DNA from: a virus
Direction: 5' to 3' (one strand)
Length of the DNA: 35,090 nt
Virus record (IMG/VR): IMGVR_UViG_3300047557_003409
Span: 1-35,090 of that record
Numbering within the stretch: the first letter of the stretch is position 1; the number at the start of each line of letters is the position of its first letter. A program made the translations under genes and the position numbers. The notes below the pieces were generated by a model. That model did not search any database, was not told the DNA's origin, and worked only from the letters and a program-made list of their open reading frames with translations. Below are positions 1-35,090 of this stretch, one piece after another.

Positions 1-1041
1 GCATTAAATAGTGAAATTTTAAATTATAATTCTAATCTAGAAGATCTAGTAAATGAATTAGAAGAAGTTCAAACAAAATCCTCAAGCATTACATTTTCAT
101 CTAAAAAATTAAAAAGTCTATTAGGATTAGATGGTAAAGTAGAACAAAGGAAAAATTCAATACAAGAGGAAATTGATTTTTTTAAAACTCATTCGGTATG
201 TCCTACTTGTAAGCAAGACTTACAAGTTGAATTTAAAAATGAGAAAGTAAAAGAAATTTCTAAATTATATGATGAGTTAATAAAAAATCATCAAGAACTT
301 ATTGAGGCAATACAACAAGAAGAAGAAAAAGAAAAACTGTTAGAAGAAACAAATAGAAAAATTAACATACTCACTTCGAATATAAAAAATATAAAAAATA
401 AAATAGCATTAAATCAAAAAAATATTGATATTATTAACAATGAAATAAAACATATTCATAGTAAAATTGATAATCAAAGTGAAGAGGAGGAAATTCTTTC
501 TGGATTAAAAAAAGAAAAGGCAAAATTAGTTAAAACTTATAATAAGTGTAAAGAAGCTCTCCATTACTTTGAATTTTCACATTTACTAATGAAAGATGGT
601 GGAATTAAATCTAAAATTATTCAAAAATATCTTCCCATCATTAATATACAAATCAACAAATATTTACAAATGATGGATTTGTATATTAATTTTAATCTAG
701 ATGAAGAGTTTAAGGAAACTATTCAAACTCCATTACATGAAGGATTTTCATATAGTTCATTCTCTGAGGGTGAAAAACAAAGAATAAATCTAGCTACAAT
801 ACTAGCCTGGAGAGAAATTTCTAGAATTAAAAACTCTGCTAATTGTAATTTAATATTTTTTGACGAAACATTAGATAGCTCGTTAGATGCTTCTGGTATT
901 GATGATTTCTTGAAGATTATTAATTATGTTATTGATAAAGCAAACATTTTTGTAATATCTCATAGAGAAGGTTTTGATGATAGATTTAATAAAGTTTTAG
1001 AAGTTAAAAAGATAAATGGCTTCAGCAAAGTCTTCTCTTGA
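1..1041 (+). CDS. gp46: gp46 recombination endonuclease subunit (SbcC/Rad50-like), 5' truncated
   Basis: This is the C-terminal 346 residues of the SMC-like ATPase that pairs with gp47 to resect DNA ends in T4-type recombination-dependent replication; the frame is open from base 1, so the N-terminal Walker A half lies outside the window. Visible parts in order are a coiled coil, a zinc hook (CPTCK, cysteines at fragment residues 67 and 70), a second coiled coil, then the C-terminal ATPase lobe with the ABC signature FSEGEKQR (bases about 763-786), Walker B LIFFDET, a D-loop SSLD and the H-loop VISHREG. The high Lys/Glu content of the hook arms is normal for the family. The stop codon lies inside a perfect 12-bp inverted repeat. 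The identification is firm; only the 5' end is missing. Confidence 0.93.
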   Translation, partial: ALNSEILNYNSNLEDLVNELEEVQTKSSSITFSSKKLKSLLGLDGKVEQRKNSIQEEIDFFKTHSVCPTCKQDLQVEFKNEKVKEISKLYDELIKNHQELIEAIQQEEEKEKLLEETNRKINILTSNIKNIKNKIALNQKNIDIINNEIKHIHSKIDNQSEEEEILSGLKKEKAKLVKTYNKCKEALHYFEFSHLLMKDGGIKSKIIQKYLPIINIQINKYLQMMDLYINFNLDEEFKETIQTPLHEGFSYSSFSEGEKQRINLATILAWREISRIKNSANCNLIFFDETLDSSLDASGIDDFLKIINYVIDKANIFVISHREGFDDRFNKVLEVKKINGFSKVFS

Positions 1042-1051
1042 CTTTGCTGAA
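1021..1051 (+). terminator. Perfect 12-bp inverted repeat over the gp46 stop codon
   Basis: Arms 1021-1032 (TTCAGCAAAGTC) and 1040-1051 pair perfectly around a 7-nt loop. The stem contains the gp46 stop codon and is not followed by a clear T-run, so it is more likely an mRNA processing or 3'-end stabilising hairpin, or a leaky terminator, than a full terminator. Confidence 0.5.
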
Positions 1052-1092
1052 AATACGTGTTAAAATTAATTGGTAATTATTATGGGGGTTTT

Positions 1093-1419
1093 ATGAGTGA
1101 AGTTCAAAATCATCTTTGGAAATACAATGAAGATAGAATTCTAAAAGATATTGAAGATTACGTAACTAGTACATATCATGGACATTATTGTGGAGATGAA
1201 AGTGGGTATGAAGACATACAAACCATAGACTTAATGGCTGCTAAAAAGCTTGCAGCTTCATTTTGCCAGGCAAATATTCTAAAATATGGTAGTCGCTATG
1301 GAGATAAAGAAGGTCGAAATAAGAGAGATTTAATGAAAGTTATTCATTATGCTATGCTACTTCTTCATTTTGATGGACACTATCGTCGTACTCCAAATGG
1401 TCTAACTGAATTTAAATGA
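1093..1419 (+). CDS. DUF3310-like small protein
   Basis: A 108-residue protein between gp46 and the sliding clamp. The central part resembles DUF3310 (a family once loosely called nucleotide kinase, function unknown): a YHG motif, an acidic segment, then ILKYGSRYGDKEGRNKRDLMKV followed by a helix rich in Met/Leu, matching the usual pattern of N-x-x-KY-x-x-R-x-G-x-K-x-x-x-x-x-DL-x-K. I chose ATG 1093 because it has a GGGGG purine run at 1084-1088; an in-frame GTG at 1057 would add 12 residues that do not look conserved. The gene ends in an ATGA overlap with gp45, so it is translated as part of the replication operon. The family call is by pattern only. Confidence 0.7.
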   Translation: MSEVQNHLWKYNEDRILKDIEDYVTSTYHGHYCGDESGYEDIQTIDLMAAKKLAASFCQANILKYGSRYGDKEGRNKRDLMKVIHYAMLLLHFDGHYRRTPNGLTEFK

Positions 1420-2090
1420 TTATGAAATTATCTGATAATACAATCACTATTTTAAAGAATTTTTCTAGTATTAATCCAAGTATCTATATTAGGAGTGGAA
1501 ATACTATTAGAACAATTGCTATGTCTGGAAATATTGCAGCAGTAGCAAAAGTCCAAGACAATTTTGAAACTGACTTTGCAATTTATGACCTAAATCAATT
1601 TTTGAATGGACTTAAACTTTATGAAAATCCAGAACTAGATTTTTCAAAAGAAAATTGTGTTCTAATTAAACAAGGAAAACATAAAATTACTTACCGTCTT
1701 ACTGACCCATCACTAATCTTTGCCGCAGAAGATAGAGACATTAAACTTCCATCTCAAGATGTTTGTTTTATATTAAAAGAAGAGCAATTTGAAAAACTTC
1801 TAAAAGCTTCTAGTGTTTTTGGCCTTCCAGATTTTTCTGTAGTTGGTAATGGGGAGCAAATTACTCTTCAGGTATCTCAAAAGGAAAATTCATCATCGAA
1901 TGAGGTTTCAATTGTTGTTGGGGAAACAACAGAAGAATTTACTATGAATTTTAAGACAGAAAATCTTAAAATTATTCCTGGAAATTATGAAGTAGTAATT
2001 TCCAAACAACTTATCGCACAATTTACAAATCAAGATTTTGATCTGACTTATTATATTGGATTGGAGAGTGATAGTAATTTTTATTCTTGA
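1416..2090 (+). CDS. gp45: gp45 sliding clamp
   Basis: DNA polymerase processivity factor of the T4 type, a homotrimeric ring loaded by gp44/gp62 that also acts as the late-transcription co-activator in T4. The 224-residue length fits gp45 (T4 228 aa). The start MKLSDNTITILKNFSSIN is typical of phage clamps, and the two-domain clamp fold is suggested by alternating hydrophobic strands; no single catalytic motif is expected. ATG 1416 overlaps the upstream stop (ATGA); ATG 1422 gives the more usual MKLS start and is an equally good choice. It lies directly upstream of the clamp-loader genes, with one small protein in between. Identification rests on sequence resemblance and gene order. Confidence 0.9.
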   Translation: MIMKLSDNTITILKNFSSINPSIYIRSGNTIRTIAMSGNIAAVAKVQDNFETDFAIYDLNQFLNGLKLYENPELDFSKENCVLIKQGKHKITYRLTDPSLIFAAEDRDIKLPSQDVCFILKEEQFEKLLKASSVFGLPDFSVVGNGEQITLQVSQKENSSSNEVSIVVGETTEEFTMNFKTENLKIIPGNYEVVISKQLIAQFTNQDFDLTYYIGLESDSNFYS

Positions 2091-2105
2091 TATTTAATTT
2101 TTGTT

Positions 2106-2516
2106 ATGGATTTTTTATTTTATTTGAGTCCGGTAGGACAACAAATTCTTAGTAATGTAATGCTTAAGAATTTTAAGGTTCAAGAAAATGCACCTATGTG
2201 TAAAAAATATAAAGAGTTATTTGGTATTACTACCCAAGGTAAATTTATAGTTTGTACTGATAATATTAAAAATACTATTAGTCCAGTAGACTATTATGTA
2301 AATGAAACTGTATATCATGAAGCAGTTCATGTAGCCCAAGCTTGCAAACGAGGACCACTTGGAATAAAAAATCCACATCTATCACCAGAAAAACTAAATG
2401 ATGTAAAACGTTCTACGAAATATAATAAAGATGCCTTTACTTATGAAGTAGAGGCTTATTATTTGGAAGACAAACCTGAAGAGGTTCTTTCATACATTAA
2501 AAAATACTGCTTTTGA
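2106..2516 (+). CDS. Small HExxH putative zinc metalloprotein
   Basis: A 136-residue protein inserted between clamp and clamp loader. It carries a zinc-peptidase-type helix motif, YHEAVHVAQACK (about residues 75-86), followed about 30-40 residues later by an acidic helix EVEAYYLED that could supply a third glutamate ligand, as in gluzincins. The protein lacks a signal peptide and membrane segments, so it would act in the cytoplasm. The sequence before the motif is not recognised. It is 6 bases upstream of gp44 and so co-expressed with replication proteins. It could be a true protease, a catalytically inactive zinc protein or an anti-host factor; the sequence does not decide. I do not recognise a T4 counterpart. 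Confidence 0.65.
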   Translation: MDFLFYLSPVGQQILSNVMLKNFKVQENAPMCKKYKELFGITTQGKFIVCTDNIKNTISPVDYYVNETVYHEAVHVAQACKRGPLGIKNPHLSPEKLNDVKRSTKYNKDAFTYEVEAYYLEDKPEEVLSYIKKYCF

Positions 2517-2522
2517 TTTATT

Positions 2523-3470
2523 ATGATGAATGATGATTTTCTTTTTGTTAATAAGTATGCACCAAAAACAGTAGAAGAATGTATTTTACCTGAAAGTATT
2601 AAAAAATTCTTTATTCAAGTAAGAGACAATAAAGAAATTCCAAATCTTATTCTTTCTGGCTCGCAGGGTATTGGTAAAACATCTCTAATTCTTGCTCTAT
2701 CTAGAGAGCTAAAAATGGATTTTATGATGATTAATGGTTCTGAAGAAGGTCGATTTATTGATACTATTAGAAATAAAGTTCAGTCATATGCTTCTACGGT
2801 TTCACTAACTAATAATACTGGTAAAAAAATTCTTCTGATTGATGAGGCAGATAATTTAACACATGATACTCAATTAGCACTACGTGGAGTGATTGAAAAA
2901 CTTCAAAAAAATTGTGTATTTATTTTTACTTGCAACTATAAAAATAAAATACTACCTGCTTTGCACTCTAGGTGTTCTATAATTGATTTTATCATTCCTC
3001 CAAAAGAAAAACCAAAACTAGCATTAGAGTTTTTCAATAGAATTAAACAAATTTTAAAAGATGAGAATATTGAATATGAAGATAAAATTCTTGTTGAATT
3101 AGTCCAAAAATATTTTCCAGATTTTCGCAGAACTCTTAATGAACTTCAAAGGTATACCTCTACTGGAATTTTGGACCTTGGCTCCATAAGTGCATCATCT
3201 CAAAAAAATATTGAAGAGTTAATGTTGTATCTTAAAGATAGGAACTTCAAAGAAGTAAAAAGATGGACAGTCCAAAATGTAGATAATGATGTATCTAAAT
3301 TATATCGTCAAATATATGATGAATTGTTCAAAGTTTTGGTACCATCAACACTACCTTCTGCAATTATACTTTTAGCAGACTATCAATACAAAAATAGTTT
3401 TGTTGCTGATTCTGAAATTAATCTGTTGGCTTGTTTAGTAGAAATAATGTCCGAGTGTGATTTTATATGA
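2523..3470 (+). CDS. gp44: gp44 clamp-loader large subunit (AAA+ ATPase)
   Basis: ATPase subunit of the gp44/gp62 clamp loader, which opens the gp45 ring and places it on primer-template DNA. AAA+ motifs are clear: Walker A GSQGIGKT (residues 46-53), Walker B LLIDEADN (about 105-112), sensor 1 FTCNYKNK, and the arginine-finger box HSRCS (SRC motif). The N-terminal NKYAPKTVEEC segment is typical of RFC-type subunits (YRPKT box). Length 315 aa matches T4 gp44 (319). ATG 2523 is followed by a second ATG; either gives nearly the same product. The stop overlaps the gp62 start by 4 bases, which in T4 ensures balanced synthesis. Confidence 0.94.
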   Translation: MMNDDFLFVNKYAPKTVEECILPESIKKFFIQVRDNKEIPNLILSGSQGIGKTSLILALSRELKMDFMMINGSEEGRFIDTIRNKVQSYASTVSLTNNTGKKILLIDEADNLTHDTQLALRGVIEKLQKNCVFIFTCNYKNKILPALHSRCSIIDFIIPPKEKPKLALEFFNRIKQILKDENIEYEDKILVELVQKYFPDFRRTLNELQRYTSTGILDLGSISASSQKNIEELMLYLKDRNFKEVKRWTVQNVDNDVSKLYRQIYDELFKVLVPSTLPSAIILLADYQYKNSFVADSEINLLACLVEIMSECDFI

Positions 3471-3847
3471 GTAATAATCCATTTGATTGGGTAAAAAGTA
3501 TAACTGAAACTAAAGAAAATTTATTAACTGAAGATACTAAAAAACAGTATAATCCATTTATAGTAAATAAAGCACTATCACACCATCTTGATTGTGTTCT
3601 ATTTGCAAATGAAATGAATACTAGAAATTATCTAGATAAAGATATTCAATATACTTTTCTAATAAATTCAATAAGAAAGTCTAGGCGTTATTCTAATTGG
3701 GAGAAAAAAGATATTGATGATAACTTAAGATATATCAAAAAATACTACAATTGTAGTAATGATAAGGCTTATCAAGCTTTGAAAATTTTATCAAAAGACC
3801 AAATTGCCTATATAAAGAATAAACTTGAAACTTTTGGACTTGACTAA
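3467..3847 (+). CDS. gp62: gp62 clamp-loader small subunit
   Basis: Non-ATPase subunit of the clamp loader, expected to bind four gp44 subunits. The 126-residue length is shorter than T4 gp62 (187 aa) but in the range seen in cyanophages. The NPFDWVKSI start and SIRKSRRYSNWEKK segment fit the family, and the position immediately after gp44 with an ATGA-type overlap is diagnostic. No catalytic motif is expected. Identification leans on synteny more than on sequence. Confidence 0.85.
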   Translation: MSNNPFDWVKSITETKENLLTEDTKKQYNPFIVNKALSHHLDCVLFANEMNTRNYLDKDIQYTFLINSIRKSRRYSNWEKKDIDDNLRYIKKYYNCSNDKAYQALKILSKDQIAYIKNKLETFGLD

Positions 3848-3849
3848 AA

Positions 3850-4290
3850 ATGAATACCAATTATGAAACTCGTGTAGAATGGACTCCTGATATGATGCTT
3901 GAAGTTAAATTGTCTGAGCCTGATGATTTTTTAAAAGCAAAAGAGACTCTTTCTAGAGTAGGAGTATTATCTAAAAAAGATAATACTTTATATCAATCAG
4001 TTCATATTCTTCACAAAAAAAGTAAATACTATCTAGTTAGTTTTAAAGAACTTTTTCTTCTTGATGGTAAGTATAATAATCTTACAATAAATGATATTCA
4101 AAGACGAAATCGTATTGCATATCTTCTTCAAGATTGGGGACTTGTGAAAATTGTTGAACCTGATAAATTTCAAGATGTGTGTCCTATGAATCAAATTAAA
4201 GTTATTCCATATAAAGAAAAAAATAACTTTAATCTCGTTTCAAAGTATACGATAGGTAAAAAACCATCAAAAGAAGTAGAGGAAGAATGA
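3850..4290 (+). CDS. regA: RegA translational repressor
   Basis: RNA-binding protein that, in T4, represses translation of many early mRNAs (including gp44, gp45 and rIIB) by binding near their start sites. Family hallmarks seen here: a DDFLKAKETLSRVGV segment (about residues 26-40), the LYQSVHILHKKSKYYLVSFKE block (given here by its ends LYQSVHIL and YYLVSFKE) and LLQDWGLVKIV near residue 95, all closely parallel to T4 RegA. Length 146 aa versus 122 in T4, with extra residues at both ends. It begins 3 bases after gp62 and ends the operon just before a terminator. Confidence 0.93.
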   Translation: MNTNYETRVEWTPDMMLEVKLSEPDDFLKAKETLSRVGVLSKKDNTLYQSVHILHKKSKYYLVSFKELFLLDGKYNNLTINDIQRRNRIAYLLQDWGLVKIVEPDKFQDVCPMNQIKVIPYKEKNNFNLVSKYTIGKKPSKEVEEE

Positions 4291-4306
4291 AAGCCGTAAT
4301 TAAAAG

Positions 4307-4330
4307 GTAGGTAAACACTACCTACTTTTT
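4307..4330 (+). terminator. Rho-independent terminator after regA
   Basis: Stem GTAGGTA (4307-4313), 5-nt loop, TACCTAC (4319-4325), followed by TTTTT. It closes the gp46-regA transcription unit. Confidence 0.85.
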
Positions 4331-4350
4331 ATTGAGTTTTCTTTTAATTT

Positions 4351-4420
4351 GCGATTAAATATTTGTGATGGGAGAGAGGTTGCAACCCCCCATTCGCTAA
4401 AGATGCCTATTGGGTCTTTA
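4351..4420 (+). promoter_or_regulatory. Structured 5' leader of hsp20
   Basis: The 120-nt gap before hsp20 holds nested pairing: GCGA (4351-4354) with TCGC (4394-4397), ATGGG (4368-4372) with CCCAT (4389-4393), and GGT/ACC around 4378-4387, then a second hairpin TAAAGA (4398-4403) with TCTTTA (4415-4420) containing an inner CC/GG pair. The ribosome binding site AAGGAGA (4438-4444) is outside these stems. The element could be a regulatory leader; I recognise no named RNA class. Confidence 0.4.
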
Positions 4421-4450
4421 ATTTAAACTCGCTTACTAAAGGAGAATACA

Positions 4451-4882
4451 ATGGTACTAACTAAATATAATACTTCAAATCTATCGAAACTTTTAAATGA
4501 GATTGATAGAATTTCAATAGGTCTTGAACCTTGGTTTACCAGTTTAGATAATGCATATACAACTTCAAATTATCCTCCATATAATGTGGTAGATATGGGG
4601 GATGGTAAAAAAAGACTTGAAGTTGCAGTTGCAGGATTTTCTAGAAATGAGATTAGCGTATTTACCGAAAAAAATCTTCTTACTGTTGAAGTTCAAAAAG
4701 ATGTTAAAGTAGAAGAAATTTATCATCATAATGGTATAGCAAAACGGAACTTCAAACGTTCTTGGACTTTAAGTGATGATGTAAGAGTTGATGATGTTAG
4801 ACTTATTGATGGACTTCTTACAGTAGATTTGACTACTATTATTCCAGAACATCAAAAGCGTAAATCTTACAATATCCGCTAA
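4451..4882 (+). CDS. hsp20: Hsp20 small heat-shock protein
   Basis: Alpha-crystallin-domain chaperone of 143 residues, a signature gene of T4-like cyanophages, thought to hold unfolded host or virion proteins. Seen here: an N-terminal arm with the PWFTSLDN segment, the beta-sandwich block PYNVVDMGDGKKRLEVAVAG (about residues 37-56), GFSRNEISVF, and the late-strand motif FKRSWTLSDDVRVDDV (about 98-113). A clear C-terminal I-x-I anchor is not evident, so oligomer packing may differ from bacterial homologues. The start has a strong AAAGGAG site. It sits alone between two terminators, so it is its own transcription unit. Confidence 0.9.
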   Translation: MVLTKYNTSNLSKLLNEIDRISIGLEPWFTSLDNAYTTSNYPPYNVVDMGDGKKRLEVAVAGFSRNEISVFTEKNLLTVEVQKDVKVEEIYHHNGIAKRNFKRSWTLSDDVRVDDVRLIDGLLTVDLTTIIPEHQKRKSYNIR

Positions 4883-4915
4883 ATAGTTTGCTACCCCCAA
4901 ATACGTCGGCAAATA

Positions 4916-4959
4916 AGCTTCGTTCCTGCATTCACCAGGTTTGACGAAGCTATTTTTTT
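4916..4959 (+). terminator. Branched rho-independent terminator after hsp20
   Basis: Outer stem AGCTTCGT (4916-4923) with ACGAAGCT (4944-4951), an inner CCTG/CAGG hairpin in the loop, followed by ATTTTTTT (4952-4959). Because the stem is symmetric it is a strong candidate terminator of the hsp20 unit. Confidence 0.8.
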
Positions 4960-4992
4960 ATGCTAAGATAAATTATACTTTTTAGGAGTCTT

Positions 4993-5304
4993 ATGATACA
5001 GGGAATTGTGATGAAGAATGGTAATATTTTTATTACCTCTAATATAGAAAAGATCGTCCCAGATGATTATAATGATCCAGACTTAGAAATTACACAACCT
5101 CATTTAGTAGAAAAAGTAAATATTACAAACTCTATAACTCTTAAACCATTTTTGGGAGATTATACAAATCAAACTATATTTTCATTTAGAACTGAAGATG
5201 TATTAACATTGTTTTCACCCACAGAAAGTTTGATTGAAGAATATAAGCAAAAAACTGGAGTTCAAGAACAACTAGAACTTAAAATTGAGGAGGATTTAAA
5301 TTGA
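4993..5304 (+). CDS. Hypothetical protein upstream of gp43
   Basis: A 103-residue acidic protein with no recognised motif. It starts with the pattern MIQGIVMKNGNIFITSNIEK, suggesting a small beta-rich N-terminal part, and ends in a Glu-rich helix (QEQLELKIEEDL). The start has an AGGAG site at 4984-4988. Its stop (TGA 5302-5304) overlaps the TTG start of the DNA polymerase, so polymerase translation is likely coupled to it. A small gene at this place is common in cyanophages, but I know no function. Confidence 0.75.
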   Translation: MIQGIVMKNGNIFITSNIEKIVPDDYNDPDLEITQPHLVEKVNITNSITLKPFLGDYTNQTIFSFRTEDVLTLFSPTESLIEEYKQKTGVQEQLELKIEEDLN

Positions 5305-7799
5305 AGTTTTATACAAATGTATCTCAACGATTTGATAAGTTTTTGGTTCGTGGTTATGAAAATGGTAGAAAATTTATTGAAGAAGTAGATAATTATCGTC
5401 CTACTTTGTTTGTTCCAAGTAATAAGAAAACTGGATATACTACTCTTGATGGAAATCCTGTAAAACCTATACAGCCTGGAACTCCCAGTGACTGTAAAGA
5501 GTTTTATAAAACATATAAAGATGTTGATGGGTTTGAAATTTATGGAATGGATAATTATATTTTCCAGTATATTTCAGACACTTATACTGAAGAACGAATT
5601 AATTATGATACTTCGATAATGAAAATTTATGCAATTGATATTGAGGTTTCATCAGAAAATGGCTTCCCTAGTCCAAACGATTGTATAGAAGAACTTCTTA
5701 CAATTACACTTCAAGATTTTAATACTAAAAAGATTACTACTTTTGGAGTTAAACCTTATAATAATACGAGGGATGATGTTGATTATATTTTGTGTAATGA
5801 TGAAAAAGATTTATGTTATAAATTTTTAGATTTTTGGGAAGCCAATTATCCAGATATTATTACTGGATGGAATACAAAAGCATATGACCTACCATATATT
5901 GTCGGAAGATTTAGTAAAGTAGTTGGAAATTCAGAAACAAAAAGATTATCTCCTTGGGGAGTAGTTTTCAGCAAAGAATTAATTACTACTGCCGGTCCTA
6001 TGATTGTGTGTGATTTACTAGGAATAGCAAATCTTGACTATATGGAAATTTACAAAAAATTTACATATACTACACAAGAAAGTTATGCATTAAATCATAT
6101 TGGTGAAGTTGAACTTGGTGAGAAAAAACTAGACCATAGCCAATATGATACATTTAAAGATTTCTATACTAATGATTGGCAACTCTTTGTAGATTACAAT
6201 ATTCAAGATACAGTTCTTATTGGAAAACTTGAAGATAAACTTAAACTACTAAAACTTTGTATTATGATGGCTTATAATGCAAAGGTTAATTATGCTGATG
6301 TATTTTTCCAAGTAAGATTATGGGACGCAATTGTATACAATTATTTAAAAAGTAAGAATATAGCAATTCCTCCTAAAAATAATGTAGATAAAGATGAAAA
6401 ATTTGATGGAGCTTATGTAAAAGAACCAACTCCTGGTATGTATGATTATGTTGTGAGTTTTGACCTCGCTTCTCTATACCCCAGTCTCATTATGATGTTC
6501 AATATAAGCCCCGAAACAATTGTTGATATTAGGCATCCTAATGCTAGCGTAAATAATATCTTAAATAAAGTTATGGACCCATCTCTATATCCAGATTATG
6601 CAATTGCAGCTAATGGATGTATGTATAGAAAAGATATGTTGGGCATTTTCCCAAAGCTTATTGCTGAAATGTTTAGTAAGCGTAAATCTTATAAAAAGAA
6701 AATGCTTGAGTTGCAACAACAATATGAAAAAACTCCATCAAATGAATTGGAAAATCAAATTAGCGAGTATAGTAGTTTTCAACAAAATATTAAAATTAAT
6801 CTAAACAGTTTATATGGAGCTTTAGGAAATCCAGGATTTAGGTATTATCGTCTTGATAATGCAGTAGCAGTAACATCATCAGGTCAAACTGTTATTAAAT
6901 GGATTGAAGGTAAATTAAATGGATATCTAAACAAACTTGTTGGTACGACCGACAAAGATTATGTTTTAGCTATGGATACTGATAGTACATTTTTGTATAT
7001 GGGTCCATTTGTTAATAAAGTTTTTAAAAATAAACTTCCGGAAAAAGATAAAATTGTAGATTTTCTTGATAAAGCCTGTGCTACCAAGTTTCAAGAATTT
7101 CTAGATGAATCTTTTCAAGAACTTGCAAACTATACAAATGCATACGAAAATACTCTTTATATGAAGAGGGAAACCATTTCAGATCGTGGAATATGGACTG
7201 CAAAGAAAAGGTATATCCTTAATGTTTGGGATAATGAAGGTGTTCGTTATGAGAAACCAAAGATTAAGATTAAAGGTATGGAAGCAGTCCAATCTTCTAC
7301 TCCAGCAATCTGTAGACAGATGCTTAAAGATGCTGTTCCAATTTTAATGACTGGAACTGAAGACGATATGATTAGTTATATTCAAAAGTGTAAATCTACA
7401 TTTATGAGTTTAACTCCGGAGCAAGTATCATTTCCAAAGTCTGCAAATAATTTAGCTGTATATTCTCATGTACATGACATTTATAAGAAAGGAACTCCAT
7501 TACAAGTAAGAGGAAGTTTGCTTTATAATTATCACATCAAGCGTAAAAAATTGGACCATAAATATCCTCTAATTAAAGAAGGAGAAAAGATTAAATATAC
7601 TTATTTAAAAGTTCCTAATCCAATTAGAGAAGATGTTATTTCATATATTCAAAATTTTCCAAGAGAGCTTGACTTAGAAAAATATGTAGATTATACTACA
7701 CAATTTAATAAATCATTTCTAGCTCCATTAACTCGTATCTTAAATGCTATTGGGTGGAGAACAGAAAAAAGAGTAAATTTAGCAAACTTTTATTGTTGA
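5301..7799 (+). CDS. gp43: gp43 DNA polymerase (family B)
   Basis: Replicative family B polymerase with proofreading exonuclease, 832 aa, close to other cyanophage gp43 proteins and with no intein. Exo I is AIDIEVSS with D113 and E115; Exo II is the GWNTKAYDLPYI block; polymerase motif A is FDLASLYPS (D388); motif B is KINLNSLYGALG (about residue 500); motif C is AMDTDST (D559, D561). The start is TTG 5301, overlapping the previous stop as TTGA, with a GAGGAGG ribosome site at 5287-5293; the encoded MKFYTNV...FLVRGYENG start fits the family, so no downstream ATG is needed. The C-terminal tail ends in a short peptide that may be the clamp-binding motif. Confidence 0.96.
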   Translation: MKFYTNVSQRFDKFLVRGYENGRKFIEEVDNYRPTLFVPSNKKTGYTTLDGNPVKPIQPGTPSDCKEFYKTYKDVDGFEIYGMDNYIFQYISDTYTEERINYDTSIMKIYAIDIEVSSENGFPSPNDCIEELLTITLQDFNTKKITTFGVKPYNNTRDDVDYILCNDEKDLCYKFLDFWEANYPDIITGWNTKAYDLPYIVGRFSKVVGNSETKRLSPWGVVFSKELITTAGPMIVCDLLGIANLDYMEIYKKFTYTTQESYALNHIGEVELGEKKLDHSQYDTFKDFYTNDWQLFVDYNIQDTVLIGKLEDKLKLLKLCIMMAYNAKVNYADVFFQVRLWDAIVYNYLKSKNIAIPPKNNVDKDEKFDGAYVKEPTPGMYDYVVSFDLASLYPSLIMMFNISPETIVDIRHPNASVNNILNKVMDPSLYPDYAIAANGCMYRKDMLGIFPKLIAEMFSKRKSYKKKMLELQQQYEKTPSNELENQISEYSSFQQNIKINLNSLYGALGNPGFRYYRLDNAVAVTSSGQTVIKWIEGKLNGYLNKLVGTTDKDYVLAMDTDSTFLYMGPFVNKVFKNKLPEKDKIVDFLDKACATKFQEFLDESFQELANYTNAYENTLYMKRETISDRGIWTAKKRYILNVWDNEGVRYEKPKIKIKGMEAVQSSTPAICRQMLKDAVPILMTGTEDDMISYIQKCKSTFMSLTPEQVSFPKSANNLAVYSHVHDIYKKGTPLQVRGSLLYNYHIKRKKLDHKYPLIKEGEKIKYTYLKVPNPIREDVISYIQNFPRELDLEKYVDYTTQFNKSFLAPLTRILNAIGWRTEKRVNLANFYC

Positions 7800-7808
7800 G
7801 GTAATTAA

Positions 7809-8822
7809 ATGGAATCACTATTAAAAGAAATTGTAAAAGAGATTGGAGGAGATTATGCTTCTCTAGCATCGGAGATAAATGAAACTGAAAGATATGTAGA
7901 TACTGGTAGTTATATTTTTAATGCTCTTGTAAGTGGGAGTATTTTTGGGGGAGTTTCTGGAAATAAGATTACTGCAATTTCTGGAGCCAGTTCAACTGGA
8001 AAAACTTTCTTCGCACTAGCAGTAATTAAACACTTTTTAGAACAAAATCCGGAAGGATATTGCCTTTATTTTGATACTGAAGCGGCAATTACTAAATCTC
8101 TACTTGAAAGTAGAGGACTTGATATTAGTAGAATTGTGGTAATTAATGTAGTGACTGTAGAGGAGTTTAGAACTAAAGCTCTAAAAGCAGTAGATATGTA
8201 TATGAAAAAGTCAAAAGATGAGCGCAAACCTTGCTTCTTTGTTTTAGATAGCCTGGGGATGTTGTCTACAAATAAAGAAATTGGTGATGCACTAGCAGAA
8301 AAAGAAGTTAGGGATATGACTAAAGCTGCATTAATTAAAGGCGCATTTAGAATGCTTACTCTTAAATTAGGTCAAGCAGAAATTCCTATGATAGTTACTA
8401 ATCACGTATATGCTAACGTTGGTGGATATGGACCGCCTACAGTTCAAAGTGGAGGTTCTGGAATTTTGTATTCTTCTTCAACAATTATAGAACTGTCTAA
8501 ATCTAAAGAGAAGGAAGGTGTAGAAGTTGTTGGTAATATTATTAAAGCTAGAACTTATAAGTCTCGTTTAAGTAAAGAAAATCAAGAAGTTGAAACTAGA
8601 CTATTTTATGATGAGAGGGGGCTAGACCGTTATTATGGTCTTCTTGAACTTGCAGAACGGCACGGAATATTCAAAAAAACTGGAACACGGTATGATACCC
8701 CTCACGGACTTCATTATGGCAAAACAATTTATGCAGAACCAGAAAAATTCTTTACACCTGATATAATGGAACAACTTGATGAGGCTGCAAAGAAGGAGTT
8801 TTCCTATGGCATCTCTATGTGA
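7809..8822 (+). CDS. uvsX: UvsX RecA-like recombinase
   Basis: Strand-exchange recombinase that drives recombination-dependent replication and repair. Walker A is GASSTGKT (residues 59-66); Walker B region is CFFVLDSLGML (about 137-147); the VTNHVYANVGGYGPP block corresponds to the L2/DNA-binding region of UvsX; GGSGILYSSSTIIEL matches the family. Length 337 aa versus 391 in T4 UvsX, as usual in cyanophages. It begins 9 bases after gp43. The last 17 bases overlap the next gene, which starts inside it. Confidence 0.95.
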   Translation: MESLLKEIVKEIGGDYASLASEINETERYVDTGSYIFNALVSGSIFGGVSGNKITAISGASSTGKTFFALAVIKHFLEQNPEGYCLYFDTEAAITKSLLESRGLDISRIVVINVVTVEEFRTKALKAVDMYMKKSKDERKPCFFVLDSLGMLSTNKEIGDALAEKEVRDMTKAALIKGAFRMLTLKLGQAEIPMIVTNHVYANVGGYGPPTVQSGGSGILYSSSTIIELSKSKEKEGVEVVGNIIKARTYKSRLSKENQEVETRLFYDERGLDRYYGLLELAERHGIFKKTGTRYDTPHGLHYGKTIYAEPEKFFTPDIMEQLDEAAKKEFSYGISM

Positions 8823-9321
8823 TTTTATTCATATCTGTGATAAAAATTTAGATGTTGATACTTGTAATCAATTAATTGAACTATTTAATACTAACTCTAT
8901 GGATAGTAGTTATAATCTAACAGATAATCGAGAAGTATCTTCTGAAATAACTACTATTCATAATAATTTAGTTAAAAAAGTTATTGAGGCTAGGGACGAA
9001 TACTATCAATTTTGCTTTAAGGAAGTATTTCCAGAAACTCACGCATTTGAAAAATTTGTTATTACTAAAATAACTCCAGATATTGAAGATAGTGTAGTCT
9101 GGGTTGATATTCATTCATATGAAGATGCTAGAAGGTTTTTAAAATTTACTTGGTATCTTAATGATAATAAGGCTGGACAAACTACTTTTTTAGATTTGAC
9201 TATTCAACCAGAACAAGGTAAGTTAATCATATACCCACCTGTTTGGCTTTTTCCACACAAAGAACTTCCACCAATAGAAGAACCAAAATACATACTAACA
9301 ACTTACTTACATTATAAATGA
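8806..9321 (+). CDS. 2OG-Fe(II) oxygenase-like protein
   Basis: A 171-residue protein resembling prolyl-4-hydroxylase-type dioxygenases of phages. The C-terminal half shows the double-stranded beta-helix pattern: ARRFLKFTWYLND, AGQTTFLDL, QPEQGKLIIYPPVW, LFPHKELPP and KYILTTYLHY (about residues 106-170). The usual first metal pair H-x-D is not in its normal form: the segment reads WVDIHSYED, so the ligand set may be altered. The distal His is present in FPHKE. ATG 8806 was chosen because of the AAGGAG site at 8793-8798; it overlaps uvsX by 17 bases. The stop overlaps gp41. Substrate unknown. Confidence 0.65.
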   Translation: MASLCDFIHICDKNLDVDTCNQLIELFNTNSMDSSYNLTDNREVSSEITTIHNNLVKKVIEARDEYYQFCFKEVFPETHAFEKFVITKITPDIEDSVVWVDIHSYEDARRFLKFTWYLNDNKAGQTTFLDLTIQPEQGKLIIYPPVWLFPHKELPPIEEPKYILTTYLHYK

Positions 9322-10700
9322 CGGAAAAAGTAGAAACAACTATTCTAAGAAATCTTTTATTCAACGACAAATATTGTAGAAAGGTTTTACCTTTTATTAC
9401 TCCAGATTATTTTGATAATCCTTACGAAAAAATTCTATTTGAAGAAATTAGTAAATTTATTGTCTCTTACGATGATTTAGCAACTAAAGAAGTTTTACTT
9501 ATTGAAGCAGAAAAAAGGAAGGATATTACTGATGATGGATATAGAACAATTTGTGAATATATTAAATCATTAGATGATAGTCAGGTAGATTTAGATTGGT
9601 TAATTGATACTACTGAAACTTGGTGTAGAGATAGAGCAATTTATTTGGCTCTAATGGAAAGCATCAAAATTGCTGATGGTGATGATGATAAAAGGGGGAG
9701 AGATGCTATTCCTGGAATACTTCAGGAAGCACTTTCAGTATCTTTTGACGAACATATCGGTCACGATTTGATTGAAGATTACGAAAGGAGATTTGAATAT
9801 TATACTCGCCAAGAAGAAAAGTTACCTTTTGATTTGGAATATTTTAATAAAATTACTGGCGGTGGATTATCTAAAAAAACTGTATTCCTTATTATGGCTG
9901 CTCCTAATGCAGGTAAGTCGTTAACTATGTGTTCTTTTGCATCTGCATTTCTAGCACAAAATAAAAATGTGCTTTATATTACTCTAGAAATGGCTGAAGA
10001 AAAGATAGCCCAAAGAATTGATGCTAATTTATTAAATGTGAATATTAGTGAATTGGAAAAACTTCCAAAAGATAAATTTGAAAATAAAATTGTTAAACTA
10101 GCTCAAAAAACTCACGGCAAATTAATTATCAAAGAATACCCAACTTCTTCGGCACACGTAGGTCATTTTAAAGGTCTATTGAACGAGCTTTCATTAAAGA
10201 AGCATTTTAAACCAGATGTAATCTTTATTGACTATCTAAATATCTGTGCATCTTCAAGATATAAGAGCAACTCTGGAGTTAATTCTTATACTTATATCAA
10301 AAGTATTTCCGAAGAGTTAAGAGCACTTGCCGTTGAATATGGAGTTCCAGTAGTAACTTCAACTCAAGTTACTAGAGGTGCGTCTACATCATCAGACCCC
10401 GATATGGCTGATGTATCAGAAAGCTTTGGTGTAGCAGCAAACGTAGATAATATCGTTGCACTTATTAAAACAGAAGAGCTTGATAATATGGGTCAAGTAA
10501 TGTTTAAGCAAATTAAGAATAGGGATAATGATGTCTCAAAATATAAGAGATTTGTTGTTGGAGTTGATAGAAATAAAATGAGACTTTATGATGTAGAACA
10601 AGACGCACAAGTTGAAGCACTTGACGAAGCATTAGATGAGCCGTATACTTATGAAGAACCAACTAACAAAAAAGACAAATTTTCAAAGTTTAAATATTGA
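9318..10700 (+). CDS. gp41: gp41 replicative DNA helicase
   Basis: DnaB-family hexameric helicase of the T4 primosome, partner of the gp61 primase encoded at 17934-18926. An N-terminal helical domain (about residues 1-150) is followed by the RecA-like core: Walker A APNAGKS (about 195-201), LYITLEMAEE (motif H1a region), FIDYLNIC as Walker B, and VPVVTSTQVTRGAS with SESFGVAANVDNIVAL in the C-terminal core. Length 460 aa matches T4 gp41 (475). Start overlaps the previous stop by 4 bases. Confidence 0.95.
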   Translation: MTEKVETTILRNLLFNDKYCRKVLPFITPDYFDNPYEKILFEEISKFIVSYDDLATKEVLLIEAEKRKDITDDGYRTICEYIKSLDDSQVDLDWLIDTTETWCRDRAIYLALMESIKIADGDDDKRGRDAIPGILQEALSVSFDEHIGHDLIEDYERRFEYYTRQEEKLPFDLEYFNKITGGGLSKKTVFLIMAAPNAGKSLTMCSFASAFLAQNKNVLYITLEMAEEKIAQRIDANLLNVNISELEKLPKDKFENKIVKLAQKTHGKLIIKEYPTSSAHVGHFKGLLNELSLKKHFKPDVIFIDYLNICASSRYKSNSGVNSYTYIKSISEELRALAVEYGVPVVTSTQVTRGASTSSDPDMADVSESFGVAANVDNIVALIKTEELDNMGQVMFKQIKNRDNDVSKYKRFVVGVDRNKMRLYDVEQDAQVEALDEALDEPYTYEEPTNKKDKFSKFKY

Positions 10701-10707
10701 GGAGTTT

Positions 10708-11121
10708 ATGGACGAACAAATTATTGATAGTCAAAAATATATTGAGTTTGTAAAACAAACTACAAGTCCTGCAAGTAGTGATATCAATGTTCTTATTGAT
10801 AGAATTAAAGAACTTGATGGAGAGGGAGTGAAACTTACACACCTACTTACTTTTGCTCTTGGTGCATCTGCTGAGATGGGTGAAGCAATTGAAATTATTA
10901 AAAAATGTCTACTACAAGGTAAACCATTTAATGATGATGCTAAGGTCCATTTGTTGAAGGAATGTTCCGACTGTTTCTGGTACCTAGCACAACTTTGTAT
11001 TGCTATGGATGTAAGTTTTGAAGATATTATGCAGATTAATTATGAAAAGTTATCTGCACGATATCCAGAAGGAACATTTAGTGTTTATCGAAGTGAAAAT
11101 AGAGTTGAGGGCGATATTTGA
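10708..11121 (+). CDS. mazG: MazG-family nucleotide pyrophosphohydrolase
   Basis: All-alpha NTP pyrophosphatase of 137 residues. The MazG metal-binding signature is present: SAEMGEAIE (E-x-x-E), then about 20-30 residues later LLKECSDCFWYLAQ (E-x-x-D). Such proteins hydrolyse (d)NTPs to monophosphates; in cyanophages MazG has been proposed to act on ppGpp or to help recycle host nucleotides for phage DNA. The start ATG 10708 is preceded by GAGGAG, 7 bases after gp41. An earlier in-frame ATG at 10636 lies inside gp41 and is not preferred. Confidence 0.85.
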   Translation: MDEQIIDSQKYIEFVKQTTSPASSDINVLIDRIKELDGEGVKLTHLLTFALGASAEMGEAIEIIKKCLLQGKPFNDDAKVHLLKECSDCFWYLAQLCIAMDVSFEDIMQINYEKLSARYPEGTFSVYRSENRVEGDI

Positions 11122-11271
11122 ATGACTAAACAAATTTCTCTGAAAATTTCACAAGAAGAAGCACAAATTGTTAAAGAAATTTTAGTACAGCATCAAGAAG
11201 GTTATAGCAAAGAATTTCCACCAGAAAGAATAGTTTCTGTTAGAGATGTAATTAAAAAATTAGAAGATTAA
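11122..11271 (+). CDS. Small hypothetical protein (49 aa)
   Basis: Encodes MTKQISLKISQEEAQIVKEI and continues to IKKLED, 49 residues, start overlapping the mazG stop (TGAATG). The amphipathic helical pattern is compatible with a small DNA-binding or regulatory protein, but there is no recognisable domain. It ends 5 bases before a terminator and is the last gene of the replication operon. Confidence 0.6.
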   Translation: MTKQISLKISQEEAQIVKEILVQHQEGYSKEFPPERIVSVRDVIKKLED

Positions 11272-11276
11272 ATTAA

Positions 11277-11304
11277 AACCGTAGAGAAATCTCTACGGTT
11301 TTTT
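11277..11304 (+). terminator. Rho-independent terminator of the replication block
   Basis: Perfect 10-bp stem AACCGTAGAG (11277-11286) / CTCTACGGTT (11291-11300) with loop AAAT and following TTTT. It separates the replication operon from the late promoter that follows. Confidence 0.92.
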
Positions 11305-11305
11305 C

Positions 11306-11313
11306 TATAAATA
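11306..11313 (+). promoter_or_regulatory. T4-type late promoter TATAAATA
   Basis: Exact late-promoter octamer, 2 bases after the terminator T-run. Its last base is also the A of an in-frame ATG at 11313, so that ATG would lie upstream of the transcript start; this decides for ATG 11337 in the next gene. Confidence 0.85.
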
Positions 11314-11336
11314 TGGTGAATAATTATATTATAATA

Positions 11337-12377
11337 ATGCCTCTATCCCCAGCACCATCCAATCAAACTTTAGATATTTACAAGATTCTAAATTTTGTAA
11401 AATTGAATGTTGCTAATGCTAGAGTTCAGCAGGTACGAAATACTGTCTTTGTACATCCAGATAATTTAAATAATTCACTGGGATTATTTAATAACATTTA
11501 TAATTTAATCACTACATCTTATCCAAATAATACTTACAAAAAAACAATAACTGAAGGATTAGGAAATATTAATATTAATAGATATAATTCTATTAAAGTA
11601 GAACTTCCAATTACAAAAGTTAAAACTCCTCAAGTATTAAAACCTGGTGAAGCCTATGAATTATATTTTAAATCTGTAATTCTAGATGGTCTTGGCGAAT
11701 TACAAGAATTGAGAGAACAGTTGGATATACCTGAAAATATTTTTAATGTATATCATAATTTAACTTTGAATCTTTATGATTCAGATGGTATGAAAGCTTC
11801 AATTGGTCCTATAACTGGTGCTGAAAAGGTAGGACAATTATTAGGTAAAAGTGACGTTGATATTTCAGTAAGAAATAAACCTAAAGTAAAAATTTCATTA
11901 AAGCAAAGTAATTTTTCTTTTTGGAGTAGTGCAGCTACATATACTCCACGACCATTAAATGTATTAAATTCTGCAATATCATCTGGAAAAGTTATTGCAA
12001 AAAAAACATCTGGAGGATTAACATATTTTGATAATAATGTAGGTGGAATTAGAGTTCCAGCAACAATAGATGAAGTACAAAAATTTTGTTTTGGTGGATT
12101 GACTGGAGTAGATTATATTGTAATTAATGGTGGTAATGTTAGAAAAGGGGATAGAGCAACTGATAACAAACTTATACTCCAGATGACTGCAGAAAAAATC
12201 TATAGGAATAAAATACCTTCAGAACTTACTAGAATGCAGCCAGATGTATTTTTAATTATTAAGGCAAATTCTGATGGCAAAACTGCAAGTGGGTTATCTC
12301 CATATAGAGGTCTTACAATTCATTTTGTAAATAAGAGACATGCATATGACCCTCAAAATAATTATGTAGATGGATAA
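11337..12377 (+). CDS. Late-expressed protein, possible PD-(D/E)XK-type nuclease
   Basis: A 346-residue protein of unknown function. ATG 11337 is used because the late promoter overlaps the earlier ATG 11313. The segment from D173, GKSDVDIS then about 12 residues on VKISLKQS, has the spacing and flanking hydrophobics of a PD-(D/E)XK nuclease core (D...x-K-x-S-L-K) as in several phage proteins, and it is preceded by an acidic helix ELQELREQL. That is a pattern match, not proof. The C-terminal part (LIIKANSDGKTASGLSPYRG) is not recognised. Transcribed from its own late promoter, so it could instead be virion-associated. Confidence 0.6.
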   Translation: MPLSPAPSNQTLDIYKILNFVKLNVANARVQQVRNTVFVHPDNLNNSLGLFNNIYNLITTSYPNNTYKKTITEGLGNININRYNSIKVELPITKVKTPQVLKPGEAYELYFKSVILDGLGELQELREQLDIPENIFNVYHNLTLNLYDSDGMKASIGPITGAEKVGQLLGKSDVDISVRNKPKVKISLKQSNFSFWSSAATYTPRPLNVLNSAISSGKVIAKKTSGGLTYFDNNVGGIRVPATIDEVQKFCFGGLTGVDYIVINGGNVRKGDRATDNKLILQMTAEKIYRNKIPSELTRMQPDVFLIIKANSDGKTASGLSPYRGLTIHFVNKRHAYDPQNNYVDG

Positions 12378-12378
12378 A

Positions 12379-12386
12379 GATAAATA
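12379..12386 (+). promoter_or_regulatory. Late-promoter-like octamer GATAAATA
   Basis: One mismatch to TATAAATA, 18 bases before the start at 12404 and overlapping the end of the intergenic gap. The start has no strong ribosome site. Confidence 0.45.
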
Positions 12387-12403
12387 CTATAAAACCCTAT
12401 TAA

Positions 12404-13612
12404 ATGAAGACTTTTAGACAATTTATAATTGAAGCAAGAGAAACTCAAGCCTCTCAAATGGCGAAGCAGAGAGGTTTGAGAGGAAACGGTCACGGAGACT
12501 GGTATGATGCTACTGGAAAATTAGTAGCTAAAACTGTTGGTGGAGAATTAAAAATATTTTCTGGTCGTGAAGGAAAGGGACCAAAAGAAAAGAAAGATAT
12601 TCAACAACAAATTAGTGAGCCTATAGATAATATCCAACAAGAACCACAAGATAATCAAGAGGTATCAAAAGGTATTGTAATAGTTTTTGGAAGATTTAAT
12701 CCTCCAGGAAAATCTCACGAACAAATGTTAAAATTTGGATATTCTAGAGCAAAAGAAAATAATTATGAGTTTAGAATTTATCCTAGTAGAATACAAGATG
12801 CTGGAACGAATCCGTTAAATCCATCATTAAAAGTTCAATTTATGCAAATGATGTATCCAGATTATGCAGATTATATCTTGGATAGTGAAGATGCTAAAAC
12901 AATTTTTGATGTATTGCAATCTTTGTATAGTGATGGATATGAAGATGTTATAGTTGTAGTAGGTGCAGAAAGACTTGGGGAGTTTCAGTCATTAGCTCAT
13001 AAAGGTGAAGGTCAAGGATATGAGTTTAAAAATATTGAAGTTTTAGCTTCTCCAGGAAAAGACCCAGATAGTGATACTAGTGGAGCTGGTTCTTCTGCCG
13101 CATTAAGAACTTCTGCTGCTGAAGGTAATTATCAAGCTTTTGCTAGTAACCTTCCAGGTAGAATGAAAAAACCTGATAGAGAAGCACTATTTAATGCGGT
13201 TTCTAAATCTATGAAACGGGGGGTAAATGAGAGTATTGAATTGTGGAAGATTGCTCCTGAACTTGATATGGAAACTTTAAGAATGAATTATCGCAAGAAT
13301 AATTTATATCCAGTAGGCTCATTAGTTGAAAATTTAAACACTGGACTAGTTGGCGAAGTAAAAAGAAGGGGAACTAATTATCTTATTTGTGTTACTGAAG
13401 ATGGTTTGATGTTTAAATCTTGGTTACAGAATGTCAGAAATGTACAAGAAGATGTTTATGAAGTGGGTACAGATAAGTATAGAAAATTTCTTCAAAAATT
13501 AACTCCAGGACAGCCAATACAATCTTATAGTTCAATAAAAATTAAAGAAACTATCCCAAAATCAATAAATAAATTAAGACGAGAACTATCTAAAGCTGGG
13601 AAGGTAAGATGA
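12404..13612 (+). CDS. Capsid-targeted nucleotidyltransferase-like protein
   Basis: 402 residues in at least three parts. Residues 1-11, MKTFRQFIIEA, match the capsid-targeting leader of T4 internal proteins (MKTYQEFIAEA in IPIII), with a fitting gp21 protease site I-I-E|A. After a glutamine-rich linker, residues about 90-260 look like the HIGH-superfamily nucleotidyltransferases (NMN/pantetheine adenylyltransferase type): IVIVFGRFNPPGKSHEQML, with GKSHE in place of the usual T-x-GH, VVVVGAERL, and SAALRTSAAEGN in place of the ISSTxIR motif. Residues about 290-350 are a small beta domain (VGSLVENLNTGLVGEV, CVTEDGLMFKSW) common in cyanophage modular proteins. Its substrate is unknown. The leader suggests packaging in the head. 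Confidence 0.75.
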   Translation: MKTFRQFIIEARETQASQMAKQRGLRGNGHGDWYDATGKLVAKTVGGELKIFSGREGKGPKEKKDIQQQISEPIDNIQQEPQDNQEVSKGIVIVFGRFNPPGKSHEQMLKFGYSRAKENNYEFRIYPSRIQDAGTNPLNPSLKVQFMQMMYPDYADYILDSEDAKTIFDVLQSLYSDGYEDVIVVVGAERLGEFQSLAHKGEGQGYEFKNIEVLASPGKDPDSDTSGAGSSAALRTSAAEGNYQAFASNLPGRMKKPDREALFNAVSKSMKRGVNESIELWKIAPELDMETLRMNYRKNNLYPVGSLVENLNTGLVGEVKRRGTNYLICVTEDGLMFKSWLQNVRNVQEDVYEVGTDKYRKFLQKLTPGQPIQSYSSIKIKETIPKSINKLRRELSKAGKVR

Positions 13613-15024
13613 GCTTTATTACAGAAGAAAGTAAGCGGGAAGCTGAGCTTCGTAAAAGAGTTGAAGCCGCTTTTGGTGAAGACCCGGATGCCCCAAAAAC
13701 ATTAAAAAGTAAAGAACAGAGAAAAAGTGAAAGTGCAAAAGAAAAAGCTGAGAGAGCTAGGAAAGATTATGAACAAAAGCAGAAAACTCTTGAATATAAA
13801 AGAGAAAGATTGGAGTGGCAAAAAGAGAGGTCAAAAGAAAAAGATAAGCTAAGAAGGGAAGCTGAAGCTAGAAGAAAAGAAAAAGAAAAATCTTCTGGTG
13901 GTGGAACTTCAAATATAAACATAGAGACTATTAGAGATGAAGATAAAGACCCAACAGCCCAAAGAAAGGCTATTGGTGGTGTAGCTTCATTTGCAAAAGC
14001 TGCTGTAGGTCTTGGTGCTAAGGCAGTAATGGCTTCAGCTAAAAAGAGAAGGGAACGGAAAGAACAAGAACGTCAAGCAGCAGCAGAAAGAGCTAGTGAA
14101 AAACAAAAAGAAAGAACTCAGTCTGCTATGAAACAGTCTAGTAGATTACTTCCTCCAGGAAGAACTTTAGGGCAACAAGCAAGAGCAGAAAAAAATGTAA
14201 GAAAAAGAGAGATTGAAAGACGTGGTGGTACTGTAAGTGAAAGTTTTTCTTGTTGGAGAGAAGATTTTTTATACGAGCTTGGTGAAATGAGAAAGAATAA
14301 GAAATCTAAGAGAGGAGAAGATGATTATATTATAGATGTTATGAAAGGTAAAAATAAAATTACAATAGGACCAGTTATAAAGGAAGAAACTATTGATGAA
14401 GCAAAATCTGTAAGAAGGGCTTTGAGAAAAGCAGTTCAAAAAGTTGAACTTCCAATATTAGCTTTATCATTCGCAGCAAATGCAGCTCAATCTCCTCAAG
14501 CACTAGTTCGTTCGGGACATATAGAAGGTCCTGGTGTGCAATTAATGTCTAGAATGATGTCTAAAAGAAAAGAAGCAGATAGAAATTTAGACAGTGGTAG
14601 AGTGTCTCATCCTGCAAGAAATATAAAAAAGAAAGAAAAAGTTAGTGAAGCTATTGATAAAAAAGAATTACTTAAAGCTATTGTTAGGAAACTTATAGAT
14701 GAGAAAAAGAGAAAAAACTCCTTATTAATTAGAGGGTATATTGGTGAAGCAAAGTATAGTAAAGAAAATTTACAATGTAATAAGCCAAAAGCTGACCCAG
14801 TTGGAAATAGTGAAACTGGAAAATCGCATGTTGTTAAAGCTTGTGAAGGTGGTAAAGAAAAGCTTATTCGTTTTGGTCAAAAAGGGGTAAAAGGTTCTCC
14901 TAAAAAGGAAGGTGAGAGTGAAGCTTATGCGAATAGAAGAAAGAGATTTAAGGCTCGTCACGCAAAGAATATTGCGAAGGGTAAAATGAGTGCAAGCTGG
15001 TGGGCGAATTCGGTTAAATGGTGA
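13609..15024 (+). CDS. Charged modular cyanophage protein with C-terminal KSHVVKACEGG module
   Basis: 471 residues, start overlapping the previous stop. Residues about 1-120 are almost entirely Lys/Arg/Glu and predict a long coiled coil. Then come modules that recur in cyanophage proteins: FSCWREDFLYELGE followed by KNKITIGPVIKE (about 215-260), a hydrophobic segment ELPILALSFAANAAQS, a KKELLKAIVRKLIDEKK helix, and a C-terminal basic module (about 385-471) with KSHVVKACEGGKEKLIRFG and KGKMSASWWANSVKW. The last module is widespread in marine phages, function unknown to me. It probably works with its neighbour, which is transcribed with it; a virion or head-content role is inferred. Confidence 0.7.
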   Translation: MSFITEESKREAELRKRVEAAFGEDPDAPKTLKSKEQRKSESAKEKAERARKDYEQKQKTLEYKRERLEWQKERSKEKDKLRREAEARRKEKEKSSGGGTSNINIETIRDEDKDPTAQRKAIGGVASFAKAAVGLGAKAVMASAKKRRERKEQERQAAAERASEKQKERTQSAMKQSSRLLPPGRTLGQQARAEKNVRKREIERRGGTVSESFSCWREDFLYELGEMRKNKKSKRGEDDYIIDVMKGKNKITIGPVIKEETIDEAKSVRRALRKAVQKVELPILALSFAANAAQSPQALVRSGHIEGPGVQLMSRMMSKRKEADRNLDSGRVSHPARNIKKKEKVSEAIDKKELLKAIVRKLIDEKKRKNSLLIRGYIGEAKYSKENLQCNKPKADPVGNSETGKSHVVKACEGGKEKLIRFGQKGVKGSPKKEGESEAYANRRKRFKARHAKNIAKGKMSASWWANSVKW

Positions 15025-15077
15025 GTAAAAGTAAAGTGGTAATATAAATAAAATAGTATTGCCACTTTACTTTTACT
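15024..15077 (+). promoter_or_regulatory. 22-bp hairpin abutting the HNH start codon
   Basis: Left arm 15024-15045 and right arm 15056-15077 pair over 22 positions (two G-U wobbles) around a 10-nt loop. The right arm ends on the base before the ATG at 15078, so the whole ribosome-binding region of the HNH gene is locked in transcripts that read through from upstream. The late promoter below lies over the loop. Confidence 0.85.
15043..15050 (+). promoter_or_regulatory. Late promoter TATAAATA inside the hairpin loop
   Basis: Exact late octamer spanning the top of the left arm and the loop. A start about 6-7 bases downstream (about 15056-15057) would give a transcript that lacks the left arm and so leaves the HNH start accessible. 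Confidence 0.75.
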
Positions 15078-15716
15078 ATGAGAGAAATAATAGATAATAG
15101 AATAACCAAAATCGGGGATAAATGGATTACGGAATGTTTGAATTGTAAGAAGCAAGTAGCATATACTACTAAAAATCAAGCATTAAGAGTTTTAAATAGA
15201 AAAACTTGTAGAAATTGTGCTCAACATTATAGGAATGTCAATTGTGAAATACCAATTTATAAAAATTTAAATAATAAATGGTGTAAAACTTGTTCTGGAT
15301 GTGGAGTAGAACAAGTATATACTAGAAAAGACCATGCAAAGCAAAGTTATTTGGCTGATAGGAAATGTAGAACTTGTGTAGCTGAAGCGAGGGGATTTTC
15401 AAATAACAGACCAGTTGGAGATAAACAGAGAATATTTAACAAATTTATTAAAACTTCAAAGGCTAGAGATATTGAATGGAAACTCTCATTAGAAGAAATG
15501 TTCCAAACTTATAGTGGAAAATGTTCTTTAACTGGGTGGGATATTGATATTTCATATTCAAATTGTACTGCAAGTTTAGATCGAATAGATAATAGTAAAG
15601 GATATTTACCAGATAATATACAGTGGGTCCATACTATGGTAAATATGTGTAAAAATAAATATGATGAAAAAATATTTTTAAAAATGTGTAAAGATATTGT
15701 AGAAAATATAAAGTAA
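15078..15716 (+). CDS. Free-standing HNH endonuclease with zinc ribbons
   Basis: 212 residues. The N-terminal half has two tandem zinc-ribbon-like units: C20xxC23 with C44xxC47, and C72xxC75 with a later CRTC pair, as in DNA-binding parts of homing endonucleases. The C-terminal half has an HNH/endonuclease-VII-like pattern: GKCSLTGWDI, then SLDRIDNSKGYLPDNIQWV and MVNMCKNKY, in which the D-R-I-D and N-I-Q-W signature is typical of phage HNH enzymes. It is probably a homing endonuclease that spreads by cutting phages lacking it. There is no ribosome site outside the hairpin. Its expression is discussed with the hairpin. Base composition is like its neighbours. Confidence 0.85.
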   Translation: MREIIDNRITKIGDKWITECLNCKKQVAYTTKNQALRVLNRKTCRNCAQHYRNVNCEIPIYKNLNNKWCKTCSGCGVEQVYTRKDHAKQSYLADRKCRTCVAEARGFSNNRPVGDKQRIFNKFIKTSKARDIEWKLSLEEMFQTYSGKCSLTGWDIDISYSNCTASLDRIDNSKGYLPDNIQWVHTMVNMCKNKYDEKIFLKMCKDIVENIK

Positions 15717-15740
15717 AAAATGACGACTTAAAGTATAGTA

Positions 15741-15762
15741 AATCCTAAATAGCTATAGGATT
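15741..15762 (+). terminator. Hairpin after the HNH gene
   Basis: AATCCTA (15741-15747) pairs with TAGGATT (15756-15762), 8-nt loop, no good T-run. Weak terminator or leader hairpin of the next small gene. Confidence 0.35.
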
Positions 15763-15798
15763 AAAAATCCCGAATAAATCCAATTAGGAGTAAAGGGT

Positions 15799-15984
15799 AT
15801 GACTAAAACAGTACTTCTTGCTTTAGGTGAGAAAATATTTGATACTTTTTGGCAAAGCTGTGAAGTTAAAAAATTTGTAGTACATCTTTTAGAGAAATAT
15901 GCTAAGAGTACAGATAATGATGTTGATAATGTTGTAGTTCGACTAGTTAAAGAAAAGCTTCTTATAAATTGTCCTGAAGCTTGA
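15799..15984 (+). CDS. Small hypothetical protein (61 aa)
   Basis: A 61-residue protein starting MTKTVLLALGEKIFDTFWQS, with an AGGAG site at 15785-15789 and a terminator after it. It has hydrophobic-helical and acidic parts and no recognised domain. The ribosome site and the flanking terminator support it being a real gene. Confidence 0.65.
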   Translation: MTKTVLLALGEKIFDTFWQSCEVKKFVVHLLEKYAKSTDNDVDNVVVRLVKEKLLINCPEA

Positions 15985-16019
15985 TATTAAAATAAATTAA
16001 TATTTAAATACTATTTCTA

Positions 16020-16047
16020 ATAGGGAAGTAATCACTTCCCTATTTTT
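16020..16047 (+). terminator. Rho-independent terminator
   Basis: Perfect 10-bp stem ATAGGGAAGT (16020-16029) / ACTTCCCTAT (16034-16043), loop AATC, then TTTTT running into the next late promoter. Confidence 0.9.
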
Positions 16048-16054
16048 ATAAATA
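16047..16054 (+). promoter_or_regulatory. Late promoter TATAAATA
   Basis: Exact octamer that shares its first base with the end of the terminator T-run, 37 bases before the virion gene start at 16091. Confidence 0.85.
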
Positions 16055-16090
16055 CTCATAGAAAAAAAGTAAGATTAAGAGGAAAATTAA

Positions 16091-16858
16091 ATGGCTCTTT
16101 GGGGAATTTCAACTGACGCAGAAACCTCTGGCAATAATTTTGCAATACCAAAGTATTTTGGAAGATATTCTCCAAATACAAGTTTATTTGAGGCAGTTGA
16201 TAGAAATAGAACACCATATAACTGCTTTGCAGATAATCGTGGATGGATTTATCGTCACTATGGAACATCAGATCATTCTGGATTATCAACTTCATATTAT
16301 GATGAAGTAATTGTTCCAGTTGTAGGTTTAAATACCGCAGGTTCCGGTTCACAGACAACTGGTCTTGGTTTAGCTACACCAATTGCTGTGTTTTTTGAAG
16401 ATCCAAATACTACCTCTCCCATCAGTATTGGTGCTGGTGGAACCACTGGAATTGGAACTGGTAGAGTAGGTTATGTTCACGTAGTTTGGAACGAAGCAGT
16501 TTACTGTAGTGCAGGTGCTACAGTATTAATTTCTCGTTCTACTGGTGCAAATATTGTAGCTACTGCAGCTTCTACAGGAGTTCCAGTACAAGTAAATGTT
16601 CCTGGTATAGGACAGACAATGATTACTTTCAATGGACAAGTATCTAATAGAGTTGCATTTACATTTACCACACCAACTACTGGAATTGGAACCGTCTTGA
16701 GAATTTCTACTTCTGCCGGAGTAGTTGGAACGGTTACTGATTTTTCAGGAGGTGCTGCAGTTACCAAAACATTGAATGGATTAGTTAAGAATGTTGCTGG
16801 AGCTGGTACAACTGCTGGAGTTGGTCTTGGAGCTACTACATTAACGATTGTTGCTTGA
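16091..16858 (+). CDS. Probable virion structural protein
   Basis: 255 residues beginning MALWGISTDAETSGNNFAIP, an opening typical of a cyanophage virion protein family. The N-terminal half (about 1-75) has aromatic-rich segments (PKYFGRYSPN, GWIYRHYGTSDHSG); the rest is Gly/Thr/Ala/Val-rich with repeated T-T-G-I-G-T turns and ends in short beta repeats (AGVGLGATTLTIV), as in fibre or decoration proteins. Base composition is less AT-rich than the replication genes, as usual for structural genes. It has its own terminator-insulated late promoter. Exact role in the particle cannot be read from the sequence. Confidence 0.65.
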   Translation: MALWGISTDAETSGNNFAIPKYFGRYSPNTSLFEAVDRNRTPYNCFADNRGWIYRHYGTSDHSGLSTSYYDEVIVPVVGLNTAGSGSQTTGLGLATPIAVFFEDPNTTSPISIGAGGTTGIGTGRVGYVHVVWNEAVYCSAGATVLISRSTGANIVATAASTGVPVQVNVPGIGQTMITFNGQVSNRVAFTFTTPTTGIGTVLRISTSAGVVGTVTDFSGGAAVTKTLNGLVKNVAGAGTTAGVGLGATTLTIVA

Positions 16859-16867
16859 TAAATTTAT

Positions 16868-17239
16868 ATGAGATTTGATGAGTTGAATGAAGATAATTAT
16901 ATATTATTTGCTATAAAACATTATGAAAATCCCCATTCGGTAACTAAAGAAGATTTTTTTGATGACTTGAAGAAATTTAAGTTGATCAAAAAAATCTTCA
17001 AAAAATATATTAGTGATGGAAAGATTAACATTAAATTACTCATCAATCATTTTTTAATCTTATATAATGTTTTTGGTGAAGCTACTACTCCATTATTATT
17101 TTATAAGATAGATCCAGAATATTGGAATCTTATAAAAACAACCATAATATATTTGGGAAGATTTCCCGAATATCCTAAAACTGAGTTACATGATATATCT
17201 GTAGATTTAAAGTTTTTTAAATTGCTAAACGAACTATGA
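16868..17239 (+). CDS. Conserved cyanophage hypothetical protein (123 aa)
   Basis: A 123-residue, all-helical-looking protein beginning MRFDELNEDNYILFAIKHYE. The TKEDFFDDLKKFKLIKKIFK and ATTPLLFYKIDPEYW segments are of a type I recall as conserved in T4-like phages of marine bacteria, always unannotated. Its place, between a virion gene and small late genes, and its ATGA overlap with the next gene suggest one late unit. Function unknown. Confidence 0.65.
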   Translation: MRFDELNEDNYILFAIKHYENPHSVTKEDFFDDLKKFKLIKKIFKKYISDGKINIKLLINHFLILYNVFGEATTPLLFYKIDPEYWNLIKTTIIYLGRFPEYPKTELHDISVDLKFFKLLNEL

Positions 17240-17451
17240 AAGAGAAAACTTTTGAATATATAGTTTCTTTGATTAGATCTCGTATTAATGAGGAAGTAGC
17301 AACTATACCTACAAATGCTGCATCTTCTGGTGCTGTTAGTGGATTATCTGGAAAAGAAGGTGATTTACCTCCAGTAGATTTAAGAAAAAGAAAATATAAA
17401 AAATTACCCAGTCCATATAGAGATTTATTTCGCAGAAAACGAAATGTTTAA
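17236..17451 (+). CDS. Conserved cyanophage hypothetical protein (71 aa)
   Basis: A short basic protein with an ATGA overlap with the gene before it. The middle is low-complexity (ATIPTNAASSGAVSGL), then comes a conserved-looking tail DLPPVDLRKRKYKKLPSPYR and a basic end. Such proteins recur next to the 123-aa protein in related phages; function unknown. The next gene starts before its stop, so the three genes are coupled. Confidence 0.65.
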   Translation: MKEKTFEYIVSLIRSRINEEVATIPTNAASSGAVSGLSGKEGDLPPVDLRKRKYKKLPSPYRDLFRRKRNV

Positions 17452-17926
17452 CACAACAAATCAAACTGTTGATACTCGTATGGCTGTGATGGAAGAAAAA
17501 TTTAGTGTGTATGAAAAGATGATGGACAAACTAGAAAGTGCAATACAGACTATTAGTGAAATAAATCAAAATATTTCTAGAATGTTAACAGTTCATGAAG
17601 AAAAAATTGATAATAGTACAAAGACAGATGAAATAATTTTTGAAAAATTGAGAAGAATAGAACAAAAAAATACAGAAGAACATCAAAAAGTAGTTGATAG
17701 ATTAGAAAAGTTAGAAGTTAATATAAAAACTACTATAGAAACTGAAAAGAAAGAAAGAGAAGAAAATATAGATGAAGTTACCGGAAAAATTAATGATGTA
17801 GTAAAATTTAGATGGTTAGTTGTTGGAGGACTTGCTGTAGCTATGTTCGCTTTTACAAACTCTTCTATCATAATAGATGTCTTGACCCCAGATCAAAATC
17901 CTGCTACAATACATAAAGTTAAGTAG
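17444..17926 (+). CDS. Coiled-coil membrane-anchored protein
   Basis: 160 residues. Residues about 15-120 form a long heptad-patterned coiled coil (MEEKFSVYEKMMDKLESAIQ, EEHQKVVDRLEKLEVNI). A single membrane segment (WLVVGGLAVAMFAFTNSSII, about 125-145) follows, with a short tail. An inner-membrane protein with a cytoplasmic coiled coil is predicted. It could act in superinfection exclusion, lysis timing or virion assembly; nothing decides. It overlaps the previous gene by 8 bases and ends 7 bases before the primase. Confidence 0.65.
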   Translation: MFNTTNQTVDTRMAVMEEKFSVYEKMMDKLESAIQTISEINQNISRMLTVHEEKIDNSTKTDEIIFEKLRRIEQKNTEEHQKVVDRLEKLEVNIKTTIETEKKEREENIDEVTGKINDVVKFRWLVVGGLAVAMFAFTNSSIIIDVLTPDQNPATIHKVK

Positions 17927-17933
17927 TATTTGA

Positions 17934-18926
17934 ATGTCTTATATTGAAGACAAATATATCGGGTTATTTTCAGCCCGATTGAATAAGTTCGTCAAGAAAA
18001 ATAAAGTCTATAACTTTAGGTGTCCTTATTGTAACGACAGTCAAAAATACAAAAATAAGGCTAGAGGATACTTATACCCAGTAAAAGACAGTTATAATTT
18101 TAAGTGTCATAATTGTGCTAAGTCAATTTCATTTTCAAACTTTCTAAAAGATATTGATAGTTCACTATATGATAACTACGTTTTAGAAAAGTTTAAAGGT
18201 AATGGTAGGAGAGAACTGAAATTAGAAGTATCTCCACCAAGACAAAAACCTACTTTTGAAAAAAAGTATTTTGATTTACCCACTATCAGCTCTCTAAATA
18301 AAGAACATTTCGCAAGATATTATCTTGAAAAAAGATGTATCCCAGAAGAAAAGTTGAATCAATTTTATTATTGTGAAAATTTTAAAGAGTGGGTAAACAC
18401 TCAAAAGCAAACATTTAAAATAATTAAACAAGATGAATCTAGAATTATCATTCCTTTAATTTATGAAGGAAATATATTTGGATTTCAAGGTAGATCACTA
18501 TCTAAAAATTCAAATGTAAAATATATTACTATATTATTGAATGATGATATTCCAAAAATTTATGGCCTAGATGATATTGATTGGTCCAAAAATGTTTATG
18601 TTTTAGAAGGTCCTATTGATAGTTTATTCATTAGTAATTCTATCGCTATGACTGGTGCTGATGTTAGTGTTAAATCCATTCCCAATTATCAGAAAACAGA
18701 TTTTATTTTTGTTTATGATAATGAAAGAAGAAATAAAGATATTATTTCTAGGATGGAAAAAACAATTCAAGAAGGTCATGCAATTGTTATATGGCCTAAT
18801 GACTTGAAATATAAAGACGTAAATGATATGATAATTGCTGGACTGAATCCCGAAGAAATTATTCAAAATAATACATTTCGTGGATTAGAAGCAAGAGCAA
18901 AACTAATTGGTTGGAAACGAATTTAA
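17934..18926 (+). CDS. gp61: gp61 DNA primase
   Basis: DnaG-type primase of the T4 primosome, working with the gp41 helicase. The zinc-binding domain has C30xxC33 (CPYCNDSQ) and C58xxC61 (CHNC). The TOPRIM core follows: FGFQGRSL, the glutamate motif VYVLEGPIDSLF (about 221-232), and the acidic motif FVYDNERRNKD, with VIWPND near the C-terminus. Length 330 aa versus 342 in T4 gp61. The gene order (primase then nrdA) places it away from gp41, as in cyanophages. Confident. Confidence 0.93.
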   Translation: MSYIEDKYIGLFSARLNKFVKKNKVYNFRCPYCNDSQKYKNKARGYLYPVKDSYNFKCHNCAKSISFSNFLKDIDSSLYDNYVLEKFKGNGRRELKLEVSPPRQKPTFEKKYFDLPTISSLNKEHFARYYLEKRCIPEEKLNQFYYCENFKEWVNTQKQTFKIIKQDESRIIIPLIYEGNIFGFQGRSLSKNSNVKYITILLNDDIPKIYGLDDIDWSKNVYVLEGPIDSLFISNSIAMTGADVSVKSIPNYQKTDFIFVYDNERRNKDIISRMEKTIQEGHAIVIWPNDLKYKDVNDMIIAGLNPEEIIQNNTFRGLEARAKLIGWKRI

Positions 18927-18943
18927 AAGGAGCTAAAAATTTT

Positions 18944-21253
18944 ATGGGTAACGGAACTATTACAGTTAAGAAGCGAAATGGTAATGTAGAACTTCTGGAT
19001 TTAGATAAAATTCATAGAATGGTTGAAGAAGCTTGTGAGGGCCTTTCTGGTGTATCTGCTTCACAGGTAGAAATGTCATCAGGTTTACAATTTTATGATG
19101 GTATTACTACGGCAGATATTCAAGAAATTCTGATCAAATCTGCAGCAGATTTGATTTCTCTAGATGCTCCAAATTATCAATATGTTGCTGCTAGACTTCT
19201 TTTATTTGCAATTCGTAAAAAGATTTATGGTGGACGAATTGATATGCCTAATTTAGAGGAGCATATTCAAAAATGTGTTTCTTTGGGAGTATATGATAAA
19301 GAAATATTTAATTATTATAGTAAAGAAGAATTAGATAAAGCAAATTCATTAATAGATCATCATAGAGATTTTTTGTTTACTTATGCAGGTCTTCGTCAAG
19401 TAGTAGATAAGTATCTGGTTCAAGATAGGACAAATAATATTTTATTTGAAACTCCGCAGTTTATGTATATGTTGATTGCTTTGGTTGGATTTCAAAACTA
19501 TCCAAAAGAAGCTAGAATGTCTTATGTAAAAAGATATTATGATGCTATTAGTAAACATAAGTTGAATATTCCCACACCAATTATGGCTGGGGTTAGGACT
19601 CCTTTGCGGCAATATAGTAGTTGTGTACTAGTAGACGTTGATGATAGTTTGAATAGTATTTTTAGTAGCGATATGGCTATTGGTAGATATGTGGCTCAAA
19701 GGGCAGGTATTGGAATAAATGCTGGTAGAATTCGCGGAATTAATAGTAAAATTCGTGGTGGTGAAGTTACCCATACTGGGGTAATACCATTCCTTAAAAA
19801 ATTTGAAGCTACAGTAAAATGCTGTACTCAAAATGGAATTCGTGGTGGTTCTGCTACTACATTTTTTCCAATTTGGCATAAGGAAATTGAAGATATAATT
19901 GTACTAAAAAATAATAAAGGAACTGAAGATAATAGGGTTCGGAATTTAGATTATGCTATTCAATTTAGTAAAATCTTTTATGAAAGATTCATTAGAAATG
20001 AAAATATAACATTATTCTCTCCAAATGATGTTCCTGGGCTGTATGATAAATTTGGAATGGATGGATTTGATGAGCTTTATATCAAATATGAAAACGATGA
20101 AACTATTCCAAAAAAAGTGGTAAGGGCTCAAGAGTTAGTTGTAGATATTCTAAAAGAAAGGGCAGAAACTGGACGAATTTATATTATGAATATAGACCAT
20201 TCAAATTCTCACAGTCCATTCAAAGAACAAATTGTTATGAGTAACCTTTGTATGGAGATTCTTTTACGAACTGAACCAATTAATCATATTGATGATGAAC
20301 TTGGTAAAATTGCTTTATGTATTTTATCCTGTATTAATGTAGGAGTAGTTAAATCAGACAAAGAGTTAGAAGAACTTTGCGATATAAGTGTTAGATTTCT
20401 AGATGAACTAATAGACTATCAAGAATATCCAGTAAAAGCTGCAGAAATTACTACTAGAGGTAGTAGATCTCTTGGTATTGGTATTATTGGTTTAGCTCAT
20501 TATCTAGCTAAACTTGGACTAAAATATGATGACCCAAAAGCTTGGAGTGCTACTCACGGATTGAGTGAAAGTCTTCAGTATTATCTACTAAAAGCTTCAA
20601 ATCAACTTGCAAAAGAGAAAGGAGCGTGTGGTAATTTTCACACCACCAAATATGCCGAAGGAATTCTTCCAATTGATACTTACAAAAAAGAAATCGATGA
20701 AATTTGTAATGATGGATATCAGCATGATTGGGAAGAATTACGTCAAGAAATTTTAAAATATGGATTACGTCATACTACACTCTCCGCCCAACCCCCAACA
20801 GAGAGTTCATCAGTTTGTTGCAACGCTACTAATGGAATTGAACCCCCAAGAGACTATCTTTCTATTAAACAATCTAAAAAAGGAACTCTAAAACAAATTG
20901 TCCCACAATACTCTAAATTGAAGCACTACTACACACTTCTTTGGGATATGAAATCCAATGAAGGATACATTAATATTGTTGCAATGATGCAAAAATTCTT
21001 CGATCAAGCTATCAGTGCAAATTGGAGCTACAATCCAGAAAATTATGCAAATAAAGAAGTTCCAATTAGTGTTATTGTGAATGATTTTCTCTCTTGCTAT
21101 AAGAATGGACACAAGACTGCCTATTATCATAATACTTATGATGGGAAGACTGATGATGTTTCTGCAGAAAAAACTAATGATATTTCTCAATTAATAAATG
21201 AAATACTTACATCTAATGTTGATGAAACAAGTTGCGATAGTTGTTCGGTTTAA
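18944..21253 (+). CDS. nrdA: NrdA, class I ribonucleotide reductase large subunit
   Basis: Reduces ribonucleoside diphosphates to dNDPs with NrdB. An N-terminal ATP-cone (TVKKRNGNVELLDLDKIHRM) implies allosteric control by ATP/dATP. Catalytic residues: C227 in YSSCVLVD, the SNLCMEI loop with C436 and E438, the third cysteine in ALCILSCINVG, and the tyrosine pair in TAYYHNTYDGK. The extreme C-terminus has a CDSC shuttle pair that takes electrons from thioredoxin/glutaredoxin. 769 aa is normal. ATG 18944 is preferred to 18911 because AAGGAG at 18927-18932 precedes it and the upstream part overlaps gp61. An HNH gene separates it from nrdB. Confidence 0.95.
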   Translation: MGNGTITVKKRNGNVELLDLDKIHRMVEEACEGLSGVSASQVEMSSGLQFYDGITTADIQEILIKSAADLISLDAPNYQYVAARLLLFAIRKKIYGGRIDMPNLEEHIQKCVSLGVYDKEIFNYYSKEELDKANSLIDHHRDFLFTYAGLRQVVDKYLVQDRTNNILFETPQFMYMLIALVGFQNYPKEARMSYVKRYYDAISKHKLNIPTPIMAGVRTPLRQYSSCVLVDVDDSLNSIFSSDMAIGRYVAQRAGIGINAGRIRGINSKIRGGEVTHTGVIPFLKKFEATVKCCTQNGIRGGSATTFFPIWHKEIEDIIVLKNNKGTEDNRVRNLDYAIQFSKIFYERFIRNENITLFSPNDVPGLYDKFGMDGFDELYIKYENDETIPKKVVRAQELVVDILKERAETGRIYIMNIDHSNSHSPFKEQIVMSNLCMEILLRTEPINHIDDELGKIALCILSCINVGVVKSDKELEELCDISVRFLDELIDYQEYPVKAAEITTRGSRSLGIGIIGLAHYLAKLGLKYDDPKAWSATHGLSESLQYYLLKASNQLAKEKGACGNFHTTKYAEGILPIDTYKKEIDEICNDGYQHDWEELRQEILKYGLRHTTLSAQPPTESSSVCCNATNGIEPPRDYLSIKQSKKGTLKQIVPQYSKLKHYYTLLWDMKSNEGYINIVAMMQKFFDQAISANWSYNPENYANKEVPISVIVNDFLSCYKNGHKTAYYHNTYDGKTDDVSAEKTNDISQLINEILTSNVDETSCDSCSV

Positions 21254-21308
21254 TTATGTAAAATATAACTTGTAAAATATACAGATAGTTATTAGATATG
21301 GTAAATCT

Positions 21309-22022
21309 ATGGACTATAAAAAACATTATAATTTATTAATAGAAAAAGCACTCAATATTTCTATTGAGTGCTATACTGAACTACATCATATTGTTCCAAA
21401 ATGTTTGGGTGGATCTGACGAAAAATCTAACCTGATAAAATTAACTCCAGAAGAACATTTTGTTGCACACAAACTTCTTACTAAGATATATCCAAATGAT
21501 ATAAAGCTAATATATGCTTTTAATTTTATGTCTACTCCTGTCTCTAAAAGAAATTTGAATAATAAATCATTTGGATTTGTTAGAAAAGAGATTTCTAAAT
21601 TGATGCAAGGTGATTTAAATCCTATGAGGAGATTTCCAGAAAAAAATTATTTTCGTGGAAAATTTGGAAAATCTCATCCATTTTACGGTAAAACACATAC
21701 AGAAGAAGAGAAAAAAAGAATAAGTGAGCGTATGAAAGATAATAATCCCTGCAAAGGATTATCTGCCTGGGAACATCCTAGATGTGATGAATATAATAAA
21801 AAAATATGGTTTTTTGCAGATGATTATTATAATGAATGGAAAATTACAAATCAATCATATTGTGCTTTATCTAAAAAATTTGGTTATAAAAAATATACTG
21901 CTTCACACATTAATATGATTAAAAAATTTAAATCTGGCTGGATACCAAATCAAGATCCAAAGTGGCTAAAATTTAAACACTCATTTTCTAAAAATATAAA
22001 TTTATTTCATAATAATTTTTAA
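21309..22022 (+). CDS. HNH homing endonuclease between nrdA and nrdB
   Basis: 237 residues, unrelated to ribonucleotide reductase. The N-terminal HNH motif reads ELHHIVPKCLGGSDEKSN then TPEEHFVAH, giving H26/H27, N41 and H50. The central part holds NUMOD3-like modules (NPMRRFPEKNYFRGKFG, GKSHPFYGKTHTEEEKKRIS), DNA-binding helices typical of homing endonucleases, and a helix-turn-helix-like tail. T4 carries a different free-standing endonuclease, mobE, at this same nrdA-nrdB junction. Start ATG 21309 has no good ribosome site. A 10-bp inverted repeat lies at codons 13-22. Ends 8 bases before nrdB. Confidence 0.88.
   Translation: MDYKKHYNLLIEKALNISIECYTELHHIVPKCLGGSDEKSNLIKLTPEEHFVAHKLLTKIYPNDIKLIYAFNFMSTPVSKRNLNNKSFGFVRKEISKLMQGDLNPMRRFPEKNYFRGKFGKSHPFYGKTHTEEEKKRISERMKDNNPCKGLSAWEHPRCDEYNKKIWFFADDYYNEWKITNQSYCALSKKFGYKKYTASHINMIKKFKSGWIPNQDPKWLKFKHSFSKNINLFHNNF
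21347..21372 (+). repeat. Perfect 10-bp inverted repeat inside the HNH start region
   Basis: AGCACTCAAT (21347-21356) pairs with ATTGAGTGCT (21363-21372) around a 6-nt loop. It is 38 bases into the HNH coding sequence and encodes KALNISIECY-type residues, so it may be coincidental or an RNA structure controlling expression. Confidence 0.5.
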
Positions 22023-22030
22023 GGAGAACT

Positions 22031-23179
22031 ATGGACACTATAAAAGGAATGACTGTATTTAATTCTAATGAAGTAAATACATTAAAACAACCTATGTTTT
22101 TTGGATCTCCTTTGGGAGTTCAAAGATATGATGAATATAAATATCCAATTTTTGAAAAACTTACTCAACAACAATTAAGTTTCTTTTGGAGACCAGAGGA
22201 AATTACTCTACAAAAAGATAGAGCAGATTATCAAACATTACGTCCAGAACAAAAACATATATTTACATCTAACTTAAAATATCAAATTATGTTAGATAGT
22301 GTTCAAGGAAGAGGGCCAGGAATGGCTTTTCTTCCTTATTGTTCCCTCCCAGAACTTGAAGCTTGTATGACTGTCTGGGAATTTATGGAAATGATACATA
22401 GTCGGTCATACACTTACATTATTAAAAATGTTTATTCAAATCCAAGTGAAATATTTAATACAATCATAAAAGATGAAAAAATCTTAGAAAGAGCTTCTAC
22501 AATTACATCTTCTTATGATGATTTTATCCAATCTTCTCAAAATTATAGTTCCTCTAATCTATGGAAATTTAATAATGAAGGTGTGGATATAGGAAAAACT
22601 GAAATTTATGAGATTAAACGAAAGTTATATCGAGCAGTTATGACTGTTAATATACTTGAAGGTATTAGATTTTTTGTATCTTTTGCTTGCTCTTTTGCTT
22701 TTGGCGAACTTAAACTTATGGAAGGTAGTGCAAAAATTATTTCATTAATTGCTCGGGACGAAGCAGTACATCTAAATCTTACTCAAAATATTTTATCCAA
22801 ATGGAAATCTGGAGATGATCCAGACATGATTAAAATTGCAGAAGAAGAGCTAGACTGGACTTATAAAGCTTTTGATAATGCAGTAAATGAAGAAAAAAGG
22901 TGGGCTCAATACTTATTTAAAGATGGTTCTATGATTGGACTAAATGATAAGCTATTATATAATTATGTTGAGTGGATTGCCAATCGTAGAATGAAAGCAA
23001 TTGGTCTTAAGCCAGCTTATGATATTCCTGCTAACACCAATCCATTACCTTGGACTGAAAATTGGCTTTCTAGTAAAGGAGTGCAAGTTGCTCCCCAAGA
23101 AGTTCAAATTACATCTTATCTTGTAGGGGCACTTAATCAAGATATGAAAGAAAATCAATTTGCAGATTTTAAACTATAA
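22031..23179 (+). CDS. nrdB: NrdB, class I ribonucleotide reductase small subunit
   Basis: Di-iron, tyrosyl-radical subunit that generates the thiyl radical in NrdA. Metal and radical motifs: LEACMTVWEFMEMIHSRSY with the E-x-x-H pair and the radical tyrosine Y127; RDEAVHLNL as the second E-x-x-H; further helices with WRPEEITLQKDRADY. The C-terminal peptide QDMKENQFADFKL is the part expected to bind NrdA. 382 aa is usual. The AAGGAG site at 22021-22026 precedes ATG 22031. A strong terminator follows. The presence of Y127 marks it as class Ia-type rather than a radical-free variant. Confidence 0.95.
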   Translation: MDTIKGMTVFNSNEVNTLKQPMFFGSPLGVQRYDEYKYPIFEKLTQQQLSFFWRPEEITLQKDRADYQTLRPEQKHIFTSNLKYQIMLDSVQGRGPGMAFLPYCSLPELEACMTVWEFMEMIHSRSYTYIIKNVYSNPSEIFNTIIKDEKILERASTITSSYDDFIQSSQNYSSSNLWKFNNEGVDIGKTEIYEIKRKLYRAVMTVNILEGIRFFVSFACSFAFGELKLMEGSAKIISLIARDEAVHLNLTQNILSKWKSGDDPDMIKIAEEELDWTYKAFDNAVNEEKRWAQYLFKDGSMIGLNDKLLYNYVEWIANRRMKAIGLKPAYDIPANTNPLPWTENWLSSKGVQVAPQEVQITSYLVGALNQDMKENQFADFKL

Positions 23180-23185
23180 GACCTG

Positions 23186-23208
23186 GGGGCTAAATAAGCC
23201 CCTTTTTT
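23186..23208 (+). terminator. Rho-independent terminator after nrdB
   Basis: Stem GGGGCT (23186-23191) / AGCCCC (23197-23202), loop AAATA, then TTTTTT. Confidence 0.92.
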
Positions 23209-23216
23209 GTTGCTTT

Positions 23217-23224
23217 TATAAATA
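23217..23224 (+). promoter_or_regulatory. Late promoter TATAAATA
   Basis: Exact octamer 8 bases after the nrdB terminator and 24 bases upstream of the start at 23248. Confidence 0.85.
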
Positions 23225-23247
23225 CCTAAAAAGTATCCCTTGATAAA

Positions 23248-24939
23248 ATGAGTTTCACCAAAGACATTTATAGCGAAGGTATAGCTGCAGAACATCCTGA
23301 TATTGAGGGTCAGGAAGAGTTTAAAAAGAAAGCTGATGAGATTATTGCCTCACGTAAGAAACGTAGGGCTCAGAAGTCTGGACCACAACTTCCTAGTTTC
23401 ATAAAAACTGCAAGGCAACAGCAGAATGAAGAAAAAGATCATGAGTATTCTATGGCCCGCAGTGAGCTTCATAAAATTGATATGGCTATTAAATCTATTC
23501 GCAAAAAATTAAAAGGGGAAGGAAATATTGAAGCTTGGGTTCAATCTAAAATCACAAGAGCCGCAGATTATCTAGATGCAGCTTCAAATTATCTTGATAG
23601 TGGAGAACATAATAATATAGAAGAAGGGACCATATCAGAACGTGAAATGACTCCTGTTGAGATAAAAAAAGAAAAAAACCTCAAAAAGAAATATGATGAT
23701 AGTGAAATGAAGCAAAATATGATAGATCAATATGGAAAAGAGAAGGGAACTCAAATCTATTTTGCTAAAATTCGCAAAATGGCTATGGAAGAATTAGAAG
23801 AAGTTGAAAATTATCTAGAAGAAAAGAAACTCTCTAGAACTGCTAAAAGAGCTTCTAGAGCTGGTAAACCTGGATATGATGCTGAAGGTAGACCAAAGAC
23901 TAAAGGTGGTGTGAGAGCTTGGGATATGGATGAAACTCTTTTCCGTAATGATCCAAAGAAAATTAGAGTTCATGTAAAAGATAAAGAAGGTAAAAGAGTA
24001 CAAAGTTTAACAAATCAAGAGTTTAATACCCATAAACTTGATAAAGAAAAAGGTCATGAGTATGATTTTAGTGAATTTAGAAGTTCAAAGAAATTTGCAG
24101 ATGCTTCTACTCCAAATAAGAGTATGATTAAAAAGCTTAAGAAGCAGGTAAAAAAGGGTAAGCCAGTTCATATTGTAACTGCTCGTGGTAGCTTTGATGA
24201 TCAACCTACCCTAGCAAAACATCTTCGTAAGCACGGTATTGAAATTGATAAAGGAAAGATGAAAGGTGGTCGCCATGTTCATTTCCATAGAGCTGGTGAT
24301 ATGGAAGGTAGTGATATTGGTGAAAAGAAAAGAAAGATTGTCCGTGGTCTAATGGCTCAACACGGAACTACAAAAGGTCATATGTATGATGATGCTGCCA
24401 AAGTTCATCGTGCGATGAAAAAAGATAATAAGGAAAATTCAACCTCTAGTAAAATCAAAACTCATATGGTCCAACCAAACAAAAAAGGAACCACACAATC
24501 TCGCTCATTCAAAGAAGAACTTGATTTAGATTTCATTTATGATTTTATTCTAGAACAATTGATACTAGAAGAAATTGTAGATAATTATGAAGAGGCTTCA
24601 ATTATTCTAGATGAAATTGATGATGATCTTCTTGATGATTTAGTTCTAGAAAGCTATCAATTTATTCAAACCGTATTAGAGGAGGATTTACAAATGACAG
24701 AAGAAAAAGAATTTAAGATTGACTATCAATCACCATATAAGAAAATTCAAGAAAAAAGAGAAATCAAAAAAGATTACTTGAAAGAAGAGGAAGAACTCAC
24801 TCCATATGAATACTGGAAATCATTTATTGGTGATGAAAAAGTTGAATTGGTAAATGAAGAAGTTATTGAAGAAGTTGAAGAAATTGTAGAAGAAGTTCAA
24901 TTGACTTCATATGAAAAATGGAAAAAAATATTAGCTTGA
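23248..24939 (+). CDS. Modular protein with HAD-like phosphatase domain
   Basis: 563 residues, late-expressed. Residues about 1-130 are helical and charged (start MSFTKDIYSEGIAAEHPD). Residues about 225-390 hold a HAD-superfamily domain: motif I WDMDETLFR, motif II PVHIVTARGSFDD and motif IV HMYDDAAKVH. The C-terminal 130 residues are a very acidic Asp/Glu-Leu/Ile repeat module (LILEEIVDNYEEASIILDEI) and two SYEKWK/PYEYWK units. HAD domains act on phosphate esters; whether this one is active and on what is not known. The Lys/Glu-rich, low-complexity arms are like those of the neighbouring modular proteins, so a head-content or scaffold role is plausible. Confidence 0.7.
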   Translation: MSFTKDIYSEGIAAEHPDIEGQEEFKKKADEIIASRKKRRAQKSGPQLPSFIKTARQQQNEEKDHEYSMARSELHKIDMAIKSIRKKLKGEGNIEAWVQSKITRAADYLDAASNYLDSGEHNNIEEGTISEREMTPVEIKKEKNLKKKYDDSEMKQNMIDQYGKEKGTQIYFAKIRKMAMEELEEVENYLEEKKLSRTAKRASRAGKPGYDAEGRPKTKGGVRAWDMDETLFRNDPKKIRVHVKDKEGKRVQSLTNQEFNTHKLDKEKGHEYDFSEFRSSKKFADASTPNKSMIKKLKKQVKKGKPVHIVTARGSFDDQPTLAKHLRKHGIEIDKGKMKGGRHVHFHRAGDMEGSDIGEKKRKIVRGLMAQHGTTKGHMYDDAAKVHRAMKKDNKENSTSSKIKTHMVQPNKKGTTQSRSFKEELDLDFIYDFILEQLILEEIVDNYEEASIILDEIDDDLLDDLVLESYQFIQTVLEEDLQMTEEKEFKIDYQSPYKKIQEKREIKKDYLKEEEELTPYEYWKSFIGDEKVELVNEEVIEEVEEIVEEVQLTSYEKWKKILA

Positions 24940-25739
24940 AATCTGCAATTAAAGAGCTTGAGGTAGGTTTATTAAAATTATCTAAACCTACCTATGATAA
25001 TATTGATAATTTGATGAGAAAAATAATGAAAAAATATGATTTAACAGCTAAAGACTTACATTATGGATTTAGAAATACTCATAACAACCAAACACCCGAC
25101 GATTGGATTAAAGGACAAAGAAAAATGAAAACATTCAAAGAATTTATAGAAGAAGCAAACACTTATTTAAATGAAGATTCTGCTTCATATGAACGCAGAC
25201 AAGCAAATAAGAAAGCAAGAGGTAGAGCAGGTAAAACTTCTCTTTATACTACAAAAACTTCTGGTAAAGTGGTAAAAGGTGATGGTGGAAAGTTAAAAGT
25301 TGAAAGAATTTCAACTAAAAAAATAAGTGAACCAGCTCAAATGGGAATGTTTAAAGCAGGAAGAACTGGTTTTGGTCCTGGGATTCAGGGTGGTGGTCAC
25401 GGTGGAAGAGAGATGGGATATACTCCAGCACCACATAGTACTGGTGGAATCCATAGAGGTAAAAAGAAAGGAGAACAGACACAAGCACCAGAACCAAGAT
25501 TAAATCCATATCAGAGAAGAAGAGAATTGCAAAAATCAAAGGCTCTTAGAACTGGTGGTGAAGTTGGTGGATATGCTGGTCTTATGGGAGGTAGAGCAAT
25601 AGAAAAAATGAAGGAAAAAGCAAAGAAGAGTTTTGGTGCTGCTTCTAAATCTTGGAGTGAAAAGGAAAAAGCCCCTAAAAAGAAGAGTGCTAAAGAAAGA
25701 ATGGCTGCTGCTGCGGAGAAACTTGGTTTAAAAGATTAG
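24918..25739 (+). CDS. Fusion protein with internal MKTF capsid-targeting motif
   Basis: 273 residues if ATG 24918 is used (22 bases inside the previous gene). The N-terminal 65 residues are a helical domain (LKSAIKELEVGLLKLS, MKKYDLTAKDLHYGF, TPDDWIKG) often found as a separate small protein. M70 (ATG 25125, with AAAGGA at 25110-25115) then begins MKTFKEFIEEA, a T4-like capsid-targeting leader with a possible gp21 site I-E-E|A. The rest is basic, Gly-rich and low-complexity. Two products may be made from two starts, since the leader works only when N-terminal. Function otherwise unknown. Confidence 0.65.
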   Translation: MEKNISLKSAIKELEVGLLKLSKPTYDNIDNLMRKIMKKYDLTAKDLHYGFRNTHNNQTPDDWIKGQRKMKTFKEFIEEANTYLNEDSASYERRQANKKARGRAGKTSLYTTKTSGKVVKGDGGKLKVERISTKKISEPAQMGMFKAGRTGFGPGIQGGGHGGREMGYTPAPHSTGGIHRGKKKGEQTQAPEPRLNPYQRRRELQKSKALRTGGEVGGYAGLMGGRAIEKMKEKAKKSFGAASKSWSEKEKAPKKKSAKERMAAAAEKLGLKD

Positions 25740-25740
25740 T

Positions 25741-26265
25741 ATGAAGACCTTTAGAGAGTTTACTGAAATAGCTTATAATGTAAATTTAATTGAAAAAACT
25801 TTTTCTACAAAAAAAGAAGCCGAAGATTATCATAGGGAAAATCCCCCATTTGGGGGAGAACCATATCGCATAAAAAATAAGGCTAGATCTGGAGAACCTC
25901 CACAATATAGACCTGTTAGAAAATCTGTGCGGGCTGAACAAGAACGGAGAAGAAGAGTTAGATTAGGAAACTCATCACCACAAACAAAACAAAAATTGAA
26001 ACTCGCAAAGAAAAGGGGTTTAGAAGCCCATCATATAACACCAGGACACTCTTCTCCGAAAAATACTTCAGCAAATAAATTATACTTGGGTAATGATAGG
26101 AGAAATATACAATTAGTTACATCAAAACAACATAAAACCTATCACGGAATAGAAAGAAAATTTAAAGACATTATTGCAAATTCTGGCGGTTCAATTTCTC
26201 TTCGTGATTTAGTTTCCGCTTACGAAAGAAGGCGAAAAAGAGCTTTGAGAAAAAACAAACAGTAA
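25741..26265 (+). CDS. Capsid-leader-tagged HNH nuclease-like protein
   Basis: 174 residues, immediately after the previous stop. It starts MKTFREFTEIA, resembling the capsid-targeting leader of its neighbours, with a possible later protease site N-L-I-E|K. After a basic linker rich in Arg (QERRRRVRLG), the C-terminal half has an HNH-like motif: LEAHHITPGHSS (His pair), then GNDRRNIQLVTSKQHKTYHG with Asn and His in place. This resembles nuclease domains of toxins and phage HNH enzymes rather than the homing endonucleases in the window. The leader plus nuclease suggests a head-packaged enzyme; no direct evidence. Confidence 0.7.
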   Translation: MKTFREFTEIAYNVNLIEKTFSTKKEAEDYHRENPPFGGEPYRIKNKARSGEPPQYRPVRKSVRAEQERRRRVRLGNSSPQTKQKLKLAKKRGLEAHHITPGHSSPKNTSANKLYLGNDRRNIQLVTSKQHKTYHGIERKFKDIIANSGGSISLRDLVSAYERRRKRALRKNKQ

Positions 26266-26684
26266 TGAAATTAAATTTCCAATTTGGAAACAAAAGACCT
26301 AATAATAATCAATTGATAATACTTTTTATTGTATTATCAACGATTATATTGGGTCTTTCTAAATGTTCGGGAGTAAGTGAAAATGGTTTATGGGATTTAT
26401 TAGATGAAATTCAAAGAAAATTTTTTCCACAAGGACCAGTAAATGAATTGATTATTAAGGATGAAGAAAAATTAAAAAGAAGAATTGAAAGAGATGTAAC
26501 TAAGGCTATAGAAAAAGTTACACCAGAATATAATAGAATTATTAGAGAATCCGATAGAAAGTTTGAGCCAAAATATATTGATGGGGTAAATGATGAAAGT
26601 GTTTGTTATACGGATGGATGTAAAGCTCTTGCACCACCTATGAGAATTTGCTCTCCTGTTGTAGAAGGTATTAATTGTAAGTAA
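26265..26684 (+). CDS. Single-pass membrane protein (139 aa)
   Basis: Start overlaps the previous stop (TAATG). Residues about 16-34 (LIILFIVLSTIILGLSKCS) are a membrane segment; the lone Cys is preceded by Lys, so a lipoprotein signal is unlikely. A charged helical part follows (KLKRRIERDVTKAIEKV), then a Cys-bearing tail (CYTDGCK, CSPVV) that could form disulfides outside the cytoplasm. A spanin-like or envelope role is possible from the layout, but it sits in a late cargo-type gene group, which argues for caution. Confidence 0.6.
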   Translation: MKLNFQFGNKRPNNNQLIILFIVLSTIILGLSKCSGVSENGLWDLLDEIQRKFFPQGPVNELIIKDEEKLKRRIERDVTKAIEKVTPEYNRIIRESDRKFEPKYIDGVNDESVCYTDGCKALAPPMRICSPVVEGINCK

Positions 26685-26697
26685 AAAACTAAATAAT

Positions 26698-26720
26698 ATT
26701 AAGAAAAGTACTCTCTTAAT
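26698..26720 (+). promoter_or_regulatory. Hairpin just upstream of the 26724 start
   Basis: ATTAAGA (26698-26704) pairs with TCTTAAT (26714-26720), 9-nt loop, ending 3 bases before the ATG. A CTAAATAA late-like octamer lies just before it at 26689-26696. It may influence initiation at 26724. Confidence 0.4.
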
Positions 26721-26723
26721 CAA

Positions 26724-28154
26724 ATGAATAGTAGGAATTTAAAGGATTTGTTTGAAGCTTATAGTGAAATTTATGATAATGAATATTTAACTGAAATGGG
26801 CCGTACTAGAACAACTGGTCAAGATTCAGGTACAATTTTTAAACCAAATGATTATAGAAGTGCTGGTAGTGCTGGAGGTTCTGGTAGCGGTGGGAGAAGA
26901 GGTACAAGACCATCGTTTAAACCAGCAGTATCACCAAAACCAGCAGTACCAAGAAGACTCCCATCAGAAGTTACTGGTGTAGTAGACCCTAAGTGGGATA
27001 AACCTACCCCTAAGTCTATAGCTCCAGCTTCAAGACCTACTCCAAGAGCTACTGGACCAGTTTCAAGACCTACTCCTACTACTGCACCAAAATCTTCTCC
27101 TGCAATTACTGCTAAAGTATCTCCAACTCCACAAGGAGGACAAACTGGAGATAAGGTAAAAGATACACAAACCTGGGCTAAGGCAAATCCAACCCTAGCA
27201 AATAAGCCCCAAAGAACTTTTAATCCATTAATGCAAAAAACTTTTGGTTATCAGACTGGATATTCTCCAAGTGAAGTAAAAGGTAATATTCAAAAAACAA
27301 AAACTTTAGCAGGAGCTGGACTTATGAATAGCGATTACTCTTGGGGCTCAGCCTCACAGCTAGTTGATGATATCGCAAATGCATATCAATCAGTTTATGA
27401 AGCAAAGAAAGTAGATCAAGATAAAGATGGTGATAATGATTTTGCTGACGTTCAGATTGCAAGAATGATTGCTTCTGGTGTTCCTAAAGAAGTTGCGATC
27501 GCAAAAGTAAAAGGTAAATCATATAATGAGGAAGTTGAGATTCAAGAAGAATCTGAAGAAGAAAAAAAGCGTAATGAAAGACGTGCTCGTATCGCTGAGC
27601 TTCAAGCACAAGGTCGTGTAATGACTTCTTCAAAGAGAACTAGTCAAAGAGCTAAAGAGCGTAGAGAGGAGCAAAAAGCAGAGAAGCTAGAAAAGCTTGC
27701 TAATGCAGCTTTAGAAGCGACCAGAGGTGCAACTAGACGCTCTTCAAAACCTATGGGAACTGAGAAGCCAGAACCAAAAGCAGAAGCTCCTAAAGCAAAT
27801 AGAAGATTATCTTCAACTGTTAGAAATGATAGATTAGCTTCAAGAGCTGACGAACTTCTTCGTATGCTTCAAAATGAAGATTTTATTCTTTGGATTGATG
27901 AACTTTTAGATGAAGGTTATGAACTTGATAATTGGACTGATGAAGAACTTTATGATTTATATGAAGAAATTATTGAAGAAAAATATGGTACTGCTGCTGG
28001 TCGCAGTAGAGTAGCTAAAATGGCTCGTGCTGGAAAAGATATTGGTAAGAAAGGTCCAGGATTTAAATCTATGGTAGATAAACTAACTCCAAAATATGGA
28101 AAAGAAAGAGCTACTAAAATAGCAGCAGCTCAAATGTATAAAACTCACGCTTGA
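26724..28154 (+). CDS. Modular late protein with DxDxDG loop
   Basis: 476 residues. It opens with MNSRNLKDLFEAYSEIYDNE and has a second AYQSVYEAKK unit about residue 224, so the A-Y-x-x-x-Y helix is used twice. Residues about 40-150 are Pro/Ser/Thr-rich, low complexity. Then comes VDQDKDGDNDFADVQIA (about 231-247), a D-x-D-x-D-G calcium-binding-type loop joined to a helix. A Lys/Glu coiled coil follows, and the C-terminus is an acidic WIDELLDEGYELDNWTDEE module followed by KGPGFKSMVDKLTPKYGKER, a basic domain seen at the end of other cyanophage proteins. The same style of mixed modules as the two proteins before suggests a shared role. No enzyme motif. Confidence 0.7.
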   Translation: MNSRNLKDLFEAYSEIYDNEYLTEMGRTRTTGQDSGTIFKPNDYRSAGSAGGSGSGGRRGTRPSFKPAVSPKPAVPRRLPSEVTGVVDPKWDKPTPKSIAPASRPTPRATGPVSRPTPTTAPKSSPAITAKVSPTPQGGQTGDKVKDTQTWAKANPTLANKPQRTFNPLMQKTFGYQTGYSPSEVKGNIQKTKTLAGAGLMNSDYSWGSASQLVDDIANAYQSVYEAKKVDQDKDGDNDFADVQIARMIASGVPKEVAIAKVKGKSYNEEVEIQEESEEEKKRNERRARIAELQAQGRVMTSSKRTSQRAKERREEQKAEKLEKLANAALEATRGATRRSSKPMGTEKPEPKAEAPKANRRLSSTVRNDRLASRADELLRMLQNEDFILWIDELLDEGYELDNWTDEELYDLYEEIIEEKYGTAAGRSRVAKMARAGKDIGKKGPGFKSMVDKLTPKYGKERATKIAAAQMYKTHA

Positions 28155-28182
28155 TTATACTATAAAATTTTAAAATTAGTCA

Positions 28183-28210
28183 AGAGGTTCTTAGTAACCT
28201 CTTTTCTTTT
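28183..28210 (+). terminator. Rho-independent terminator after the modular genes
   Basis: Stem AGAGGTT (28183-28189) / AACCTCT (28196-28202), 6-nt loop, then TTTTCTTTT. Confidence 0.85.
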
Positions 28211-28253
28211 ACTTAAGTATGTTAAGAAATATTACAATATACTAAAACAATAC

Positions 28254-28282
28254 TTGACAGAATTGAATAAATCGGTGACAAT
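28254..28282 (+). promoter_or_regulatory. Sigma70-like promoter of the GIY-YIG gene
   Basis: Perfect -35 TTGACA (28254-28259), 17-bp spacer, -10 GACAAT (28277-28282, four of six). Fits a host-RNA-polymerase early promoter. Confidence 0.5.
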
Positions 28283-28330
28283 ATATCTGTTGGTTGATGA
28301 AGGTTAATTAGTACTTAAACTAATACTTAA

Positions 28331-28419
28331 GATTTAAATAATTCTATAGACTGTCCGAAGGACAATCCCGAAGGGATTTAATGAAGCCTAGATAAAGAGA
28401 CTATAGAACGATTTAAATT
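28331..28419 (+). promoter_or_regulatory. Structured leader holding the GIY-YIG start codon
   Basis: Left arm 28331-28349 pairs with right arm 28401-28419 (17 pairs, two mismatches, one G-U), with two GAA-looped hairpins inside: TGTCC/GGACA (28352-28364) and ATCCC/GGGAT (28366-28376). The TTG start at 28418 is partly inside the outer stem. A TTTAAATA late-like octamer (28333-28340) lies in the left arm. Confidence 0.6.
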
Positions 28420-28855
28420 GGAACAAGAATATGAAAACCCTTGGATATATCTTGGAGACTCTTTTACTTCAAATAATATTCAAGATTATTTTGGTTTTGT
28501 TTATTGTATCACGAATTCTGTTAATGGTAAAAAATATATTGGTAGAAAAAACTTTTATTCTTATAGAAAGCCTAAAGGTAAATCAAGAAGAGTAAAGCAA
28601 TTTAGTAACTGGAAAGATTATTATGGTTCTTGTGAAGAATTAAAAGAAGATGTCAAATTATTGGGTAAAGAAAATTTTAAAAGAGAAATATTATCTCTTC
28701 ATAAAACACAAGGAAAATTAAATTATGAAGAAACCAGGCAGTTGTTTTTGAATAATGTTTTGACTGAATCGATGGAAAATGGAGAACCTGCTTTTTATAA
28801 TTCTCAAATTCTTGGGAGATATTATTTAAAAGATTACTTCCAAAAACTTGATTAA
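28418..28855 (+). CDS. GIY-YIG endonuclease
   Basis: 145 residues from TTG 28418; the frame is also open back to 28388 without an ATG. The GIY-YIG domain is complete: FGFVYCITNSVNGKKYIGRK with the first two motif strands, then YYGSCEELKEDVKLLG and NFKREILSLHK, the conserved Arg and catalytic-type Glu in NYEETRQLF, and a C-terminal YNSQILGRYYL. The opening NPWIYLGDSF matches small phage GIY-YIG proteins that stand alone. It is probably a mobile (homing-type) nuclease. The upstream stretch includes residues DKETIERFK that look protein-like, so the real start may be earlier. Its promoter and leader are described above. Confidence 0.85.
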   Translation: MEQEYENPWIYLGDSFTSNNIQDYFGFVYCITNSVNGKKYIGRKNFYSYRKPKGKSRRVKQFSNWKDYYGSCEELKEDVKLLGKENFKREILSLHKTQGKLNYEETRQLFLNNVLTESMENGEPAFYNSQILGRYYLKDYFQKLD

Positions 28856-28876
28856 ATGATAAGTATCTGTTATACT
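28848..28876 (+). promoter_or_regulatory. Extended -10 sigma70-like promoter
   Basis: -35 TTGATT (28848-28853), 17-bp spacer, -10 TATACT (28871-28876) preceded by TGT as an extended -10. It starts inside the end of the GIY-YIG gene and serves the gene at 28902. Confidence 0.7.
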
Positions 28877-28901
28877 AATAAACTAAAATAGAATAATAAA
28901 A

Positions 28902-29087
28902 ATGACTAAACAACAAGTAAGACAGCTATGTGAAGACATTCAAAAATATTATATTGATAGAATGTGTGATTTCTGTGAGGAAGAGAGAGCTGAGGATGCA
29001 ACAGCACTTTATGAAGAAATTAGAGAATGGCTTCAAGAAAAAGATAAACCAACTATACTTACTTTAAAGCGAGTTAGTAAGACTTGA
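28902..29087 (+). CDS. Small hypothetical protein (61 aa)
   Basis: A 61-residue protein starting MTKQQVRQLCEDIQKYYIDR, with CDFCEEE (a C-x-x-C pair) and an acidic helix. It has a good promoter 25 bases upstream but only a weak ribosome site. No domain recognised; a small early anti-host or regulatory protein is possible. Confidence 0.6.
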   Translation: MTKQQVRQLCEDIQKYYIDRMCDFCEEERAEDATALYEEIREWLQEKDKPTILTLKRVSKT

Positions 29088-29120
29088 CTAATTGTTAAAA
29101 AAGTCTTATAGTTTGGGGAT

Positions 29121-29232
29121 AACCGAATATACGGTTTGTAATAAATACTAACTCATAGTTATGAGTTATGTGAATTAGAGCTAGGGAATGCCGCTCTTTA
29201 GAACGGAGGTATGCCACGGTATTCAAACCTAG
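29121..29232 (+). ncRNA. Structured leader upstream of the RlpA-like gene
   Basis: In a 167-nt gap there are three stems: AACCG/CGGTT (29121-29136), AACTCAT/ATGAGTT (29150-29167), and a long stem made of CTAGG + GAATGCCG (29181-29193) with CGGTATTC (29217-29224) and CCTAG (29228-29232), bulging AAA. The apical part (29194-29216) may form a further small stem. A late-like octamer AATAAATA is at 29140. Probably a cis-acting RNA; it matches no class I can name with confidence. Confidence 0.5.
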
Positions 29233-29254
29233 ATGTAGAGTTCAATTAAAATTA

Positions 29255-29629
29255 ATGCTTTTTAAAACAATTAAAATCTGTTCGTCACTTTCCATCGCAT
29301 TTGCAAGTGTAATTGGATTTACAACACCTGCAAATGCGATTACTTGTACCTCAGCTAGTTTTTATGGTTTGGGCGATGGCTACCATGGTCAAACAACTGC
29401 AAGTGGTGAACGATTTAATACTTACAGTAACACTACTGCTCATAGTTACTTGCCGTTTGGAACTAGATTGAGAGTAACTAATCCTAATAATGGTAGAAGT
29501 GTTATTGTAAAAGTGAACGATAGAGGTCCATTTGTTTCTGGTAGAGGTTTAGATTTGTCTTATGCCGCATTCTCTAAAATCGCCTCACCCTCAAGTGGAG
29601 TTGCTAGAGTTTGTTATTCAAGAGTTTAA
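29255..29629 (+). CDS. Exported RlpA-like double-psi beta-barrel protein
   Basis: 124 residues. Residues 1-28 are a signal peptide ending PANA before ITCTSA. The mature domain matches the RlpA fold: ASFYGLGDGYHGQTTASGER, LPFGTRLRVTNPNNGRS, VKVNDRGPFVSGRGLDLSY, with the Asp in VNDRGPF and in LDLSY that are conserved in RlpA (septal lytic transglycosylase family acting on glycan strands lacking side peptides). The gene consists of this domain alone, without a SPOR domain. It probably modifies the host wall: lysis aid, entry factor or cell-shape AMG. ATG 29255 has no strong ribosome site; the structured leader precedes it. Confidence 0.88.
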   Translation: MLFKTIKICSSLSIAFASVIGFTTPANAITCTSASFYGLGDGYHGQTTASGERFNTYSNTTAHSYLPFGTRLRVTNPNNGRSVIVKVNDRGPFVSGRGLDLSYAAFSKIASPSSGVARVCYSRV

Positions 29630-29632
29630 AAA

Positions 29633-29640
29633 TATAAATA
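29633..29640 (+). promoter_or_regulatory. Late promoter TATAAATA before the porin
   Basis: Exact octamer, 4 bases after the RlpA stop and 25 bases before the porin ATG (29665), which also has an AAAGGAG site. Confidence 0.8.
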
Positions 29641-29664
29641 AAATCTAAAGGAGAAAAACTTTTT

Positions 29665-30549
29665 ATGAAACTACGTAATCTTTTTACTACTGCTGCTATT
29701 GTTACTGTAGCTGCTGTTACACCTGCTATGGCTCAAGTCACTAGTGTTTCACAACTACGTGACGTTCAGCCAACTGAATGGTCTTATCAGGCTATTTCTA
29801 ATCTAATCTCTCGTTATGGTTGTGTTGCTGGTTATCCTAATGGAACCTTCCAGCCTGGTCAGCCTGCTACCCGTGCTGAGCTTGCAGCTCTAACTAATGC
29901 TTGCCTCGATCGTATTACTGAATTCTATACCGAAGCAGATGCTCGTACTGCAGCCGCTCTTCGTGCTGAGTTCAATCGTGAAATTGCTGCAACCAATACT
30001 CGCGTAACTGCACTTGAGGTTGCTGCTGCACGTAAGGCTCAAGGCGTTAACAACTATGTTGGTGCTGGTGTTCTACTGAATAAGCAAGGTATTGATGGTA
30101 ATGGATACACTCAAAATCGCACTCTCCTTGGTGCAAACATTCAAGGTCGTTATGCACTCAAGACATACACGAATCAAAATGCGTGGTCTGTTCGTCCATA
30201 TGTTAATCTTGTAGGCACTCCTGCTGGTCAGATCGGTGCTGGTGGTGGTGCTTTAGTTGCATATGACTGGAGTATTGCTAAAGCTGCTTCTGGTGTAAGT
30301 AAGTGGAATGTATATACTGGTGTCGGTTATCAGATTCCTTTTGTAAATAACACTGCTGCTAACTTCCAATCTGCTGTTGGTGAGAAGGGTCAAGTCGTAT
30401 TTGCTCTTGGTACTGAAGCACGACTAACCAACTCTCTTGTTGGTTACATGGATCTTAAGTTCCCTACCACCAATGCTGCAAACAGCTACGGTGCTACTAG
30501 GGGTACTTATAGTCCTGTACTTTCCACAGGTCTTGGAATTAAGTTTTGA
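29665..30549 (+). CDS. SLH-domain outer-membrane porin-like protein
   Basis: 294 residues. Signal peptide ends PAMAQ (about residue 23). Residues about 30-85 hold an SLH domain: VQPTEWSYQAISNLISRYG and YPNGTFQPGQPATRAELAAL, which anchors cyanobacterial porins to the cell wall. A coiled coil (about 90-125) follows, then a C-terminal beta-barrel-like part rich in alternating aromatic strands, ending in the typical outer-membrane signal LSTGLGIKF with a terminal Phe. The length is half that of host porins (about 500-550 aa), so the barrel is reduced. GC content and codon use (GCT, CGT, CTT) are clearly higher than neighbours, pointing to host origin. Late promoter and strong SD. Confidence 0.85.
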   Translation: MKLRNLFTTAAIVTVAAVTPAMAQVTSVSQLRDVQPTEWSYQAISNLISRYGCVAGYPNGTFQPGQPATRAELAALTNACLDRITEFYTEADARTAAALRAEFNREIAATNTRVTALEVAAARKAQGVNNYVGAGVLLNKQGIDGNGYTQNRTLLGANIQGRYALKTYTNQNAWSVRPYVNLVGTPAGQIGAGGGALVAYDWSIAKAASGVSKWNVYTGVGYQIPFVNNTAANFQSAVGEKGQVVFALGTEARLTNSLVGYMDLKFPTTNAANSYGATRGTYSPVLSTGLGIKF

Positions 30550-30572
30550 CAATAATTTAACATAATCTTAAG

Positions 30573-30599
30573 AGGCACTAGGAAACTAGTGCCTTTTTT
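30573..30599 (+). terminator. Rho-independent terminator after the porin
   Basis: Perfect 9-bp stem AGGCACTAG (30573-30581) / CTAGTGCCT (30586-30594), loop GAAA, then a T-run. Confidence 0.92.
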
Positions 30600-30635
30600 A
30601 TTATATACATACTATTACATTTGTATTTTATTATT

Positions 30636-30893
30636 ATGCTAATAGTAAGATGTAAAAATTGTAATACTGAAATAGTCTCGTCACCACAAGGTCATACTTG
30701 CGGGTGTCCTAATATGACTAGAGTTAGGGATGATGTAATCTCTGCTAAAGATTTAACTATGGTAGAAATTGTTTCTGGTATTGCTAAAAAAACAAAACAA
30801 ACTGAATATCAATATCTTACAAAAGAAGATTTGGCGTGGATGGAACAAAGGAAATCAAGAAAAGTACGTAAACTTGATTTTGAGATAAGGTAA
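30636..30893 (+). CDS. Small zinc-ribbon-like protein (85 aa)
   Basis: Starts MLIVRCKNCNTEIVSSPQG at ATG 30636; a TTG at 30621 would add five residues (MYFII). C-x-x-C in CKNC and a second C-x-C in TCGCP form a zinc-ribbon-type site. The conserved-looking tail LTKEDLAWMEQRK and VRKLDFEIR resembles small proteins of cyanophages and related viruses I have seen without known function. It lies right after the porin terminator. Confidence 0.7.
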   Translation: MLIVRCKNCNTEIVSSPQGHTCGCPNMTRVRDDVISAKDLTMVEIVSGIAKKTKQTEYQYLTKEDLAWMEQRKSRKVRKLDFEIR

Positions 30894-30952
30894 GAAGAGT
30901 AGAAGAGTAATCTATAAGTTGGGGAGTATATAAAACCTACCAACTAAAAAAA

Positions 30953-31111
30953 ATGACCGAACAAGAAATTCAAAATTGGAAAAAGATCAAGGAAGTAATG
31001 GAGGCATCTGGAAAAACTGATAATATGTTCTACAAAAGAGCAATTGAAATTCTTAAGAATGGTAGAGACCCACTAGGAAAATTTTTTGGTACTGATGGAG
31101 GAAAAGAATAA
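30953..31111 (+). CDS. Small hypothetical protein (52 aa)
   Basis: Encodes a 52-residue charged helical protein starting MTEQEIQNWKKIKEVMEASG and ending GTDGGKE. No recognised domain. A following gene starts 17 bases before its stop, giving translational coupling. Preceded by a weak AT-rich leader with no clear ribosome site. Confidence 0.5.
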   Translation: MTEQEIQNWKKIKEVMEASGKTDNMFYKRAIEILKNGRDPLGKFFGTDGGKE

Positions 31112-31226
31112 AATTAAAGATAAAGATTTAAAAGAATTATACAAAAGAGTATTAACTATGAAAATGGATGAACTCTTTCACGAGCCATATGACCCTCCAG
31201 AAGATTTAGAAAAACTTGACGATTAA
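31095..31226 (+). CDS. Small hypothetical protein (43 aa)
   Basis: 43 residues starting MEEKNKIKDKDLKELYKRVL and ending DLEKLDD; a GGAG-like purine run precedes the ATG at 31095 inside the preceding gene. Charged, helical, no domain. Its final codons contain the -35 box of the promoter that follows. Confidence 0.5.
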   Translation: MEEKNKIKDKDLKELYKRVLTMKMDELFHEPYDPPEDLEKLDD

Positions 31227-31244
31227 TTAATTTTATTTTATAAT
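31216..31244 (+). promoter_or_regulatory. Near-consensus sigma70 promoter of the glycan cluster
   Basis: -35 TTGACG (five of six, 31216-31221), 17-bp spacer, -10 TATAAT (six of six, 31239-31244). The expected start point, about 31250-31251, coincides with the ATG at 31250. Confidence 0.8.
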
Positions 31245-31249
31245 AACTT

Positions 31250-31432
31250 ATGAGTAATACTCCATATTATGATGCTTATGAAAAATATAAAGCATCTAAA
31301 ACAAATTTTAACTTATCAATTAAAAAGAAATATATAAAACTTTCTACTGGAGAAACAGTTCTTCAGGATATAGAATTTTTAGATGGATTTGGGAATAAAA
31401 TCTTAACTCATGATGTTTTTAGTTTACTATGA
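31250..31432 (+). CDS. Small hypothetical protein (60 aa), first gene of the cluster
   Basis: Starts MSNTPYYDAYEKYKASKTNF at ATG 31250, 60 residues, with a TGETVLQDIEFLDGFGNKIL core. The stop overlaps the next start (ATGA). Because the promoter above would start transcription at the ATG, this gene would be read from a leaderless mRNA or from an upstream transcript. No domain recognised. Confidence 0.6.
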   Translation: MSNTPYYDAYEKYKASKTNFNLSIKKKYIKLSTGETVLQDIEFLDGFGNKILTHDVFSLL

Positions 31433-32100
31433 AATTTCTCACATTTTTAAATAGTGGATGTTTAGAAATCTGCTTAAATATGTTAAAATCCGCAGAAAAA
31501 GTAGGCATAGATAAAGGTAGTTTTATCATTGCTTGTTTAGATGATAACGCTCATCAAAAGTTAGTTGATAATGGATACTCTAATGCTTACTTATATCTAA
31601 ATCAAGACATTATAGAGTATCAAAATTGGACTTTTGAAGAAAATAGTGGCTTTAGAAACATTGTATGCTACAAATGGAAAATTATTCAGCAAGTCTATCA
31701 ACAACATAAAAATTTATGTTGGGTAGATACAGATATAGTTTTTATTCAAAATCCAATTCAAATGCTTTCTGGACATCAAGAGGTCTTGTTTCAAAGTGAT
31801 GCTCCAGGCTCTACAATATGTTCCGGATTTATGGTCTTTAATGATACACAAAAATGTAAAGAACTCATTGATAGATGTAGTGAGAATGATCTAGAAGATG
31901 ACCAACTAATAGTAAATAAAATTGCTTTGGCAGATTATAGAGAAAATATTGCACTACTAAATGAAGATTTGTTTCCAAATGGAAATGTGTATTATTTTCA
32001 AAATAGAAAAGATAATGCTATGATAGTTCATAATAATTGGATGATTGGAGTTGATGAAAAAATTAAAAAATTCAAAGAAGAGGGACTGTGGTTTTTATGA
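31429..32100 (+). CDS. DxD nucleotide-sugar glycosyltransferase
   Basis: 223 residues. The motif LCWVDTDIVFIQNP (D100, D102) is the D-x-D of GT-A folds, as in nucleotide-diphospho-sugar transferases of the PF03407 type; ICSGFMVFNDTQ and LEDDQLIVNKIA are the usual downstream blocks (the second binding acceptor and base). An N-terminal Rossmann-like part (FLTFLNSGCLEIC) and a C-terminal IVHNNWMIG fit. Donor sugar and acceptor unknown. Overlaps the next gene by 4 bases; its first 4 bases overlap the previous stop. Confidence 0.78.
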   Translation: MKFLTFLNSGCLEICLNMLKSAEKVGIDKGSFIIACLDDNAHQKLVDNGYSNAYLYLNQDIIEYQNWTFEENSGFRNIVCYKWKIIQQVYQQHKNLCWVDTDIVFIQNPIQMLSGHQEVLFQSDAPGSTICSGFMVFNDTQKCKELIDRCSENDLEDDQLIVNKIALADYRENIALLNEDLFPNGNVYYFQNRKDNAMIVHNNWMIGVDEKIKKFKEEGLWFL

Positions 32101-32951
32101 TGAATGATAAATTTAGACCTAAATCAATTAGCCCAACATATCCACCATACCATCAAGGCGAATATCTAGAAGAATATTTCTATAAAAGATGGAATGAGGA
32201 ACATATATCTTCTAATAGAGAATATATTGATATTTTTTGGACAAATATATTTTGCAATTCTATGTTTGCAGGTCAACAATATCAAAATATTCAAGAACAT
32301 TTAGATGAGGTTTTAGAAGAAAACCAGTCATATTTTACAGTTTGTCAATTTGATGATGGACCTTTTGAAAAATTTCCTGAAGATACTTTAATATTTTCTG
32401 CTGGTGGCAATCGTGAGGGTGATAATATTATTCCAATTCCTTTAATTTGCAGCCCTATTCCAAAGAAGTTGATTTCCAATAAAGAAAAAACTATCTTTGC
32501 TTCTTTTGTAGGCTCTAGAAATACTCATCCAATTCGTATGGATATGTGTAATTACTTAGAAGGTAAAAATGGTTATACAATCTCTGCTGGAAATTGGTCC
32601 ACGACAGTGCCGATGGACAACTTTAAAAAGTTTGTTGATATTACTTGCTCTAGTAAATTTGCACTTGCTCCTAGAGGTTATGGAAAACAAAGCTTTAGGC
32701 TTTATGAAATACTTCAATTGGGAACAGTTCCAGTTTATATTTCAGACATTCACTATTTACCTTGGACTGATGAATTAGATTGGAATGATTTTTGTGTTCC
32801 TGTAAATGAAGATGAAATTGATGAAATTGATGATATACTCAAATCAATTTCTGATGTAGAATACAATAAACTTCTTGAGAATGGTAAAAAAATTTATAGC
32901 AAATATTTTTCCCTTGAAGGAATGTTCCAAAACATTATCAAAAGACTTTAA
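32097..32951 (+). CDS. Exostosin-like glycosyltransferase (GT47-type)
   Basis: 284 residues from ATG 32097 (ATGA overlap); a GTG at 32088 would add three residues. Family features: TIFASFVGSRNTHPIRMDM, then SKFALAPRGYGKQSFRLYEI and LGTVPVYISDIHYLPW, i.e. the FxPRGxG..S.R..E...G.vPv block of exostosin domains where Glu binds the nucleotide sugar. The first 120 residues (SISPTYPPYHQGEYLEEYF) are the acceptor half. Such enzymes build polysaccharides; donor sugar cannot be told. GT47 is rare in phages in my recollection. Confidence 0.8.
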   Translation: MMNDKFRPKSISPTYPPYHQGEYLEEYFYKRWNEEHISSNREYIDIFWTNIFCNSMFAGQQYQNIQEHLDEVLEENQSYFTVCQFDDGPFEKFPEDTLIFSAGGNREGDNIIPIPLICSPIPKKLISNKEKTIFASFVGSRNTHPIRMDMCNYLEGKNGYTISAGNWSTTVPMDNFKKFVDITCSSKFALAPRGYGKQSFRLYEILQLGTVPVYISDIHYLPWTDELDWNDFCVPVNEDEIDEIDDILKSISDVEYNKLLENGKKIYSKYFSLEGMFQNIIKRL

Positions 32952-32956
32952 AATTT

Positions 32957-33718
32957 ATGCCAACGTATTACGACAAATTAAAAGAGTTACTCACACCATA
33001 TGATCTTGGATTTACCAAGATGAGAATAGGACCTCCTTGTGATGGTGGATATGTAATTTATCAAGAACCATTAATGGCTACCAATAATGTTTATTCACTT
33101 GGAATAGGACCAGTTTGCGGTTCTGATTTTCAATTAGCCCAAATGGGAAAGATTATTCATATGTATGATGCAGAACCATTTGCACATGATAATCATCCAA
33201 ATTATCGATTTAAGCAAATTTATGTGACTTCGGAAGTTATTGACAGTGAACTTGAATCTGTTAATGATAACAATCTTCTTATGTGTATGGATATAGAAGG
33301 TGGTGAATATGAAATTTTGTCTAATATGAAAGAAGAAAACCTTTTAAAGTTTTCTCAAATTTCTATTGAGATTCACTGGATTGGTGGTGAAAATCGTATT
33401 GTGGAAGGAGTGCCTCAGAATGGTGGTAGGGCACTTAATGATAATGGTGAGTCTGTTATTAGAATGTTTGAAAAATTAAATAAACATTTTTATTTGTATC
33501 ATATCCACGTTAATAATGGTGCTAATCCATATGAAGATTTTCCTGATGTAATTGAATGCTCTTATCTAAGAAAAAACATGTGTATTCATACTGATAAGGG
33601 AAATTATGTTATTATACATAAGGAAACTAAACCATATCCTTTAGTTGGTTTGGATTACCCAAATTACACAGGTCAAAGTAATCTGGCAGTAAATGATAAA
33701 CTTGATTGGTGGTTATGA
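32957..33718 (+). CDS. FkbM-like methyltransferase
   Basis: 253 residues. The Rossmann-type start VYSLGIGPVCGSDF with the Gly-rich loop, an acidic D71-A-E that would bind SAM ribose, LMCMDIEGGEYEILSNM (D112, FkbM signature) and FSQISIEIHWIG are all as in the FkbM family, which methylates hydroxyls of sugars. A long C-terminal part (HVNNGANPYEDFPDVIECS) fits too. It probably methylates the product of the neighbouring glycosyltransferases. The next start overlaps its stop (ATGA). Confidence 0.78.
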   Translation: MPTYYDKLKELLTPYDLGFTKMRIGPPCDGGYVIYQEPLMATNNVYSLGIGPVCGSDFQLAQMGKIIHMYDAEPFAHDNHPNYRFKQIYVTSEVIDSELESVNDNNLLMCMDIEGGEYEILSNMKEENLLKFSQISIEIHWIGGENRIVEGVPQNGGRALNDNGESVIRMFEKLNKHFYLYHIHVNNGANPYEDFPDVIECSYLRKNMCIHTDKGNYVIIHKETKPYPLVGLDYPNYTGQSNLAVNDKLDWWL

Positions 33719-35090
33719 TACCTAAAAATATATTTCAGTCTTGGATAACTAAAGATCTTCATCCAGAAATACAAAAAAAAGTTGATTTAACAAAACAGTT
33801 AAATCCTGAATATAATTATCAACTTTATACTGATTCAGAAATTGATGAGTTTGTAAATACGTTTTATCCAGGAGAAGTATCGGAATGTTTTAACAGATTA
33901 AATGTTCCCGTAGCAAAGGTTGATTTTTGGAGATACCTGGTTCTTTACAAATATGGTGGAATATATGTTGACTTGGATTCATCTATCAATACTTCATTAG
34001 ATAGTTTTATAAAAGAAGATGATACTGCCATTATTACAGCAGAAACTAATCCAAATACTTTCGTTCAATGGGCTCTGATATTTGATAAAGAACATCCAAT
34101 TCTAAACAAAGTTATTGAATTGATTCTTGATAATATTCAACACAATTCATATCCAAATGACATATTAAGAATGACCGGACCTCAGGTGTATTCTAAAGCA
34201 ATAATGGATCTTCATTTTGATTTGTTTAATGAGAGGTTAAATTTTGAAAGTATAGATCAAGAAACTGATATTACCTTTTCTAAAAATTCTACTTCTTATA
34301 GAATTTATGGAGTTGACTATAACGAAAACTTTACTTTTAAATTTCCAGAAAGTACATACCTCTATATTGAAAAGGAACCTTGGAGAGATGAATTGAAGAA
34401 AAAAGAATTGCTATGCCCAAAATTAAATGTTGATAACATTTACATCTGCCATTACAACAAATTAAAAGAGAGAAAACAATCTATTTTAGATCAATTCAAA
34501 GATGAAAGAATTTACACATATCAGTTTGTAGAAAATTTTGATAAAAATGAATGGGTGATATCTGAAATAGAAAAAGAATATCCAAGAGTGTTTAGAGAAT
34601 GGAAAAAAGGAATCGATTCCTATGATGATAATGCTCAGAATTCTGAAAGATCATTAGCATTGAAACACGCATCTATATTGAAAGATATTTTTAAAAATCA
34701 ATATGAATCTTCATTAATATTGGAAGATGACGTTACTTTATGTGATAATTTTGTAGAATATTGCAATCTTTTTATGGAGCAACTTCCAACAGATTGGGAC
34801 ATTGCTTGGGTTGGTTCTTGTTTAAATTTACACGAACCAGAGGTTGATGGTAAGTATGTATATAAAACAAATAGAGGTTCTAGATGCACTCATGCTTTTT
34901 TGGTTAGTAAATCTATGGTGAATAAAGTAATAGATTGTATTTCTGATATTAATTTACCATCTGATCATTTTTATAATTATTTGATCAGGGAATTCAATCT
35001 AAATAATTATTGGTTTGAACCATCGTTAGCTATACAAAGTTTAGAATTTTGTTCTGCTATTTCTGGCAATTATTGGAACCAAGATAATAT
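33715..35090 (+). CDS. Two-domain glycosyltransferase (DxD-type plus GT25-like), 3' truncated
   Basis: Open from ATG 33715 (ATGA overlap) to the window end, at least 458 residues. Residues about 1-230: IPKNIFQSWITKDLHPEI start and VDFWRYLVLYKYGGIYVDLD with D86/D88, the Gly_transf_sug (Och1-like) pattern. Residues about 235-458: IYICHYNKLKERKQSI, SERSLALKHASILKDI and SSLILEDDVTLCDNF (E337, D338, D339), then WDIAWVGSCL and TNRGSRCTHAFLVS, the pattern of LPS glycosyltransferase family 25. So two transferase domains of different families are fused in one chain. The sugar products are unknown. The stop lies beyond the window. Confidence 0.82.
   Translation, partial: MIPKNIFQSWITKDLHPEIQKKVDLTKQLNPEYNYQLYTDSEIDEFVNTFYPGEVSECFNRLNVPVAKVDFWRYLVLYKYGGIYVDLDSSINTSLDSFIKEDDTAIITAETNPNTFVQWALIFDKEHPILNKVIELILDNIQHNSYPNDILRMTGPQVYSKAIMDLHFDLFNERLNFESIDQETDITFSKNSTSYRIYGVDYNENFTFKFPESTYLYIEKEPWRDELKKKELLCPKLNVDNIYICHYNKLKERKQSILDQFKDERIYTYQFVENFDKNEWVISEIEKEYPRVFREWKKGIDSYDDNAQNSERSLALKHASILKDIFKNQYESSLILEDDVTLCDNFVEYCNLFMEQLPTDWDIAWVGSCLNLHEPEVDGKYVYKTNRGSRCTHAFLVSKSMVNKVIDCISDINLPSDHFYNYLIREFNLNNYWFEPSLAIQSLEFCSAISGNYWNQDN

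What the first reader, a model, noticed from the sequence alone, without database searches (positions are those of the whole stretch)
15024..15716. HNH gene switched by a late promoter in the loop of a start-blocking hairpin
Seen: a 22-bp stem (15024-15045/15056-15077) ends on the base before the HNH ATG (15078), and an exact TATAAATA late promoter (15043-15050) sits over its loop. Known: in T4, the intron endonuclease genes (for example I-TevI in td) are silent in read-through early mRNA because a hairpin hides the ribosome site, and are expressed from a late promoter whose transcript begins inside the hairpin. Inferred: the same solution is used here for a free-standing, non-intron HNH gene, so early or read-through mRNA cannot express the nuclease.
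Basis: partly seen in the sequence, partly recalled or inferred. Interest (0 to 1): 0.78.

Follow-up and report, generated by a model that had tools for sequence, protein, structure and literature searches.

The report
Late-promoter hairpin before cyanophage mobile nuclease
A T4-type cyanophage carries a mobile DNA-cutting-enzyme gene that brings its own late-infection start signal inside a hairpin which probably keeps the enzyme silent on longer messages; the same trick is already known in T4 and Aeromonas phage Aeh1, but here the hairpin looks tuned to where the gene has landed.

Summary
A 22-bp stem (15024-15045/15056-15077) fills the gap between the upstream stop codon and the HNH ATG at 15078. 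It is the best inverted repeat of the window (z -8 to -9.5). A TATAAATA overlaps its loop and is one of five intergenic copies where 0.64 is expected. The projected late start (~15056) is the first base of the right arm.

Empty and occupied allele pairs show that promoter, hairpin and HNH gene came in together, after the conserved ...KW end of a phrog_7595-domain gene. Related elements sit at two other sites in T4-like contigs. TATAAATA is conserved in 3/3; the hairpin is not: extreme in the window (replication cluster), weak in L070, absent as an excess in L145 (both among late structural genes). No covariation could be shown. There is no Shine-Dalgarno to hide, so "start-blocking" is inferred from geometry.

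The stated novelty fails: a hairpin plus late promoter on a free-standing HNH gene is published for Aeh1 mobE, and implicated for T4 segB. The newer point is that relatives in non-T4-like phages have an overlapping start and a sigma70 -10-like box where T4-like ones have TATAAATA.

The parts
13609..15024 (+). Upstream gene, 471 aa; its C-terminal ~90 aa are the phrog_7595 domain ending ...GKMSASWWANSVKW*
   Evidence: (phrog_7595 E 4e-28, residues 381-471)
15021..15022 (+). 5' boundary of the inserted element: it follows the Lys-Trp codons that end the upstream gene
   Evidence: occupied window against empty L264; same boundary in L145 (occupied) against L185 (empty)
15024..15045 (+). Left arm of the 22-bp stem; its first base is the last base of the upstream stop codon
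15043..15050 (+). T4-type late promoter TATAAATA, in the arm/loop junction; identical in L070 and L145
   Evidence: late-promoter identity in cyanophages from PMC2984593
15046..15055 (+). 10-nt loop
15056..15077 (+). Right arm; its first base is also the projected late transcription start (TATAAATA at -13 to -6), so the late leader would be right arm only, 22 nt, without Shine-Dalgarno
   Evidence: start position inferred from T4 late-promoter spacing (general knowledge)
15078..15716 (+). HNH-type nuclease, 212 aa, zinc-finger-like CxxC pairs plus CxLTGW...ASLDRIDxxKGYxxxNIQWVHxMVNMCKNKY
   Evidence: model mean pLDDT 83, best PDB match PacI HNH enzyme prob 0.98 but E 0.03
15799..15984 (+). Next gene (61 aa), directly downstream of the phrog_7595 gene in the empty allele L264
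11275..11313 (+). Terminator-like hairpin with T6 (11275-11302) followed by TATAAATA (11306-11313): likely start of the unit that reads through 13609-15024
16020..16054 (+). Terminator-like hairpin with T-run followed by TATAAATA (16047-16054): the ordinary late-promoter layout of this phage, for contrast
   Evidence: also in L264

Best explanation
This is a free-standing, homing-type HNH nuclease element inserted right behind the conserved 3' end of a phrog_7595-domain gene in a T4-like cyanophage. It carries its own late promoter. Because no terminator was found between the upstream gene and it, every mRNA of the upstream gene should also contain the HNH frame. On those RNAs the 22-bp hairpin buries the whole leader up to the AUG, and 30S loading is largely blocked. 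When late sigma (gp55-type) is active, RNA starting at ~15056 has only the right arm, cannot form the hairpin, and is translated from a short SD-less leader. Shown: anatomy, stability, insertion, and conservation of the promoter in three elements at three sites. Inferred: the transcription start, the translational block, and homing activity.
For: Hairpin and promoter are far beyond chance. The projected start falls on the first base of the right arm. Predicted start-region accessibility (-18 to +12) rises from 0.37 to 0.55 when the left arm is removed. Empty/occupied pairs: L185 against L145 (250-bp left flank 91%, 400-bp right flank 96% identical) and L264 against the window. TATAAATA and left-half sequence are kept in L070 and L145. 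Hairpin strength follows location: strongest where the element sits among replication genes (window: gp41, MazG, then gp61 primase and nrdA, identified here from sequence), weak or absent where it sits among late structural genes (L070, L145). The same mechanism is reported for I-TevI and Aeh1 mobE (PMC2988022, PMC3014915).
Against: Only three T4-like copies are available; no compensatory base change; L145 folds no better than its shuffles (z -0.5). No SD is present to be hidden. Late reads from the 11306 TATAAATA would also carry the hairpin, so the switch would be by transcript start, not strictly early against late. A terminator-like hairpin at 11275-11302 may stop early transcripts before they reach the gene. 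The accessibility change is modest by energy model.
Confidence: 0.58

Rival explanations
1. Bridge rather than block: the hairpin brings the upstream UGA next to the HNH AUG (15024 pairs with 15077, AUG at 15078), so ribosomes finishing the upstream gene re-initiate on the HNH frame. The late promoter adds a second source of message.
For: Stop and start are flush with the two ends of the stem. In most relatives outside T4-like phages the HNH start overlaps the upstream gene by 17-38 nt, the layout of coupled genes. T4 genes 25 and 38 use a hairpin to shorten SD-AUG spacing (PMC3014915).
Against: A terminating ribosome covers the foot of the left arm and would open it. L145 has the same layout without a strong stem. 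The published HEG cases with this promoter placement are repressive.
Confidence: 0.17
2. Only the late promoter matters. The perfect stem is a recent palindrome made by template switching during replication, or a 3'-end protector of the upstream mRNA, without a role in HNH translation.
For: Promoter half conserved in 3/3, right half variable. Hairpin weak or absent in relatives, no covariation. Repair of quasi-palindromes to perfect ones is a known replication error (general knowledge).
Against: A perfect stem ending exactly at the AUG, with the late start at the base of the right arm, is an unlikely accident. It occurs where read-through should be most harmful.
Confidence: 0.2
3. DNA-level operator: the palindrome over the promoter is a binding site for the HNH protein itself (autorepression as for I-TevI), not an RNA device.
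For: I-TevI represses its late promoter through an operator resembling its homing site (PMC2988022). The GTxAAxTGGTxATA-like sequence at the upstream gene end recurs over the promoter in the window, L070 and L145.
Against: The repeat is short and partly set by Lys-Trp-stop codons. HNH homing enzymes usually bind asymmetric sites. No binding evidence.
Confidence: 0.05

Closest known systems
Aeromonas phage Aeh1 mobE (free-standing HNH homing gene; RBS-sequestering hairpin and late promoter)
   Same: Free-standing HNH gene in a T4-like phage; hairpin over the start region; late promoter placed so that late RNA lacks the 5' arm (PMC2988022, PMC3014915).
   Different: mobE lies inside nrdA and has an SD that is hidden; here the element follows a phrog_7595-domain gene, has no SD, and the stem spans stop to start exactly. 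No sequence comparison with mobE was run; in tblastn against phage records no Aeromonas phage appears among the 40 hits listed of 47.
T4 I-TevI / I-TevII / I-TevIII leaders
   Same: Hairpin that forms only on longer RNA plus middle or late promoter at the hairpin.
   Different: Intron-encoded; SD present ~8 nt before AUG; for I-TevI the block also protects intron splicing.
T4 segB; T4 lysozyme gene e and soc leaders
   Same: Inhibitory stem at the start of a non-intron gene that is expressed late; late promoter at the stem for segB and e.
   Different: GIY-YIG nuclease or ordinary phage genes, not this HNH family.
Free-standing cyanophage homing endonucleases (S-PM2 psbA-region enzyme and gp17-gp18 region endonucleases)
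   Same: Free-standing nuclease genes in T4-like cyanophages, some next to gp17 (PMC3037559).
   Different: No hairpin/late-promoter leader seen in the passages read; different target region; homology not tested.

Membership tests
Hairpin-plus-late-promoter regulated homing genes (I-TevI / mobE type) | Stable RNA stem covering the translation start on long transcripts | tested here: met
   MFE -28.2, z -8 to -9.5, stem ends one base before AUG
Hairpin-plus-late-promoter regulated homing genes (I-TevI / mobE type) | Shine-Dalgarno sequestered in the stem | tested here: not met
   no SD-like sequence in the 22 nt before ATG; none in L070 or L145 either
Hairpin-plus-late-promoter regulated homing genes (I-TevI / mobE type) | Late promoter placed so that late RNA lacks the 5' arm | tested here: met
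   TATAAATA 15043-15050, projected +1 ~15056; start itself not mapped
Hairpin-plus-late-promoter regulated homing genes (I-TevI / mobE type) | Translation repressed by the 5' arm | not testable with these tools
   needs reporter or in vitro translation
Hairpin-plus-late-promoter regulated homing genes (I-TevI / mobE type) | Structure conserved in related phages | tested here: inconclusive
   three sequences, 0 compensatory pairs, z -9.5/-2.8/-0.5
Free-standing homing endonuclease gene | Present/absent between otherwise matching genomes at one site | tested here: met
   L145 against L185, window against L264/L263
Free-standing homing endonuclease gene | HNH or GIY-YIG nuclease fold | tested here: met
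   PHROG endonuclease families down to 2e-20; model's top PDB match is PacI HNH enzyme, prob 0.98 but E 0.03; no Pfam family
Free-standing homing endonuclease gene | Cuts the empty allele and is inherited preferentially | not testable with these tools
   needs cleavage and mixed-infection assays
T4-type late promoter | TATAAATA upstream of genes in a T4-like phage, beyond chance | tested here: met
   5 intergenic against 0.64 expected; gp43 nearest to Synechococcus T4-like phages, ~57%
Intrinsic terminator | GC-rich stem followed by U-run | tested here: not met
   stem is followed by ATGAGAGAAATAAT; not among terminator-like sites

The most novel reading that the evidence does not exclude
One HNH homing lineage, always landing behind the same phrog_7595 gene end, carries a promoter matched to the resident phage's transcription system: a sigma70 -10-like box with a coupled, overlapping start in non-T4-like phages, and a T4 late promoter in T4-like phages. 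In T4-like genomes it adds a start-blocking hairpin whose strength is tuned to whether it sits in an early-type or a late region. The block acts without any Shine-Dalgarno.
Probability: 0.3. Interest if true: 0.62.

Novelty: new member of a known kind. Interest (0 to 1): 0.42.

Why it matters
If true, it extends the T4/Aeh1 solution for keeping a homing nuclease silent until late infection to cyanophages and to an unrelated target gene. It gives a natural series (one element, three genome positions, three hairpin strengths, plus non-T4-like relatives with another promoter type) in which to test how mobile nuclease genes fit their expression to a host genome. It also offers an SD-less case of hairpin control.

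Tried and rejected
(1) Intrinsic terminator: rejected, no U-run on either side. (2) TATAAATA as a chance AT-rich word: rejected by strand and position (5/6 intergenic), though the raw count alone would not show it. (3) Promoter and hairpin as part of the original junction: rejected. None of the other phrog_7595-domain loci read has TATAAATA within 90 bp after the stop, and the empty alleles lack the leader. (4) Covariation test: no power, three sequences, 0 compensatory pairs. (5) More T4-like copies: one DNA-pattern scan and two HNH-protein scans of viral contigs gave only L070/L001 and L145/L002/L040. Host genome contigs gave none. (6) Conserved RNA fold in the non-T4-like leaders: none supported. 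(7) Rfam: no match. (8) The primary mobE hairpin and segB papers are not in the library, so those claims rest on two reviews.

Full report
OBSERVATION. The hairpin is real and exact. Arms 15024-15045 and 15056-15077 pair over 22 consecutive positions (two G-U) around a 10-nt loop. The left arm starts on the last base of the upstream TGA and the right arm ends one base before the HNH ATG. MFE is -28.2 kcal/mol, z -8.1 and z -9.5 on the tight segment, with no shuffle as stable. It is the best local inverted repeat in the window and stands alone in a sliding scan (23 pairs against at most 17 elsewhere). TATAAATA 15043-15050 is exact. Its raw count in the window is what chance gives (6 against 7.9), but all copies are on the coding strand and 5 of 6 are intergenic, against 0.64 expected. 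Three of the other four intergenic copies directly follow terminator-like hairpins (11275-11302, 16020-16043, and the one before 23217). Only the HNH copy lies within its hairpin, and that hairpin has no U-run, so it is not a terminator. Among 367 distinct TATAAATA contexts in all loci fetched, none other has an enclosing stem longer than 15.

THE GENOME. The window is a fragment of a T4-like cyanophage: gp43 is nearest to Synechococcus T4-like phages at ~57%, a porin-like gene with an SLH domain is present, and the gene order gp45-gp44-gp62-regA-gp43-uvsX-gp41-...-gp61-nrdA-nrdB was read from the ORF list (names by my own recognition except where scanned). NATAAATA/TATAAATA is the accepted late promoter of cyanomyoviruses (PMC2984593).

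THE ELEMENT. The 212-aa product matches PHROG endonuclease and HNH families (best 2e-20). It has no Pfam match. A structure model (mean pLDDT 83) is weakly nearest to PacI and other HNH enzymes. Related loci in viral contigs place the gene directly behind a gene ending ...GKxSAxxWxxxxKW in 28 of the 29 junctions read; for the other (L011, only 79 bases upstream) the frame test picked a wrong frame, though its sequence matches L013. That domain (phrog_7595) is very common in phages and normally ends at KW-stop with some other gene following. Two comparisons show insertion. L145 (HNH present) and L185 (absent) share a 250-bp left flank at 91% and a 400-bp right flank at 96% identity, the HNH element lying between the KW codons and the terminase gene gp17. 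L264/L263 carry the window's own gene order (nucleotidyltransferase, phrog_7595 gene, 61-aa gene, TATAAATA, next gene) without the HNH. Leader and promoter are absent from the empty alleles, so they belong to the element.

CONSERVATION. T4-like copies were found at three different sites: window (replication cluster), L145 (before gp17), L070 (behind a gp16-like gene and before a tail-type gene). The first ~28 nt of the leader, TATAAATA included, are nearly identical in all three; the second half varies. Hairpin z-scores are -9.5, -2.8 (L070) and -0.5 (L145). The 22-pair structure has 80% of cells paired but no compensatory change, so covariation neither supports nor excludes it. The promoter is thus the shared feature and the extreme hairpin is particular to this window. 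That it is strongest in the copy lying among replication genes fits a need to silence read-through mRNA, but three cases are an anecdote.

MECHANISM. By T4 spacing the late start falls at ~15056, the first base of the right arm. The late leader would be 22 nt, unable to form the stem, and without a Shine-Dalgarno. Most starts in this window lack a clear SD. No terminator was detected on the + strand between 11313 and 15024, so any mRNA of the 13609-15024 gene should enter the HNH frame carrying the full hairpin. Whether such RNA is early is not known: a terminator-like hairpin and a TATAAATA at 11275-11313 suggest the unit may itself be late. The switch is therefore better described as 'own start on, read-through off' than as 'late on, early off'. 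The main rivals are a bridge that couples the HNH start to the upstream stop, and a hairpin without function.

RELATIVES OUTSIDE T4-LIKE PHAGES. In the other loci (GC 0.37-0.56, few or no TATAAATA, several with portal or terminase-like ORFs of short-tailed or other phage types by my reading) the upstream frame usually runs 18-26 codons past KW and overlaps the HNH start by 17-38 nt, which suggests translational coupling. At a fixed place 2 nt after the KW codons, 16 of 17 leaders have a sigma70 -10-like hexamer (5-6 of 6: TATACT, TATAAT, CATAAT), 29-35 nt before the ATG, without a good -35. It uses the Ile codon ATA in all 16, although ATA is only 14% of Ile codons in those loci. Shared ancestry weakens this count. 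It suggests that the cassette carries its own promoter in both groups, of a type matched to the phage. This was not part of the finding and is the most interesting lead.

COMPARISON. The case here differs in target gene, phage group, lack of SD, and the flush stop-to-start stem. It works like that system; membership fails on one listed feature (sequestered SD), and repression is untested.

VERDICT. Observation confirmed; interpretation partly supported; a new member of a known kind, with a testable evolutionary series attached.

Noticed in passing
L147, L006, L148, L149, L150, L152, L154, L155, L157, L160, L162, L163, L166, L169, L170, L171: 29-35 nt before the HNH ATG: Sigma70 -10-like hexamer (TATACT/TATAAT/CATAAT) at a fixed place in the HNH leader of 16 of 17 non-T4-like relatives, with the rare Ile codon ATA invariant; possible element-borne host-type promoter inside a coding overlap.
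   Followed up: partly
L003, L004, L006-L010, L012-L024, L027-L029 (junction before HNH): Where the HNH gene is present outside T4-like phages, the upstream protein usually lacks the normal KW-stop and has an 18-26 residue hydrophobic tail overlapping the HNH start by 17-38 nt.
   Followed up: partly
window 21253-21309 and L265:11889-11918: The nrdA/nrdB HNH gene of the window has no TATAAATA in its leader, but its counterpart in Synechococcus phage DSL-LC02 has one about 29 nt before the annotated start.
   Followed up: partly
window 11275-11313, 16020-16054, 23190-23224: Recurrent layout: terminator-like hairpin with T-run immediately followed by TATAAATA.
   Followed up: partly
window 28340-28410: Stretch before the SegE-like GIY-YIG gene with short complementary pieces (TCCGAAGGACAATCCCGAAGGGATT...GACTATAG) reminiscent of a group I intron remnant; Rfam found no match even at E 1.
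   Followed up: yes
window 28418-28855: SegE-type GIY-YIG gene (Pfam SegE_GIY-YIG, 1e-52): with 15078 and the NUMOD3 gene at 21309, three nuclease genes of homing type in 35 kb.
   Followed up: no
L188, L249: Distant HNH relatives (34-35% identity) also directly behind the phrog_7595 KW end, suggesting a long association of this nuclease family with that site.
   Followed up: no
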